Source of the DNA: Mycobacterium sp.
GTDB taxonomy: Bacteria > Actinomycetota > Actinomycetes > Mycobacteriales > Mycobacteriaceae
DNA length: 64,000 bases
Reading direction: 5' to 3'
NCBI GenBank assembly: GCA_003987775.1
Contig: RXJD01000002.1
Location: 186,001-250,000 of the forward strand
Shown in pieces: positions 1 to 64,000 of the stretch; position 1 is the first letter of the stretch, and every line of letters starts with the position of its first letter. The notes under the pieces are model-generated. The model saw nothing but the letters and a program-made list of their open reading frames with translations, ran no database searches and was not told where the DNA came from. The position numbers were made by a program, and so were the translations under genes.

Positions 1-1
1 G

Positions 2-205
2 CGCACCCTGCACCGTCGGCTGGCCGCCGAGGGCACCAGCTATCGGGCGCTGCTCGACGAGGTGCGGGCCACCTTGGCGGGCGAACTGCTGAAATCGGGA
101 CTGACCGTCGAGGAGACCGCACAGCGCCTCGGGTATTCCGAGACGGCCGCGTTCACCCGCGCCCACATCCGGTGGAACGGCCATCCGCCCAGCCGGCGCC
201 GGTGA
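2..205 (+). CDS. AraC-family regulator, C-terminal fragment
   Basis: The window opens inside this gene; only the last 67 codons are present, ending in TGA at 203-205. The visible peptide has the second helix-turn-helix pattern of AraC/XylS DNA-binding domains: a TLHRRL segment, then AGELLKSGLTVEETAQRLGY, then SETAAFTRAHIRWNG and a PPSRRR tail. In this family that part contacts the operator; the effector domain lies outside the window. The regulated genes are unknown. The SRPBCC gene follows about 50 bases later but has its own promoter-like hexamer, so co-transcription is not required. Confident on family, not on function. Confidence 0.8.
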   Translation, partial: RTLHRRLAAEGTSYRALLDEVRATLAGELLKSGLTVEETAQRLGYSETAAFTRAHIRWNGHPPSRRR

Positions 206-238
206 CTTAAGCCTCTGCCCGGCTGCCGGGGCCACCGT

Positions 239-244
239 TAACGT
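239..244 (+). promoter_or_regulatory. -10 hexamer TAACGT of a probable leaderless promoter
   Basis: TAACGT fits the mycobacterial TANNNT -10 pattern and ends 8 bases before the ATG at 253. There is no Shine-Dalgarno-like sequence in between, so transcript and reading frame probably begin at or next to the ATG. The transcription start is inferred. Confidence 0.45.
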
Positions 245-252
245 CAGCAATC

Positions 253-885
253 ATGGCTAACCAACGGCCGCTGCTGGGAGCGCTGATGACGGCGGGCGGC
301 ATCGTCGGCCTGTACAACTGGGTCGGACGGCCGGTGATGTACAACTGGGGCGCCACCGACGAGGAGATCAACGCCGAGCTGCCCGGCGACGAGCTGGTCC
401 AGCCGGGGGCGGTGCGTACCACCCGCGCCATCACCGTGGCCGCGACGCCGGCGGCGATCTGGCCGTGGCTGGCCCAGATCGGGGAGGACCGCGGCGGCTT
501 TTACAGCTACGACTGGCTGGAACGCCTGGCAGGCACCCGCATTCACAACGCCGACACCGTCCACCCCGAATGGCAGCAGTTGAACGTCGGCGACATCGTC
601 TGGCTGGCTCGCCGGTACGGCCGCAACGCGAGCCAAGTGGTCGCCGCGGTCGAACCCGGATCGCACCTGGTGTTGATGTCGCCGGCGGACTTCGAGCGGG
701 TGCAGCGCGGCGAGAAGGCCATCGCGTCGTGGGGGTTCTACCTGCGCCCGCAGGACGGCGGGACCCGCTTGCTAGCGCGGGGTACCGGTGGCGTTGCCGG
801 CATGGCCTTCTTCGACATTCCGCACTTCGTCATGGAACGGGGAATGCTGCGCGGCATCCGCAGGCGCGCCACGGTTCTGCGCTGA
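253..885 (+). CDS. SRPBCC-superfamily hypothetical protein
   Basis: This 210-residue protein has no convincing export signal, although the first 30 residues are mildly hydrophobic. The body (AITVAATPAAIWPWLAQIGE, then a GFYSYDWLER segment and a SWGFYLRPQDGGTRLLAR strand pair) has the strand and helix pattern of SRPBCC/polyketide-cyclase-like proteins, which enclose a hydrophobic ligand cavity. No ligand or catalytic residue can be named. The ATG at 253 lies 8 bases after a TANNNT hexamer. Its last 114 bases overlap the end of the convergent decarboxylase fusion gene. Function unknown. Confidence 0.7.
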   Translation: MANQRPLLGALMTAGGIVGLYNWVGRPVMYNWGATDEEINAELPGDELVQPGAVRTTRAITVAATPAAIWPWLAQIGEDRGGFYSYDWLERLAGTRIHNADTVHPEWQQLNVGDIVWLARRYGRNASQVVAAVEPGSHLVLMSPADFERVQRGEKAIASWGFYLRPQDGGTRLLARGTGGVAGMAFFDIPHFVMERGMLRGIRRRATVLR

Positions 886-2802
886 CCCGGTGTCGCGCAG
901 GCTTTTCGGTGGCACCGTAGCGGCGATCAGCGACACGGCGTCGATGGTCTGCGGCCGGTACGCCAGGGTGGGCAGCCGTTCGGACATCAGGGCCACCGGG
1001 TCGGCGACAAACTCGGCAAGGCCGGACAGGAACGCCCACTCGTGCTCGTCGCTACCGAAATACACTGTGGTGGAGAATGTTTCGTGATATCGCCGCCACG
1101 ACCGGTGCAGCGTCTCGTTGCGCCACAGGGTAGGGCAGCCCGCCTGGCCGACGACGACCCGGCCGATCCGGCGGCACCGGTCCAGAAAGCCGTTGTCGTA
1201 CAGTCGATTGTGCTGAGCGGGCTCCGGGCGCTCGTCGGGCAGATCCACCACCACGATGTCATAGGGTGAGGTGCATTGCTGCACGAAGTCCCAACCGTCG
1301 CGGTAGTGCATCGTGACCGGACCGAATCCCTGTTCAGCCCTGCGTAATTCGTCGATCGAGTAGCCGTAGGGCAGGTGTTCGGCGCACAGCCGCACCGCAT
1401 CGCGGTCGATGTCGACGTGGTCGACGTGGGCGGCTCCTGCGGCGATCGCCATCTGGCTGGCCACGCCTTCCCCGGAGCCGATGATCAGCACCCGCTCCAA
1501 ACGCCCGGCCAGCAGCAGCGCGGGCACCAGCAGCGCCTCGTGATAGACCAGCTGACTGAATGCGGTGCTCTGGCGTTCACCGTCGCTGAACAACGCCACG
1601 CCCTGATCGGTGCGAGCGATGACCAGTTCCTGGTAGTCGGTGCGCACGTCGCGGATCACCTCGGACAGCGTCCAGCTTCGGGTGAGCCCCGATGTCAGTG
1701 GCTCGATGATGGTCCGGCCGGCACTTTCCGTCGTGCCGAAAAGCGTTGGCAGCGGCTCGAATCCGTTGAATCGCACGGATGCGTAACTGGCGGTGTAGGC
1801 ACCGCTGTCGCAGATCTGCACCCCGTCGCCCGGTCGCAGCGTGACCGGCAGCGGGTAGCACTGGTACAGCACGTCGTCACCGTCACACGTCGGCCCCGCC
1901 AACACCGCGTCGGCAATGGCATCACCGTCGCGCTGCGTCCGCAGTCGGTAGCGGATGTACTCGTTCTCGGTTTCGGCGAGACCGCTGTAACGGCCGACGT
2001 CGAGATAGACCCAGCGTCGGCCGTCGGTTCCGGTCCGCACCGACACCACCTCGGCGGCGATGGTGCCGGCGGAGCCGACGATCGCCCGTCCCGGCTCCAG
2101 CGCCAATCGTGGTGGTTGCGAACCGAAATGCCGCCGCATTGCCGATGCGATGACCTCAGCGATCGTCGCCAGTTCGGGTGCGGTGCCGGCATACGGCAGC
2201 GGGAATCCGCCGCCGGCGTTGATCGTGGTCAGCCCCTCGACTTCATCGAATATCCCAGCAGCGCAGGCGATGCCCAGGTCCCATGCGGAAACGTCGAGTT
2301 GCTGCGAGCCCACGTGGAAGCTGACGCCCCCGGCGACCAGCCCCCGTGCCCGGGCCAGGTTGAGCAGTTCAGCGGCGTGCGCTGGGGCGCAACCGAACTT
2401 GTGACCGAACGGGGTCACCGAGGACGGAAACGCAGGGGCGATACGGCATTCCACCGTGGACCCGGGCGCGTACTCTGCCAGTACGGCGAGGTCGTGCTCG
2501 GTGTCGAAGGCGAACAGTCGGACCCCCCGGCCGTAGGCCGCCGCCACTGCCGCCGGTTTTTTGATGGTGTTGCCGAACGCCAGCCGGTCCCCGCCGATCT
2601 GCGCGGCGATGCAGGCGTCGGCCTCGCCCGCCGACGCGACGTCGAACGCCGATCCCTCGGCGGCGAGCAGTCGCAGGATGGGTTCGGCCGGGTTGGCTTT
2701 GACGGCGTAGCGAATGTCCGCGTCGGGCAATGCCGCCCGCACCGCCCGAAAGTTGTCGCGGACCCGGTCGAGATCGATCCGCAGATAGGGCGTGTCGGGC
2801 AC
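772..2802 (-). CDS. Fused ornithine/lysine-decarboxylase-like and spermidine-synthase-like protein
   Basis: One continuous 676-residue frame carries two enzymes of polyamine synthesis. Residues about 1-365 are a fold-type III PLP decarboxylase: YAVKANP with the PLP lysine K35, HVGSQ 163-167, the phosphate-binding GGGF 197-200, EPGRA 236-240, GPTCD with C306, and CDSGAYT 331-337. This combination is typical of ornithine/lysine decarboxylases. Residues about 375-640 resemble spermidine synthase: YHEALLVPAL 420-429, the nucleotide loop GSGEG 442-446 (usually GGGDG), VDID 463-466 and VVDLPD with D520 and D523 in the catalytic aspartate positions. The GTG start is preceded by TAGTCT with a 6-base spacer and no ribosome site. 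The expected route is amino acid to diamine to aminopropylated product, which would need decarboxylated AdoMet; no AdoMet decarboxylase gene lies in the window. Real substrates are unproven. Confidence 0.85.
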   Translation of the reverse strand: MPDTPYLRIDLDRVRDNFRAVRAALPDADIRYAVKANPAEPILRLLAAEGSAFDVASAGEADACIAAQIGGDRLAFGNTIKKPAAVAAAYGRGVRLFAFDTEHDLAVLAEYAPGSTVECRIAPAFPSSVTPFGHKFGCAPAHAAELLNLARARGLVAGGVSFHVGSQQLDVSAWDLGIACAAGIFDEVEGLTTINAGGGFPLPYAGTAPELATIAEVIASAMRRHFGSQPPRLALEPGRAIVGSAGTIAAEVVSVRTGTDGRRWVYLDVGRYSGLAETENEYIRYRLRTQRDGDAIADAVLAGPTCDGDDVLYQCYPLPVTLRPGDGVQICDSGAYTASYASVRFNGFEPLPTLFGTTESAGRTIIEPLTSGLTRSWTLSEVIRDVRTDYQELVIARTDQGVALFSDGERQSTAFSQLVYHEALLVPALLLAGRLERVLIIGSGEGVASQMAIAAGAAHVDHVDIDRDAVRLCAEHLPYGYSIDELRRAEQGFGPVTMHYRDGWDFVQQCTSPYDIVVVDLPDERPEPAQHNRLYDNGFLDRCRRIGRVVVGQAGCPTLWRNETLHRSWRRYHETFSTTVYFGSDEHEWAFLSGLAEFVADPVALMSERLPTLAYRPQTIDAVSLIAATVPPKSLRDTGSAQNRGAPADAAQHSPFHDEVRNVEEGHAGNATGTPR

Positions 2803-2808
2803 CCCAGC

Positions 2809-2814
2809 AGACTA
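2809..2814 (-). promoter_or_regulatory. -10 hexamer TAGTCT overlapping the upstream stop codon
   Basis: Read on the minus strand, TAGTCT is followed by 6 bases and then the GTG of the decarboxylase fusion. Its TAG is also the stop codon of the amidase gene upstream. The geometry predicts a leaderless transcript. Confidence 0.5.
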
Positions 2815-4425
2815 ATTGGGCGGGTGCGACGGCAGCGAGAAGTGTTCGGGCGGCACGTTCGGGCCACTCGGTGGCTGGGTGGACAGCGGTGTGGTGATCC
2901 CGTCGAGAACCTGGGTCATGTTGCCGGTCAGCCGTTCGAAGTTCAGCGTCCCGTGCACGAAGTTCTGCGTGATTCGCAGCGGCTCCTGGATTTCCCCGCT
3001 GGTCGGCAACCCCAGCGGGCCGTGCTCGTAGCTCTGCGCCGCCCAGGCGTCGTAGATGGCGCCGGTGACCGGCTGCACCCCGGTGGTCGGCGACCAGTAC
3101 ATGGCGCCCTTGGCGAAGGTGACGAACCTCGATCCGTCCGCGCCGTCGGCCTCCGGCGAGGTGGGAGCACCCAGCGGGCTGGTCATCCCTCCCATCGCCT
3201 GCCAGTGCTCGTAGATGGCGCCGCCTTCGAGCGCCTTGATCAGTTCCTCCGGCGGGTCGTTGAAATGCGCGGCGATGTCCCTGATCTCGTCCATCAGCGC
3301 GTAGGCGGCGTTGCCGGGGCAATCGGTGTTGCCGACGTCGCGGTGGGTGAAGATCGTCGGCAACTTGGCTATCGCGCCGGCGGGATAGGTGGTGTAGGAG
3401 CTGCCCGCGGACTCCAGTTCCACGGTGGCCTTCGGGTCGACCTCGGCCATCCCCAGCCGCCAGCCCAGCAGGCGTCCGACGGTGCGGATCTGGATGGGGG
3501 TGGGCGCGACGTCGTCGAAGTTGCCGATCATCGCCACACCCCAGGTGTCGCGGTTGAAGCCGCCGGTGTGGAACGCCTCGACCGGCTTGGTGAGCCCGCC
3601 GGCGCTGCCCTCGAAGACCTGGCCGTACTTGTCGACCAGGGCGTTGTACGCGATGTCGCACCAGCCCAGGGTCTTGCTGTGGTAGGTGTAGATCGCCTTG
3701 ACGATGCCGGCCGATTCCAGCGGCGAGTAGTCGTTGCTGCCGGCGGTGTGGTGGACCACCGCTGCGCGCACGCCGCGGTCGTATTCCGGGCTGCCGCAGC
3801 GCAGCGACTCGTCGGCGCCCCACTCGGCCCGGCTGATGATCTGCGGCGCCTGACCCGGCATGGTGACTCCGGTCGGCGGAGTCCAGTGTGTTTCCGCGGG
3901 CGCCTGCGGCGGCGAGATGAGGATTGCGTTGATGTTCTGGGCGAACGGCTGTTCCTTGGTGGCCGGCCGGTAGCCCAGATCATCCTGGTGCGTCGGCGCG
4001 GGTGGGGGCTGCGTCACCGGGGCGTCCACCGGGCGGGTGACGGCGATCTCCACGGCCGTGGTGGTGCCGACGAACACCGGGTCGGTACTGCGCGGCTCCG
4101 CCGTCGCGCTGTTGGGCGCCGAAGTCTGGTATTCGGTCTGATACCAGGGACCCCACGAGCCGTCGGGCTTCCTGGCGCGCACCCTGGCGGAGGTGCCGGC
4201 CAGGTCGCCGGTGAGCGCGACCAGGGAGAACGGTGTGTCCTGGGTCAGTTCGCGGACGGTCACGCCACCGCCGAGGCCGACCAGTGGCCGCTCGGCGAGT
4301 TGGGTGTCGCGTGCGGGGGCCGGCGGGTGGCTGCCGGCCGGGGGGCGCATGAGCACCCACGACACGATGACGACCGTCGCCAGGGCGGCGGTGAGCAACA
4401 TCGTGGGTGTGCGACCGCGGGACAC
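2812..4425 (-). CDS. Secreted N-acetylmuramoyl-L-alanine amidase-like protein with PGRP and LGFP repeats
   Basis: The 537-residue protein resembles H37Rv Rv3811, which sits next to erp and glf as here. Residues 8-26 form an uncleaved or cleaved membrane signal. After a linker, a peptidoglycan-recognition/amidase_2 domain spans about 195-395: RAEWGADE, VVHHTAGS with H225/H226, and HRDVGNTDCPG supplying the second histidine and the cysteine of a zinc site. These residues are those used to cut the muramoyl-alanine bond. The C-terminal part has LGFP-type repeats (MTSPLGAPTS, GPLGLPTSGE) thought to bind the cell wall. It probably acts in the periplasm or wall. The GTG start has TAACAT six bases upstream and no ribosome site, so it looks leaderless. 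The downstream fusion gene starts 9 bases after the stop. Confidence 0.88.
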   Translation of the reverse strand: MSRGRTPTMLLTAALATVVIVSWVLMRPPAGSHPPAPARDTQLAERPLVGLGGGVTVRELTQDTPFSLVALTGDLAGTSARVRARKPDGSWGPWYQTEYQTSAPNSATAEPRSTDPVFVGTTTAVEIAVTRPVDAPVTQPPPAPTHQDDLGYRPATKEQPFAQNINAILISPPQAPAETHWTPPTGVTMPGQAPQIISRAEWGADESLRCGSPEYDRGVRAAVVHHTAGSNDYSPLESAGIVKAIYTYHSKTLGWCDIAYNALVDKYGQVFEGSAGGLTKPVEAFHTGGFNRDTWGVAMIGNFDDVAPTPIQIRTVGRLLGWRLGMAEVDPKATVELESAGSSYTTYPAGAIAKLPTIFTHRDVGNTDCPGNAAYALMDEIRDIAAHFNDPPEELIKALEGGAIYEHWQAMGGMTSPLGAPTSPEADGADGSRFVTFAKGAMYWSPTTGVQPVTGAIYDAWAAQSYEHGPLGLPTSGEIQEPLRITQNFVHGTLNFERLTGNMTQVLDGITTPLSTQPPSGPNVPPEHFSLPSHPPN

Positions 4426-4431
4426 CAGGCG

Positions 4432-4437
4432 ATGTTA
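4432..4437 (-). promoter_or_regulatory. -10 hexamer TAACAT of a probable leaderless promoter
   Basis: On the minus strand TAACAT is followed by exactly six bases and then the GTG of the amidase gene, the spacing expected if transcription starts on the G of GTG. Confidence 0.5.
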
Positions 4438-4476
4438 CTTGTGTGACTGCTGTTTCTTCTGGGGCGACACGGCATT

Positions 4477-4542
4477 TCTCGCGAGCAGACGCGAAATCGC
4501 ACTGGAACGTGTGCTCCAACGGGACTTTGCGTCTGCTCGCGA
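4477..4542. repeat. Dispersed palindromic element, copy 1
   Basis: The left arm CTCGCGAGCAGACGCGAAA (4477-4495) and right arm TTTGCGTCTGCTCGCGAG (4525-4542) are reverse complements apart from one extra base. The same arm sequence recurs at 25387-25446 and 39153-39171. It lies in the spacer between the amidase and erp. Confidence 0.85.
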
Positions 4543-4548
4543 GGCTTA

Positions 4549-4644
4549 GGTGCCCCTGCTCGCGAGGGGGAGGTGCCCCCCGCCCGCGAGGGGGAGGTGC
4601 CCCCCGCCCGCGAGGGGAAGGTGCCCCTGCTCGCGAGGTGAGAC
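4549..4644. repeat. Four tandem copies of a 22-24 bp GC-rich unit
   Basis: Four consecutive units begin GGTGCCCC and contain CGCGAGGGG. The two middle units are the closest match and differ from each other near the end; the outer two carry CTGCTCGCGAGG. Each unit can fold on itself (CCCC against GGGG). The block adjoins the palindromic element and fills most of the 315-base gene-free stretch 4426-4740, in which no coding region is seen. The 60 bases after it, before the erp stop, show nothing recognisable. Confidence 0.85.
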
Positions 4645-4740
4645 GCGAGGGAAAGCTGTCGACGACACCGCAGAGGATTTATGGCTGGGCGGGTTGCCGG
4701 GAGCCCAGCGCCGACTCTGCGGTGCCGTCACGTGACAGGC

Positions 4741-5700
4741 TTAGACCGGTGGCGCCCCCGCCACCGCTGCCGCCGGCACCGCCGGGATTGCGGCTGCCGG
4801 TGCTCCCGCCGCCGGAATGGCGGGCACAGCGGGTACGCCGGGCGCACCCGCGGTGGGCAGGACCGGTGTCAGACCGGCCACGCCGGGCAGCGCGGGTGCG
4901 GCACCCGCCGCTGCCGGAGCTCCGGCGGCACCGCCCTGCACCTGCTGCATGATTGCCGGCATGATCAGGCCCTTGAGCAGGTCGATCGCCTGACTGGCGC
5001 CCAGCTGGTTGGCCGCCTGCATCAGGTCGCTGACCAGACCGCCGCCACCGCCGCTGCCGCTGCCGGCCGGACTGACCGGCGACAGGCCGGTACCGCCGCC
5101 GCCGAGTCCGGAGGTGTCACCCAGGATCGGGTAGGTGCCGTCGACACCCGGGTCCAATCCGACCGGGGTGCTGATCGGGACCTCACCGGTTGCGGTGGCC
5201 GGGCTCAGCGCCGACGGGCTCGTAAGCCCGGGGGCCACCCCGGTCGGGCTGGTCAGGGCCGGGTTGACGCCCGCGCCCGTGGCCGCCGTCGGCGGCATCA
5301 GCGAGGTGCCGGGCAACGCGCCGGGCGTAGTGGGAGTCAGGCCCGGGCTGGCCAGGCCGGGAGTGGTTCCCAGGCCGGCCGTGCCGAGGCCAGGGCTGGC
5401 CAGGCCAGGTGTGGTTCCCAGACCCGTGGTGCCCAGACCCGTGCTGGCTCCGCTGGCGCCGCCGAGTGCGGGCACCGGCGGCAGGTTGACCCCGAACTGG
5501 GACAGGCCCTGGGACAGCGCGGAGATCAGCTCGTTGGGCAGGTCGGCGACACTGGCCGCCCGCTTGAACTCGTGGTGCTCCACCGGCTTGGTGTCGGCGG
5601 TCGATTCGTAGACAAGAAAATAAGCACACGGACTTGCGACGGCCAGGGCGGCGACCGCGCTCATAGTCTTCGAGAGCTTGCGTCGGCGTCGGTTCGGCAC
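4741..5700 (-). CDS. erp: Exported repetitive protein Erp (PirG)
   Basis: Starting at GTG 5700, which has GAGGAGA five bases upstream, the product is 319 residues and begins VPNRRRRKLSKTMSAVAALA, an Erp-type signal sequence. The frame stays open further upstream, but that extension lacks a good start. The centre holds the family hallmark of short PGLxS-type repeats (GLGTTPGLASPGL units, PALTSPTG, PGLTSPSA). The C-terminal third is rich in alanine, proline and glycine. Erp proteins are surface-exposed mycobacterial proteins needed for virulence and growth in M. tuberculosis; their biochemical role is unknown. It is longer than the roughly 284-residue H37Rv form because of extra repeats. Divergent from glf across 235 bases. 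Confidence 0.93.
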   Translation of the reverse strand: MPNRRRRKLSKTMSAVAALAVASPCAYFLVYESTADTKPVEHHEFKRAASVADLPNELISALSQGLSQFGVNLPPVPALGGASGASTGLGTTGLGTTPGLASPGLGTAGLGTTPGLASPGLTPTTPGALPGTSLMPPTAATGAGVNPALTSPTGVAPGLTSPSALSPATATGEVPISTPVGLDPGVDGTYPILGDTSGLGGGGTGLSPVSPAGSGSGGGGGLVSDLMQAANQLGASQAIDLLKGLIMPAIMQQVQGGAAGAPAAAGAAPALPGVAGLTPVLPTAGAPGVPAVPAIPAAGAPAAAIPAVPAAAVAGAPPV

Positions 5701-5854
5701 GGAAGTCTCCTCAATCTGGATTATGTGGAGGCGGGGTCGGAGACCCACATGACCGATGGTACGAGTGAGAATCTTGTGACTAGTGTGGCGAGACCGAATC
5801 GTGAGGGGAGTGGTTCGAAGGTGTGACGTTCGCCAGACGGCACGCCGCACATGA

Positions 5855-9037
<3,183 letters not shown>

Positions 9038-9045
<8 letters not shown>

Positions 9046-9577
9046 ACCGGCTGAGCCGCCGAGCGGTGAAGTCGCCGCGATGGTGGCTGTCCAGTCGGCA
9101 TTGACGCAGCGGCCGGGTGTTCTGCCGGCGACCCGTGCCATGTCGTACTTCGGTGAGCACAGCATCGGCTGGCTGCTCATCGCCCTGCTGGGGGCCGCTG
9201 TGGATCCGCGCCGGCGCCGGGACTGGGCGCTGGCCGGTGCCGGCACCTTCGCCGCACATGCCGCCGCCGTGGTGGTCAAGCGGGTGGTCCGGCGTAAACG
9301 GCCACATCATCCTGCGGTGATGGTCAACGTCGGCACCCCCAGTCAGCTCAGCTTCCCGTCGGCGCACGCCACGTCGACGACGGCCGCTGCGATCCTGCTC
9401 GGCCGGGTTACCGGCCTGCCGCTACCGGTGGTGTTGGTACCACCCATGGCGCTGTCACGAATACTGCTGGGTGTGCACTATCCCAGCGACGTCGCCGCCG
9501 GCGTTGCTCTCGGTGCCGGGGTTGCCGCAGCAGCCGTCCGGGTGGACAGCGCGGCCCGACAAAGGTGGGTGCGATGA
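9038..9577 (+). CDS. PAP2-family phosphatase, putative decaprenyl-phosphoribose phosphatase
   Basis: This small membrane phosphatase corresponds to Rv3807c, proposed to dephosphorylate decaprenylphosphoryl-5-phosphoribose between the UbiA and DprE1 steps. The three PAP2 signature blocks are present: KRVVRRKRP, PSAHATST (SAH in place of the common SGH) and SRILLGVHYPSDV with the nucleophilic histidine. Hydrophobic segments surround them. I chose ATG 9038, giving 179 residues and an 8-base overlap with the glfT2 stop; an in-frame ATG at 9005 would add 11 residues but lies deeper inside glfT2. It ends in a four-base ATGA overlap with ubiA. Confidence 0.88.
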
Positions 9578-10524
9578 GCGACGATCTGATGGAAGTGAGC
9601 GGTCCTCCGAAGAACCTGGTGACCGGGGTGATCAAGGCGGTCCGCCCCCGGCAGTGGGTGAAGAACGTGCTGGTCCTGGCCGCGCCGTTGGCCGCGGCCG
9701 GCAGTGGCGACCACACCCGCCCGCGCGATGCCGCCGGCCACGTCGTGCCGTACGACTGGGGCGCCATGGGCGTCAAGGTCGCGATCGCGTTCGTGGTGTT
9801 CAGCCTGGCGGCCTCGGCCATCTACCTGATCAACGACGTGCGCGACGTCGAAGCCGACCGGGAGCACCCCACCAAGCGGTTCCGGCCGATCGCCGCCGGC
9901 GTGGTGCCCCCGTGGCTGGCCTACACGCTGGCCGTGGTGCTGGGTGCCGCGTCGCTCGGGCTGTCCTGGTGGCTGACGCCCAACCTGGCGGTGGTCATGG
10001 CGGTCTACCTGGTGATGCAGCTGGGGTACTGCTACGGGCTCAAACACCAAGCCGTGATCGACATCTGCATCGTGTCCTCGGCGTACCTGATCCGTGCCAT
10101 CGCCGGCGGCGCGGCCACCGGCATCCCGTTGTCCCAGTGGTTCCTGTTGACCGCGGCGTTCGGGTCGCTGTTCATGGTGGCCGGCAAGCGGTACGCCGAG
10201 CTACAACTGTCCGAACGCACCGGCGCCCAGATCCGCAAGTCGCTGGAGAGCTACACCAGCACGTATCTGCGGTTCGTCTGGACGCTGTCAGCGACGGCGG
10301 TGGTGATGTCCTACGGCTTGTGGGCATTCGAGCGTGACCGCTATTCGGGTTCCTGGTTCGCGGTGTCGATGATTCCGTTCACCATCGCGATCCTGCGCTA
10401 CGCGGTGGACGTCGACGGCGGGCTGGCCGGGGAACCCGAGGACATCGCGCTGCGCGACCGCGTGCTGCAGCTGTTGGCCCTGGCGTGGATCGCAACAGTT
10501 GGTGCTGCTGTTGCTTTCGGCTAG
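9574..10524 (+). CDS. ubiA: Decaprenyl-phosphate phosphoribosyltransferase (UbiA family)
   Basis: Transfers 5-phosphoribose from PRPP to decaprenyl phosphate, the first committed step to decaprenyl-phospho-arabinose. It is a polytopic membrane protein of 316 residues. The first aspartate-rich motif is NDVRDVEADREHPTKRFRP and the second lies in DVDGGLAGEPEDIALRDR. The ATG at 9574 overlaps the previous stop and has AAAGG upstream; an in-frame GTG nine bases earlier is less likely. Compared with the roughly 302-residue H37Rv protein it has a longer polar loop (around GSGDHTRPRDAAGH) after the first membrane segment. The following aftB frame overlaps its end. Confidence 0.96.
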   Translation: MSDDLMEVSGPPKNLVTGVIKAVRPRQWVKNVLVLAAPLAAAGSGDHTRPRDAAGHVVPYDWGAMGVKVAIAFVVFSLAASAIYLINDVRDVEADREHPTKRFRPIAAGVVPPWLAYTLAVVLGAASLGLSWWLTPNLAVVMAVYLVMQLGYCYGLKHQAVIDICIVSSAYLIRAIAGGAATGIPLSQWFLLTAAFGSLFMVAGKRYAELQLSERTGAQIRKSLESYTSTYLRFVWTLSATAVVMSYGLWAFERDRYSGSWFAVSMIPFTIAILRYAVDVDGGLAGEPEDIALRDRVLQLLALAWIATVGAAVAFG

Positions 10525-12490
10525 CGAAAGATTCAAGGCCCTCCAGGCGGCCGCCCTGGCGCGGCGTCCCGCCGTCCGGCGGGTCAAGTGGCCGGTCTTC
10601 CCGTACACCACCACGGTGCGGGTCAGTCTGTGGGTGAGCGTGGCGCTGGTTGCCGTGCTGTTCGGCTGGGGTGCCTGGCAACGCCGCTGGATCGCCGACG
10701 ACGGGCTGATCGTGCTGCGCACGGTGCGAAACCTGTTGGCCGGCAACGGGCCGGTGTTCAACGCGGGCGAGCGGGTGGAGGCCAACACCTCCACCGTCTG
10801 GACCTACCTGCTGTACGTCTGCAGCTGGGTGGGCGGGCCGGTGCGGCTCGAGTACGTGGCGCTGGCCGTGGCCCTGACGCTGTCGGTGCTGGGCGTGGTG
10901 TTGTTGATGCTGGGGACGGGCCGGTTGTACGCGCCCAGCCTGCGCTCCCGCCGGGCGATCATGCTGCCGGCCGGTGCACTCGTCTACATCGCGGTACCCC
11001 CGGCGCGCGACTTCGCGACGTCAGGCCTGGAGAGCGGCCTGGTGATGGCCTATGTCGGCCTGCTGTGGTGGATGATGGTTTGCTGGGCGCAGCCGTTGCG
11101 GGTGCGCCCGGAAAGTTCGTGGTTTATCGGTGTGCTCGCCTTCGTCGCGGGTTGCAGCGTGCTGGTGCGCCCCGAACTGGCGCTGATCGGCGGCGCTGCG
11201 CTGATCATGATGATGATCGCCGCCCGCAGCTGGGGACGCCGGGGACTGATCGTGCTGTGCGGCGGATTGCTTCCGGTGGGGTATCAGATCTTCCGGATGG
11301 GCTACTACGGTCTGCTGGTCCCCGGTACCGCGCTGGCCAAGGATGCGGCCGGAGACAAGTGGTCACAGGGTTTGACCTATCTCGCGAACTTCAACGCGCC
11401 GTACTCCCTCTGGGTGCCGGTCGTGCTGCTGGTGCCGCTGGGGGTCGTGTTGATGCTGGCCCGGCGCCGGCCTTCGTTCATGCGCCCGACGCTGGCGCCC
11501 GGCTACGGGCGGGTGGCCCGCGCGGTCCAGAGTCCCACCGCCGTGGTGACGTGGATGGTGGTCAGCGGCCTGCTGCAGGCCCTGTACTGGATCCGGCAGG
11601 GCGGTGACTTCATGCACGGACGGGTGCTGCTGACTCCGCTGTTCTGTTTGCTGGCGCCAGTGGCCGTCATTCCGGTGGTGATTCCGGACGGGAAAGACTT
11701 CTCCAAGGGAGCCGGCTACTGGCTGGCCGGGGGGGTGAGCGCGCTCTGGCTGGCGGTGGCCGGGTGGTCGCTGTGGGCGGCGAATTCGCCCGGAATGGGC
11801 GACGACGCCACCCACGTCAGTTACTCCGGCATCGTCGACGAGCGCCGGTTCTACGCCCAGGCCACCGGCCGCGCGCATCCGCTCACCGCCGCGGACTACC
11901 TCGACTACCCGCGGATGGCGGCCGTGCTGGTGGCGCTCGACAACACTCCCAATGGCGCGCTGCTGCTGCCGTCGGGCAACTACACGCAGTGGGACTTGGT
12001 GCCGATGATCCCGCCCGGCAGCGCCCCGGGCATCCCTGCCGACCAGAAGCCGCAGCACACGGTGTTCTTCACCAACCTGGGCATGGTGGGCATGAACGTC
12101 GGGCTCGACGTCCGCGTGATCGACCAGATCGGGCTGGCGAACCCGCTGGCCGCCCACACCGAGCGGCTCAAGCACGGCCGTATCGGTCATGACAAGAACC
12201 TGTTCCCGGACTGGGTGGTGGCGGACGGGCCGTGGGTGAAGTGGCCGCCGGGCATCCCCGGCTACCTCGATCAGCAGTGGGTCGCCGAGGCCGAGGCGGC
12301 GCTGAAGTGCCCTGCGACCCAGGCGGTCCTCAACTCGGTGCGCGCCCCGATGACCCTGCGCCGGTTCTTCTCCAATGTGCTGCACGCCTATGAATTCACG
12401 CAGTACCGCATCGACCGGGTACCGCTGTATGAACTGGTCAAGTGTGGCCTCGAGGTGCCGAAGGTGCCACCCACACCACCGCGTGAGTGA
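10499..12490 (+). CDS. aftB: Arabinofuranosyltransferase AftB
   Basis: Adds the terminal beta-1,2-linked arabinose residues of arabinogalactan and lipoarabinomannan, using decaprenyl-phospho-arabinose at the outer membrane face. It is a GT-C protein: the first membrane helix is followed by RRWIADDGLIVLRTVRNLLA with the catalytic-type aspartate pair, then about nine further helices and a soluble C-terminal domain (about 440-663). The start is uncertain. From TTG 10499 it is 663 residues and overlaps ubiA by 26 bases; from GTG 10616 it would be 624, close to the H37Rv annotation (627). Codon bias (very high GC at third positions) extends upstream of 10616, favouring the longer form, but no start has a good ribosome site. 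Confidence 0.92.
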   Translation: MVLLLLSASERFKALQAAALARRPAVRRVKWPVFPYTTTVRVSLWVSVALVAVLFGWGAWQRRWIADDGLIVLRTVRNLLAGNGPVFNAGERVEANTSTVWTYLLYVCSWVGGPVRLEYVALAVALTLSVLGVVLLMLGTGRLYAPSLRSRRAIMLPAGALVYIAVPPARDFATSGLESGLVMAYVGLLWWMMVCWAQPLRVRPESSWFIGVLAFVAGCSVLVRPELALIGGAALIMMMIAARSWGRRGLIVLCGGLLPVGYQIFRMGYYGLLVPGTALAKDAAGDKWSQGLTYLANFNAPYSLWVPVVLLVPLGVVLMLARRRPSFMRPTLAPGYGRVARAVQSPTAVVTWMVVSGLLQALYWIRQGGDFMHGRVLLTPLFCLLAPVAVIPVVIPDGKDFSKGAGYWLAGGVSALWLAVAGWSLWAANSPGMGDDATHVSYSGIVDERRFYAQATGRAHPLTAADYLDYPRMAAVLVALDNTPNGALLLPSGNYTQWDLVPMIPPGSAPGIPADQKPQHTVFFTNLGMVGMNVGLDVRVIDQIGLANPLAAHTERLKHGRIGHDKNLFPDWVVADGPWVKWPPGIPGYLDQQWVAEAEAALKCPATQAVLNSVRAPMTLRRFFSNVLHAYEFTQYRIDRVPLYELVKCGLEVPKVPPTPPRE

Positions 12491-13925
<1,435 letters not shown>

Positions 13926-13951
13926 TTGCCACTGCGCTGAACAACCGTCTG

Positions 13952-13981
13952 ACGGCGGCGACCCATTCGGGTCGCCGCCGT
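13952..13981 (+). terminator. Hairpin terminator after fbpA
   Basis: Perfect 13-base stem ACGGCGGCGACCC / GGGTCGCCGCCGT with loop ATTC, 26 bases past the fbpA stop and without a T run. Such strong GC stems without U-tract are commonly proposed as mycobacterial terminators. It may attenuate rather than fully stop transcription into fbpD. Confidence 0.65.
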
Positions 13982-13993
13982 TGGCGTTAGCTG

Positions 13994-14018
13994 CCCTTTA
14001 TCCGGCTACCCTTTATCC
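13994..14018. repeat. Direct repeat CCCTTTATCC in the fbpD leader
   Basis: CCCTTTATCC occurs at 13994-14003 and again at 14009-14018, 15 bases apart, just after the fbpA hairpin and about 75 bases before fbpD. It is relatively AT-rich for this region; it could be part of a promoter or a protein site. No function can be read directly. Confidence 0.45.
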
Positions 14019-14092
14019 CGCGGAGCGGGGTGTGGTTAGCTACCTGCGGGCTAGGTCTTGTCGTGCGCAGCGTCACACCATGGAGGGTGGAC

Positions 14093-14998
14093 ATGAGGGG
14101 TCTCTCGGTAGTGCTACGGCTGTTGTGCGTTGCCGTGCTGTCAGTGGCGTTCGGGGGCGTGTCGACGTCGCTGGGATCGGCGGGCACCGCGAAGGCGGCC
14201 GGGTTCGAGACCCTCATGGTGCCCTCGGGCGCAATGGGCCGCGACATCCCGGTGGCTTTCCTGGCGGGTGGGCCGCACGCGGTGTACCTGCTCGACGCCG
14301 CCGACGCCAACCCGGACGTCAGCAACTGGGTGACCGCGGGTAACGCGATGAACACCCTTGCCGGCAAGGGCATCTCGGTCGCGGCGCCGGCCGGTGGGGC
14401 CTTCAGCATGTACACCAACTGGGAGCAGGACGGCAGCAAGCAGTGGGACACCTTCCTGTCCAGCGAGCTGCCGGACTGGCTGGCCGCCAACAAGGGCCTG
14501 GCGCCGGGAGGGCACGGCGTGGTCGGTGCCTCCCAGGGCGGGTATGCCGCGCTGGCCCTGGCCGCCTTCCACCCTGACCGCTTCGGATTCGCCGGTTCGC
14601 TGTCCGGCTTCCTGTACCCGTCGAACACCTTCACCAACGGCGCGATCCTGGCCGGTCTGCAGCAGTTCGGCGGAGTGGACGGCAACGGCATGTGGGGAGC
14701 CCCGCAGCTGGGCCGCTGGAAGTGGCACGACCCGTACGTGCACGCCGCGCTGCTCGCCCAGAACAACACCCGTGTCTGGGTCTGGGCTCCGACCAACCCG
14801 GGTGCCAGCAACCCCGCGGCCATGCTCGGTGCCGCCGGTGAGGCGATGGGCAACAGCAAGGCCTTCTACCAGCAGTACCGCGACGTGGGTGGGCACAACG
14901 GCCACTTCGACTTCCCGGGCGGCGGCGACAACGGCTGGGGCTCGTGGGCCGGGCAACTCGGCGCCATGTCGGGCGACATCGTCGGCGCCATTCGCTGA
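14093..14998 (+). CDS. fbpD: MPT51 / FbpD, antigen 85-like secreted protein
   Basis: Antigen 85-family alpha/beta hydrolase, smaller than FbpA and reported in M. tuberculosis to lack mycolyltransferase activity. ATG 14093 has GGAGG six bases upstream and gives 301 residues; the frame is open for 21 codons before it without a better start. A signal peptide ends near AGTAKAAG. The mature protein starts FETLMVPSGAMGRDIP. The nucleophile loop reads GASQGGYAA instead of GLSMAGSS, and the end has GGHNGHFDFPGGG. It may bind matrix or glycolipid rather than catalyse. It follows fbpA in the same direction, as in other mycobacteria. Confidence 0.93.
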   Translation: MRGLSVVLRLLCVAVLSVAFGGVSTSLGSAGTAKAAGFETLMVPSGAMGRDIPVAFLAGGPHAVYLLDAADANPDVSNWVTAGNAMNTLAGKGISVAAPAGGAFSMYTNWEQDGSKQWDTFLSSELPDWLAANKGLAPGGHGVVGASQGGYAALALAAFHPDRFGFAGSLSGFLYPSNTFTNGAILAGLQQFGGVDGNGMWGAPQLGRWKWHDPYVHAALLAQNNTRVWVWAPTNPGASNPAAMLGAAGEAMGNSKAFYQQYRDVGGHNGHFDFPGGGDNGWGSWAGQLGAMSGDIVGAIR

Positions 14999-15174
14999 AC
15001 CGGACCGGTTCCGCGGGCCGGTACCGTGTAGGGAGTGCAGCAGAGGGCGGTACGTCCGCATCACCACGCTGCGCGGGTGAGTAGGGCGCGAAGGTGCGTT
15101 ACCTGTTAAGGCACTTGCCCAACCCATTCGCCTGGACCCGAGAGGGTCCTACCGGACTCTGTTAGCGGGAGAAG

Positions 15175-16188
15175 ATGGCCAAGAACAGCGCGCAGCGCAA
15201 ACGCCGCCGACGGCTCGCCTGGGCGGCCGCCGGCTCGATGGCCCTGGTGGTGGCCCTCGTCATCATCGGCGGGGTGATGCTGTTGCGTCAGCCCAACGTG
15301 CCACCCAGCGCGGTGCCGCCGGGTGTGCTGCCCTCGGGTCCCACCACCTCCCACCCCAAGAAGCCGCGTCCGGCATCGCAGGACGCGTCCTGTCCCGACG
15401 TGCAACTGATCTCGGTGCCGGGGACCTGGGAGTCGTGGCCGACCGACGACCCGCTGAACCCCACCCAGTTCCCGAAGGCGCTGCTGCTCAATGTGACCGG
15501 GCCGATCAGCCAGCAGTTCGCTCCCGGCCGGGTTCAGACGTACACAGTCCCGTACACGGCCCAGTTCCGTAACCCGCTGAGCGCCGACGGTCAGATGTCC
15601 TACAACGACAGCCGCGCGGAAGGCACCCGGGCCACCGTCAAGGCGATGACCGACATGAACAACCGGTGCCCGCTCACCAGCTACGTGATCGTCGGGTTCT
15701 CCCAGGGCGCCGTCATCGGCGGCGACGTCGCCAGTGACATCGGCAACGGCCTGGGCCCCATCGATGAAGACTTGGTCCTCGGTGTGACGTTGATCGCCGA
15801 CGGCCGGCGCCAGGAGAGCGTCGGCAACAACGTCCCGCCGACCCCGCCGGGCGTCGGTGCCGAGATCACGCTGCACGAGGTGCCGGTGCTGTCCGGGCTG
15901 GGCCTCACGATGACCGGTGCGCGTCCCGGCGGCTTCGGCGACCTGGACAACCGGACCAATGAGATCTGCGCCGAGGGCGACCTGATCTGTGCCGCACCCA
16001 AAGAGGCATTCAGTCCTGCCAACCTGCCGACCACGTTGAACACGCTGGCCGGAGGCGCCGGGCAACCCATCCACGCGATGTATGCCACCACCGATTTCTG
16101 GAACTCCAACGGCCAGTCCGCGACCCAATGGACGCTGAATTGGGCCCAGGGCGTGCTGGACAAGGCGCCGCACCCCAAGCACAGCTGA
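15175..16188 (+). CDS. culp6: Cutinase-like phospholipase/thioesterase (Rv3802c type)
   Basis: Essential cell-wall lipase of the mycolate locus; the H37Rv protein has phospholipase A and thioesterase activity and its loss alters envelope lipids. The 337-residue protein has a basic N-terminus and a membrane anchor (about 14-38), a proline-rich linker and a cutinase alpha/beta-hydrolase domain. The nucleophile is S176 in [12 protein letters not shown]. Cysteines in DASCPDVQ and in the [15 protein letters not shown] and DLICAAP segments fit cutinase disulfides, and QPIHAMY supplies the histidine. GGGAG lies just before the ATG. It sits between fbpD and fadD32, as in all mycobacteria I know. Confidence 0.93.
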
Positions 16189-16520
16189 CCCCTCGCGGGC
16201 GGATTCGATAGGTCGGCTATCAGACACGGCCTCGGTGTGATGGTGGTGGCCGCGATCAGGCGTACCTTGTGATTTGGTCTGCCGCCCCCGGCCCCTTAAC
16301 ATTAAGAGAAAATTAAGAGCATGTGGTTGACCCGGCTGGGTCAAAGTTGGCTGCGACAGGCGCCGGTGCGAAGCGGGCGCTGGTCGCAGCTGGGCCGCGC
16401 GCAGATTTTTCAGTCGGCTTGGCCGGCGACCAGAGGACTACCGCCGGCGCACGCCGGCACATGGAGAACTACCGCCGGCGCAAGCCGGCACCTAGAAAGT
16501 TTGTGACAGGAGAGGGCGTC
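16189..16520 (+). other. Intergenic region and fadD32 leader
   Basis: A 332-base stretch between culp6 and fadD32. It holds an AT-rich patch at about 16297-16320 (TTAACATTAAG, AAAATTAAG) that is the best promoter candidate, then the twin-hairpin direct repeat at 16437-16491, then AGGAGAGGG before the ATG. Although the frame upstream of fadD32 is open from 16323, no alternative start has a ribosome site as good as that of 16521. Confidence 0.55.
16437..16491 (+). repeat. Twin direct repeat with tetraloop hairpins in the fadD32 leader
   Basis: Two 24-base copies (16437-16460 and 16468-16491) differ at one base. Each contains GCCGGC, a four-base loop and GCCGGC: loop GCAC at 16443-16458 and GCAA (a GNRA tetraloop) at 16474-16489. 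The copies are 31 bases apart, so they are read in different frames, which argues for an RNA or DNA role rather than coding. Confidence 0.75.
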
Positions 16521-18410
16521 ATGGCGTACCACAACCCGTTCATCGTGAACGGCAAGATCAGGTTCCCGTCCAACACCAACCTGGTTCGTCACGTTGAGAA
16601 GTGGGCGAAGGTGCGTGGGGACAAGCTGGCGTACCGCTTCCTGGACTACTCCACCGAGCGCGACGGTATCGAACGCGACATCCTGTGGTCGGAGTTCAGC
16701 GCCCGCAACCGGGCCGTGGGTGCCCGGCTGCAGCAGGTCACCCAGCCGGGTGACCGTATCGCGATCCTTTGCCCGCAGAACCTGGACTACATGGTGTCCT
16801 TCTTCGGCGCCCTGTACTCCGGCCGGATCGCGGTTCCGCTGTTCGACCCCTCCGAGCCCGGCCACGTCGGCCGTCTGCACGCGGTCCTCGACGACTGCAC
16901 CCCGTCGACCATTCTGACCACCACCGAATCCGCCGAGGGTGTCCGCAAGTTCATCCGCGCCCGTTCGGCCAAGGAGCGTCCGCGCGTCATCGCCGTCGAC
17001 GCCGTGCCCACCGAGGTGGCCTCCACGTGGCAGGAGCCCGACGCCGACGAGACGACCACCGCATACCTGCAGTACACCTCCGGCTCCACCCGCACCCCGA
17101 CCGGTGTGCAGATCACCCACCTGAACCTGCCCACCAACGTGGTGCAGGTGCTCAACGCCCTGGAAGGTCAGGAAGGCGACCGCGGCGTGAGCTGGCTGCC
17201 GTTCTTCCATGACATGGGATTGATCACGGTGCTGCTCACGTCGGTGCTCGGCCAGAGCTTCACGTTCATGACGCCCGCGGCGTTCGTGCGTCGCCCCGGG
17301 CGCTGGATCCGCGAACTGGCGCGCAAGCCCGGCGAAACCGGCGGCACTTTCTCCGCCGCGCCGAACTTCGCGTTCGAGCACGCCGCGGTGCGCGGTCTGC
17401 CGCGCGACGACGAGCCGCCCCTGGACCTGAGCAACGTCAAGGGCATCCTCAACGGCAGCGAACCGGTGTCGCCGTCGTCGCTGCGCAAGTTCTTCAAAGC
17501 CTTCGAGCCCTACGGCCTGAAGCCCGAATCGGTCAAACCGTCCTACGGTCTGGCGGAGGCGACGCTGTTCGTCTCGACCACCCCGATGGACGAGACACCC
17601 ACCGTCATCCACGTCGACCGCGACGAGCTGAACAAGCAGCACTTCGTCGAGGTGGCCGCCGACTCACCGAAGGCCGTCGCGCAGGTATCCGCGGGCAAGA
17701 TCGGTGTCGACGAGTGGGCCGTCATCGTGGATCCCGAGACCGCCAGCGAGCTGCCGGACGGCCAGATCGGCGAGATCTGGCTGCACGGCAACAACCTGGG
17801 CATCGGCTACTGGGGCAAGGAAGAAGAGACCGCCAACATCTTCAAGAACATCCTCAAGTCCCGAGTAAGCGAGTCGCACGCCGAAGGCGCTCCCGACGAC
17901 GGCCTCTGGGTGCGCACCGGTGACTATGGCACCTACCACAAGGGTCACCTCTACATCGCGGGCCGCATCAAGGACCTGGTCATCATCGACGGCCGTAACC
18001 ACTACCCGCAGGACCTGGAGTTCACGGCTCAGGAATCCACCAAGGCGCTGCGGGTGGGCTACGTCGCCGCGTTCTCGGTGCCCGCCAACGAGTTGCCGCA
18101 GAAGGTGTACGACGACCCGCACGCCGGGCTGAAGTTCGACGCCGAAGACACCTCCGAGCAGCTGGTGATCGTCGGCGAGCGTGCTGCCGGCACCCACAAG
18201 CTCGAGTACCAGCCGATCGCCGACGACATCCGCGCGGCCATCGCTGTCGGGCACGGTGTGACCGTGCGCGACGTGCTGCTGGTCCAGGCCGGCTCTATCC
18301 CCCGTACCTCCAGTGGCAAGATCGGCCGCCGCGCCTGCCGCACGGCTTACCTGGACGGCAGTTTGCGCAGTGGCGTCAACTCCGCGACAACCTTCGCCAC
18401 TTCTGAATGA
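16521..18410 (+). CDS. fadD32: Fatty-acyl-AMP ligase FadD32
   Basis: Activates the long meromycolic acid as acyl-adenylate and loads it on the N-terminal ACP of Pks13. ATG 16521 follows AGGAGAGGG by four bases and gives 629 residues; an in-frame GTG at 16503 would add VTGEGV, close to the H37Rv annotation. Adenylation motifs are clear: [15 protein letters not shown] (phosphate loop), [11 protein letters not shown], the FAAL-type insertion region [37 protein letters not shown] and [17 protein letters not shown]. The C-terminal catalytic lysine lies in [14 protein letters not shown]. It is cotranscribed with pks13 (20 bases) and accD4. Confidence 0.97.
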
Positions 18411-18430
18411 TCGACTGAACAAGGTAGCTG

Positions 18431-21400
18431 ATGTCTGACGTAAGCCAGGAGAACTCACCCGCACCCGAGAACCAGGCCGGTATGACGGTCCCCGAGATGC
18501 GCAAATGGTTGCGCGAATGGGTTGGCAAGGCGGTGGGCAAGTCACCGGACTCCATCGACGAGTCGGTGCCGATGGTGGAGCTGGGTCTGGCCTCGCGCGA
18601 TGCGGTCGCCATGGCCGCCGACATCGAGGACCTGACCGGAGTCACGCTGTCGGTCGCGGTGGCTTTCCAGCACCCGACCATCGAGTCGCTGGCCACCCGG
18701 ATCATCGAGGGCGAGCCGGAATCGGCCGACGATGACGGCGCCGATGCGGCCGACTGGACCCGCAACGGCCCGGCCGAGCGCGTCGACATCGCGATCGTCG
18801 GCCTGTCCACCCGCCTGCCCGGGGACATGAACACCCCCGACGAGACGTGGGCGGCGCTGATGGAGGGCCGCGACGCCATCACCGACCTGCCCGAGGGGCG
18901 CTGGTCGGAATTCCTCGAAGAGCCGCGGCTGGCCGAGCGGGTCGCCAAGGCCCGCACCCGCGGCGGCTACCTCAAAGACATCAAGGGCTTCGACTCCGAG
19001 TTCTTCGCGGTGGCCAAGACCGAGGCCGACAACATCGACCCCCAGCAGCGGATGGCGCTGGAGCTCACCTGGGAGGCGCTCGAGAACGCGCGCATCCCGG
19101 CATCCAGCCTGCGCGGCGAAGCCGTGGGCGTGTACGTCGGCGTCACCAACAACGACTACGGCTTCCTGGCTATCTCCGACCCGACCGTGGCGCACCCCTA
19201 CGCGATCACCGGCAACTCGGGTGCGGTGATTGCCAACCGGGTCTCCTACTTCTTCGACTTCCGCGGACCGTCGGTCATGATCGACACCGCGTGCTCGAGT
19301 TCTCTGGTGGCGATGCACCAAGCCGTGCAGGCGCTGCGCAACGGTGAGGCTGACGTAGCGGTCGCGGGCGGCGTCAATGCGCTGGTCACCCCGGCGGTCA
19401 CCCTCGGTTTCGACGAGATCGGCGCCGTGCTGGCACCGGACGGCCGGATCAAGTCGTTCTCAGCCGACGCCGACGGCTACACCCGCTCCGAGGGCGGCGG
19501 CATGCTGGTGCTCAAGCGGGTTGACGATGCCCGCCGCGACGGCGACCAGATCCTGGCCGTCATCGCCGGTAGCGCGGTCAACCACGACGGTCGTTCCAAC
19601 GGACTGATCGCGCCGAACCAGGACGCACAGGCCGAGGTGCTGCGCCGGGCCTACAAGGACGCCGGAATCGACCCGCGCAACGTCGACTACATCGAGGCGC
19701 ACGGCACCGGCACCATCCTGGGCGACCCGATTGAGGCCGAGGCGCTGGGCCGGGTCGTCGGCAAGGGACGCCCGGCCGACCGGCCGGCGCTGCTGGGCGC
19801 GATCAAGACCAACGTCGGCCACCTGGAGTCGGCGGCCGGCGCGGCGAGCATGGCCAAGGTGGTCCTGGCGCTACAGCACGACAAGCTGCCGCCGTCGATC
19901 AACTTCGCCGGCCCCAGCCCGTACATCGACTTCGACGCGATGCGGCTGAAGGTGGTCGACCAGGCCACCGACTGGCCGCGCTACGGCGGCTACGCGCTGG
20001 CCGGGGTGTCGAGCTTCGGCTTCGGCGGCGCCAACGCGCACCTGGTGGTGCGCGAGGTCTTGCCGCGTGACGTGATCGAGCGTGAACCCGAGGAGCCGGC
20101 GGCCGCGCCGCAGGCCGCGGTGGTGTCCGCGGGCGGCGAGCTCACCGAAGGGGTCGGCCATTCGCTGCGCTTCGACGAGTACGGCGAGATCATCGACGAC
20201 GACGCCCCAGCCGCCAGCGCCGACGACGAGTACGAGCTGCCCGGCGTCACCGACGAAGCGTTGGCGCTCAAGGAAGCGGCGCTGGAAGAGCTTGCCACAC
20301 AAGAACTTCCGGCCCCGACCATCCCCTTGGTGATCTCGGCCTTCCTCACCTCGCGGAAGAAGGCGGCCGCCGCCGAACTCGCTGACTGGATGGAAAGCCC
20401 CGAGGGACAGGCGTCGTCGCTGGAGTCGATCGGCCGCTCGCTGTCGCGGCGCAACCACGGCCGCTCGCGTGCGGTGGTGCTGGCCAAAGACCACGAAGAG
20501 GCCATCAAGGGCCTGCGCGCGATCGCCGAGGGCAAGCAGCGGCCGAACGTGTTCAGCACCGACGGCCCGGTGACCAACGGCCCGGTCTGGGTGCTCGCCG
20601 GTTTCGGTGCGCAGCACCGCAAGATGGGCAAGAGCCTGTATCTGCGCAATCCCGTCTTTGCCGAGTGGATCGAGAAGGTCGACGCGCTGGTCCAGGACGA
20701 GCTGGGTTACTCGGTGCTCGAGCTGATCCTCGACGACTCGCAGGACTACGGCATCGAGACCACCCAGGTCACCATCTTCGCGATCCAGATCGCCCTCGGT
20801 GAGTTGCTCAAGCACCACGGCGCCAAGCCCGGCGCGGTGGTCGGGCAGTCCCTCGGTGAGGCGGCGTCGGCGTACTTCGCCGGTGGTTTGTCGCTGCGCG
20901 ACGCCACCCGGACCATCTGCTCGCGCTCGCACCTGATGGGTGAGGGCGAGGCGATGCTGTTCGGCGAGTACATCCGGTTGATGGCACTGGTGGAGTACTC
21001 CGCCGACGAGATCAAGACTGTGTTCTCCGACTTCCCCGACCTGGAGGTGTGCGTCTACGCCGCACCCACCCAGACCGTTATCGGCGGGCCGCCCGAGCAA
21101 GTGGACGCGATCATCGCCCGCGCGGAATCCGAGGGCAAGTTCGCTCGCAAGTTCCAGACCAAGGGCGCCAGCCACACCCAGCAGATGGACCCGCTGCTCG
21201 GTGAACTGGCCGCCGAGTTGCAGGGCATCAAGGCGATGAGCCCGACCTGCGGGATCTACTCGACGGTGCACGAGGGCCGCTACATCAAGCCTGGCAGCGA
21301 GCCGATCCACGACGTCGACTACTGGAAGAAGGGGCTGCGGCACAGCGTCTACTTCACCCACGGCATCCGCAACGCCGTCGACAGTGGGCACACCACCTTC

Positions 21401-23794
21401 CTGGAGCTGGCGCCCAACCCGGTGGCGCTGATGCAGGTCGGTCTGACGACAGCTTCGGCGGGTCTGCATGACGCCCAGCTGATCCCGACGCTGGCCCGCA
21501 AGCAGGACGAGGTCGAGTCGATGATCTCGACCATGGCGCAGCTGTTCGTGCACGGCCACGACCTGGACGTGCGGACTCTGTTCACCCGGGCTGCCGGCCC
21601 CGAAGATTACGCGAACATTCCGCCGACCCGGTTCAAGCGCAAAGAGCACTGGCTGGACGCGCATTTCGCCGGGGATGGCTCGATCCTGATGCCGGGTTCC
21701 CACGTAGCCCTGCCCGACGGCCGCCACGTGTGGGAGTACAAGCCGCGGGAAAAGACGCCCGATCTCGCGGCGCTGGTCAAAGCCGCCGCTGCGGCGGTGC
21801 TGCCGGACGCTGTGCTGACCGCATCCGAGCAGCGCGCGGTGCCCGGCGAGGGCGCCCGGCTCGTGACGACGCTGACCCGTCACCCGGGCGGCGCGTCGGT
21901 GCAGGTGCATGCCCGCATCGACGAGTCATTCACCCTCGTCTATGACGCGCTGGTCGCTCGCGGCGGCACCGAGGCCGTATTGCCGGTGGCTGTGGGCGCC
22001 GGCACGGCGATTGCGGCGGGGGAGTCCGCCTCTCCCGCGGTGGCCGCCGTCGAAGAGGACGACGCCGAGACGCTGTCGGACAGCCTGACCAACCGCTACC
22101 TGCCGTCGGACGTCGGCCGGTGGTCTGCGGACTCCGGCGAGACCATCGCCGAGCGGCTGGGCACCATCGTGGCGGCGGCCATGGGTTACGAGCCCGAGGA
22201 CCTGCCGTGGGAGGTGCCGCTGATCGAGCTGGGCCTGGACTCACTGATGGCGGTGCGGATCAAGAACCGCGTCGAGTACGACTTCGACCTGCCGCCGATC
22301 CAGCTGACCGCGGTCCGCGACGCCAACCTGTATGCCGTGGAGAAGCTGATCGAGTACGCGATCGAGCACCGCGACGAGGTCGAACAGCTGCACGAGTACC
22401 AGAAGACCCAGACCGCCGAGGAGATCGCGCGGGCGCAGGCCGAGTTGCTCAGCGGTGCGTCACCGGCGAGCCTGGGGGCGCCGGCGCCCGATCCGCAAGC
22501 GGAGCCGCAAACTCAGGCGGAGCCGCAGACGCTGGCGGAGCCGTCGGACGCAGCGCCCGCGGATGCGGCGATGCCGGCGTCGGACGTGCCGATTCCGCCG
22601 CCGCCGACCAACCCGGCCGGCCCGGGCACCAACGGCGCCGCCGGCAACGGGGAGAAGCCGACCGCTGGTGCGCTCAGCCAGGAGGCCGTCGCCAAGGCGC
22701 TCAACTCCGACGTCCCGCCCCGCGACGCAGCCGAACGAGTCGTCTTTGCGACCTGGGCGATCGTCACCGGCAAGTCGGCGGGCGGCATCTTCAACCCGCT
22801 GCCCAAGCTGGACGACGAGAAGGCCGCCAAGATGGCCGAGCGGCTTTCCGAACGCGCCGAAGGGCCGATCACCGTCGAGGACGTGCAGAGCTCGCAGACC
22901 ATCGAGGAGCTGGCCGAGAAGGTGCGCAACTACCTCGAGGCCGGTGTGATCGACGGCTTCGTGCGCACGCTGCGGGCCCGCCAGGAGGGCGGTACACGGG
23001 CACCGGTGTTCGTGTTCCACCCGGCCGGTGGCTCCACCGTGGTCTACGAGCCGCTGCTCAAGCGGCTGCCGGCGGACGTGCCGATGTACGGCTTCGAACG
23101 GGTCGAGGGGACGATCGAGGAGCGCGCTGCGCAGTACGTCCCGAAGCTCATCGAGATGCAGGGCGACGGGCCCTACATCCTGGCCGGATGGTCGTTGGGC
23201 GGGGTGCTGGCCTACGCCTGCGCGATCGGACTCAAGCGGCAGGGCAAGGACGTGCGCTGGGTGGGTCTGATCGACGCGGTGCGCGCCGGTGAGGAGATCC
23301 CGCAGACCAAGGAAGAGGTCCGCAAGCGCTGGGACCGGTACGCCAAGTTCGCCGAGAAGACGTTCAATGTCACTATCCCGGCGATCCCGTACGAGCAGCT
23401 CGAGGAACTCGACGACGACGGTCAGGTGCGATTCGTGCTGGATGCCGTCAGCCAGAGCGGCGTGCAGATCCCGGCCGGGATCATCGAGCACCAGCGCACG
23501 TCTTACCTGGACAACCGCGCGATCGACACCGCCGAGATCCAGCCCTTCGATGGGCATGTCACGCTCTACATGGCCGATCGCTACCATGACGACGCGATCA
23601 TGTTCGAGCCGCGGTATGGCATCCGCAAGCCGGATGGCGGCTGGGGTGAGTACGTCGCCGACCTCGAGGTCGTGCCGATCGGTGGTGAGCACATCCAGGC
23701 CATCGACGAGCCGATCATCGCCAAGGTGGGCGAGCACATGAGCCGCGCGCTGGACGACATCGAGGCTGAACGCTCAAGTGAGGTAGGGAAGTAA
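18431..23794 (+). CDS. pks13: Polyketide synthase Pks13, mycolic acid condensase
   Basis: Condenses the FadD32-activated meromycolate with the carboxylated C24-C26 chain and releases it onto trehalose, making mycolic beta-ketoesters. Order of domains with visible active sites: ACP1 (S55 in LGLASRD), ketosynthase (C288 in DTACSSSL, histidines in EAHGTGT and NVGHLES), acyltransferase (S807 in GQSLGEA), ACP2 (S1271 in LGLDSLM) and thioesterase (S1588 in GWSLGGV). The protein has 1787 residues, about 54 more than H37Rv Pks13; part of the excess is a low-complexity linker rich in Ala, Pro, Glu and Gln after ACP2 (repeated AEPQT). AAGG precedes the ATG by six bases. The stop abuts the GTG of accD4. 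Confidence 0.98.
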   Translation: MSDVSQENSPAPENQAGMTVPEMRKWLREWVGKAVGKSPDSIDESVPMVELGLASRDAVAMAADIEDLTGVTLSVAVAFQHPTIESLATRIIEGEPESADDDGADAADWTRNGPAERVDIAIVGLSTRLPGDMNTPDETWAALMEGRDAITDLPEGRWSEFLEEPRLAERVAKARTRGGYLKDIKGFDSEFFAVAKTEADNIDPQQRMALELTWEALENARIPASSLRGEAVGVYVGVTNNDYGFLAISDPTVAHPYAITGNSGAVIANRVSYFFDFRGPSVMIDTACSSSLVAMHQAVQALRNGEADVAVAGGVNALVTPAVTLGFDEIGAVLAPDGRIKSFSADADGYTRSEGGGMLVLKRVDDARRDGDQILAVIAGSAVNHDGRSNGLIAPNQDAQAEVLRRAYKDAGIDPRNVDYIEAHGTGTILGDPIEAEALGRVVGKGRPADRPALLGAIKTNVGHLESAAGAASMAKVVLALQHDKLPPSINFAGPSPYIDFDAMRLKVVDQATDWPRYGGYALAGVSSFGFGGANAHLVVREVLPRDVIEREPEEPAAAPQAAVVSAGGELTEGVGHSLRFDEYGEIIDDDAPAASADDEYELPGVTDEALALKEAALEELATQELPAPTIPLVISAFLTSRKKAAAAELADWMESPEGQASSLESIGRSLSRRNHGRSRAVVLAKDHEEAIKGLRAIAEGKQRPNVFSTDGPVTNGPVWVLAGFGAQHRKMGKSLYLRNPVFAEWIEKVDALVQDELGYSVLELILDDSQDYGIETTQVTIFAIQIALGELLKHHGAKPGAVVGQSLGEAASAYFAGGLSLRDATRTICSRSHLMGEGEAMLFGEYIRLMALVEYSADEIKTVFSDFPDLEVCVYAAPTQTVIGGPPEQVDAIIARAESEGKFARKFQTKGASHTQQMDPLLGELAAELQGIKAMSPTCGIYSTVHEGRYIKPGSEPIHDVDYWKKGLRHSVYFTHGIRNAVDSGHTTFLELAPNPVALMQVGLTTASAGLHDAQLIPTLARKQDEVESMISTMAQLFVHGHDLDVRTLFTRAAGPEDYANIPPTRFKRKEHWLDAHFAGDGSILMPGSHVALPDGRHVWEYKPREKTPDLAALVKAAAAAVLPDAVLTASEQRAVPGEGARLVTTLTRHPGGASVQVHARIDESFTLVYDALVARGGTEAVLPVAVGAGTAIAAGESASPAVAAVEEDDAETLSDSLTNRYLPSDVGRWSADSGETIAERLGTIVAAAMGYEPEDLPWEVPLIELGLDSLMAVRIKNRVEYDFDLPPIQLTAVRDANLYAVEKLIEYAIEHRDEVEQLHEYQKTQTAEEIARAQAELLSGASPASLGAPAPDPQAEPQTQAEPQTLAEPSDAAPADAAMPASDVPIPPPPTNPAGPGTNGAAGNGEKPTAGALSQEAVAKALNSDVPPRDAAERVVFATWAIVTGKSAGGIFNPLPKLDDEKAAKMAERLSERAEGPITVEDVQSSQTIEELAEKVRNYLEAGVIDGFVRTLRARQEGGTRAPVFVFHPAGGSTVVYEPLLKRLPADVPMYGFERVEGTIEERAAQYVPKLIEMQGDGPYILAGWSLGGVLAYACAIGLKRQGKDVRWVGLIDAVRAGEEIPQTKEEVRKRWDRYAKFAEKTFNVTIPAIPYEQLEELDDDGQVRFVLDAVSQSGVQIPAGIIEHQRTSYLDNRAIDTAEIQPFDGHVTLYMADRYHDDAIMFEPRYGIRKPDGGWGEYVADLEVVPIGGEHIQAIDEPIIAKVGEHMSRALDDIEAERSSEVGK

Positions 23795-25378
23795 GTGACG
23801 GAATTAGCTCCAGAGCCGGCCCCCATCGTCGTACATTCCACCGCCGAGAAGCTGGCCGAGCTACGTGCTCGCCTGGAGCTGGCCAAGGAGCCGGGTGGCG
23901 AGAAGGCCGCCGCCAAGCGCGAGAAGAAGGGCATCCCGAGTGCGCGGGCCCGCGTGCACGCGCTGGTGGACCCCGGCACCTTCTTCGAGATCGGTGCGCT
24001 GTGCAAGACCCCGGGTGACCCGAACGCGCTGTACGGCGACGGCGTGGTCACCGGGCATGCGCTGATCGACGGCCGCCCCGTCGGCGTCTTCTCACACGAC
24101 CAGACGGTCTTCCAGGGCACCGTCGGCGAGATGTTCGGCCGCAAGGTGGCCCGGCTGATGGAGTGGTGCGCGATGGTCGGCTGCCCGATCATCGGTATCC
24201 AGGACTCCGGCGGAGCCCGCATCCAGGACGCCGTCACCTCGCTGGCGTGGTACGCCGAGCTGGGTCAGCGTCACGAGGCGCTGTCCGGCGTGGTGCCGCA
24301 GATCTCGCTCATCTTCGGCAAGTGCGCCGGGGGAGCGGTGTATTCGCCGATCCAGGACGACCTGCTGGTCTCGGTGCGCGACCAGGGCTACTTCTTCGTC
24401 ACCGGTCCCGACGTGATCCGCGAGGTGACCGGCGAGGAGGTCACCCTCGACGAGCTCGGCGGCTCCGACGCGCAGGCCCGCTACGGCAACATCCACCAGG
24501 TGGTGAACTCCGAAGCCGAGGCGTTCCAGTACGTGCGGGAGTTCCTGTCGTTCCTGCCGTCCAACTGCTTCACGAAGCCGCCGGTGATCAATCCCGGATT
24601 GGAGCCGGAGGTCACGCCGACCGACCTGGAGCTGGACACGATCATCCCGGACTCCGACAACGCGGCCTACGACATGCACGAGATCCTGCTGCGCATCTTC
24701 GACGACGGCGACTTCCTGGAAGTCGCCGCGCAGCACGGGCCGGCGATCATCACCGGGTACGCCCGGGTCGACGGGCGTCCGGTGGGCGTGATCGCCAACC
24801 AGCCCATGCATTTGTCGGGCGCTATCGACAACGAGGCCTCTGACAAGGCGGCGCGGTTCATCCGGTTCTGCGACTCCTTCCAGATCCCGCTCGTGTTCGT
24901 GGTGGACACCCCCGGGTTCCTGCCGGGCGCCGAGGAGGAGAAGCGGGGCATCATCAAGCGCGGCGGCCGGTTCCTGTACTCGGTGGTCGAGGCCGACGTG
25001 CCGAAGGTGACCATCACCATCCGCAAGTCCTACGGCGGTGCCTACGCGGTGATGGGCTCCCGGCAGCTGACTGCCGACTTCAACTTCGCCTGGCCCACCG
25101 CGCGCATCGCGGTGATCGGTGCCGAAGGGGCCGCGCAGTTGTTGATGAAGCGCTTCCCGGACCCGACCACGCCCGAGGCGCAGAAGATCAAGAAGGACTT
25201 CATCGAGGGCTACAACCTCAACATGGCGATCCCGTGGACCGCCGCCGAGCGCGGGTTCATCGACGCGGTGATCGACCCGCACCAGACGCGGCTGCTGCTG
25301 CGCAGGTCGATGCACCTGCTGCGGGACAAGCAGAACTGGTCCCGGTTGGCGCGCAAGCACGGGTTGATCCCGGTCTAG
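23795..25378 (+). CDS. accD4: Acyl-CoA carboxylase beta subunit AccD4
   Basis: Carboxyltransferase subunit of the complex (with AccA3, AccD5 and AccE5) that makes the carboxylated C24-C26 acyl-CoA extender for Pks13. The GTG start directly follows the pks13 TAA, with GAGG and GGGAAG upstream, giving 527 residues. N- and C-terminal crotonase-like halves are visible: [16 protein letters not shown] and [10 protein letters not shown] in the first oxyanion region, and [36 protein letters not shown] and [15 protein letters not shown] in the second. A 60-base palindrome nine bases after the stop closes the operon. Confidence 0.97.
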
Positions 25379-25386
25379 TTAGGCTG

Positions 25387-25446
25387 GCGAGCAGACGCAA
25401 AATCGCCCTATTTCGGCCGAAATAGCGCGATTTTGCGTCTGCTCGC
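25387..25446. terminator. 60-nt near-perfect palindrome, bidirectional terminator and dispersed element copy 2
   Basis: Arms GCGAGCAGACGCAAAATCGC (25387-25406) and its exact complement (25427-25446) flank a centre that is itself palindromic (CTATTTCGGCCGAAATAG). Only one base pair of thirty is mismatched. It lies between the accD4 stop (25378) and the stop of the convergent FHA gene (25451), the position of a shared terminator. Its arm also occurs at 4477-4542 and 39153-39171. Confidence 0.85.
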
Positions 25447-25450
25447 GGGG

Positions 25451-25879
25451 TCAGCCGGTGATGAACATCAGGCGGAATTTGCCGATCTGAAGTTCGTCCC
25501 CGTTGGCCAGCACAGCGGACTCCACCGGCTCGCCGTTGACGTACGTGTTGTTGAAGCTGCCACAGTCTACGATGCTGAATTTGCCTTTCTCGCAACGTAT
25601 TTCGGCATGTCGACGGCTGACCGTGATGTCGTCGAGGTAGAGGTCGCTGAGTTGATGCCGGCCGGCGGAGGTGACGGGCTTATCCAGGCGGAACTGTGCT
25701 CCGGTGTTGGGCCCGCGCGTCACGATGAGCATGCCCGAGCCCGACTGCAATGACTCGAGGTCCTTGACGGTTATCAGATCCTCAATGGCGGCAGACGCGC
25801 CGTTGAAGTCGGCGCGCCAAGAGGCGGTGATTGCCCCAGGGTGCGTGCTGCGCGGTGATGACTGAATCGTCGTGTTCAT
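25451..25879 (-). CDS. GarA-like FHA-domain protein
   Basis: A 142-residue cytoplasmic protein close to GarA, which binds and switches glutamate dehydrogenase and ketoglutarate decarboxylase according to phosphorylation by serine/threonine kinases. ATG 25879 has GGAGGTAC nine bases upstream. The FHA domain spans about 50-140: SAGRH with R74, TVSRRHAEI with S88 and H91, SFNNTYVN (canonical SLNGTYVN) and NGDELQIGKFRLMFITG. SWRADF 20-25 aligns with the GarA segment after its phospho-motif, but the usual ETTS residues before it are replaced by AITA. It may therefore be a second GarA that is not switched in the same way. Convergent with accD4; the lipoprotein gene is 150 bases upstream. Confidence 0.88.
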   Translation of the reverse strand: MNTTIQSSPRSTHPGAITASWRADFNGASAAIEDLITVKDLESLQSGSGMLIVTRGPNTGAQFRLDKPVTSAGRHQLSDLYLDDITVSRRHAEIRCEKGKFSIVDCGSFNNTYVNGEPVESAVLANGDELQIGKFRLMFITG

Positions 25880-26029
25880 CGCCGTACCTCCATGTACGTG
25901 AACTCCGATCCATCGGACCATTTGCGCGACGTGCCGCAATAGGGACGGAAGTCCCACGTCCGGGAGTAATTCGGCAACGACCCGTCCGGGCCGGCTGTGA
26001 GTCCAAGCCGCCGTTTCACGCTCGGCGGC

Positions 26030-26362
26030 TCAGTTAGCCGGCTCGACCAGGGTGAGCCGCGGCCCGTACACGTCGTAGGCGAACCGCACCGGGGTGCCCG
26101 CGTCGTGGGCGTGCTGCAGCACCGCCAGCCACCCAGCGAAGTTCGGGTCGCCGCGGTCCAGCAGATAGATGGCGGCGTGCCGGCCGAACACCACCCGCAC
26201 CGGCGCATCGGGCGCACCCACCATGAGTTGCTGCACGGTGTCCTGCTCGACCACCGGCGAAGAAGTGGTGCTCGGGGTGGGCCCGGACGCGTGCCCGGTC
26301 GCCCCACCCGAGCACCCGGTGATAACCAACGCGAGCGCGACGATCGCCATGCACCGCCTCAC
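26030..26362 (-). CDS. Putative small lipoprotein
   Basis: A 110-residue protein with a short basic N-terminus, a hydrophobic segment and lipobox-like ITGC (C17), then a Ser/Thr/Pro/Gly-rich linker to residue 40. The mature part, with APVRVVFGRHAAIYLLDRGD and FAYDVYGPRLTLVEPAN, matches no family I recognise. If lipidated it would be anchored on the outer face of the plasma membrane. Its ATG overlaps the stop of the acyl-CoA dehydrogenase gene by four bases, so the pair is probably one operon. Function unknown. Confidence 0.7.
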   Translation of the reverse strand: MRRCMAIVALALVITGCSGGATGHASGPTPSTTSSPVVEQDTVQQLMVGAPDAPVRVVFGRHAAIYLLDRGDPNFAGWLAVLQHAHDAGTPVRFAYDVYGPRLTLVEPAN

Positions 26363-28131
26363 AGCCGCAGCGCACCTTCGGCCAATTCGTCGAAGCGGTC
26401 CAGCGCCTCGTCGGTGTCGCCATCGATTCCGCGCAACGGCCCGCGGTCGGCCAGGTAGCGCTGCGCGTACAGCCGTGCGACCAGCGCCTTGCGTTCACCA
26501 CCGCGCGTCTGCCGCTCCCAGGCCGCCTGTTCGGTGAGCAGCGCACCGGCGTAGACGTCGCCCATGAACTGGGCGAGCGGGAACAGCCGCGCCTCGGCGA
26601 CGGCTCCGTCCAGCTTTCCCCACGCGGTGGCCGCCGCGTCCAGATCCTCGATCCGTTCGGCCACCAGCGCAGTGGTCGCGTCGTCGTCGGAGACCGACAC
26701 CGCGTCACGCAACCGCGTCAGCAACGCCTCGTGGGCGCGGGTCTGCACGATGCCGCGGCGCACGTCCAGGCACAGGATGTTGTCCGGACCCTCCCAGATG
26801 GTGTTCACTTGGCCGTCGCGCAAAAGCCTTGCTACCGGCCAAGTTTCGATGTAGCCGTTGCCGCCGTGAATCTCGATCGCGTCGGAGGCGGCGGTGATTC
26901 CGAGCCGGGCGACCTTGAGCTTGGTGACCGGCACCGCGATCCGCTGACGGGTGCTCCGCAGCTGCTGGTGATTGGTCGCTCCGGTGCCGTCGAACACCAG
27001 CGCCTGGGCGGCTTCGACATCGACGATCAGCTCGGCGAGCTTGCGCCGCATCAGCGGCTTGTCGATCAGTGCTGCACCGAAAGCCTGCCGCTGCCGGGCG
27101 TAACACAGCGATTCGACCAACGCGCGACGCGCATTGGCCAGGCCGAACAGCGCGATGCCCAGGCGGGCTGCGTTGGTCAGCTCCATCATCCGGCCCAGCC
27201 CCTTGCCGTCGGACGGGCCGGACTCCGCTGACGGCTCACCCGAGAGCAGAAAAGCTTCCGCGTCGACGAATTCGACTTCCCCGGAGGCCACCGAGCGGGT
27301 GCCGAGCTTGTCTTTGAGGCGCCGCACCCGAACCCCGTTGCGGGAGCCGTCCCGACGGGTGCGCAGCACCAGGAAGTTGGCGACGCCGCGACTCGAGTCC
27401 GGGGCGCCTTCGGGTTTGGCGAGGACGACGAACGCCTCCCCGGCACAGTTGGACGCGAACCACTTGAACCCGTTCAGCAACCATGCGTCGCCGGACCGCC
27501 GCGCCGTGGTCTCCAGCGCACCCAGGTCTGAGCCGCCGGTGCGTTCGGTGAGTAATTGCGCCGTCTCGCCGGCCCATTCGCCGGAGTCGAATTTGGCCAG
27601 CACGTGATCGCGTACGTCGGCCGGTGCATACGCAGCCACCAGCGACTGGACCATGCCGCCGCCCGTCCCCAGCGCACAGCCCATCCCGATGTCGGCCTGG
27701 TTCAGCAGATAGTTCGACGCGAACATCGACAACGAGGACCGGAAGCCAGCAGCGCGGCACGCGTCGCGCAGCGAACCCTGGGCGTCGAGCACCGCACGCT
27801 TGGCCGCGGTGAACGACGGCGGCATCACCACCCGGCTGACGTCATGGCCCCACCGGTCGTAGCGCTCCAGCCGCGGCGGATTGCGGTCGGTCTCCTCGGC
27901 CCAGCGGGCTACAGGGCCGCCCATCAGATCGCCGATCCGGATCAGCTGCGGTTCGACGACCGCCATTTCGTCCGGCTCGAGGTAGTACGCCATGGTGAAT
28001 TGCAGCGTGGGATCCGTGCGGTACCAATTGAGTCCGACGGCACCCGCGTAATCGTCAGTGCGGTAGCGCTGCGACTTTTCCGGCGTCGAGAATGGCAGCC
28101 GATCAACGGCCTCGAGCTCGTAATCGCTCAT
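26359..28131 (-). CDS. fadE35: Acyl-CoA dehydrogenase, FadE35 type
   Basis: A 590-residue flavoprotein of the AidB/long acyl-CoA dehydrogenase type, matching in size and place the H37Rv gene between accD4 and embB (Rv3797). N-terminal residues 1-150 form the extra helical domain of AidB relatives (SQRYRTDDYAGAVGLNWYR). FAD and substrate segments follow: AQLLTERTGGSDLG, WLLNGFKWFASNCAGEAFVVL, RLKDKLGTRSVASGEVEF and, near the end, EIHGGNGYIETWPVARLLRD with NTIWEGPDNILCLD. The catalytic base cannot be assigned with certainty. Substrate unknown. A TACCGT hexamer six bases before the ATG suggests a leaderless transcript; the lipoprotein gene overlaps its 3' end. Confidence 0.87.
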   Translation of the reverse strand: MSDYELEAVDRLPFSTPEKSQRYRTDDYAGAVGLNWYRTDPTLQFTMAYYLEPDEMAVVEPQLIRIGDLMGGPVARWAEETDRNPPRLERYDRWGHDVSRVVMPPSFTAAKRAVLDAQGSLRDACRAAGFRSSLSMFASNYLLNQADIGMGCALGTGGGMVQSLVAAYAPADVRDHVLAKFDSGEWAGETAQLLTERTGGSDLGALETTARRSGDAWLLNGFKWFASNCAGEAFVVLAKPEGAPDSSRGVANFLVLRTRRDGSRNGVRVRRLKDKLGTRSVASGEVEFVDAEAFLLSGEPSAESGPSDGKGLGRMMELTNAARLGIALFGLANARRALVESLCYARQRQAFGAALIDKPLMRRKLAELIVDVEAAQALVFDGTGATNHQQLRSTRQRIAVPVTKLKVARLGITAASDAIEIHGGNGYIETWPVARLLRDGQVNTIWEGPDNILCLDVRRGIVQTRAHEALLTRLRDAVSVSDDDATTALVAERIEDLDAAATAWGKLDGAVAEARLFPLAQFMGDVYAGALLTEQAAWERQTRGGERKALVARLYAQRYLADRGPLRGIDGDTDEALDRFDELAEGALRL

Positions 28132-28137
28132 TCCGCG

Positions 28138-28143
28138 ACGGTA
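28138..28143 (-). promoter_or_regulatory. -10 hexamer TACCGT of a probable leaderless promoter
   Basis: On the minus strand TACCGT is followed by CGCGGA and then the ATG of the acyl-CoA dehydrogenase gene, a six-base spacer. No separate ribosome site is visible. Confidence 0.45.
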
Positions 28144-28160
28144 TTACAGATTCGGGCTTT

Positions 28161-28661
28161 CTAGACGGGAGCCACGAACTCCGAGGTGTAATACTCGCCC
28201 GGCGCCTGATTGTGCTCATTCGGCGAGGTGACCATGACCCAGACTCCGGTGGTGCCCTGCTGGATCGGAGCGGTGATGGTCACGGCCGCCTGACCGGAGG
28301 GGTCGGTGTCGACCCCGGTGAACGTGGTTCCCGGATCCCCGGGCCCGCAGGTCGCCGACGTCGGGCGCGGCACCTGGATGAGACCGACGTCGTAGTGCAT
28401 GCCGGGCTGATTGGATATCACCAGGTTGATGTCCGCACTCACCGACGAACCCGACGAGCGGAACAGGACGACGCCGCGCCCCAGCGACGTGCGCGGCGCC
28501 TGTACCGCGGTCTTCACGGCGCTGCCATCGCAATTTCGCAAGGTCGAACTGATGGGCACCGGCCCCGTTGCGGCCGCCATACCCGTGCCCAGCGTCAGCG
28601 TCGCAGCGCCGAGCACCGTGAAAGTTGAAACAGCAGCCCCGAACCCGGTGATTACCCGCAT
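28161..28661 (-). CDS. Secreted hypothetical protein
   Basis: A 166-residue exported protein if started at ATG 28661; an ATG four codons upstream (28673) is also possible, but AGGGGA directly touches it. The signal peptide runs MRVITGFGAAVSTFTVLGAA to about AAATG. Two cysteines (RNCDGS and SATCGPGD) could form a disulfide. The mature chain is beta-rich with no motif I recognise. It stands alone in orientation with the acyl-CoA dehydrogenase gene 29 bases downstream; that gene has its own promoter-like hexamer. Function unknown. Confidence 0.72.
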   Translation of the reverse strand: MRVITGFGAAVSTFTVLGAATLTLGTGMAAATGPVPISSTLRNCDGSAVKTAVQAPRTSLGRGVVLFRSSGSSVSADINLVISNQPGMHYDVGLIQVPRPTSATCGPGDPGTTFTGVDTDPSGQAAVTITAPIQQGTTGVWVMVTSPNEHNQAPGEYYTSEFVAPV

Positions 28662-28786
28662 TTGACCGTCCATTCCCCTATGAATGCCGTTGCACGGGGT
28701 GGATATTGACGATCGTTTACGCAGCTAAACCTGCATTAGCGTCAATTTGCTGGGCGCGGGCGCGGGCGCGGGCGCAGTGCGGCCGT

Positions 28787-31237
28787 TCAGCCGGGCGTCG
28801 GAACGGCCCCGGGGCCCGGAGTGCCGCCCGTGCCCCCGGTCCCTCCCGTCGTAGTCCTGCCCCCCGTGCCCAGTTCGCCGAGACCCCCGGTGCCGCCCGG
28901 CCCTGCCGGGCCCCTGCCGCCGTTACCGCCGTTGCCGCCCGTTCCTCCGGCCACGAAGGAATCTCGGGCAGTAGGTCCGCCGAGGCCGCCGGTCCCACCG
29001 TCGCCGCCAACGCCGCCGGGCCCGTTGGTGCCCACTCCGCCGTTGCCCCCGGTCCCGCCGTTGCCACCGCTGGCGCCGCTGCCGGAGTTGTAGCCGCCGT
29101 TGCCGCCATCGCCGCCGTCGCCGCCGGCTCCGCCGAGCACACCGGTACCTCCGACTCCACCGCCTCCGCCGGCTCCGCCGCTGCCGACGAAGTTGACGCC
29201 GCCGTGTCCGCCGTCCCCGCCCGCGCCGCCGCGAGCACCCCCGCTGCCGCCGTTGCCGCCGGTTCCGCCGGCTGCCCCGGGCCCGGCGGCACTGAGACCG
29301 CCGTCCCCGCCCTGCCCCCCGTCGCCGGCGGTGCCGCTGGCGATCCCCCGGACCAGGTCTCCGCCGACTCCGCCGTCGCCGCCGCGGCCGCCGCCGCTGC
29401 TGCCGTCGCCGCCCACGCCGCCGATCCCACCGGTTCCGCCGGCTCCGCCCTGCAGACCGCCGAAACCGCCGTTGCCTCCGGTTCCGCCGGCGCCACCGAA
29501 GCCACTGAGCCGTCCGTTGCCGTTCCCGGTGAGGATGCCGGCGCCACCTGATCCGCCGGCACCGCCGTCGCCGCCGTCACCGGACAACGAACCGGCGGTC
29601 CCGCCGGCACCGCCGTTGCCGCCGCGGGCTCCGTAGTAGCCGTCGGAGTTGCCACCTGCGCCACCGGCACCGCCGGCGCCGCCGTTGCCGGCGATTGTGC
29701 CCGCCGCGCCGCCGGCACCACCTTGTCCGCCCACGCCGCTGACGATGTCCTGCGGGAAGGTGCCACTGTTGATGCCGCTGTTGCCGCCGACGCCGCCGTT
29801 GCCGCCCGCGCCGCCATTGCCGACGGTGCCGCCCGCGGCTCCACCGTCACCGCCGGCTCCGCCCGCGCCTCCTGCTCGTACCGTGGCGCTGCCGGCCGCG
29901 CCGTTACCGCCGTTACCGCCGGCGCCGCCGTTTCCGACCGATCCGCCGTTGCCGCCGCGACCCCCGGCCGCGCCGGCCTGCCCGGCCACTGCGCCGTTGG
30001 CACCCGTCCCGCCGTGACCCCCGTCGCCGCCGCTGAGCGGGCTGTGTCCGGCCAGCCCGTCGCCGCCGGCCGTGGACCCCGCACCGCCGATACCGCCGGC
30101 GCCGCCGGCTCCCGGGTTTCCTCCGATGCCGCCGGCGCCGCCGACACCGTTGTTGATCGCCCAGTTGCCCGAGGCCCCCGCACCGCCGGCACCCGGGGCT
30201 CCGCCGTCCCCACCGGAACCCCCGGCGCCCCCGGCGCCCTGAGCGCCTGCCGATCCGAACAAGCCGCTGCTGCCGCCGGCGCCACCGGTACCACCGGCGC
30301 CGCCGACGCCGCCATTACCGCCGTTGCCGCCGGCCGCTCCTGAGTAGAGCGGGTTCGTCGAGGCCGCACCGTCTTGGCCTGCCCCGCCGGCACCGCCTGA
30401 CCCGCCGCTGCCGCCGGCACCTCCCACTCCGCCGTCGCCGCTCAGCAGACCACCCGCGCCACCGCTGCCACCGGCGCCACCGCCACCGCCGTTGAATCCG
30501 TTGCTGCCGGCGGTGCCGACCGAGCCGACCGCGCCGGCGCCGCCGGCACCACCCGCGCCGCCGGTGCCGATCAACCCGGCATGCCCGCCATTGCCGCCTA
30601 TCCCACCGGGCGTGCCCAGGCTGGATGCCACCCCGCCCGCACCACCCGCTCCGCCGGACCCGGACAACCACCCACCGGCACCGCCGGCGCCACCGGCCGC
30701 ACCCGATCCGCCGACGCCACCGGTGCCGCCGGCACCGAACAGGCCCGCGTCGCCGCCGCGGCCGCCGATCTGCCCGGCGCCACCGGAACCGCCGGCACCT
30801 CCGTTGCCCCAGAGGATTCCGCCGCCGCCGCCCGCCTGTCCGGTGCCGGCGGCACCGTCCGCGCCGTTGCCGATCAGCGGCCGTCCCAGCACCGCATTCG
30901 CAGGCGCGTTGATGACGCCCAGCACGTTCTGCTCAATTCCCTGCAAGAGATCGTTATTCGCCGCCTCGGCGAGCCCGTAATTGGCTCCGGAGGTCAGCAA
31001 AGACTGCACGAATTGCTCGTGAAACAGCGCCGCCTGCTTGCTCAGGGCCTGAAACGACTGGCCATGACCCGAAAAAAGCGCGGCGATCGCCGCCGAGACT
31101 TCGTCGCCGGCTGCGGCGGCTACCTGACCGGTGGTTGCCGCTGCGGTGCGGTTGGCCGATCCCAGCGCGGACCCGATGGCCGAGACCCGCTCCGCCGTAG
31201 CGGCCAACTCTTGCGGCGCGGCAATGAGAAATGACAC
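28787..31237 (-). CDS. PE_PGRS family protein
   Basis: 816 residues. Residues 1-95 are a PE domain ([20 protein letters not shown], with the [20 protein letters not shown] helix), followed by the linker motif [14 protein letters not shown] and then about 690 residues of GGAGG/GNGG repeats. PE domains direct export through ESX-5 to the mycobacterial surface; PGRS regions are calcium-binding or immune-modulating in some members. The GTG start has AAGGGA six bases upstream. No C-terminal catalytic domain follows the repeats. Proline-rich open frames on the other strand are by-products of the GGN repeats. PE_PGRS genes mark M. tuberculosis-like slow growers. Confidence 0.95.
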
Positions 31238-31597
31238 AGAAGATCCCTTCGGTTCATCGAAACCGCTGGGCGGCAGGCTATCTCGGGCGCACGAAGGTAC
31301 CCGAAGAGAGCTGCGCTGCGCAGAATTTCGTCGTCGACTTGGTGGAGGATTGCCCTAGGCGAATGGCTCTTCACGCCTTGATAAGCGTGCTGGTGCCCGA
31401 CCCGCCCGCAGGGCTTCGACACGATGCGCTCGATGGTGAGATTAGCAGCGGCGCGCTGCGGCATGCGGACGAATTGGAATACCGAGGGCAGATTTCTGCC
31501 CGATCGATCACGAATGTCCGTTGTCCGCAGGACGAACGCGCAATTTAGAATGCAATTCGGGAAATAATCGCCGCCCGGACCCCGGAGCAGCTGGCGC
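31238..31597 (-). other. Intergenic region upstream of PE_PGRS
   Basis: A 360-base stretch with lower GC than its neighbours and no supported gene. It must contain the PE_PGRS promoter and leader. A small GGGCAG-ATTT-CTGCCC hairpin (31486-31501) lies about 100 bases after the stop of the SGNH gene and could end that transcript. No other structure was seen. Confidence 0.45.
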
Positions 31598-32470
31598 TCA
31601 ACGGTTTTCCGAGAGCACCAGATAGTCGGTCAACGCATTTCCCAGTGCCACTGCGCCCAGCGCGGTGGGATGCAGCGGAACGCCACCGTCCTTGGCGACG
31701 TAGCCCTCCACGTAGCGTTCGCCGGCCGGCGCGCACATGTCGTGTCCCTCGGACAGCGACCGCACATCGAAGAACTCCACGCCCTTGTCCGCGGCGAGTT
31801 GTCGCTGCCGGTCGTCGAGCTCGTCGACTTTGGCCTGCAGGTAGTTGGCGTCGTTCGGCAGCAGGGGTTGCGTGGGGAAGCAACCGCCGGGCCGGACGAA
31901 GGTTCCGTAGCCCACCAGGATGATCCGCGCCCGGGGCGCGTCGGCACGCAGCTGGTCGATCATGCTGGCCCATACCGGGACCTGCTCGTTGATCATGCGG
32001 GAAACCCTGTCGACGTTGTCGACGACGAAGCCCGCAGCGCACGGCTTGGGGTCGGTGGCTTTCACCTCGCAGGACTCTGCGTCCCCCGCCAGCCCGACGT
32101 CGTTGGCGCCGATGGTGATCGTGATCAGATCCGTAGGTGGCCCGACCATGTCGATTTGGCGCGGAATCAACCCGTGATCGGTCCGCTGTTCCCGGTTCAC
32201 GACGTCGTCGGTGGTCGCTCCACTGCAGGTGACGTCGTGGAAGGCAATGGCAGCGAGGCGGCGCGCCAGCACGGCCGGGTAGTTGTTGGTCGACTTGTGG
32301 CAGCCGCGCGGCGCCGCCGGCTCGGGCACACCGGGAGCGGCGGCGAAGGAATCACCCATCGCGACGTAGTTGGACCGGGCGGCCGAGCCCGGGCCGGCCG
32401 TCGGTGCGGCGGCGCAACCGGCGGACGCAAGGCTCACCACCACGGTGATGCCAAAGCCCCTCGCCCACAT
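31598..32470 (-). CDS. SGNH/GDSL esterase, putative lipoprotein
   Basis: A 290-residue exported hydrolase of the SGNH family, similar in layout to secreted actinobacterial lipases. ATG 32470 has GGAAGG immediately upstream; the open frame beyond it is not used. The signal segment ends SLASAGC (C19), an imperfect lipobox. Block I is YVAMGDSFAA with nucleophile S41; block III is TIGANDVG; the C-terminal HPTALGAVALG carries the histidine. Cysteines in CHKSTNN, DVTCSGATT, ESCEVKAT, KPCAAG and GGCFP suggest disulfides. It probably cuts lipid or glycan esters at the cell surface; substrate unknown. Divergent from the sulfotransferase-like gene, 90 bases apart. Confidence 0.83.
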   Translation of the reverse strand: MWARGFGITVVVSLASAGCAAAPTAGPGSAARSNYVAMGDSFAAAPGVPEPAAPRGCHKSTNNYPAVLARRLAAIAFHDVTCSGATTDDVVNREQRTDHGLIPRQIDMVGPPTDLITITIGANDVGLAGDAESCEVKATDPKPCAAGFVVDNVDRVSRMINEQVPVWASMIDQLRADAPRARIILVGYGTFVRPGGCFPTQPLLPNDANYLQAKVDELDDRQRQLAADKGVEFFDVRSLSEGHDMCAPAGERYVEGYVAKDGGVPLHPTALGAVALGNALTDYLVLSENR

Positions 32471-32560
32471 GCCTTCCAGTGTTTCATCCCGCGTCACGGC
32501 CGGCCCTGGTGTAATAGCCGCAGCAGCAGGCCGCAGCAGTGAAATCCTCGAGGGAGGCCA

Positions 32561-34036
32561 ATGGCCGGCGGGATATCGCGGCGTCAGTTCGGTGCCGCCG
32601 CGGGAGCCGCGCTGACCGCCGCGGTAGCGGCGTGCGGTTCGCACGACAGTCGTGGCAGCCGGGACAGCAAACCCGCCACGCCCCCGATTCCGGCGGCCTC
32701 ATCGCTGGGCTACACCGTCAACGTCGACGCCCCCGGCGGGGGGCGCGGATACGTCTTCTACGTCTCCGGTACCACGGCGGCCAATCCGGGTGGCACCGGC
32801 TCGAAGGCCGCGGTGCTGGTGATCGCCGACAAATCCGGACGGGTGGTGTGGCAGCGCGAGCTACCGGCCGGGCAGACCGCGGGCAACCTGCGCGTCCAGA
32901 CCTATCAGGGCAGGCCGGTTCTCACCTGGTGGCAGGGGCTCAAGCAGGGCGGCCACGGGCTCGGTCAGAGCTACATCGCCGACGAGCGGTACAACGTCAT
33001 CGACACCGTCACCCCGGGCGGGGAACTGTCGTCGGACATCCACGAGTTCCGGCTCACGCCCGACGGGCACGCGCTGATCACCTCGTACCAGGAAGTCGTC
33101 ACCGACCTCAGCGCCGTCGGCGGCCCGAAGGACGGCAGGATCTACAACTGCATCGCCTCGGTGGTCGACGTCGCGCGGCACCAGACGCTGTTCCAGTGGG
33201 ATGCGCTGGCCCACGTGCCGGTCAGCGAGTCACCGGCAAAGTACACCGCCGGACAGGTTTTCGACCCGTACCACATGAATTCGATCGCGCTCGATCCCGC
33301 CGGCAACCTGCTGATCAGCATGCGCGCGCTGTCCACGGTGTTCAATGTGGACCCGCGCAGCGGCGCGATCAACTGGCGCCTGGGCGGTAAGCAGTCGACA
33401 TTCGCCTTGGGCGAGGGGGTCGAGTTCGCCTACCAGCATGACGTCGAGATGCCCGACGAGAACACGATCACGTTGTTCGACAACCATTTCGAGGGCAATG
33501 CCGGCCAGACCAGTGGCGGGTCGGTGCCGAGCAGCCTCAAGTGGATCCGCCTGGATCGCGCCGCGCGCACGACCTCGCTGCTGCGCGCGCAGCCCCATCC
33601 CGACAAACTCAGCAGCGGTGCCATGGGCAACCTGCAGCAACTCCCCGGCGGCGGCACCTTCTCCGGCTGGGGAACGGCCGGTCGGATCGCCGAATTCGCG
33701 GCCGACGGCACGATGCTCTACGACGTCGCCCTCGTCGGCGGCACCTACCGCGCATACCTCAACGAGTGGACCGGCAACCCCGTCGAGCCCCCCAGGATGA
33801 TCTTCGCCGGCGACACCGTGCACGCAGTGTGGAACGGCGCCACGGCGGTGCGCAGCTGGCGGCTGCGGCACGGTCCGCAAAGCACCGCGATGACGGCGTT
33901 GGCCGGCGCCGACTGGGCCGGATACGACACCGCTTTACCGCTGAACGGCAGCACTGACGGCTACTACCAACTGCAGGCCCTGGACGCCGCCGGCAAAGTC
34001 ATAGGCGAGACGCCGCCACTACCCCACACAGGCTGA
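32561..34036 (+). CDS. Arylsulfotransferase-like Tat lipoprotein
   Basis: A 491-residue secreted protein beginning MAGGISRRQFGAAAGAALTA with a twin-arginine signal and a lipid-type cysteine C25 (AVAACGSH). The body matches the ASST/arylsulfotransferase_2 beta-propeller pattern: DIHEFRLTPDGHALITSY, DPYHMNSIALDPAGNLLISM, NWRLGG, AYQHDVEMPDENTITLFDNH and GWGTAGRIAEF. In this family a conserved histidine takes the sulfuryl group, moving sulfate between phenols; HDVEM and HMNS are the histidine candidates. In the H37Rv map the gene next to embB (Rv3796) is also annotated as sulfatase-related, so it may be the equivalent. AGGGAGG lies three bases before the ATG. Confidence 0.78.
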   Translation: MAGGISRRQFGAAAGAALTAAVAACGSHDSRGSRDSKPATPPIPAASSLGYTVNVDAPGGGRGYVFYVSGTTAANPGGTGSKAAVLVIADKSGRVVWQRELPAGQTAGNLRVQTYQGRPVLTWWQGLKQGGHGLGQSYIADERYNVIDTVTPGGELSSDIHEFRLTPDGHALITSYQEVVTDLSAVGGPKDGRIYNCIASVVDVARHQTLFQWDALAHVPVSESPAKYTAGQVFDPYHMNSIALDPAGNLLISMRALSTVFNVDPRSGAINWRLGGKQSTFALGEGVEFAYQHDVEMPDENTITLFDNHFEGNAGQTSGGSVPSSLKWIRLDRAARTTSLLRAQPHPDKLSSGAMGNLQQLPGGGTFSGWGTAGRIAEFAADGTMLYDVALVGGTYRAYLNEWTGNPVEPPRMIFAGDTVHAVWNGATAVRSWRLRHGPQSTAMTALAGADWAGYDTALPLNGSTDGYYQLQALDAAGKVIGETPPLPHTG

Positions 34037-34045
34037 ATCTGGGCT

Positions 34046-34051
34046 TATGGT
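34046..34051 (+). promoter_or_regulatory. -10 hexamer TATGGT of a probable leaderless promoter
   Basis: TATGGT is followed by six bases and the GTG of the kinase gene. It lies only ten bases after the stop of the upstream gene, so the kinase can be transcribed separately. No ribosome site precedes the GTG. Confidence 0.5.
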
Positions 34052-34057
34052 GATCCG

Positions 34058-35878
34058 GTGCAGGGGACCCCCTTCGGGCGCTACCGGTTGCAGAACATGA
34101 TGGGCCAGGGCGGCATGGGCGAGGTCTGGCGTGCCTACGACACGGCCACCAACCGGACGGTGGCCATCAAACTCCTGCCGCCGCAGCTGGCCACCGACCA
34201 GACATTCGTGCAGCGGTTCCGCCGCGAAGCCGAGGCGGCCGCCCAGCTCAACAATCCGCACATCATTCCGATTCACAACTACGGCGAGATCGATGGCCGG
34301 CTCTATGTGGACATGCGGCTGGTCGAGGGCCGCGACCTGGAAGAGAAACTGGCCGGCGGGCCGCTGCCCCCGCAGCGCGCGGTGCACATCATCGAGCAGG
34401 TGGCCCAGGCACTGCGAGCCGCGCACAAGGTGGGTCTGGTGCACCGCGACGTCAAGCCGTCCAACATTCTGTTGGACGAGGACGACTTCGCCTACCTGAT
34501 CGACTTCGGCATCGCCCGCGGCGCCGACGACGCCGGTCTGACCGGTTCCCGCGAGATGATCGGCAGCTGGCACTACATGGCTCCGGAGCGGCTGATGGCC
34601 CAGGACGCCGACGCGCGCGCCGACGTTTACGCACTGACGTGTGTGCTGTACGAATGCCTGACCGGCAACCGGCCCTATCCCGGCGACTCGCTGGAAAGCC
34701 AGGTGACCGCGCACCTGACGTTGCCGCCGCCCCGGCCGTCGAGCACCCGGCCCGACCTGCCGGCGGATTTCGATGCGGTGATCGCCAAGGGCATGGCCAA
34801 AGAACCCGCCGAGCGGTACCAGACCGTCACCGAATTGGCTGCTGCCCTGGGGTCGCCTGCTGACGCCGACGCCGTTGCCGGCAGCGCCGAAACGATGGCG
34901 GCGGACGCCGCCGCTGTCACCGTGCTCAGCGAGGGGGCGGGCAAACCGCCGCTTCTCGCGAGGATGAGCCCCCGGGCCCGGGTCGCGCTCGGCGCCGTCC
35001 TGGTCACCCTGGTCGCGGCCGTCGTCGTCACCACCACCGTCTTCGTGCACCGCGCCGGGACCATGTCCGGTCAGTCGTCCGGTCAGTCGTCCGTGGTGAA
35101 GCCATCCCCGCCGCCGTCGCCGGCGCCGACCGAGATCGTGCTGCCGTTCGCCGGTCTCAACGGCCCGCTCGGGATTGCGGTGGATGGCGGCGGCAACGTG
35201 TACGTCGTCGACAACGGCAATAACCGGGTGGTGAAGCTGGACGCGGCGACGCTGGAGCAGAGTGTGCTGCCGTTCACCGACCTTCGGTACGCCGTCGGGG
35301 TCGCGGTCGACAGCCGCGGCACCGTGTACGTCAGCGACTCCTACAACGAGCGGGTGACGAAGCTGGCCGCCGGCGCCGCAAGCCAGACCGTGCTGAAACT
35401 CGAGCGCAACGGCCCGCACGGGATTGCCGTCGACGGCGCCGACAATCTGTACCTGGCTGACTGGATCAAAGACCGGGTGCTCAAGGTGGTGCCGGGGACC
35501 GGCGCTCAGACCGCGTTGCCGATGACCGGCCTGGACGGTCCCGAAGGGGTGACGGTGGACGGGGCCGGCAACGTCTACGTCGCCGACCTCGGCGACGGCC
35601 AGGTGACGAAGCTGACCGTCGAGACCGGTGCGCAGACCACGGTGCCGTTCTTCGGGCTGGTCAAGCCGTGGGGCGTGGCGGTGGACGGCGCCGGCAACGT
35701 CTACGTCAGCGATGCCGGCACCGGCCGGGTGGTGCGTCTCGCCGCGACGACCGGTTCGCAGGCCGTGCTGCCGTTTCCCGGGCTCGACGGCCCGCACGGG
35801 GTGGCAGTCGACGGTGCGGGGAATCTGTACGTGGCCGAGAGCGGTAAGAACCGGGTGCTGAAGCTGCCGAAAGCGTGA
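34058..35878 (+). CDS. Transmembrane serine/threonine kinase with NHL-repeat sensor, PknD-like
   Basis: 606 residues in PknD architecture. The cytoplasmic kinase (about 8-275) has the glycine loop GQGGMGEVW, ATP lysine K38 in VAIKLL, HRDVKPSNILLD, DFGIARGADD and MAPERL. The activation segment reads LTGSREMIGSWHYMAPE; the threonine usual before YMAPE is serine. One membrane helix (about 308-330) leads to an extracellular part of about six NHL repeats (GIAVDGGGNVYVVDNGNNRV and similar), a beta-propeller that in PknD binds a ligand. It is shorter than H37Rv PknD (664). Convergent with embB, 39 bases between stops. A link to arabinan regulation is plausible because EmbR is a known kinase substrate, but nothing in the sequence proves it. 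Confidence 0.9.
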   Translation: MQGTPFGRYRLQNMMGQGGMGEVWRAYDTATNRTVAIKLLPPQLATDQTFVQRFRREAEAAAQLNNPHIIPIHNYGEIDGRLYVDMRLVEGRDLEEKLAGGPLPPQRAVHIIEQVAQALRAAHKVGLVHRDVKPSNILLDEDDFAYLIDFGIARGADDAGLTGSREMIGSWHYMAPERLMAQDADARADVYALTCVLYECLTGNRPYPGDSLESQVTAHLTLPPPRPSSTRPDLPADFDAVIAKGMAKEPAERYQTVTELAAALGSPADADAVAGSAETMAADAAAVTVLSEGAGKPPLLARMSPRARVALGAVLVTLVAAVVVTTTVFVHRAGTMSGQSSGQSSVVKPSPPPSPAPTEIVLPFAGLNGPLGIAVDGGGNVYVVDNGNNRVVKLDAATLEQSVLPFTDLRYAVGVAVDSRGTVYVSDSYNERVTKLAAGAASQTVLKLERNGPHGIAVDGADNLYLADWIKDRVLKVVPGTGAQTALPMTGLDGPEGVTVDGAGNVYVADLGDGQVTKLTVETGAQTTVPFFGLVKPWGVAVDGAGNVYVSDAGTGRVVRLAATTGSQAVLPFPGLDGPHGVAVDGAGNLYVAESGKNRVLKLPKA

Positions 35879-35917
35879 CTCGGCGACGGCACTACGCGGA
35901 CCGCATTCGTCGCCGCG

Positions 35918-38900
35918 TTAGGGCTTGATCCGGATCTGCCCCGGCGACCACAACCCACTGCGCGTCGCCTCACCCAGGTCCAGCCGGGCCGGCGGCGCGT
36001 CGACGAGCGTGTCGAACTTGCGTAGCGAACCCCAGTCGCGGGCCCAGTCGCGCGACAGGTAGGTCGCCATGACGTGCGCGCGCAGCAGCAGGTCGGTGAT
36101 GCCGAGCAGGCCGCCGTTGACCCCGTCCTCCCAGGTGTCGGTGTCCAGCTTCTTCGCGTTGTAGTCCGGGGTGATGCGGAACCGCGGGATCTCGGTGACG
36201 CCGTTGGTGTGCAGCATCGGTTGCTGGCACGGGAACGCCAGGCCCACCGCCCAGTCCAGCAGCACCGGCTGCGTCGAGCCGACATATTCCTGCAGCGACC
36301 GCAGCTCGGGCACCCGCGGCGGGGTCACCGCGATCCAATCCTCCGGCGTCAGCGACAGGTCCTCGGCCACCACCCGCACCGCGACGGCGTCGGCGGGCAT
36401 CTTGTCCCGGGCGAAGCGCAGGTTGCGCCAGGCCTTGGGCTGCTCGCCATACAGGTCGTCGGGCACCATCCGCCCGGCCGGTACCAGGGCCCCCGGCCCG
36501 GGCCGGGCGTATTCCAGCACCACCGTCTGGCCGGACGTGTAGTGGTGCAGCACGCTGTTGCCGGCGATCTTGCCGGCCGCGGTGATGACGACCAGCGGGT
36601 GCCCGTCGTCGGGCTTGGGCAGCTGATACCAGGCCGACGCGAGCCGGCTCTGCTGCTGCGCGCCGGTCGTGTAGGTGCCGGCCAGCGGCACGCGCGCCGG
36701 GTCGAGCTGGTAGGGCAGCGGCACCGTCGAGCCGTTGATGCCGGGTGTCTTGAGCTTGGTCGGGGCGTCCCAGTCGTAGTCGGTACCGGGCTGGTTCGGC
36801 TTCATCACCACGGCCTCGGCCACGGTGTGCTCGGGCACGCCGTTGGGTGAGAAGCCGACGGGGTCGCTGCCGCCCAGCGGACCGAGCGGTCCGTAGTTGC
36901 CGGGCAGCGGCGTCATGAAGCCGGAATTGGTGTCCGGTTCGACGAGCACGTCGTCGGCCAGTCCGCAGCCGCCGGCGAACGCCCGCAGGTTCGACCAGCC
37001 GTTGGAGTAGGTGGGGTACTGCCGCACGATGCCGATCCCCATCGACGCGACGAACACCAGCACCATGAAGCCGGCCGCCAGCGCAACCGGCGCAGTCGTC
37101 AAAAAGCGCGCCACCCGCCCCTCGCCGCTGCCGCGCGGCGCGAAGTGCAGCCACGCCGCATACACCGCGGCGATCACGAAGAGCGCGAAAAAGACTGTGC
37201 TGACCGTGATTCCGCCGAGTTTGGGCATGGTGGAGTTGAACGGGACGCCGTAGCTGGACACGTACCACCACCCGTTGGTGGTGGCGAAACACAGCGCCAC
37301 CACGAAGAACACCGCCGCCAGGAACGCCATCCGGTTGCGCGACCAGCGCAACACCGCTGGCGACACCAGCACCGTCGTCAACGCCGCCATCGCCGCACCC
37401 ACCGCGGCGAACAACCCGAAGTGGTGCACCCATTTGGTGGGGGCGAACATCAGGAAGAACATGGTGCCGAAGATGACGCCCATCAGCCGCCACGCAGGAC
37501 CGCGCGCCACACCGGGCACCCGCTTGCGCCGCAGCATGATGAACACCGCGGTGAACAGGCACAGCGCGGCGATCAGGAAGCCGAACCGGCGCGACAGCGA
37601 ACCGTCGACGGTCGGCAGGAACAGGTAGTAGTAGCGCAGGTTCTCGGTGTACCAGGCCTGGCTGGGCCCGATCTTGCTGCGCACACGGGTGGCTTCCAGC
37701 ACCGTCGACAAGGTCTGGTCGGCGAACACGACGGTCAGGATCACGGTGCCGGCGGCCAGCATCGGCGACAACAGCGGCAACGTGCCGACCATGCGGCGGC
37801 GCTTCACCAGGATCCGCAGGATCGGGCGGCCACCGGCCACCAGTGCGGCAACCGCGATCAGGCCGGTGGGCTGCACGCCGAGGGTAAATGCCGCAGTGAT
37901 GATGGCCAGCGCGGCCGGCGTCAGGCGGCTGTAGCGCATCGAGCGCTCGATCAGCACGTAGGTCACCAGCGATCCGAGGGCGATGATGCCTTCGGGGCGC
38001 AGGCCGTTATTGAACGGCATCCACGCGGTGAGCAGCACCATGGCCGCCGCCCAGTTGGCGGGTTTGCTGGCCGCGACCGCTGGGCCGAGTCGGGGCAGCA
38101 CTTCGCGCGACAGCAGCAGCCAGCAGATCAGCCCGGCGACCAGGTCCGGCAGCCGCATCCAGATGCTGGCGTCGCTGACATGGGTCATCAGGGCCAGCAG
38201 GTTGTAGTACCAGCCGAACGGGTCTTCGGGGCTGCCGAACCAGCGGAAGTAGTTGGACATGTAGCCCGCGCGGTCGGCGACGCGCGCCATGCCCAGGATG
38301 TAGCCGTCGTCGGAGGAGTTGGCGCCCATCACGTGCCAGAGCAGGAACGCGACGATCACTACACCGTCGAGCAGGGTGAAGGTGCGCCAGTTTGCCGGGA
38401 TCCACCGCCGCATCCGGTGGCCGTCCAGCTGGTCGAGTCGCCACAGCGCGAGCAACGCGACGATGGTGGCGACGATCGCGCCGACCATGGCGAGCAGCTT
38501 CAGCGTGGTCGGCGTGCTGGAGAACCGGGTGTCGATGGTCGCCGACAGGCTCAGCTGGGGTGGTGCGGGGCCGGTCAGGTCGGTGAACACCCCGACGATC
38601 TGTGGGCGCAGGTTCGGGTCGGGGAAGCCGCTGCGCAGCGGGGCTCCGCGCGGATCCTTCAATCCGATGAACTCGGCGAACGTCCCGGCGTGGGTCGAGC
38701 TGATGTCGATGCGCTCGCACTGCGGGGACCGCATCAGATCGCGCGGCACCGACAGGATCACCACGTTGCGGTCGGTGACGTCGACGCGCTGTGCACTCAC
38801 CACAACGAACAGGGCGTTGAGGTTGGCGTCCTTACCCTGCTTGGGAGCGGTGCCCAGGATGACGCCGCCGGTGGGCGGCATGTCGCGCTCGATGCTGCAC

Positions 38901-39211
38901 GGCACCGACGCCTTGAAGTCGACCGGCGTCAGCGAGATCAGCGGCGATGTCACGCTGTTGAGCTCGCCGTTCTGCGGCCAGTTGAGCATCGCGGTGGTCT
39001 GCACGACCGGCAGCAGCGGTGTGGCGACCGACAGCACGAACCCGATCAGCCCGGCGATCGTTGCCACCCACCGGGTCACCTTCGTCTCGCGAGCTGGGGG
39101 TACCTCCCGCTTGCGGGGGAACGCCAAATCGCCCGAATCCGCCCGATTTTGTGCGATTTCGCGTCTGCTCGGGGGGAGGGGGCTCGCGGAAGGGCTGGCG
39201 GGACTGGTCAT
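35918..39211 (-). CDS. embB: Arabinosyltransferase EmbB
   Basis: GT-C enzyme that builds the alpha-1,3 branched hexa-arabinofuranoside of arabinogalactan with EmbA, from decaprenyl-phospho-arabinose; target of ethambutol. 1097 residues, about fifteen membrane helices and a C-terminal carbohydrate-binding part. [20 protein letters not shown] carries the catalytic aspartate; [20 protein letters not shown] includes M318, equivalent to M306 whose change gives ethambutol resistance in M. tuberculosis, here unmutated. The N-terminal 45 residues before [10 protein letters not shown] are unlike other Emb proteins; residues about 11-42 are encoded by a copy of the dispersed palindromic element. The ATG overlaps the embA stop by four bases. 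Confidence 0.97.
39086..39180. repeat. Dispersed palindromic element, copy 3, inside the embB N-terminus
   Basis: GCGATTTCGCGTCTGCTCG (39153-39171) matches the arm of the elements at 4477-4542 and 25387-25446. The other side has CTCGCGAG (39086-39093), and AAATCG / CGATTT form inner arms. A GGGGGTACCTCCCGCTTGCGGGGGA-type stretch, similar to the tandem units at 4549-4644, lies at 39096-39120. It is read in frame as residues about 11-42 of EmbB (SRREIAQ begins the arm). Confidence 0.75.
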
Positions 39212-42200
39212 GGGAGGGCCCTAATCGGTCCTTGCCGGCTCCAGCCGGGCACTGTGGTCACACCTTGCTGGACGGTGGCTTCGGGGGCCTGGTCGGCGGG
39301 AACCAGCCGGTGATACTGCTCCACCGAACCCCAGTCGCGATACCAGTCGCCGCTCAGATAGGTCGAGATGGTCGACGTCCACAACAGACCCTGAGTGAAC
39401 ATGAACGGGCCGCCGGTCGAGGCGGACTGCCACAGGTTCGACGAGACGGCGGTCTGCTTGTGGTCGGGCAGGATGCGGTATTCCGGCAGCTCCGCGATAC
39501 CGAGGTGCTCGGAGAACGGCCGCTGACACGGGAAGTTGGCCGCCGTCGCGATGTCCATCAGCACCGGGGTCTGCGACCCGATGAGGCGCTGCAGCGATTC
39601 CAGCTCCGGCACCCGCGGCGGCGTGAACGCGAACCACTGCTCGGAGCTGAGGTTCGGGTCGTAGGCGACGATGCGGGCCACATTGGCTTCCGGCGGCGCC
39701 CAGGCGAACGGGAACCGCAGGTTGCGCCAGGCCGGCTGCGGGCCCAGGTCGATCGGGAACACCTCGCCCAGCGGCAGGGTGCTGCCGTCGGGTTTGGCCA
39801 CCCCCCACTGCAGCTTCAGCGACTGCCCGTACATGAAGTCGCCGTCCTCTTTGTACGACCAGATGGCCCCGGCGGCCGAGACCACCACCAGGGGCCGGTC
39901 CGGCCGGCGCGCGGGCAGCTGATACCACGCCGAGGTGGCGCGGGCCGCCAGGTTGTTCTCCCCGTAGCTGCCCATTACCGGCGTGCGGGCGGGGTCCAGA
40001 CCGAACGGCAGCGCGGCGTGCGAGCCGTTGACCCCGACCGGGCCCTTGCCGCCGGCGGTTCCCGCCGAGTCGGTGATGGCGGCGTTGGGCTTGTTCGGGG
40101 ACGCGTCGGAGTTGACGACGCCGGGCTTGCTCACCACCGGGTCGGATTTCAGGTCCTCACCGACCCCCTCGGGCTTGAAGCCCACCGGATTGACCCCGCC
40201 GAGCGGGCCGTCGGGGCCGAATTCCTGCCCCGGCACGGGTTGCAGCATTCCGGCGTTGGAGTCGGGTTCGGCGAGCACGTCGTCGGCCATCGCGCAGCTG
40301 GTCGGTGACAGCCCGGACTGCACGGCGGCCAGGTTGGCCTTGGCGGTGGTGTACAGCGGATAGCGGAACACCGCGCCCTTGGCCAGCGAACCGACCTCGC
40401 CCGCCACCATGATCACCGCCACCACCAGCAGCGGAGTCGACGCCAGCACCCGGTTACGCCGGTTGTTCTTGACCTCGGTGTGTCCGGCGTAGTCCATCCG
40501 GAAGTGGTACCAGGCGGCCAGCAGGCCGGTGAGGATCGACAGCATCAGGAACATCGTCGTCACCGGGTGGCTGGCGATGACGGGCTGGATGTCGTACCAC
40601 GGCACGCCGTAGTTGCCGACGTAGAACCAGCCGTTGATGCCGGACGTCGCCCAGGCCAGCACGAACAGCAGCGCGGTGACGTACAGCGCCAAATTGCGCC
40701 GACTGTGCAGGCCGATCCGCGCCACGGTGAAGGCGGTGAGACCGCCCAGCGCACCGGTCAGACCGGCGAAGGCGCCGAACTGGATGGCCCACTTGGTAGG
40801 CGTGAACGTCAGCAGGAGCAGGCCGATCGCGGTGGTGCCGATCAGCCGCCAGGCCGGTCCGCTGGCCAGCCCCGCCACCCGGCCGCGCCGCAGCAGCACG
40901 AACAGCATCCCGAACATGCACAGCAGCAGGACCAGGACGGAGAACCGCCGCGCCATCGACCCGTCGGCGTTGCTCTCGACGGTGAGGAAGTAGTAGCGCA
41001 GGAAGTCCTGGTACCACGCGATCGTCGGGCCGACCGTGTACTTGATCCGCGCCGACTCGGCCGCCGTGGCCAGCGTCTGGCTGTGGAACACCACCACCGT
41101 GATCAGCGACAACGACGCCGCCAGGGTGATCATCGGCGCCAGCCGGCCGTCGGTGGCCCGGCGGCGGCGGATCGTCTGGGCGATGGCGCGGGCACCCGTC
41201 AACAGCGGCGCCACCGCGATCAGCCCCTGCGGAGCCAGCGTCACGGTGAGCATCGCGACGATGATCGCGACGGCCGCCGGAGCCAGCCGTCCCAGCGCAA
41301 TGGACCGCTCCACCAGGATCCAGGTGACCATGACGCCCAGCGCGATCAGCGGCTCGGGGCGCAGGCCGTTGTTGAACGGTATCCACGCGGCCACGAACAC
41401 CGCCCCGGCCGTCCACACCGCCACCCGGTTCGCGCCGAGACCACCCCGCGCCGGGCCCAGCCGACGCAGCACGTAGTGGCTGATGAGCAGCCAGCAGACG
41501 ATGGCGGCCAGCGTCGCGGGAAGCCGCATCCACACGCTCGCGCTGCTGACCGACGCCATCCGGGACAGCACCCCGAAGTACCAGTCGAACGGTGCGTCGG
41601 TGGTGCCGAAGTAGCGGTAGTAGTCGACGTTGTAGCCGGCCTTCGGTGCCACCCGGGCGATGGTCAGGTTGTAGCCGTCATCGGAGGAGGTGGCGCCGAT
41701 GATGTGCCAGAGCAGCAGGGTTCCGATCACCACGAGGTCGGCGAGCCAGGTGGCGATGCCCGCCCTGATCTTCGGCAACCGCGGGCGCCAGCCGCGCAGT
41801 GTCTCGCCCCGGCTCAGCCGGTCCAGCGCCGCCAGCGCGGCGATGGCGCCGAGCACTGCGAGCGCGCCCAGCACCATCGCGAGCGTCTTGAGGGCGGTGG
41901 GCCGCAGGATGAACCGGGTGTCGACGTCGACTTTCGCGGAGAGCCCTGGCTGTGCGGGCACCTTGAGGTCGGTGAAAATCCCGCCGACCTGCGGCTTCTT
42001 CTCAGGGTCGAGCCGCCCGGCGGCGCCCGGGATGCCGACGAAGTCCGCTCCCGCGCCGCCCGCGTCGGCCCAGACGTGCAGCACGCTGCATCCGCCGGCC
42101 GCGATCTTGGCGCGGGGAGCCACCGCGGCGACGGTGTCGCGGAACGCGACGACGACGGAGTCTTTGTTCGCGCGGACGAACAGACCGTGCTTGCCGGTCT

Positions 42201-42495
42201 GGAAGCCGTCGGAGGGGAGCGTGGAGACCACCAGACCGCCGCTGGCCGGCAGCGTCGCGATGGCCGAGCAGGGAATCGAGATGTCCAGGTCGCGCGGCGC
42301 TCCTGACACCAACGGCGCCGTGATCTGGCTGATGTTGCCGTCCGGGGCGTTGCCCTGCGGCCACAGGATGGCCGCCGTGGTCTGCCGCACCGGAAGCAGC
42401 GGAACCAGCAGGCACAACAGCAGACCGGCGATGCCGGAGACGACGGCTGCTAACCGGGCGATCCGGTGGGACCGCTGATTACCGTCGGGGGACAC
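39208..42495 (-). CDS. embA: Arabinosyltransferase EmbA
   Basis: Partner of EmbB in making the branched arabinan terminus of arabinogalactan. 1095 residues, GT-C fold. The start [20 protein letters not shown] matches the H37Rv N-terminus. [20 protein letters not shown] carries the catalytic-type aspartates, followed by [16 protein letters not shown] and [17 protein letters not shown]. The C-terminal soluble part contains the SWYQLP- and [12 protein letters not shown]-type carbohydrate-binding blocks. GTG is the start; TACGAT eight bases upstream suggests a leaderless transcript. Unlike H37Rv, where embC directly precedes embA, here embR and a diguanylate cyclase lie between them in opposite orientation, so embAB must have its own promoter. 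Confidence 0.97.
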
Positions 42496-42503
42496 GAGGC
42501 TCG

Positions 42504-42509
42504 ATCGTA
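42504..42509 (-). promoter_or_regulatory. -10 hexamer TACGAT upstream of embA
   Basis: On the minus strand TACGAT is followed by eight bases and the embA GTG, with no strong ribosome site. The 260-base divergent spacer to embR (42496-42755) would also hold the EmbR operator and the embR promoter; no operator could be recognised by eye. Confidence 0.4.
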
Positions 42510-42755
42510 GGCGACGCGACTGAGTGGTCTTCGGATGCGGGGCCGGGGTTCAGCCTCCGGAGTTGCCTTTCGGGGCTGGGGCGCCGGCCGGTCCGTCGAT
42601 TCGCAGGCGACGCTGCCGAAGCCGCGGATTCCGCGCATTTGCCGCCGCCGCCACACCGAAATGGTGGGGCTTTGCCAAACGGGACGCCCGCAGAGGTCAC
42701 AATATTGCCGGAGAACTAGCCAGGACTCTTGATCTCCCGGAAGGCTGGCAGCGCG

Positions 42756-43880
42756 ATGACGAACTCCGGTCTCGGGTTTGGTGTGCTCGGGCCGCTGCAA
42801 CTGTCGGTGGACGGCGTACCGGTATCGGTCGGCCCCGCCAAGCAGCGGGCGGTGCTCGCGATGCTGTTGATCAATCGCAACCGGCCGGTGTCGGTCGATT
42901 CGCTGATCGACGCGGTGTGGGACGGATCCCCGGTGCCGGCGGCCCGGACCAGCATCCAATCCCACATCTCCAACCTGCGGCGGCTGTTGCGTGACGGGGG
43001 CGTTGACCCGGTCCGCGTACTGGCGAGCGCCCCGCCGGGCTACCAGTTGAATGTGACGGACTCCGATTACGACCTGGGCCGGTTCGCCGCCGCCAAGGCC
43101 GCTGGAGTCGAGGCCGCGGCCGCCGGCCGGTTCGAGGAGGCGAGCAGTCACCTGTCCGCGGCGCTGGCCGAATGGCGCGGCCCGGTCCTCGATGACCTGC
43201 GTGACTTCGACTTCGTGGCTCCCTTCGCCACCAAATGCCTCGAAGACAAGGTCGCCGCGCACAGTGCTCGCGCCGAGGCCGAGATCGCTTGCGGGCGTGC
43301 CGATGCCGTGATCGGTGAGCTGGAGGCGCTGGCTGCCGAACATCCCTACCGCGAGCCGCTGTGGGCGCAGCTCATCACGGCCTACTACGTCACCGAGCGC
43401 CAGTCCGATGCCCTCGGCGCCTATCGGCAGTTGAAGACGGCGCTGGCCGAGGGGCTGGGTATCGATCCCGGGCCGACGGTCAGCGACCTGCACGAACGGA
43501 TCCTGCGCCAGGAGCCCATCGTCACCAAGCAGGCGGTCAAGAGCACCCGCAAGCGCAGCCGGATCGACACCAGGACCACGCTGTCGACGTCAGTGGCCGC
43601 GGGGTTGCGGGACCGCTTCGGACGCACCTACCAGCTCAAGGGCGCGACCACCCGTATCGGGCGGTTGAACGACAACGACATCGTGCTCGACGACAACGAC
43701 GTCAGCCGCCACCACGCCGTCATCGCGGACACCGGATCAGGCTTCGTGATCACCGACCTGCGCTCGACCAACGGTGTCGAGGTACGGGGTGAACTGATCC
43801 GGGGGAGCACCACGCTGTCCCACGGCGACAGCGTCTGCATCGGCGGATGCGAGTTCGTCTTCGAGATCCGGCCTGTCTGA
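42756..43880 (+). CDS. embR: EmbR-type transcriptional regulator
   Basis: 374-residue regulator with three domains: OmpR-type winged helix (about 1-95, FGVLGPLQLSVDGVPVSVGP, KQRAVLAMLLINRNRPVSVD), bacterial transcriptional activation domain (about 100-260) and FHA domain (about 285-365). FHA phosphopeptide residues are present: TRIGRLNDNDIVLD, DVSRHHAVI and LRSTNGVEV. In M. tuberculosis EmbR is phosphorylated by PknH and activates embCAB, but lies elsewhere; in M. avium embR is next to embAB, as here. ATG 42756 (GGAAGG eleven bases upstream) is chosen over TTG 42729. It is divergent from embA and followed after 21 bases by the diguanylate cyclase gene. Confidence 0.93.
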   Translation: MTNSGLGFGVLGPLQLSVDGVPVSVGPAKQRAVLAMLLINRNRPVSVDSLIDAVWDGSPVPAARTSIQSHISNLRRLLRDGGVDPVRVLASAPPGYQLNVTDSDYDLGRFAAAKAAGVEAAAAGRFEEASSHLSAALAEWRGPVLDDLRDFDFVAPFATKCLEDKVAAHSARAEAEIACGRADAVIGELEALAAEHPYREPLWAQLITAYYVTERQSDALGAYRQLKTALAEGLGIDPGPTVSDLHERILRQEPIVTKQAVKSTRKRSRIDTRTTLSTSVAAGLRDRFGRTYQLKGATTRIGRLNDNDIVLDDNDVSRHHAVIADTGSGFVITDLRSTNGVEVRGELIRGSTTLSHGDSVCIGGCEFVFEIRPV

Positions 43881-43901
43881 GATCACGGGAAGGTCCGGGG
43901 C

Positions 43902-44969
43902 GTGGGCAGGCGGGAATATCGTTTTGCGACGGAGGCGCTGCGCGAGGGTCGGATGACGCGGGCGTTCACCACGGTGGTCGCCGGGGCCTGCTTCGTCGCG
44001 GCCGGTCTGCTGGTGGCCGTCCAGTTTCATCCGGCCCGTCCCGTGGGCGTGGTCGCCAAGTCGGTGCACATCGTCGCGATGGTTACCGCCGTGGGTTACG
44101 GGATGCGCTGGCTGTTCGGCCGGTTCCCCGGTTACCGGCAAGCCGTGGTGTTCGTCGTGTGGGCGGACTGCGCGGCCGCGTTCGGCGCGGCGGCTCTGTC
44201 CGAAACCGGCGCGCGGCTCTGCGCGACGTTGTATCTGGGCATCGTCGGCATCTTCGCCGCTTTCCTGCTGGGGGCACGAATCCTCTACGCGCACTGTGTC
44301 TTCGGTGCCCTGGTGATCGGTTCCATCACGGCCTGGGCGGTGGCCGAGCAGCATGCGGGGTTGTTCGACCTGTTCGTCTTCTACATGCCCGCCCTGGCCT
44401 GGGTGGTGGCGGTGCCGCTGGGAGGTCTGGCGCTCATCGAAGGCGGGCGGCGCGCGATCGGGAGAACCGCGCGCTCGGCGCGGTACGACCCGCTGACCGG
44501 ACTGCGCAACCGGCGCGGGCTGTACGCCGCGATCGAAGTCGCCGTGCGGCGGCTCGCCCCGTCGGCGATGGTGGTCGTGGCGGTATGCGACATCGACCGC
44601 TTCAAGGCTCTCAACGATGCGCACGGCCACGTGGTCGGTGACACCGCCCTGATCGAGATGGCGAAGGAACTGCGGGCCCTGGCGCGACCGGACGAGATCA
44701 CCGCCCGGATCGGGGGCGACGAACTGGTGCTCGTGGTGTTCGGCAGCGGGGGCGATGTGTCAGAAGTCGTCGACCGCCTGATGCCGTTGGCCCGGGTGGA
44801 GATCGGCGCGCTGGCGCTCACCGCGAGCATCGGGGTCGCAACGCAGGTCGCCGGTGATCGCTATTTCTCGATCGACGACGTGCTGCGGCATGCCGACGCT
44901 GCGATGTACGAGGCCAAACGGTCCGGCGGCGCGACGTGTGTCATCCACCAGCCGATGGACCGGATTTAG
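43902..44969 (+). CDS. Membrane GGDEF protein, probable diguanylate cyclase
   Basis: 355 residues. An N-terminal half with about six membrane helices (residues 20-185) is followed by a GGDEF domain (about 195-350): RYDPLTGLRNRRGLYAAIE, VCDIDRFKALNDAHGHVVGD with the metal aspartate, ARIGGDELVLVV and DVLRHADAAMYEAKRSG. The active-site loop is GGDEL (271-275), so the last position is Leu rather than Phe; the GGDE core is intact and activity is plausible. No RxxD inhibitory site was seen just before the loop. Such enzymes make cyclic di-GMP. The GTG has GGAAGG upstream, 21 bases after embR, so the two form one operon. Its stop overlaps that of the convergent embC. Confidence 0.9.
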   Translation: MGRREYRFATEALREGRMTRAFTTVVAGACFVAAGLLVAVQFHPARPVGVVAKSVHIVAMVTAVGYGMRWLFGRFPGYRQAVVFVVWADCAAAFGAAALSETGARLCATLYLGIVGIFAAFLLGARILYAHCVFGALVIGSITAWAVAEQHAGLFDLFVFYMPALAWVVAVPLGGLALIEGGRRAIGRTARSARYDPLTGLRNRRGLYAAIEVAVRRLAPSAMVVVAVCDIDRFKALNDAHGHVVGDTALIEMAKELRALARPDEITARIGGDELVLVVFGSGGDVSEVVDRLMPLARVEIGALALTASIGVATQVAGDRYFSIDDVLRHADAAMYEAKRSGGATCVIHQPMDRI

Positions 44970-47900
44970 CTCTTGCGCAGCGGCGCCGGATCCCACAACC
45001 CGCTGCGCGTGACGGTGCCCAGTTCCAGCTGGGCGGGCGCGGCATCGGGGTAGAACGGCGTCAGCCGCTGCAGCGCACCCCAGTCCCGGAACCAGTCGTC
45101 CTTGAGGTAGCTGGCCACTGTGGTCGCGTGTGTCAGCAGTTCGGTGATGCCCAGCGGGCCGCCGCCCAGATTGTCCATCACCGGCGAATTGGCCTCGGCG
45201 CCGAAGCGGTCGGGCAGGATGCGCCATTTGGGTGTCTCGTCGACCCCGTTCTGATGGCCGAACGGCCGCTGACACGGGAACGCCAGCCCCACCAGCCAGT
45301 CCAGGAATACCGGGTCCTTCGAGCCCACCACGTCCTGCAAGGTGCGCAGCTGCGGCACCCGTGGCGGGGTGAGGCCGATCCAGTGCTGCGGGGCCAGATC
45401 GTCGTCGTCGGCCACCAAACGGATCTGGGTTGCGGAGTCGGGGATGGCCGACAGCGGCGCGCGCAGGTTGCGCCACGCCGGAGAAGCCCCGACGTCAGCG
45501 AATCCCATTGAACCGCTGTGCTTTCCGGCAGCGGCCTCCTCGTCGGTGGCCCACTGCACCTGAACCTCGCGGGCGTCGAACCGGCCCGCCGCCGTCACCA
45601 CCAGCAGTGGTGTCTTATGCCGTTCATCTTTGGCCGGCAGCCGGTACCAGCCCGACCGCAACATCGCCGGCACCTGGATACCGGCCCGCCAGCTGCCCAG
45701 CACCGGGGTGCGGGCCGGATCGAGGTTGAACGGCAATCGCGCCCGGGAGCCGTTGATGCCCGGTGCGGCGGTGGTGCCGCCCTCGGTGCCGGCCTCGGTG
45801 CCGGTGATCACCCCGTCCTCGTTGGCGAAATTGCGGTCACCCGGACGCTCCATCACCGGGTCGGCCGAAACGTCGGCCGGAATCCCGTTGGGAGTGAACG
45901 CTTCCGAGAGGCCCGCGCCCAGTGCGTCGCCCACCGGGGCGGACACCGGCGCCAACATCCCGGCTTCGGGATCCAGTTCGACCAGGACGTCCTCGGCCAG
46001 CCCACAGGTCTTACCGGTCTTGAAACCAACCGCAGCCTGCAGGTTCGACCGTCCCACCGACCACGCCGGATACTGGAAGATCATCGCCTGGGTCAGCGAC
46101 ACGACCTCCATCAAAACCAGCAACCAGGTGGCAATAGCCAACGGGGACTGCAGAATTCGTGACAGGCGGGCGCCGAACCGGGTCCGGGGTGGTCCGTCGT
46201 CGTTGCTGGCGACGAAGTGGAACCACGCCGCGATCAACAGCACGATCACCGTCAGCTCGAGCAGCGCGGTGGTGAGCGACCAGCGCCACTTGGGGAACGA
46301 ATTAGACCACGGCACACCGAAATTGGACACATACCACCAGCCGTTGACGCTGGCGAACGACATGGCCATCACGAACAGGACGGCGGCGGCGAACACGGTG
46401 CGGTTTCGCCGCGATCGCATCGCCGCGCCGGTCACCGCCACCGCCGCCAACGCCCCCAATGACCCCGCGAGGCCGGCGAACACGCCGAAGTGGTGGGTCC
46501 ATTTCGTCGGGGTGAACATCATCGCCAGAAACGAGATGATGGTGATGCCGATGATGCGGCGGCTCGGCCCGGCCGCGGTACCCGGAATCCGCCCCTTGCG
46601 TAACGAGATTGCCACCGCGATCGCCAGTGCGAGGATCAGCGCCAGCACCGCGAACCGGCGCGCCACCGACCCGTCGGGGCTGGGCATGAACAGCCGCTCG
46701 TAACGGATGTGTTCGTCGAACCACTTCAGGCTGGGGCCGACGGCTTGCTTGAGGAAGGTGGCCTGGGCTTCGCCGGCCAACGTCTGGTCCCGGAAGATCA
46801 GGATCGCGGTGACGGTGGTGGCCGCCAGGATCGGCGCTATCAGCGGCAGCAGGCCGAACTGTTTGGAGCGACGATGCAGGATGGTCCGCAACGGGCCGAT
46901 CGCCACCAGCAGGGCACCGATGGACGCGATGCCCGTGGGGCCGGAGAACAGGGTCAGCGCGCCGAGGATGCACGCCGCGGCCACCGGCAGCAGCCGGCTG
47001 GTGGCCACCGCCCGCTCCACCGAGCACCAGGTGAGCAGGATGCCCAGGGCGATGATCGGCTCGGGCCGCAGGCCGTTGTTCAGGGGCAGCCAGACCGCCA
47101 GGAACATCCCGGCCGCCGTCCATGCCGCGGCCCGGCTCTTCTTGACGGAGTGACCCAGCCGGGGGATGACCTCGCGGCTGATCACCCACCAGCACGTCAG
47201 CGCCATCAGCAGGGTCGGCAGCCGCATCCAGACGCTGGCCGTGGTGACATGCGCCCACATCGCCAGCAGGTCGTAATACCAGCCGAACGGTGCCTCGGGC
47301 GTGCCGAACCAGCGGTAGTAGTTCGCCATGTAGCCGGCGTGTTCGGACACCCGGGCCATGGTCAGGATGTAGCCGTCGTCGGAGGTGTTGGCGCCGACGA
47401 AGTGCCACCAGACCAGCACCGCGATCACCAGTGCGTCCAGCCCGCCCACCGACCACCAGCGCGACGGCAGGAAGCGGCGGTGCCGGGTGCCGTCGGCGGT
47501 GTCCAGCACGTGCAGCGCGATGAGGGAGGCGGCGGTCAGCAGCACCCCGAGGATCATCGCGGCCATCTTCAGCGTCGTCGGGCTGCTGCTGTAGCGGGTG
47601 TCGACGGTCGCGGTGAAGCTCAGGCCGGGCGGCGTCGGACCGGCCAGGTCGGTGAACACCCCGACGATCTGCGGCCGGAAGTCATAGCCGCTCTTTTCCC
47701 CGCGCAGCGGTGCGCCGGGATGCTCGGTGGTCGGGCCCTGTTTGAGGCCGACGAACTCACCGATGACGCGGTCGGCGTGGGCGGTGAAGGTCAGTCGCTG
47801 ACAGTCCGGGCCCAGCACTTGACTCAGCGGCGCCGCCACCACGGGGACGTTGCGCACGATCAGCACCAGGTCGTCGTTCACGCGCTGCAGCAGCAGCCCG

Positions 47901-48232
47901 CGATCGACCGCTTTGGGGGCCTGTTTGGGCACCGTTGACAGCAGCACGGTCTTGCCGGCGTTCTGCGGCCCGGCCAATCCCGCGGCGGCCTGGCACGGGA
48001 CGCTGATGTTCAGGTCGGTGGCCACGTAGCTGATCAGCGGCGCTTCGACGCTGCCGTAGGTGCCGTTCTGCGGCCAGTTGAGTTGGGCGGTGGTCTGGTT
48101 GACCGGCAGCAGCGGGGTCGCCAGCGCCAGCGCTGCCCCCAGCAGTCCGGCGATGACGGCCACGAGTCGAGCGATCCGGTAGTTTGCTCCCGCATCGTCC
48201 ACGGAGGTAGATGGTAATTGTTCGGTCGCCAT
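44966..48232 (-). CDS. embC: Arabinosyltransferase EmbC
   Basis: GT-C arabinosyltransferase that extends the arabinan of lipoarabinomannan. Starting at ATG 48232 ([13 protein letters not shown]) it has 1088 residues. ANTSDDGYILTMARVSEHAG carries the catalytic aspartate, then YMANYYRWFGTPEAPFGWYY and [17 protein letters not shown]. The C-terminal part includes NFANEDGVITGTEAGTEGG and TPPRVPQLRTLQDVVG blocks typical of EmbC. The start codon shares one base with the aftA stop (TGATG), so the two are coupled. The frame extends another 69 codons upstream but this is inside aftA and is not used. Its 3' end meets the diguanylate cyclase gene tail to tail. Confidence 0.97.
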   Translation of the reverse strand: MATEQLPSTSVDDAGANYRIARLVAVIAGLLGAALALATPLLPVNQTTAQLNWPQNGTYGSVEAPLISYVATDLNISVPCQAAAGLAGPQNAGKTVLLSTVPKQAPKAVDRGLLLQRVNDDLVLIVRNVPVVAAPLSQVLGPDCQRLTFTAHADRVIGEFVGLKQGPTTEHPGAPLRGEKSGYDFRPQIVGVFTDLAGPTPPGLSFTATVDTRYSSSPTTLKMAAMILGVLLTAASLIALHVLDTADGTRHRRFLPSRWWSVGGLDALVIAVLVWWHFVGANTSDDGYILTMARVSEHAGYMANYYRWFGTPEAPFGWYYDLLAMWAHVTTASVWMRLPTLLMALTCWWVISREVIPRLGHSVKKSRAAAWTAAGMFLAVWLPLNNGLRPEPIIALGILLTWCSVERAVATSRLLPVAAACILGALTLFSGPTGIASIGALLVAIGPLRTILHRRSKQFGLLPLIAPILAATTVTAILIFRDQTLAGEAQATFLKQAVGPSLKWFDEHIRYERLFMPSPDGSVARRFAVLALILALAIAVAISLRKGRIPGTAAGPSRRIIGITIISFLAMMFTPTKWTHHFGVFAGLAGSLGALAAVAVTGAAMRSRRNRTVFAAAVLFVMAMSFASVNGWWYVSNFGVPWSNSFPKWRWSLTTALLELTVIVLLIAAWFHFVASNDDGPPRTRFGARLSRILQSPLAIATWLLVLMEVVSLTQAMIFQYPAWSVGRSNLQAAVGFKTGKTCGLAEDVLVELDPEAGMLAPVSAPVGDALGAGLSEAFTPNGIPADVSADPVMERPGDRNFANEDGVITGTEAGTEGGTTAAPGINGSRARLPFNLDPARTPVLGSWRAGIQVPAMLRSGWYRLPAKDERHKTPLLVVTAAGRFDAREVQVQWATDEEAAAGKHSGSMGFADVGASPAWRNLRAPLSAIPDSATQIRLVADDDDLAPQHWIGLTPPRVPQLRTLQDVVGSKDPVFLDWLVGLAFPCQRPFGHQNGVDETPKWRILPDRFGAEANSPVMDNLGGGPLGITELLTHATTVASYLKDDWFRDWGALQRLTPFYPDAAPAQLELGTVTRSGLWDPAPLRKS

Positions 48233-50190
48233 CAAGCGCTCGGCACCGGCTTGCGGATCGCCACCACGAACGGTCCGATGGTCTCGACGGCGAAACGCGG
48301 GTCGTTGAACAGGGCGGCCTTGAGGTCCACTGTGTAGCGGCGGACGTTGGGCTGATTGGGGTAGACATCCTCGGCCAGCCGCAGCGTGTAGGTGTTGCCG
48401 GCGCCGCGGCGCATGACGAAGACGGTGGGCGGCGGCCACGGCAGCTTGTCCAGCGCCCCGATGAACTCGTCGGCGTTCTTGAGCTTCGACCAGCTCTCGA
48501 TCTGGGCGGCGCGCTTGTCGAACTGGGCCAGCGGATTGGCGTAGTGCGACGTCAGGCCCTGAAAGCCCCAGTAGGGGTAGAACGACAGGAAGCTGTAGTC
48601 GGCCGTCATCACCACGGTCTGATCACGCGGCCGGCCGGTGACCTTCCGGATGGCGGCGTCGACGGCCGGATAGTACTTCTCCGAACTGGGCGGGCGCCGG
48701 TCGCCGCGCTGGCCGTCGCCGTCGGTGTCGGTGTAGGCGATCGTCAGGTCGGGGCGCAGCACGTCGGGAATGTCCTGGCTGAACGCGATCGCCGCGGTCA
48801 GGCCCAGGGCCGCGGCCACCGGCAGCGCCGCGCGGCTCCGGGCGGCCAGCGCCGTCGCGAACTCGACGAATCCGAATACCCCGGCCGCCACCAGCAGCAC
48901 GCTCAGAGTCGGCTGCAGCCGGAAGGACAGCAGGGTGGTGCGCGCCAGGGTGGTCAACATCGACAGCACGGACCACGCGTAGACCGCGAGCACACCAATC
49001 GCCAGGCCGCCGGCGCGCACCGACGACCGTGCCCGCACCACCAGCCACAGCGTGCCCAGCATGCAGCCGGCGCCCAGGAGCGAGAACTGCAGCATCGGGA
49101 AGGTCAGCTCGGCGCCGTCAGCGGGCAGGTAGTGGAAAGCGCTGCCGCTGTTGCTGGTCGGTGAGCTCAGCGTCCTGAGCAGGTAGGGCAGCCAGGTGGT
49201 GGACGCGATCGCCGCCGCGATCACGCCGATGACGACCAATCGGCGCAGCGGGTCCAGCGCGGCCCGGCCGCCGCCGGAGCGCCACCGGGATACGGCCAGA
49301 CCGAGTGCCATCAGCGTCACCGTGAAGGCGCTGTAGGCGACCAGCAGCGTGTACCAGGTGGCGGCGAAGCCCAGGAAGATACCGGCGCCGACGACGGCCG
49401 CCCAGCCGCCCTGGGTGCCGAGTGTGCGGCTAGCCGCACCGCCGGCTTCGAGTGTGCGGCTGGCCGCACCGTCGGCGGAAGGGTCGGCATCAGAAGACCG
49501 CCCGGCGGCGCGCAGGCCCGACCACGTCAGCACGAACATCGGCGGCAACAGCACGGTGATCATCGCCGCGTAGGGCTCCGGCGAGCTGTAGGCCAGCGTC
49601 ACCGCGGCGGTCGCGATGGTCACCAGCAGGGCGTATTCGAACCGCACCATTCGCGACCACAACACCAGCGCGACCGCGACCGCGATGGTGATCGACGTGA
49701 TCGCCCACGGCTTGAACATCTCCCACGCCGGCGTCCCGGTGAGCGCCGCCGCGCGGCCGCCGATCCAGAACCAGCCCGGCGGGTAGAGCGGCGGCAACCC
49801 GATGTAGGTCATGTCGTGCAGCGCCGGGCTGTCGGTGAGCCGGGTCAGGTATTCGGTGCGGAACTGCTGGTCGACGGAGATGCCGAACAGATACAGCTTG
49901 GTGGCGCCCAGCGGCATGCCCAGCGTCACCACAGTGAAGGCGGAGACGAACACCAGCCCGCCGAGCTGGGCCAGCCGGCGCAGCCGGCCCGAGCGCCACA
50001 GCCAGCCGACGCCGACCAGTCCGACCAGGCACCCCACCTGTCCGACCGTGGTCAGTGCGTGCAACTGGTTCGACGACGGGAAGGCGGGCCATTGCACACG
50101 GGAGATCGCGGCCAGCGAGACCACCGACACCACGACGGCCACCACAGCGGCCAGCGCCATCTGGCCCAGGGTGGCCAGCGCGTTGCGCAT
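48232..50190 (-). CDS. aftA: Arabinofuranosyltransferase AftA
   Basis: Places the first arabinose residue on galactan, priming arabinan synthesis. From ATG 50190, three bases after the dprE2 stop, it has 652 residues with about eleven membrane helices and a C-terminal soluble domain. The loop with the catalytic-type region reads [20 protein letters not shown] and [17 protein letters not shown]. It is slightly longer than H37Rv AftA (643): an inserted cytoplasmic-loop segment around residues 238-258 contains two copies of GAASRTL encoded by a 30-base tandem repeat. It ends with a one-base overlap into embC. Confidence 0.96.
49419..49478. repeat. Tandem 30-bp palindrome-bearing repeat within aftA
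   Basis: Two adjacent 30-base copies (49419-49448 and 49449-49478) start CGAGTGTGCGGCT. The first holds a perfect 16-base palindrome GTGCGGCTAGCCGCAC (49424-49439), the second the same with one change (GTGCGGCTGGCCGCAC, 49454-49469). The repeat is a multiple of three and is read in frame by aftA as a duplicated 10-residue unit containing GAASRTL. Confidence 0.85.
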
Positions 50191-50192
50191 GC

Positions 50193-50957
50193 TCAGATGG
50201 GCAGCTTGCGGAAGATGCTCCGCGGGATGTGGCGCAACACCATCATCACGTAACGGAATGCTGTTGGCGCCCAAACCAATTCCTTACCTTTTGCCGACGC
50301 GTTCACCGCGAGGTTGGCGACGTACTCCTTGTCGACGGTCAGTGGTGCTTCCTTGACGTGGGCGCTCATCCTGGTCCGCACCTGACCTGGCCGGATCACC
50401 AGTACCCGAACCCCGTACTCCCGCAGCGCCTCTGACAGGCCCAGGTAGAAGCCGTCGAGACCGGCCTTGGTGGACCCGTAGACGAAGTTGGATCGGCGTA
50501 CCCGCTCGCCGGCCACGGTGCTCATCGCGATGATCTGCCCGAACCCCTGCGCGCGCATTTTCTCGGCCAGCAGCACGCCCACCGAAACCGCCGCGGTGTA
50601 GTTGATTTCGGCGATCTGCACGGCTTTGCGCTGGTTCTGCCACAGCTCCTCGGCGTCACCCAGTAACCCGAACGCGACGATCGCCACGTCGATATCACCG
50701 TTGCTGAAGCACTCGTCGATCACCTTGGGATGGGTGTCGGGTTCCAGGGCGTCGAAGTCGACCAGCTCGACCGAGCGTGCGCCGGCCGCCTTCATCTGCG
50801 CCACCGCGGCGTCGCGGCCCGGGTCTTCGGGCATGGCGGCCAACACGATTCGCGCCTTGGCGTTCTGCAGGTACCGCTCGCAGATGGCCAGCCCGATCTC
50901 GGAGGTGCCTCCGAGCAGCAGGATGGACTGGGGGTTACCCACGGCATCTAGAACCAT
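50193..50957 (-). CDS. dprE2: Decaprenylphosphoryl-2-keto-ribose reductase DprE2
   Basis: NADH-dependent short-chain reductase that completes the epimerisation of decaprenyl-phospho-ribose to decaprenyl-phospho-arabinose after DprE1. From ATG 50957 it has 254 residues, the same as the H37Rv enzyme. Motifs: nucleotide loop [19 protein letters not shown] (TGxxxGIG type), NYTAAVS, catalytic S-Y-K with [15 protein letters not shown], and PGQVRTRM. The far C-terminus [18 protein letters not shown] is basic and amphipathic and may touch the membrane. It follows dprE1 by eleven bases and precedes aftA by two, within one operon. Confidence 0.97.
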
Positions 50958-50968
50958 TGGCGCACCAT

Positions 50969-52351
50969 CTACAGCAACTCCAAACGTCGGGCCATGTCCG
51001 AGACGAACACCCCGGACGGATCGACCTTGCGGCGCACGGCGATCCATTCGTCGATCCGGGGATACATGGCGTGGAAATTCTCGGCACTCACCCGGGAGTC
51101 CTTGGCGGTGTAGAGCCGGCCGCCGAACTGCAGGACCCGGCGGTCGAGTTCGCTGACGAACTCGTTGAGGCCGGCCTTGATGGGGAAGTCGACGCAGATG
51201 TTCCAGCCCGGAATGGGGAAGCTCAGCGGGGCCTGATTGCCCGGCCCGAACAGCTTGAACACGTTGAGGAACGAATAGTGGCCGCTGGCCTGAATGTCGC
51301 GGATGATGCGCTTGAACTCGTCGACGGCTTCAGTGGGAACCACGAACTGGTACTGCAGAAAGCCGGCTTGGCCGTAGCCACGGTTCCATTCCCCGAACAT
51401 GTCCAGCGGGTGATAGAACTGCGTCAGATTCTGGATCTTGTTCCGGTAGGTGCCGGATTTGCGGTACCACAGTTCGCCGATCGGCCCGAACGTGTACTTG
51501 TTGGCCAGCCCGTTGGGAAAGATGTCGGGGAACGTGAACAGTTGCGGCGCATCGAATTTCAGCGGGTTACGGGCCAGCTTGTCGGGCAGCTGGTCGAGAG
51601 TGGCCAGCGACCCGCGGGACACCGCGGCGCGGCCCAGCTTCGGCGGCGCGCTGATCGCGTCGAACCAGGCGCTGGAGTAGGTGTAGTTGGCCTCGCTGCC
51701 GTCGCTGTGCAGGGCGATCGTCTCGTCGAGGGTGGCGGTGACGTCGCCGTCAGCGATGAAGTAAGCCGTCTCGGTGGGTGTCATCTCGATGGTGGCGCGC
51801 AGGATGATCCCGGTCAGCCCGTTGCCACCGACGGTGGCCCAGAACAACTCGGCTTCGTCGCCGTCCGGCGTCACCCGCCGGATCTCGCCGCTGGCCAGCA
51901 GCAGGTCCATGGACCGGACGTGGTTGCCGAAGCTGCCGGCGCTGTGGTGGTTCTTGCCGTGGATGTCGCACCCGATGGCACCGCCGATGGTCACCTGGCG
52001 GGTGCCCGGCAGCACCGGCACCCACAGCCCCAGCGGCAGCGCCGCCTTCATCAGCTGGTCGAGGTTGACCCCGCCGTCGACGTCGGCGAGCTTGGTTTCG
52101 GCGTTCAGCGAGTGGATCTTGTTAAGCGCGGACATGTCGATCACCAGGCCGCCGCCGTTTTGCGCGTTGTCGCCGTAGGACCGGCCCAGCCCGCGGGCTA
52201 TCACGCCCCGACCATCAGATTCGGCCGCCCGGATCACTGCCTTGGCGATCACCTCGACGTCGGGGGTGCGCAGCACCTCCGCCACCGACGGCGCCGTTCG
52301 TCCCCACCCGGTCAGCCGGGTCGGGGTCGTGGTCATTTCGCTGCTCGACAT
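50969..52351 (-). CDS. dprE1: Decaprenylphosphoryl-beta-D-ribose oxidase DprE1
   Basis: FAD enzyme that oxidises decaprenyl-phospho-ribose at C2, the target of benzothiazinones. From ATG 52351 it has 460 residues (H37Rv 461). FAD-binding segments: [45 protein letters not shown] with the conserved H131, and [12 protein letters not shown]386 in GWNICVDFP corresponds to C387, the residue covalently modified by nitro-benzothiazinones, and is unmutated. TACCCT eight bases upstream and no ribosome site suggest a leaderless start. First gene of the dprE1-dprE2-aftA-embC run. An in-frame ATG at 52336 is an alternative. Confidence 0.97.
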
Positions 52352-52359
52352 CGTCAAAG

Positions 52360-52365
52360 AGGGTA
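52360..52365 (-). promoter_or_regulatory. -10 hexamer TACCCT upstream of dprE1
   Basis: On the minus strand TACCCT is followed by eight bases and the dprE1 ATG. It sits in the 32-base spacer after the GtrA-like gene, so the dprE1 operon probably has its own start. The hexamer is identical to the one before glf. Confidence 0.45.
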
Positions 52366-52383
52366 CCGCGCCCACTGACCAGG

Positions 52384-52818
52384 TCAGCGGATGCGGAAGA
52401 TCACGGTGCGCTGCACGATGAAATTGATAACCGTCGCGGTGCCCTGCGCGACCACGAATGCGACGGGCACGGCCCATCCCCGGTAGTGCAGCAGTTCCAG
52501 GCACAGATGGTTCAGCCCGACCTGCACCGCAAAGGTGAGCGCGTACAGCGCCATGACGCCGATGAACCGGGCGGTGCTCGGTGACGCCTGGAAGGTCCAG
52601 CGCCGGTTGATCAGGTAGGCGGTGATGGTGCCGACGATGAAGCTGGTGGCCTTGGCCAGGTCGACCTGAACACCGACGAGCTTGTACAGGATCAGGTACA
52701 GCCCGAAGTCGACGACGGCCGAGAAAGAGCCGGTGATGATGAAGCGCATCGCCTGGGTCGTCAGATGCAGATGCTGGTGCGGCTCTGCCGGCTCAGCACC
52801 TGGCTCTGGCGGGATCAT
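52384..52818 (-). CDS. GtrA-family membrane protein (Rv3789 type)
   Basis: 144 residues with four membrane helices (about 24-46, 52-70, 85-105, 115-140), the GtrA/DPMS-domain pattern: [39 protein letters not shown] and [19 protein letters not shown]. The H37Rv equivalent has been proposed to flip decaprenyl-phospho-arabinose or to anchor AftA; its exact job is debated. Starting at ATG 52818 there is a polar 23-residue N-terminus; TAAACT eight bases upstream supports this start, whereas H37Rv is annotated from the internal MRF. It precedes dprE1 in the same direction. Confidence 0.9.
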
Positions 52819-52826
52819 CGAGTAGA

Positions 52827-52832
52827 AGTTTA
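52827..52832 (-). promoter_or_regulatory. -10 hexamer TAAACT of a probable leaderless promoter
   Basis: On the minus strand TAAACT spans the end of the upstream Gre-like gene (its stop TAA is part of the hexamer) and is followed by eight bases and the ATG of the GtrA-like gene. Confidence 0.45.
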
Positions 52833-53315
52833 GGTGGGCAGCTTCACCGAGAGCAGCTCGACCTGGCTGGGGCCCTGCGGCGTGGAGTATGTCACCGTGT
52901 CACCCGCCTGATGACCGGCCAGCGCCTGCGCCAGCGGGCTGCGTGCGGTGAGCGTCTCTCCTTCGTGGCCGACCGGGGTTTCCTCCACGATCGAGATCAC
53001 GTACATGGTGACCACCTCACCGTCGGCGAAGCGCAGGGTGACCTCGGTGCCGCCGGGCAGCGTGTCAGAGGCTTCCGAGCTGGACGGTCCGGACTTCAGC
53101 CGCCGGTCCAGCTCGTTGATCCGTTCGGCCAGCACCGCCAGCTCGTCGGCGCGCTGGATGGCCTCCGCGGCGTCGCCGTGGTCACCGACCATGCCGCGGT
53201 CGTTCTTTACCTCGATCTCCAGGCGGTCGTGCCGCTGCTTGAGCCGGGCCAGTTCGGCGGCGAGGTTCTCGCGCAATGCTGCCGCCGCATCCCTTGACTG
53301 GGCTTCCTCGCTCAC
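52830..53315 (-). CDS. GreA/GreB-family transcription factor paralogue (Rv3788 type)
   Basis: 161 residues from GTG 53315 (AAAGG upstream), the same length as H37Rv Rv3788. An N-terminal coiled coil (about 8-75, [40 protein letters not shown]) and a C-terminal FKBP-like domain ([40 protein letters not shown]) are the Gre layout. The coiled-coil tip [14 protein letters not shown] retains acidic residues. Rv3788 binds the RNA polymerase secondary channel and has been described as an inhibitor rather than a cleavage factor. A longer frame to 53339 exists but the conserved start VSEE fits the shorter form. Confidence 0.92.
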
Positions 53316-53410
53316 GTCCGCCGACCTTTCACCGAACACCAGGGCGTTTCAGTGTTACACCACAACAGGCCGGCCGTCACTCTTATCTCTCACGCGTTTA
53401 CCGGCGTGTA

Positions 53411-54514
53411 TCACGCCGGGCCGGCCTCCTCGTCGTCGTATTGCGACAACCCGTTTCGCACGGCGTCGAAAATAGCCAGACCCTGCGACACCAGCCCACT
53501 GGTCACCTGGCTGATTCCTTCGGCGCCGTTGAGCACGGTCAGATTCGATCCGGCCAGCCCGCGCGCCGCCTTGTCCACGATCTCGGGGAGTTGATCGATG
53601 ATCATCCGGTCCAAGGCCACCCGGTTGTGCGATGCGGCAGCCTCGGCCTGAATCTTCATCTTCTCGGCGTCGGCCACGGCGAGAATCCGGACCCGTTCGG
53701 CTTCCGCCTCGGCGGGCTTGACCACCTCGGCGACCAGTTCCTGCTGGCGCAGTTCCGCCGCCCGCTGGGCCAGTTCGGTGCGCATGGCCAGCACCTCACG
53801 CTGGGCCTCCGCTTCGGCCAGCGGCCCCGCCTGTGCCGCTTCGGCCTGCGCCTTGTCCACCTCGGCCTTGTACTGGGCCTTCACGATGGCGGTCTCCCGG
53901 GCGAATTCGGCCTGCTTGCGCTGGGACTCCTGTTCGGCCTCGGCGGCCTTCTGGTTGGCCTGAGCCTGGGCGATCTGGGCCTGCTGCTGCACGGCGGCGT
54001 TGTGCGGGGCCGACATCGCCTTGATGTAGCCCAGCCCGTCGTCGTCGATGGACTGGATCTGCAGCGCGTCGACGTTCAGGCCGATGCGGGCCATCTCCTC
54101 CTTAGAGCCGTCGAGCACCTCGGTGGCCAGCTTCTGGCGTTCCCGGATGATCTGCTCGACGGTCATCGAGCCGATGATCGAGCGCAGGTGCCCGGCGAAG
54201 ATTCGCCCCGTCAGAACCGACATCTGGTCCTGTTCGGACAGGAATCGTTGCGCGGCGGCGATGATGCTCTCCGTGTCGTTGCCCACCTTGAACGCGATGA
54301 CGGCCCGGACGTTGAGGGTGATGCCCTGCTGCGTGACGCACTTCTCGGCGACCTCCGCCTCGCACATCGCCAGGGTCAGGAAGGCAGCCTTGCGAAAGAA
54401 CGGGATGACGAAGGCGCCGTGCCCGGTCACTACGCGAAATGGTGCATTGCCTTTGGCTTTACCGCCCGAAATCAGCATCGCCTCATCAGGCGCGGGCACC
54501 CGGTATCCGAGCAT
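53411..54514 (-). CDS. Flotillin-like SPFH protein
   Basis: 367 residues. An SPFH domain (about 5-165: VPAPDEAMLISGGKAKGNAP, VTQQGITLNVRAVIAFKVGN, QIIRERQKLATEVLDGSKEE) is followed by a long Ala/Glu/Gln-rich coiled coil (about 170-300, many KAEAEQE-type heptads) and a C-terminal region LTVLNGAEGIS. Flotillins scaffold membrane microdomains. No obvious N-terminal membrane hairpin is present, so attachment may depend on a partner. AAGGAG is seven bases before the ATG. The NfeD-like gene lies 26 bases upstream; flotillin-NfeD pairing is common in bacteria. It is the last gene of the pterin-type operon. Confidence 0.9.
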   Translation of the reverse strand: MLGYRVPAPDEAMLISGGKAKGNAPFRVVTGHGAFVIPFFRKAAFLTLAMCEAEVAEKCVTQQGITLNVRAVIAFKVGNDTESIIAAAQRFLSEQDQMSVLTGRIFAGHLRSIIGSMTVEQIIRERQKLATEVLDGSKEEMARIGLNVDALQIQSIDDDGLGYIKAMSAPHNAAVQQQAQIAQAQANQKAAEAEQESQRKQAEFARETAIVKAQYKAEVDKAQAEAAQAGPLAEAEAQREVLAMRTELAQRAAELRQQELVAEVVKPAEAEAERVRILAVADAEKMKIQAEAAASHNRVALDRMIIDQLPEIVDKAARGLAGSNLTVLNGAEGISQVTSGLVSQGLAIFDAVRNGLSQYDDEEAGPA

Positions 54515-54540
54515 CGTTGTACTCCTTGTGTTTTCGATCT

Positions 54541-54786
54541 TCAGGTGAAAGTGGGGTCGTGCCAGGGCTCGACGACGACGGTTCGTGGCCCGTGCACCTG
54601 TACGACAAGCACCTGGGTGCCCTTGGGTAGAGGTTCGTCGGAGCGGGCCAAAAACGTCTCCTTGGAGCCGCGCACCGTCAGCAGCACCTCACCGGCGCCC
54701 TCGGCGCCACGCGTCGGCACGATCAGGGTTCCGACGCAGCCGACCACAGAGGCGCTCACGGTCGCATTCTCCACCCCGGGCTGCAT
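54541..54786 (-). CDS. Small NfeD-like OB-fold protein
   Basis: 81 residues from ATG 54786; a GTG four codons further in is an alternative. VGCVGTLIVPTRGAEGAGEV, then LLTVRGSKETFLARSDEPLP and VLVVQVHGPRTVVVEPW give the five-strand OB pattern of the NfeD C-terminal domain (GxxGxa....GxV...G....A.s...i..G..V.V). It has no membrane helices or protease part, so it is the minimal soluble form that accompanies flotillins. It starts four bases after the stop of the secreted-protein gene and is followed by the flotillin gene. Confidence 0.75.
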   Translation of the reverse strand: MQPGVENATVSASVVGCVGTLIVPTRGAEGAGEVLLTVRGSKETFLARSDEPLPKGTQVLVVQVHGPRTVVVEPWHDPTFT

Positions 54787-54790
54787 GCGA

Positions 54791-55291
54791 TTACATGTCG
54801 AGGTCGATACCGACGACCTGCGCGGCATACGTGGCGACGTCGTAGGCCGGAGACGCCCCGGCGACCACGTTCGGCAGCGGGCCGTCCGGGCGCCCGGCGA
54901 GCTGCGGGCGGACGGTCCAGGAGCCGAACGTGATCGGGACGACCGCGATGCGGGTGCCGTTCTGGTCGGGCACATCCTGCCCGTACCGCATCAACTGCCA
55001 GCTCTGCTGATGCGGATCGGAGGCAACCACATAGACGCGATCGAGGTGCCAGGCCGCGATCAACCAGTGCGCGTCCCGCGCGGGAAAGTGCAAGGTGTCA
55101 CCGGGTCCCCGCGACACCTCGGGCGGGGCGGAATCGAGCGCGGCGCGCAGTTGCTCCGCCGAACCGGCCGCCGTCAGGGTCGACGGCAGGTTGGTCAGGA
55201 ACGAATCGAGATCGGGTGCGGCATAGGCCGTTCCGTGGCCGGCGCAAACCAGTCCGGTTCCGACGATGAGCAGGGCGGCAATCGCCCTCAC
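54791..55291 (-). CDS. Secreted hypothetical protein of the pterin-type operon
   Basis: 166 residues from GTG 55291, which has AAAGGA six bases upstream and overlaps the QueD-like stop by four bases (GTGA). The signal peptide VRAIAALLIVGTGLVCAGHG ends AYA before APDLDSFLTNLPS. The mature part (HFPARDAHWLIAAWHLDRVY, SWQLMRYGQDVPDQNG, VAGASPAYDVATYAAQVVGI) has no family I recognise and no cysteine pair. Its fixed place between cytosolic pterin-type enzymes and the NfeD/flotillin pair suggests a shared envelope-linked task. Function unknown. Confidence 0.78.
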   Translation of the reverse strand: MRAIAALLIVGTGLVCAGHGTAYAAPDLDSFLTNLPSTLTAAGSAEQLRAALDSAPPEVSRGPGDTLHFPARDAHWLIAAWHLDRVYVVASDPHQQSWQLMRYGQDVPDQNGTRIAVVPITFGSWTVRPQLAGRPDGPLPNVVAGASPAYDVATYAAQVVGIDLDM

Positions 55292-55818
55292 GCCCAGTCC
55301 TTTACCGGCAACGCGGTCAGCGTGAGCACCCGGCTGCCGCTCTCCTGGGCGTCGATCCGCGACACCCATACCCGGCCCTCGGTCGCCCGCGCGACGATCT
55401 TCTCGACGGTCTCGAACACCCAGGCGGCGGAGGCTTCCAGGCCGGCGCTGTCCACGATCCGCATGTCCACCAGGTCGCGTTCGGCCAGCAGCTCGAACAG
55501 GTCGCGCTGTGGGTCGTTGGCGGTGATCAAGGTGGTGTGTGCGTACTGGGCCTGCAGGGCGGCACGAATGTCCTCCAAGGATTCGGCACCGAGCACCTGA
55601 TCGCCGGATTCGGTTTCGGCGCAGGCGAACTCGATCTCGAAACTGAGTGCGTAGCCGTGCAGGAAAAGGCGCTTGCCGTTGTCGGACCAGGATCGGCGGC
55701 AGCAGTTCAGCCCGCCGAACCGCTTGCGCAGGTGGAACTGAGCCGTACGTCCCACGGGCGCGTCGTCACGGTGCATGGTCGCGGTCTGGGCGGGGCCGGC
55801 GAAGGCGATCTCAGGCAT
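55288..55818 (-). CDS. Divergent QueD/6-pyruvoyl-tetrahydropterin synthase-like protein
   Basis: 176 residues of the T-fold PTPS/QueD family: AQFHLRKRF, then KRLFLHGYALSFEIEF, YAHTTLITANDPQRDLFELL and a C-terminal SGSRVLTLTAL strand. In QueD two zinc histidines form HGH and a catalytic cysteine lies four residues before it; here the motif is HGY (54-56) and the cysteine position is Arg50, with a CC pair further up (39-40). H94 of the catalytic LDH-type pair remains, while the glutamate that binds the pterin in PTSE appears to be Ala. It may bind a pterin without the classical reaction. It overlaps the FolE-like gene by eight bases and the secreted-protein gene by four. Confidence 0.8.
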   Translation of the reverse strand: MPEIAFAGPAQTATMHRDDAPVGRTAQFHLRKRFGGLNCCRRSWSDNGKRLFLHGYALSFEIEFACAETESGDQVLGAESLEDIRAALQAQYAHTTLITANDPQRDLFELLAERDLVDMRIVDSAGLEASAAWVFETVEKIVARATEGRVWVSRIDAQESGSRVLTLTALPVKDWA

Positions 55819-56257
55819 GGTTACTGATCTTCTTTCTTGTTGCGAGAGTGATGAATTCGCGCTGTTGGTTGGCGTTGTCGCGCATCGTTCCGTAGAAGGC
55901 CATGGTGGTGGTGGGCCCGGCCAGGGCGGCGCCCTCGCGGACCGGGGTGCAGGCGTAACCGCCTTCCACCAGCACGCCCAACCCGCGCGGGGCGAGCTGG
56001 TGGTGCAGCCAGAGGCCGATCCGGGTCGTCATCTTGTCCTGCACCTGGACGCCGATCGCGCACGCCTCGACGACGCGGGTGAGTTCAGCCTGGCTCAGTC
56101 GCTGGTCGCCGCGCAGGTAGCCGATGTGCACGACGCCGTAGAACGGCAGCAGGTGCTGTTCGCAGATCGCGTGGAACGGGATCGGACGCAGCAGTACGGG
56201 CCGGTCGAGCCGCAGCTGCAGGATCCCGCTGTCGGGGCGGACGAGTGTGTGAGGCAC
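55811..56257 (-). CDS. Short GTP cyclohydrolase I-like (FolE-like) protein with altered active site
   Basis: 148 residues, lacking the N-terminal helical part of FolE (usual length 180-220). The T-fold core aligns well: FHAICEQHLLPFYGVVHIGY, LSQAELTRVVEACA, VQVQDKMTTRIG, GVLVEGGYACTPVREGA, TTTMAFYGTMRDNANQQREF. The zinc ligands known in E. coli FolE (C110, H113, C181) match C32, H35 and C103. The catalytic histidines H112 and H179 are replaced by Gln34 and Tyr101. Ring opening of GTP as in FolE is therefore doubtful; another purine or pterin reaction or a binding role is possible. GTG start with GGAAG nine bases upstream. First gene of a five-gene run ending in flotillin. Confidence 0.82.
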   Translation of the reverse strand: MPHTLVRPDSGILQLRLDRPVLLRPIPFHAICEQHLLPFYGVVHIGYLRGDQRLSQAELTRVVEACAIGVQVQDKMTTRIGLWLHHQLAPRGLGVLVEGGYACTPVREGAALAGPTTTMAFYGTMRDNANQQREFITLATRKKISNHA

Positions 56258-56341
56258 CGCGATAGCTTCCGGGCGGGGCCTTGGAGGATTCTAAAAGGAT
56301 TCTTGTGGGGTTCTTGCGGCAGGAATCGCTGCCGGCTTCCG

Positions 56342-58270
56342 TTACCCGTTACCGCCCGGTGTGCCGGATCCGCCCTGGGATCCGGTGCCGCCGACGGCGC
56401 CGCCCGCACCCGCAACGCTCAGAAACACGCCGCCGGTACCCCCGCCACCACCGCTACCGGCCGTGCCGCCGGCCCCGCCGGTGCCCGCGACGCCACCGTC
56501 ACCCCGGGAACCGGCAAGACCGCCGGTGCCGCCGGACGAGCCGGCATGGCCGCCGGTGCCGCCTGTCCCACCAGAACCCCCGGTCCCGCCGGCCCCGCCC
56601 GCGCCCCCGGTGCCGCCGTTGCCCGCCAGGAGACCACCCGCGGCGCCCTGGCCGCCCGTGCCGCCCGCTCCACCGGTGCCGCCGGTTCCGCCGGCCCCTC
56701 CGTCGCCCCCGTCACCCCCGTCGCCGGCGTTCTGCGTGTTGCTGGTGCCCCCGACGCCGCCGTTGCCCCCCGTGCCGCCGTGGGCGCCGGTACCGCCGGC
56801 GCCACCCATCCCGCCCGCACCGCCGGCGCCGCCGTCGCCGATGAGCAGGCCGCCTCGACCACCGTTGCCTCCGGCGGCTCCACTCCCGCCGGCCCCGCCG
56901 GTGGCCCCGGCGGCTCCCGTGCCGCCATCGCCCCCGTTGCCGCCGTTGGCCTGGTTGAAGTCGAAGGACCGGGTGGTTGTCACCGCGTTGCCGCCGGCTC
57001 CGCCGGCGCCGCCTGCCCCGCCAGGGGCACCGCCCGCGGCGCCACGGCCACCGTTGCCTCCGTCCGCGGTGACGCTGGTGGGCAACGTGCTGGTGTTGCT
57101 GCTGGTCGCCGACGCATTCCCCCCGGCGCCGCCGGCCCCGCCCGCGCCGCCGGACCCGGCTGTTCCGCCGGCACCACCCTGACCGCCCGTGGCGGTGATG
57201 GAGTTCTGTCCCATCGGGTCGGTGCTGACGGCCGTTGCGTTGCCACCCAGACCGCCGGTGCCGCCGGCCCACCCCGCGCCGCCTGTCCCGCCGGTGTCAC
57301 CCGCGGTGCCCGTGGCGTGTGCATCGTTGTTGGTTGTCACGCTGCTGGCTGCGCCCGGCGTTCCGTTCGGCGCCGTGGCTCCCGTGGTGGCGGGATTGGC
57401 TCCGGTCGCACCGGCCGTACCGGCGCCGCCGGGTCCGCCGTTGCCACCGTCGCCCCACAACCCGGCGCAACCGCCGTCTCCACCTCGCCCGGCAATGCCG
57501 CCATTGATGCCGGCTGCGGCGTTACCGCCTGCCCCACCGTCGCCGCCGCTACCGAACAACAGGGCATTTCCGCCGGCACCGCCGGCAGCACCGAGTCCGC
57601 CCGCACCGCCGGTTCCGCCGTTGCCGATCAGGGGGGCGATGCCGCCGACGCCTCCGCCGCCACCCGTTCCGCCTACCCCACCCGCGCCGCCGCCGCCGTA
57701 CAGCAGACCGCCGTTTCCGCCGTTGCCGCCGACCGCCCCTGCGCCGCCCGCGCCGCCGGCCCCGCCCTGGCCCCACAAGCCTGCCGAGCCGCCGGTCCCG
57801 CCGGGTTGACCAGCGGCCCCCCCGGCACCGGCACCGCCGTTGCCGTACAGCAGCCCGCCTGCGCCGCCGGCCTGGCCAGGTGCGGTGCCGTCGGCGCCGT
57901 TGCCGATCAGCGGGCGTCCCAAGAGGGCTTGGGTGGGGGCATTCATCACGCTGAACGCCGCCTGCGCGGCAGGTTGCAGGGGCGAGGCATTTGCGGCCTC
58001 CGCGCTGGTGTACGAAACCCCACCCCCGGCCAAGGCCTCGACGAAGTGGCGGTGGAAGCGTGAGACCTGTTCGCTGAGCGCCTGATACGCCTGGCCGTGA
58101 CCGCTGAAGATCGCGGCGATGTGCTGCGAGACCTCATCGGAGGCGGCCGCCAGCACCGCCGTAGTCGGCGCCGCCGCCGCTGCGCTCGCCGAATCGACCG
58201 ACGCACCGACGCCTGCCACGTCCGCTGCTGCGGTCGCGAGTGCTTCCGGGCCAACCAACATGAACGACAT
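56342..58270 (-). CDS. PE_PGRS family protein
   Basis: 642 residues from ATG 58270 (GAGGGGA eight bases upstream). PE domain (about 1-95: [40 protein letters not shown]) and the [14 protein letters not shown] linker precede a glycine-rich PGRS region. The PGRS part is less uniform than in the other copy: several segments are rich in Thr, Asn and Ser ([40 protein letters not shown]) between GGAGG blocks. It ends without an extra domain. Probably ESX-5 exported. Divergent from the secreted peptidase gene, and 84 bases upstream of the FolE-like gene on the same strand. Confidence 0.94.
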
Positions 58271-58488
58271 GGCGTGGTTCCCCTCGACGTGAGTGTGGTG
58301 AGCCGAGCCGATTGCTCCGGCTCCCACCATCGGTCACTGGGCACCGCAAGTTCTTCGGCCAGTAGGCCGGTTCGGGGGATGAAATTCCGTCCACCAATTG
58401 GAGGAGACCCGCCGCCGGTAGTGCCGGGTGGAGCGAGCCCCAAGAATCTGCAGAGCTTCCCGAGAGAACGACAACCGAGCCTTCTCCC
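58271..58488. promoter_or_regulatory. Divergent promoter region of PE_PGRS and secreted peptidase genes
   Basis: 218 bases between two divergent starts. It must hold both promoters; the PE_PGRS ribosome site GAGGGGA is at its left edge. No convincing -10 hexamer or operator was identified by eye. Confidence 0.4.
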
Positions 58489-59190
58489 ATGCGCTCTATC
58501 GAGAATGCCCGTAGTTCCGTCGTCAAGGTGACGCTGGCCATCGCCGCCGTCGCGGTCACGCTGGGCCTGGCGACCGGCCTGGCCCACGCCGCTTCCTCGA
58601 CGCCGCACACCGAGTCGCCCCGCATGTACGGCAACCCGGCCGCGGCCGCTCAGTACTGGCGCAAACAATCCGTCGACGACTGCGCCCTGATGGCCGCGGC
58701 CGACGTGATCGGGGAGTTGACTGGGCGTCAGCCGTCTGAAAGCGAGATCCTCGCGGTGGCACAGCAGATGCGCAGTCGCGTCCACCCCGGACCGATGTAC
58801 CGCGCGGGGTACGGCACCGACCCCGGCGACATTCCCTCCTTGTTGGGGCAGTACGGCATCTACGGCGTGGCCACCAGCCTGGACGAGGCCGCCGCCACCG
58901 GGCTGGACTCCGGACTGGAAGCACTGGAGCGCTACCTGGCCGACGGCCACAAGGTGATCGCCGGGGTGAACGCCGAGATGATCTGGGGCCTGCCGGTTCA
59001 GACCAGGGACGGCCGCGGCAACCCGATGAGCGACCACGCCGTCGTCGTCACCGGCGTCGACCTGGTCAACGGCACCGTGCACCTCAACGACAGCGGAACC
59101 CGCGCCGACGAGGTCGTGCCACTTGACGTCTTCCAGCGCGCCTGGGCCACCGGCGGCGACGAGCTGGTGGAGACCCGCGAAACCCGCTGA
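58489..59190 (+). CDS. Secreted papain-fold (peptidase C39-like) protein
   Basis: 233 residues. Signal peptide (residues about 11-34, VKVTLAIAAVAVTLGLATGL ending AHA). The mature domain matches the peptidase_C39_2 pattern: C65 in SVDDCALMAAADV, YGTDPGDIPSLLGQYGI, HKVIAGVNAEMIW, H183 in MSDHAVVVTGVDL and LNDSG with an Asp/Asn position. These can form a Cys-His-Asp triad. In other bacteria this fold cleaves leader or wall peptides; here no bacteriocin or transporter is nearby, so a wall or host target is a guess. It is divergent from PE_PGRS and convergent with the methyltransferase gene (3 bases between stops). Confidence 0.8.
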   Translation: MRSIENARSSVVKVTLAIAAVAVTLGLATGLAHAASSTPHTESPRMYGNPAAAAQYWRKQSVDDCALMAAADVIGELTGRQPSESEILAVAQQMRSRVHPGPMYRAGYGTDPGDIPSLLGQYGIYGVATSLDEAAATGLDSGLEALERYLADGHKVIAGVNAEMIWGLPVQTRDGRGNPMSDHAVVVTGVDLVNGTVHLNDSGTRADEVVPLDVFQRAWATGGDELVETRETR

Positions 59191-59193
59191 GAA

Positions 59194-60033
59194 TCAGCCG
59201 AATTCGAGCAAGGTGTAGGCACCGCGGAACTCCCTGAGTGGCGGAAACTGCCACAGCGCCGGGTAGAAACGCCCGAAGAACCAGCCGCGCCCGGCGGGTA
59301 TCGGTACATCGTGGACCGCGCGGATGCCGGGCACGGTGTTCGCCAGAGCTGCCAGCTGGCGCGGCGACAGGCTGAACGGCATGGGCGGCACCCGATAGTG
59401 CTTGGACGAACGCAGGCCTTTGCGTGCGACTTTCTTGACGATGGTCGGGGGCACGTCGAAGAACATCTGACCGCCGGGGAATCGCTTGGCGCACGCGGTG
59501 ATCAGGCCCAGCGCCTCGTCCGGCTGCAGATACATCAGCAGCCCCTCGGCGGTGATGAACACGCCGTCGGAGTCGTCGATCTGGTCCATCCACGAGTAGT
59601 CCAGGGCTGACTGCGCGATCTCGGTGATACGTGGTGAGCGCGGCAGCAGCCGCCGCCGCAACTCGATCACCGGCGGCAGATCAATTGACACCCAACGGAA
59701 TTGAGCCTCCGGCAGTGCGCTGTCCAGCCGCCAGAAGCTGGTCTGGAAACCTTCGGCAAGCGCGACGACGGTGGCGCGGGGATGCTCGGCCAGATACGCG
59801 AGGGCGCATTTGTCGACGGCCAATGAGCGCAGCGCCATCTCCTGGCCCTTGCGGCGTCCGAACTTGTCGAAATCGAAGTCGATCGCGTCGACCAGCGTGA
59901 TGGCCATCGGGTCGTCGATGATCGCGTCCGGGTGCGCGGCCTGGAAGGCCCGGCCGCTCAGAGTGAGCAGGGCCGTCTCGGAGACTCCGGTCAGCAGACT
60001 GGCATCGACGCGGTCAGGTGCAGGATGACTCAT
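59194..60033 (-). CDS. Class I SAM-dependent methyltransferase, LCM/Tcmp family
   Basis: 279 residues of the leucine carboxyl methyltransferase-like family that is expanded in mycobacteria. The SAM loop region reads ATVVALAEGFQTSFWRLDSA, where many relatives have LGAGLDTR, followed by FRWVSIDLPPVIELRRRLLP, SALDYSWMDQI and ITAEGLLMYLQPDEALGLI, all typical of the family. The substrate is unknown; some relatives methylate small acids or protein carboxyls. TAGATT six bases before the ATG suggests a leaderless transcript. It stands between the secreted peptidase gene and the galactan export operon. Confidence 0.85.
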   Translation of the reverse strand: MSHPAPDRVDASLLTGVSETALLTLSGRAFQAAHPDAIIDDPMAITLVDAIDFDFDKFGRRKGQEMALRSLAVDKCALAYLAEHPRATVVALAEGFQTSFWRLDSALPEAQFRWVSIDLPPVIELRRRLLPRSPRITEIAQSALDYSWMDQIDDSDGVFITAEGLLMYLQPDEALGLITACAKRFPGGQMFFDVPPTIVKKVARKGLRSSKHYRVPPMPFSLSPRQLAALANTVPGIRAVHDVPIPAGRGWFFGRFYPALWQFPPLREFRGAYTLLEFG

Positions 60034-60039
60034 CTGCCC

Positions 60040-60045
60040 AATCTA
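60040..60045 (-). promoter_or_regulatory. -10 hexamer TAGATT of a probable leaderless promoter
   Basis: On the minus strand TAGATT is followed by GGGCAG and the ATG of the methyltransferase gene, a six-base spacer. GGGCAG itself is not a good ribosome site. Confidence 0.45.
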
Positions 60046-60203
60046 TCGGCGGCAGCCTAGCCGGGTGTGCCTCCAGGTTCCGGGACAGGGGAGTCACCGC
60101 CGCATGTCCCTCGGCCAGATAGCCGAATCAGAGGATGAAATCTGCTCTTCCTACGGGAGGAGGCGCAGGCAAGTCCGGGTCACGCCGTCAGACGCGCGAC
60201 CTC

Positions 60204-61034
60204 TCAAACCCAGTACGGCACCCGCGCCCGGTACTGCCGCATCGCGAACGCCGCCATCACCCAGCCCACGATCGTCAGCACCACCACCACCGCCCAGTGC
60301 CGCAATTCCTGGGGTGCGCCCAGCAGCGGCGCCCGCACGATGTCGAGGTAGTGCAGCAGCGGGTTGAGTTCGACGATCTTCGACCAGCGGCCCGCGCCCT
60401 GCTGTCGAAGGGTGCTGTCGTTCCAGATGATCGGCGTCATGAAGAACAGCAGCTGCACCACCGAGTTGAGCAGCGGCCCGATGTCGCGGTAGCGGGTGGC
60501 CAGGATGCCGAAACACAGCGACACCCAGATGCAGTTGAGCATGATCAGCGCCAGGGCGGGCAGCACCGACAGGTCAGCCCATGACCACGGCTTGGGGTAG
60601 ATGATCGCGATGACGACGTAGATCACGATGTTGTGCGCGAACAGGATCATCTGCCGCCACACCAGCCGGTAGACGTGCACGCTCAGCGGAGTCGGCAGTT
60701 GCTTGATCAGGCCCTCGTTGTGCACGAAGACGTCGGCGCCTTCCAGGATGGCCGCGTTGATCAGGTTCCAGACGATCAGCCCGAGCGTGACGTATGGCAG
60801 GTGCTCGGACAGGTTGAGATGGAACAGTTTGGAGTACAGCCCGCCCATCGCGACGGCCGTCGTACCGGTCGCGATCGTGATCCAGAACGGACCCAGCACC
60901 GAACGGCGGTAGCGCTGCTTGATGTCCTGCCAGCCCAGGTGCAGCCACAGTTCGTGACGCCGGAACCCGTCGGCCAGATCACGGCGGGCGCGGCCGAAGG
61001 TCTTGGACTGAGCCGCCGCGTCGATGAACGTCAT
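60204..61034 (-). CDS. wzm: ABC-2 transporter permease Wzm (galactan export)
   Basis: 276 residues from ATG 61034, whose ATGA overlaps the glfT1 stop. Six membrane helices with the O-antigen export permease pattern: HELWLHLGWQDIKQRYRRSV, LGPFWITIATGTTAVAMGGL, LPYVTLGLIVWNLINAAILE, TPIIWND and LNPLLHYLDIVRAPLLG. With the ATPase encoded just upstream of glfT1 it forms the Wzm-Wzt exporter that moves lipid-linked galactan across the plasma membrane in mycobacteria (Rv3783 equivalent). Last gene of the wzt-glfT1-wzm operon; a 170-base spacer separates it from the methyltransferase gene. Confidence 0.95.
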   Translation of the reverse strand: MTFIDAAAQSKTFGRARRDLADGFRRHELWLHLGWQDIKQRYRRSVLGPFWITIATGTTAVAMGGLYSKLFHLNLSEHLPYVTLGLIVWNLINAAILEGADVFVHNEGLIKQLPTPLSVHVYRLVWRQMILFAHNIVIYVVIAIIYPKPWSWADLSVLPALALIMLNCIWVSLCFGILATRYRDIGPLLNSVVQLLFFMTPIIWNDSTLRQQGAGRWSKIVELNPLLHYLDIVRAPLLGAPQELRHWAVVVVLTIVGWVMAAFAMRQYRARVPYWV

Positions 61035-61945
61035 GCCGAACCTCCTGGCCGCCCGAATCTTTCCTGCCGTCCCAGCCGGCGTAGCCGGACCCACTCCCGC
61101 AGCCCCTGGGGATCGCGGCGGGTCACCAGGAAGAACCAGCCGAACCGGACCCACTCCTGGAAAAGCAGCTTGCGCAGTCCTGGCTGGGACAGCACATAAC
61201 CGCGGTTGCGATAAGTGAAGTAACGCTTGTTGGTGTCATCCGGGTACTGGGTGTGCATGCGGCCACCGAGGATCGGCTTGAACTCCTCGGACCCGCACGG
61301 GTGCAGATACACCGTGTCCAGGCAGGTGCCGAACGGCAGGCCGGAGCGCACCAGCCTGCGGTGCATCTCCACCTCGTCGCCGCGGATGAAAAGCCGCAGA
61401 TCCGGTACCCCGATCGCCTCCAGCGTCGACGCGCGGAACAGCGCGCCGTTGAACAGTGACGCGATGCCGGGCAGCAGATCCTGGCCGGTTTCGGTGCGCA
61501 GTTCGCCGGCCCGCCGGCGCCATACCAGTCCGCGGCGCAACGGGAACGCCAGTGCCTCGGGGTCGTCGATGTTGCAGACCATCGGAGACACCTCGGCAAG
61601 ACCGTGCTTCTCGGCACAGGCCAGCAACGTCGCCAGCACCTCGGTGTCCGCGGCGCGCCCGTCGTCGTCGGCCAGCCAGATCCAATCCGCCCCGTGCGCC
61701 AGCGCCAGCAGCATGCCCAGCGCGAAACCGCCGGCGCCGCCCAGGTTCCGCTGGGAATTGAGGTAGGTCGACGGAACCGTTTGTGCGGCAACGAGATCGC
61801 GCACGCGGCTGTCTTCGGAGTAGTCGTTGTCGATGACGATGATCCGGTCCGGCGGCCGGGTCTGGGTGGACAGCATCTCCAGTGAGCGGGCGAGTTCCTC
61901 GGGCCGCCGGTGGGTCACCACGACGGCGAAGACGCGCTCACTCAC
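61031..61945 (-). CDS. glfT1: Galactofuranosyltransferase GlfT1
   Basis: Adds the first two galactofuranose residues to the decaprenyl-PP-GlcNAc-rhamnose primer. From GTG 61945 it has 304 residues, as in H37Rv. GT-A motifs: VFAVVVTHRRPEELARSLEM, RNLGGAGGFALGM, WIWLADDDGRA with the DDD metal site, SLFNGALFRAS and IRGDEVEMHRRLVRSG with the acidic catalytic region, then FTYRNRGYVL. It overlaps wzt by eight bases and wzm by four, so initiation of galactan and its exporter are translationally coupled. Confidence 0.96.
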   Translation of the reverse strand: MSERVFAVVVTHRRPEELARSLEMLSTQTRPPDRIIVIDNDYSEDSRVRDLVAAQTVPSTYLNSQRNLGGAGGFALGMLLALAHGADWIWLADDDGRAADTEVLATLLACAEKHGLAEVSPMVCNIDDPEALAFPLRRGLVWRRRAGELRTETGQDLLPGIASLFNGALFRASTLEAIGVPDLRLFIRGDEVEMHRRLVRSGLPFGTCLDTVYLHPCGSEEFKPILGGRMHTQYPDDTNKRYFTYRNRGYVLSQPGLRKLLFQEWVRFGWFFLVTRRDPQGLREWVRLRRLGRQERFGRPGGSA

Positions 61946-62735
61946 GCGCGGTCTCGGCGAGCACTTCGCGCACGTGCCGTGCCGCGTCGTCACCCTCGTA
62001 GGCGCGCACCACCTCTTCGATGCCGCCGCTCTGCCGGATCACCCCGTGGTCGATCCACATGGCGGTCTTGCACAGGCGGGCCAGGAATTCGTTGGAATGG
62101 CTTGCGAAAACCAGGATTCCGGAGCGTTCCACCAGGCCCTGCAGACGCGACTGCGCCTTCTTCAGGAAGTCGGCGTCCACCGCACCGATGCCCTCGTCGA
62201 GCAACAGGATCTCCGGGTCGATGCTGGTGACCACGCCCATCGCCAACCGCACCCGCATGCCCGTGGAGTAGGTGCGCAGCGGCATCGACAGGTAATCGCC
62301 CAACTCGGTGAATTCGGCGATCTCGTCGACCTTCGCCAGCATCTGCTTGCGGGTCTGTCCCAGGAACAGGCCCCGGATGATGATGTTCTCGTAGCCCGAG
62401 ATCTCGGGGTCCATGCCGATACCGAGATCGAACACCGGCGCCACCCGGCCGGTCACCTTCGCCCAGCCGCGCGTGGGTTCGTAGATGCCCGAAAGCAGGC
62501 GCAGCAGAGTCGATTTGCCCGCACCGTTGTGTCCGACCAGTCCGACGCGGTCGCCGAGCTCCAGCGACATGGTGATGTCGCGCAATGCCTCGATCACCAC
62601 CACGTTGGAGGCGTTGCGGCCGATCGCGCCGCCGGCCTTGCCCAGGAACGCCTTCTTCAGCGAACGCGACTTGGCGTCGAATATCGGGAACTCGACCCAC
62701 GCGTCGCGGGTCTCGATGTGTGGACCGCTCGGCAC
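61938..62735 (-). CDS. wzt: ABC transporter ATP-binding protein Wzt (galactan export)
   Basis: 265 residues from a GTG three bases after the bpa stop. Walker A GLVGHNGAGKSTLLRLLSG, Q-loop region GIGMDPEISGYENIIIRG, signature TYSTGMRVRLAMGV, Walker B PEILLLDEGIGAVD and switch FASHSNEF. This matches polysaccharide-export ATPases (Rv3781 equivalent). It has no C-terminal carbohydrate-binding domain, so export need not await a capped chain. First gene of the wzt-glfT1-wzm operon. Confidence 0.95.
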   Translation of the reverse strand: MPSGPHIETRDAWVEFPIFDAKSRSLKKAFLGKAGGAIGRNASNVVVIEALRDITMSLELGDRVGLVGHNGAGKSTLLRLLSGIYEPTRGWAKVTGRVAPVFDLGIGMDPEISGYENIIIRGLFLGQTRKQMLAKVDEIAEFTELGDYLSMPLRTYSTGMRVRLAMGVVTSIDPEILLLDEGIGAVDADFLKKAQSRLQGLVERSGILVFASHSNEFLARLCKTAMWIDHGVIRQSGGIEEVVRAYEGDDAARHVREVLAETARE

Positions 62736-62738
62736 GGC

Positions 62739-63272
62739 TTACAGGTACTGTCCGGTGCCGTGCCCGTGCGGGCCCGGCTTGCTGATCCCCGGGGGCAGCG
62801 CGCCCTGTCGCATCTGCTCGAGTTGCGCCCGGGCAGCCATCTGCTGGGCGAACAGCGCGGTCTGAATGCCGTGGAAGAGCCCTTCCAGCCAGCCGACCAA
62901 CTGCGCCTGCGCGATCCGTATCTCGGCGTCCGAGGGCGCGGAGTCCTCGTTGAACGGCAAGGTGAGTCGTTCCAGCTCCTCGCGCAGTTCCGGCGCCAGG
63001 CCGTCCTCGAGTTCGCGGATGCTGGTGGCGTGGATGTCGCGCAGCCGGGTGCGGCTGGCTTCGTCGAGCGGTGCGGCCCGGACCTCCTCGAGCAGTTGCT
63101 TGATCATGGTGCCGATCCGCATCACCTTGGCGGGCTGCTCGACCAGGTCGGTCAGTGAGCGCTCATCGGAATCATCCGCGTCCTCATGCAACGCCATCAA
63201 CCGCGGATCGACGCCGCCGATGACCTCGATGCCGTCACTGTCTTCGGCATGGTCGTCGTTGCCGTTACCCAC
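62739..63272 (-). CDS. bpa: Bacterial proteasome activator Bpa (PafE)
   Basis: ATP-independent ring activator of the mycobacterial 20S proteasome. 177 residues from GTG (GAGGA upstream). A flexible acidic N-terminus is followed by the four-helix core: SLTDLVEQPAKVMRIGTMIK, QLLEEVRAAPLDEASRTRLR, IRELEDGLAPELREELERLT and QAQLVGWLEGLFHGIQTALF. The C-terminus ends GTGQYL, the GQYL docking motif that opens the proteasome gate. The next gene, wzt, begins three bases after the stop although its role is unrelated. Confidence 0.96.
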   Translation of the reverse strand: MGNGNDDHAEDSDGIEVIGGVDPRLMALHEDADDSDERSLTDLVEQPAKVMRIGTMIKQLLEEVRAAPLDEASRTRLRDIHATSIRELEDGLAPELREELERLTLPFNEDSAPSDAEIRIAQAQLVGWLEGLFHGIQTALFAQQMAARAQLEQMRQGALPPGISKPGPHGHGTGQYL

Positions 63273-63296
63273 GCAATCACCGTCCTCGTGTGTCGT

Positions 63297-64000
63297 CTAG
63301 GGGTGCACCGGAGTGTCGCCGTGCCATTCGTAGATCTGGGCGCCGCCGTTGTCGTAGATCATGGTCCAGTACGGCGACTTGTCCAGAAAATATAGTCCGT
63401 CGGGAACTTTGAACCCTCGGATCGTCGGGCCGCTGGCCAGGACGTAGCGGATGTTGAGGGCCTTGATCGCCTCCACCACCCGAGGATCGGAGTCGCCCTT
63501 CTTGGCGTACGCCCAGAAGATGTAGCGGTGGTAGCCGGGGCCCATCTGCACGGGATAGTCGTAGTGGGTCCACAGCGGATGCAGACCGGCCACCGCGTAC
63601 ATCCAGGAGGTGCCGTCGACGTTGGAATTGCCGATCATCGTGTCGCGGGCACCCGGCAGTTTCGCCAGGTAAGCCATGGCTTCGAGGTCGCGTTGGTCGA
63701 CGATGATCGAGTCGTATTTGTCACCGAACAGGAACCGGTGCCGGGGGAAGTAGTGCCACGCACTGGCCAGGCTGATGCCGATCAGCAGCACCGCGGTGGC
63801 CGCCGCCCAGAAGCGCGACGGCATCGGCTTTCGTGGCTGCACGAACCGCTTCACCAGGGCCACCGCCGCCGCTACCAGCGTCACCAGCGCGACGGCCGCC
63901 ATCAGGTTGAACAGCGGAGTCGTGGCCGCGGCGATGCGGCGCGGGTCCTTGTAAAAGAACTCGCCGACCGCCCCGGCCACCCGGCCCAACGGACCCCACA
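63297..64000 (-). CDS. Large membrane glycosyltransferase-like protein (Rv3779 type), C-terminal part
   Basis: The gene runs off the window; about 234 C-terminal residues are visible, ending with TAG at 63297. Two membrane helices (FNLMAAVALVTLVAAAVALV and FWAAATAVLLIGISLASAWH) are followed by a soluble domain (YDSIIVDQRDLEAMAYLAKL, IGNSNVDGTSWMYAVAGLHP, YHRYIFWAYAKKGDSDPRVV, PYWTMIYDNGGAQIYEWHGD). This matches the end of H37Rv Rv3779, a GT-C-like protein linked in different studies to polyprenyl-phospho-mannose synthesis and to galactosamine decoration of arabinogalactan. The stop is 24 bases from the bpa GTG. Confidence 0.85.
   Translation of the reverse strand, partial: WGPLGRVAGAVGEFFYKDPRRIAAATTPLFNLMAAVALVTLVAAAVALVKRFVQPRKPMPSRFWAAATAVLLIGISLASAWHYFPRHRFLFGDKYDSIIVDQRDLEAMAYLAKLPGARDTMIGNSNVDGTSWMYAVAGLHPLWTHYDYPVQMGPGYHRYIFWAYAKKGDSDPRVVEAIKALNIRYVLASGPTIRGFKVPDGLYFLDKSPYWTMIYDNGGAQIYEWHGDTPVHP

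Follow-up and report, generated by a model that had tools for sequence, protein, structure and literature searches.

The window, a 64,000-nucleotide stretch from a Mycobacterium genome close to M. gordonae, carries five open reading frames on the minus strand, each with one terminal stop. Their rechecked coordinates are listed here together with the neighbouring genes and upstream features.

42729..43880, plus strand: EmbR-type regulator (Trans_reg_C + BTAD + FHA) between embA and embC, candidate activator
52830..53339, minus strand: GreA/GreB C-terminal domain protein, downstream neighbour that marks the locus
53411..54514, minus strand: SPFH/flotillin-family protein, 367 aa, ATG start (Pfam Band_7, 1e-18)
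54541..54786, minus strand: NfeD-like protein, C-terminal domain alone, 81 aa, ATG start (NfeD domain 1e-4, below cut-off)
54791..55291, minus strand: small secreted protein, 166 aa, GTG start, with a hydrophobic N-terminal segment that is signal-peptide-like by appearance
55288..55818, minus strand: QueD/PTPS-like protein, 176 aa, ATG start (Pfam PTPS, 1e-8), with HGY, not HGH
55811..56257, minus strand: short FolE-like protein, 148 aa, GTG start (Pfam GTP_cyclohydroI, 1e-25)
56264..56269, minus strand: putative -10 element GAAGCT, at -12 to -7 from the GTG, with A at -11 and T at -7
56273..56316, minus strand: direct repeats of the CAAGAATCCNN type with an 11-bp period, putative EmbR/SARP operator
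58489..59190, plus strand: C39-peptidase-like secreted protein, divergent neighbour of the operon

We take the GreA/GreB domain protein to be Rv3788-like; embA and embC are arabinosyltransferase genes. The junctions along the operon are, in order, -8, -4, +4 and +26; a first-pass annotation had described a five-gene operon with overlaps of 8 and 4 and gaps of 4 and 26, and both these values and its coordinates were exact. For the secreted and NfeD genes longer mechanical ORFs also exist. As homologues mostly match the long NfeD ORF only from about residue 62–74, the shorter NfeD start is supported. Purifying selection acts on each of the five genes: among six M. gordonae-group genomes the Nei-Gojobori dN/dS pair medians were 0.12 (FolE-like), 0.14 (QueD-like), 0.25 (secreted), 0.11 (NfeD-like) and 0.02 (flotillin). 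With values this low, each behaves like a genuine coding gene.

The FolE-like protein scores 90.5 bits against Pfam GTP_cyclohydroI (cut-off 27) and shares with GTP cyclohydrolase I (FolE) the fold family and three zinc ligands, presumably corresponding to C111, H114 and C182 of E. coli FolE (Met1 counted), which are kept in 16 of 16 aligned copies. Unlike GTP cyclohydrolase I, it lacks the N-terminal helical domain; the profile match begins at position 57 of 179, and the open frame is just 159 aa. CEQH and GGYAC stand in place of CEHH and xxHxC, with Q and Y at the positions of the catalytic histidine pair, which we take to be H113 and H180 of E. coli FolE (Met1 counted). Across the alignment H113 is present in 3/16 proteins, H180 in 1/16 and both in 0/16, such that each protein lacks at least one. 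Three of the 19 copies were omitted from this alignment (L034, L045, L051); L034 and L045 have Q or D, then Y, at the two catalytic positions. Two full-length FolE genes are already present elsewhere in the genome. Searched against plasmids with a mobile-element or plasmid origin in mind, the FolE-like protein matched 182 records, every one below 60% identity.

The QueD-like protein scores 35.4 bits against Pfam PTPS (cut-off 22.4). LHG, H94 and E159, presumably the counterparts of QueD residues, are conserved in 27/27 aligned proteins, as in PTPS/QueD (COG0720), and D93 is lost in the M. gordonae group. The proteins differ from PTPS/QueD in that HGH is missing from all 27 (HGY in 23, HGC in 4). 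HGH is given as common to COG0720 subfamilies I–III in the consulted passages of PMC5041015, and no subfamily I–III motif from those passages occurs in the QueD-like proteins. A PDB profile search with the family gave no believable match, and hhalign against E. coli QueD gave a probability of only 3%, so that QueD membership rests on Pfam; the predicted structure had a mean pLDDT of 50 and was unused as evidence. A second difference from PTPS/QueD is distribution: two samples, neither of them a census, were searched with the QueD-like profile, one of 249 genomes from 68 genera of the order and one of 198 genomes from 147 genera of the phylum, and every member found belonged to Mycobacterium. 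No other PTPS-family protein was found in the source genome.

For the small secreted protein, the Pfam search gave one meaningless sub-cut-off match and no known family. The NfeD C-terminal partner-binding domain scores 22.8 bits (cut-off 29.1) in the fourth gene product, and a hydropathy scan detected no transmembrane segment there. The flotillin is above cut-off for the SPFH/Band_7 domain (68 vs 23.6 bits) and below it for the Flot C-terminal domain (20.7 vs 27) and for the FloT equivalog (143.5 vs 700). The FloT match starts at residue 4, model position 21, and no N-terminal membrane hairpin is seen, the top 19-residue Kyte-Doolittle mean being 1.47. An NfeD-flotillin pair is known from Bacillus subtilis as yuaF-floT (yuaG). 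As in that pair, an NfeD-type gene directly precedes an SPFH/flotillin gene; here, in contrast, the NfeD domain is of 81 aa, the flotillin is hairpin-less, and the pair follows FolE and QueD relatives beside dprE1.

Among 297 Mycobacterium genomes, FolE-like genes were found in 17, QueD-like genes in 34, full-length flotillin in 46 and all three in 12; QueD-like occurs alone in 10 and flotillin alone in 22. The flotillin count follows removal of 11 of 57 genomes as fragments, split or distant copies (G029, G031, G050, G073, G075, G090, G116, G144, G190, G216, G256), and the QueD count removal of one of 35 (G002, 35% identity, partial). Damaged copies still counted are the split FolE-like gene of G045, the split QueD-like gene of G061 and the partial QueD-like gene of G036. 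A contig scan confirmed two loci, both in Mycobacterium. A QueD-like gene accompanies the FolE-like gene in 14 of the 17 FolE genomes and stands without it in 20 genomes.

This pairing bears on the first-pass proposal of a pterin or deazapurine pathway, in which the FolE-like protein would form dihydroneopterin triphosphate or a formylamino intermediate, the QueD-like protein would convert it, and the secreted protein and flotillin would organise the process at the membrane. Purifying selection and the intact zinc ligands also fit such a pathway. The loss of signature active-site residues from both enzyme relatives, D93 in the M. gordonae group included, speaks against it, as do the missing FolE N-terminal domain, the QueD-like genes without a FolE-like partner, and a genome that already has two full-length FolE genes and no other PTPS. 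We therefore rejected a pterin, queuosine or deazapurine pathway as first choice and regard it as improbable.

The cluster occupies one place, beside Rv3788-gtrA-dprE1-dprE2, with mosaic content. All 18 loci that bear FolE, and 33 of another 40, lie next to gtrA/dprE1/dprE2; the remaining seven comprise five distant copies elsewhere and two loci without such a neighbour before the contig end, where sequence reaches 4.9 and 1.5 kb past flotillin. Among the loci fetched, only those of the M. gordonae group have the secreted gene at full length; two other genomes gave partial matches. The strict five-gene joint task first suggested is thus unsupported, and independent scattering, named at the time as the observation that would count against a common operon, holds for the contents, which vary, and hardly for the place. 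One could suppose that the genes share place and promoter by accretion at an insertion hot spot, the Rv3788 junction, with no common task. The mosaic contents, the secreted gene seen in one group only, the solitary QueD-like genes, the flotillin fragments seen in several genomes and a spacing to the C39 neighbour that differs among relatives would all suit this. We nevertheless consider it unlikely, since starts and stops overlap, gene order is unchanged wherever operon genes coexist, the upstream repeat array is retained, FolE-like and QueD-like genes are associated, and flotillin is under very strong constraint.

The 11-bp repeat array was missed in the first-pass annotation. Of the loci examined, 36/36 whose FolE- or QueD-like gene is intact carry it in front, and the window is one of them. 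The matrix was trained on 29 of these, and 7/7 untrained loci match, these being relatives of trained ones. At the same threshold 944 kb of reversed sequence gave no match; the reversed window gave one of 12.2 bits, under the 15 bits used elsewhere. Within the window, a two-unit pattern with at most one mismatch occurs upstream of FolE only. The array is missing in 9 of 14 flotillin-only loci, and a tenth, L143, has a weak match that is not upstream, indicating that flotillin needs no such operator. It is also missing at L145 and L155, where the QueD-like gene is split or a remnant. Tight packing, this single conserved array before the first gene and conserved synteny support the co-regulation that had been proposed.

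SARP operators are described in the consulted passages of PMC10936776 as direct repeats at a spacing of 11 or 22 bp, the last one 8 bp from the -10. The array resembles such operators (AfsR) in having 11-bp direct repeats before a -10-like element; the gap is about 7 bp here, counted to a putative -10. In a line-up of 25 loci, the A is found at its position in 20 and the T at its own in 19; 9 of 32 array loci were omitted because the first start lies elsewhere or is unclear, a start close behind the array being present only in some loci. As a weak check, array places precede start codons in 25/31 cases vs 301/620 random positions. No ribosome-binding site is evident before the FolE-like GTG, and the gene is probably leaderless.

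Motif enrichment is confined to EmbR-bearing Mycobacterium genomes. The 156 genomes with EmbR gave 313 motif strand matches vs 70 for the reversed pattern, and the 141 without it gave 36 vs 38; minus the 59 cluster genomes the counts are 117 vs 43 and 36 vs 37. The reversed pattern is the sole control for these counts, which are uncorrected for kinship; EmbR presence and motif counts may share phylogeny. EmbR was found in 37/37 genomes with a FolE- or QueD-like gene vs 156/297 overall. The array also occurs at at least two loci, L213 and L214, where an EmbR-type gene is accompanied by a kinase and C39-like proteins, domains having been checked at L213 only. Proteins similar to the C39-like neighbour of the operon are present at loci elsewhere that combine the array with kinase and EmbR-type genes. 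The source genome has two EmbR paralogues, either of which may be the one that acts.

OmpR/PhoB-type regulators also use direct repeats of about 11 bp, and the array could be the site of such a regulator that just happens to share its clades with EmbR. EmbR binding to the array is itself putative, and in the window scan neither embA nor the embR gene there has an array. On the other side stand the array-bearing loci with adjoining EmbR-type genes and the motif excess seen only in EmbR-positive genomes, and we hold this explanation to be rather unlikely.

The window EmbR shares all three of its domains with EmbR of the EmbR-PknH system of M. tuberculosis and would differ in its targets, which here would be the operon and other loci, the emb genes of the window having no array. 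According to the consulted part of PMC9239209, EmbR was reported to bind emb promoters in vitro, yet embCAB expression did not change when embR was deleted from M. tuberculosis. The listings and passages of the literature searched do not state the 11-bp repeat as an EmbR site. Candidate regulon members are the operon, a thioesterase, type III PKS/desaturase, kinase, and secreted C39/DUF732 loci.

Taken together, we favour, at a probability of roughly one half, an EmbR-activated accessory envelope operon in which T-fold pseudo-enzymes accompany an NfeD-flotillin pair, with EmbR as the putative ligand of the array. The operon lies next to dprE1/dprE2, the genes for arabinan precursors, in some members of Mycobacterium. 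Its regulator, a SARP of the EmbR type tied by its FHA domain to Ser/Thr kinases, would bind the row of 11-bp repeats just upstream of the -10 element and thereby drive one message, leaderless in the source genome. The two tunnelling-fold proteins, of GTP cyclohydrolase I and PTPS/QueD ancestry and without the canonical catalytic residues, would bind a pterin, a purine nucleotide or a partner protein without turnover instead of performing the textbook reactions. The zinc ligands are retained, as are several conserved PTPS-like residues, and the H113/H180-type loss may also be compatible with a new reaction. The stand-alone NfeD domain and hairpin-less flotillin would form the conserved scaffold part.

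More tentatively, and with odds somewhat short of even, we propose both that the CAAGAATCCNN repeat is an EmbR-family operator genus-wide, defining a regulon separate from embCAB, and that the operon encodes a complex of a new kind, close to arabinan synthesis, in which the FolE/QueD pseudo-enzymes bind ligands and partner an NfeD-flotillin scaffold. No title or abstract opening in the literature searched describes what the operon brings together: scaffolding of the flotillin type, degenerate folds of pterin enzymes and the arabinan locus. The direct targets of EmbR, well known as a mycobacterial regulator, are disputed, and a candidate operator enriched only in EmbR-bearing genomes would offer a simple test of what those targets are.

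The five genes of the operon, coding for FolE-like, QueD-like, secreted, NfeD-like and flotillin proteins, lie exactly where the first-pass annotation had placed them, and its junctions of -8, -4, +4 and +26 bases were reproduced, with the secreted-protein gene starting at the GTG at 55291 and the NfeD gene at the ATG at 54786. Family searches matched the FolE-like protein to GTP cyclohydrolase I, the QueD-like protein to PTPS, flotillin to Band_7 and, below the cut-off, the NfeD-like protein to the NfeD domain; the secreted protein gave no match of note. The closest named locus is that of M. gordonae, where the FolE-like protein is 91% identical. For six M. gordonae-group genomes the median dN/dS was 0.12 for the FolE-like gene, 0.14 for the QueD-like gene, 0.25 for the secreted-protein gene, 0.11 for the NfeD gene and 0.02 for the flotillin gene. 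The features of the window that matter here are as follows.

56273–56316 (-), array of direct repeats with an 11-bp period
56257 down to 53411 (-), five-gene operon
Downstream, in order: Rv3788-like GreA-domain protein, GtrA, DprE1, DprE2, then arabinosyltransferase (emb) genes
42729–43880 (+), EmbR gene, between embA and embC

The names Rv3788, DprE1, DprE2, EmbA and EmbC are those we presume for these neighbors.

The 11-bp repeats have the consensus CAAGAATCCNN and occur as two to four units ahead of the first gene, either FolE-like or QueD-like. When 25 loci were aligned at the start codon, the array ended ∼7 bp before a -10-like GACGCT/GAAGCT at -12 to -7 (20/25 with A at -11, 19/25 with T at -7), a line-up that omitted 9 of 32 array loci with the first start elsewhere or unclear. 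The FolE-like GTG has no evident ribosome-binding site ahead of it, which fits the leaderless message that we infer for the operon. A matrix trained on 30 arrays matched every one of the 36 loci, counting the window, in which a FolE- or QueD-like gene is intact; 7 of these had no part in the training. At the same threshold it gave no match when the sequence of the 57 loci scanned was reversed. Among loci with damaged genes, L051 and L148 matched and L145 and L155 did not. Five of 14 flotillin-only loci matched, one of them weakly and not upstream; L230, a flotillin-only locus outside this set, also carries the repeat pattern. Thus, the array tracks the FolE/QueD part rather than flotillin.

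According to passages of PMC10936776, the direct repeats bound by SARP regulators have a spacing of 11 or 22 bp, the last one lying 8 bp from the -10 element, and EmbR is described as a SARP with an FHA domain (passages of PMC9239209 and PMC10936776). In 156 Mycobacterium genomes with an EmbR match at E 1e-60 or better, the pattern gave 313 strand hits vs. 70 for the reversed control, and in the 141 others 36 vs. 38; when the 59 cluster genomes were removed, the numbers were 117 vs. 43 and 36 vs. 37, respectively (raw counts with kinship uncorrected and some places counted on both strands). EmbR is present in all 37 genomes with a FolE- or QueD-like gene, compared to 156/297 overall (kinship uncorrected), and in 19/22 flotillin-only genomes. 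Two relatives carry the array next to an EmbR-like gene, a kinase and C39-like proteins (domains checked in L213). C39-peptidase-like secreted proteins (window 58489–59190 (+); L213, L214, L215) recur at array-bearing loci beside kinases, variously also with EmbR-type regulators or DUF732 proteins. In many relatives, close EmbR relatives share a contig with the flotillin/QueD cluster at a distance of ∼10–15 kb. In the window a GGDEF diguanylate-cyclase gene lies with the EmbR-type gene, divergent, between embC and embA (42729–44969 (+)).

In the window's own genome the two-unit pattern is found at five places, and the reversed pattern at none. Beyond the operon it lies before the following genes, for which the PKS and condensation labels are our assumption.

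Desaturase, followed by a type III PKS-like gene
Small condensation-like gene (no Pfam match)
Cysteine-dioxygenase/methyltransferase fusion
Thioesterase

The non-operon places (C5:94589, C54:126952, C70:81071, C99:43291 and C92:69836; L168–L171, L225), the last seen only when one mismatch is allowed, are mostly ahead of lipid or secondary-metabolism-like genes. A matrix scan detected no array at the window's EmbR gene between embA and embC. This result fits the report that M. tuberculosis lacking EmbR expressed embCAB as before, and is less easily reconciled with in vitro EmbR binding to emb promoters, also cited in that paper (passages of PMC9239209). A wider reading, in which the repeat would be an EmbR-family operator genus-wide with a regulon separate from embCAB and the operon would encode a pseudo-enzyme/NfeD-flotillin complex, is tentative.

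The N-terminal domain is missing from the FolE-like protein. In a comparison with E. coli FolE, whose zinc ligands and catalytic H113 and H180 (counting Met1) we take as given, the three zinc ligands are present in all 16 aligned proteins, H113 in 3, H180 in 1 and both histidines in none. The QueD-like family keeps H29 in 26/27 and H94 and E159 in 27/27, while D93 is kept in 21/27 and lost in the M. gordonae group. HGH, present in all three PTPS subfamily motifs (passages of PMC5041015), is replaced by HGY in 23/27 and by HGC in 4/27. With both catalytic histidines in 0/16 and HGH in 0/27, the textbook reactions are unlikely, which speaks against the suggested pterin or purine pathway; ligand binding or an altered reaction is possible. 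Folate synthesis does not have to rely on the operon, as the genome has two full-length FolE genes; no further PTPS-family protein was found in it. The flotillin lacks the N-terminal hairpin, the NfeD gene codes for the C-terminal domain alone, and a Kyte-Doolittle scan detected no transmembrane segment in either protein. A role in membrane microdomains is therefore not established.

Among 297 Mycobacterium genomes, FolE-like genes occur in 17 (one copy split), QueD-like genes in 35 (one distant, two split or partial) and flotillin in 57 (46 full-length and close). FolE and QueD co-occur in 14 genomes, FolE and flotillin in 14, QueD and flotillin in 22 and all three in 12; FolE is alone in 1, QueD in 10 and flotillin in 22. 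Among the loci fetched, only those of the M. gordonae group carry the secreted gene at full length; two other genomes gave partial matches. Within the samples of the order and phylum that were searched, every match of the QueD-like profile fell in Mycobacterium. All 18 FolE-bearing loci have the cluster at the Rv3788-GtrA-DprE1-DprE2 place, as do 33 of 40 other QueD-like or flotillin loci (two of the 33 ∼6 kb from Rv3788); two show no Rv3788/DprE neighbor before the contig ends, 4.9 and 1.5 kb past flotillin, and the remaining five are distant copies at other places. We interpret the cluster as a single ancestral place whose contents change. Flotillin is present only as fragments or split pieces in G029, G031, G073, G075, G090, G144 and G216; this points to repeated decay, although assembly breaks may account for some cases. 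The FolE-like gene of L051 (7087–7456) and the QueD-like gene of L145 (8269–8786) are split between frames and are probably pseudogenes. A presumed PE_PGRS-like gene (56342–58330 (-)) separates the C39 gene from the operon and may be an insertion, as C39 is only ∼150–230 bases from FolE in L034 and L037. L037 also has ∼2 kb of additional DNA within or just ahead of the dprE1 match (10308 to 12381).

No paper was found on GTP cyclohydrolase, flotillin and Mycobacterium together. The five-gene set appears in no title or abstract start of the papers found on flotillin and NfeD in mycobacteria; passages of PMC10547480 name both proteins only in the reference list, and the excerpts for M. gordonae and flotillin concern only another subject. 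Titles, abstract starts and passages of the papers found on EmbR give no statement of the 11-bp repeat, and the passages of PMC9239209 lack the words motif, consensus and repeat; an earlier description is possible.

Taking the array, its association with EmbR and the loss of catalytic residues as a basis, we propose that a kinase signal would lead to EmbR phosphorylation, that phosphorylated EmbR would bind the array and that EmbR on the array would drive transcription of the operon. We give roughly even odds (about 50%) to an EmbR-activated envelope operon; confidence in this and in the genus-wide operator is lowered by the in vitro emb-promoter binding and by loci whose start codon is not beside the array. 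The operon would then supply two non-canonical T-fold proteins and an NfeD-flotillin pair, which may serve the envelope near arabinan synthesis.
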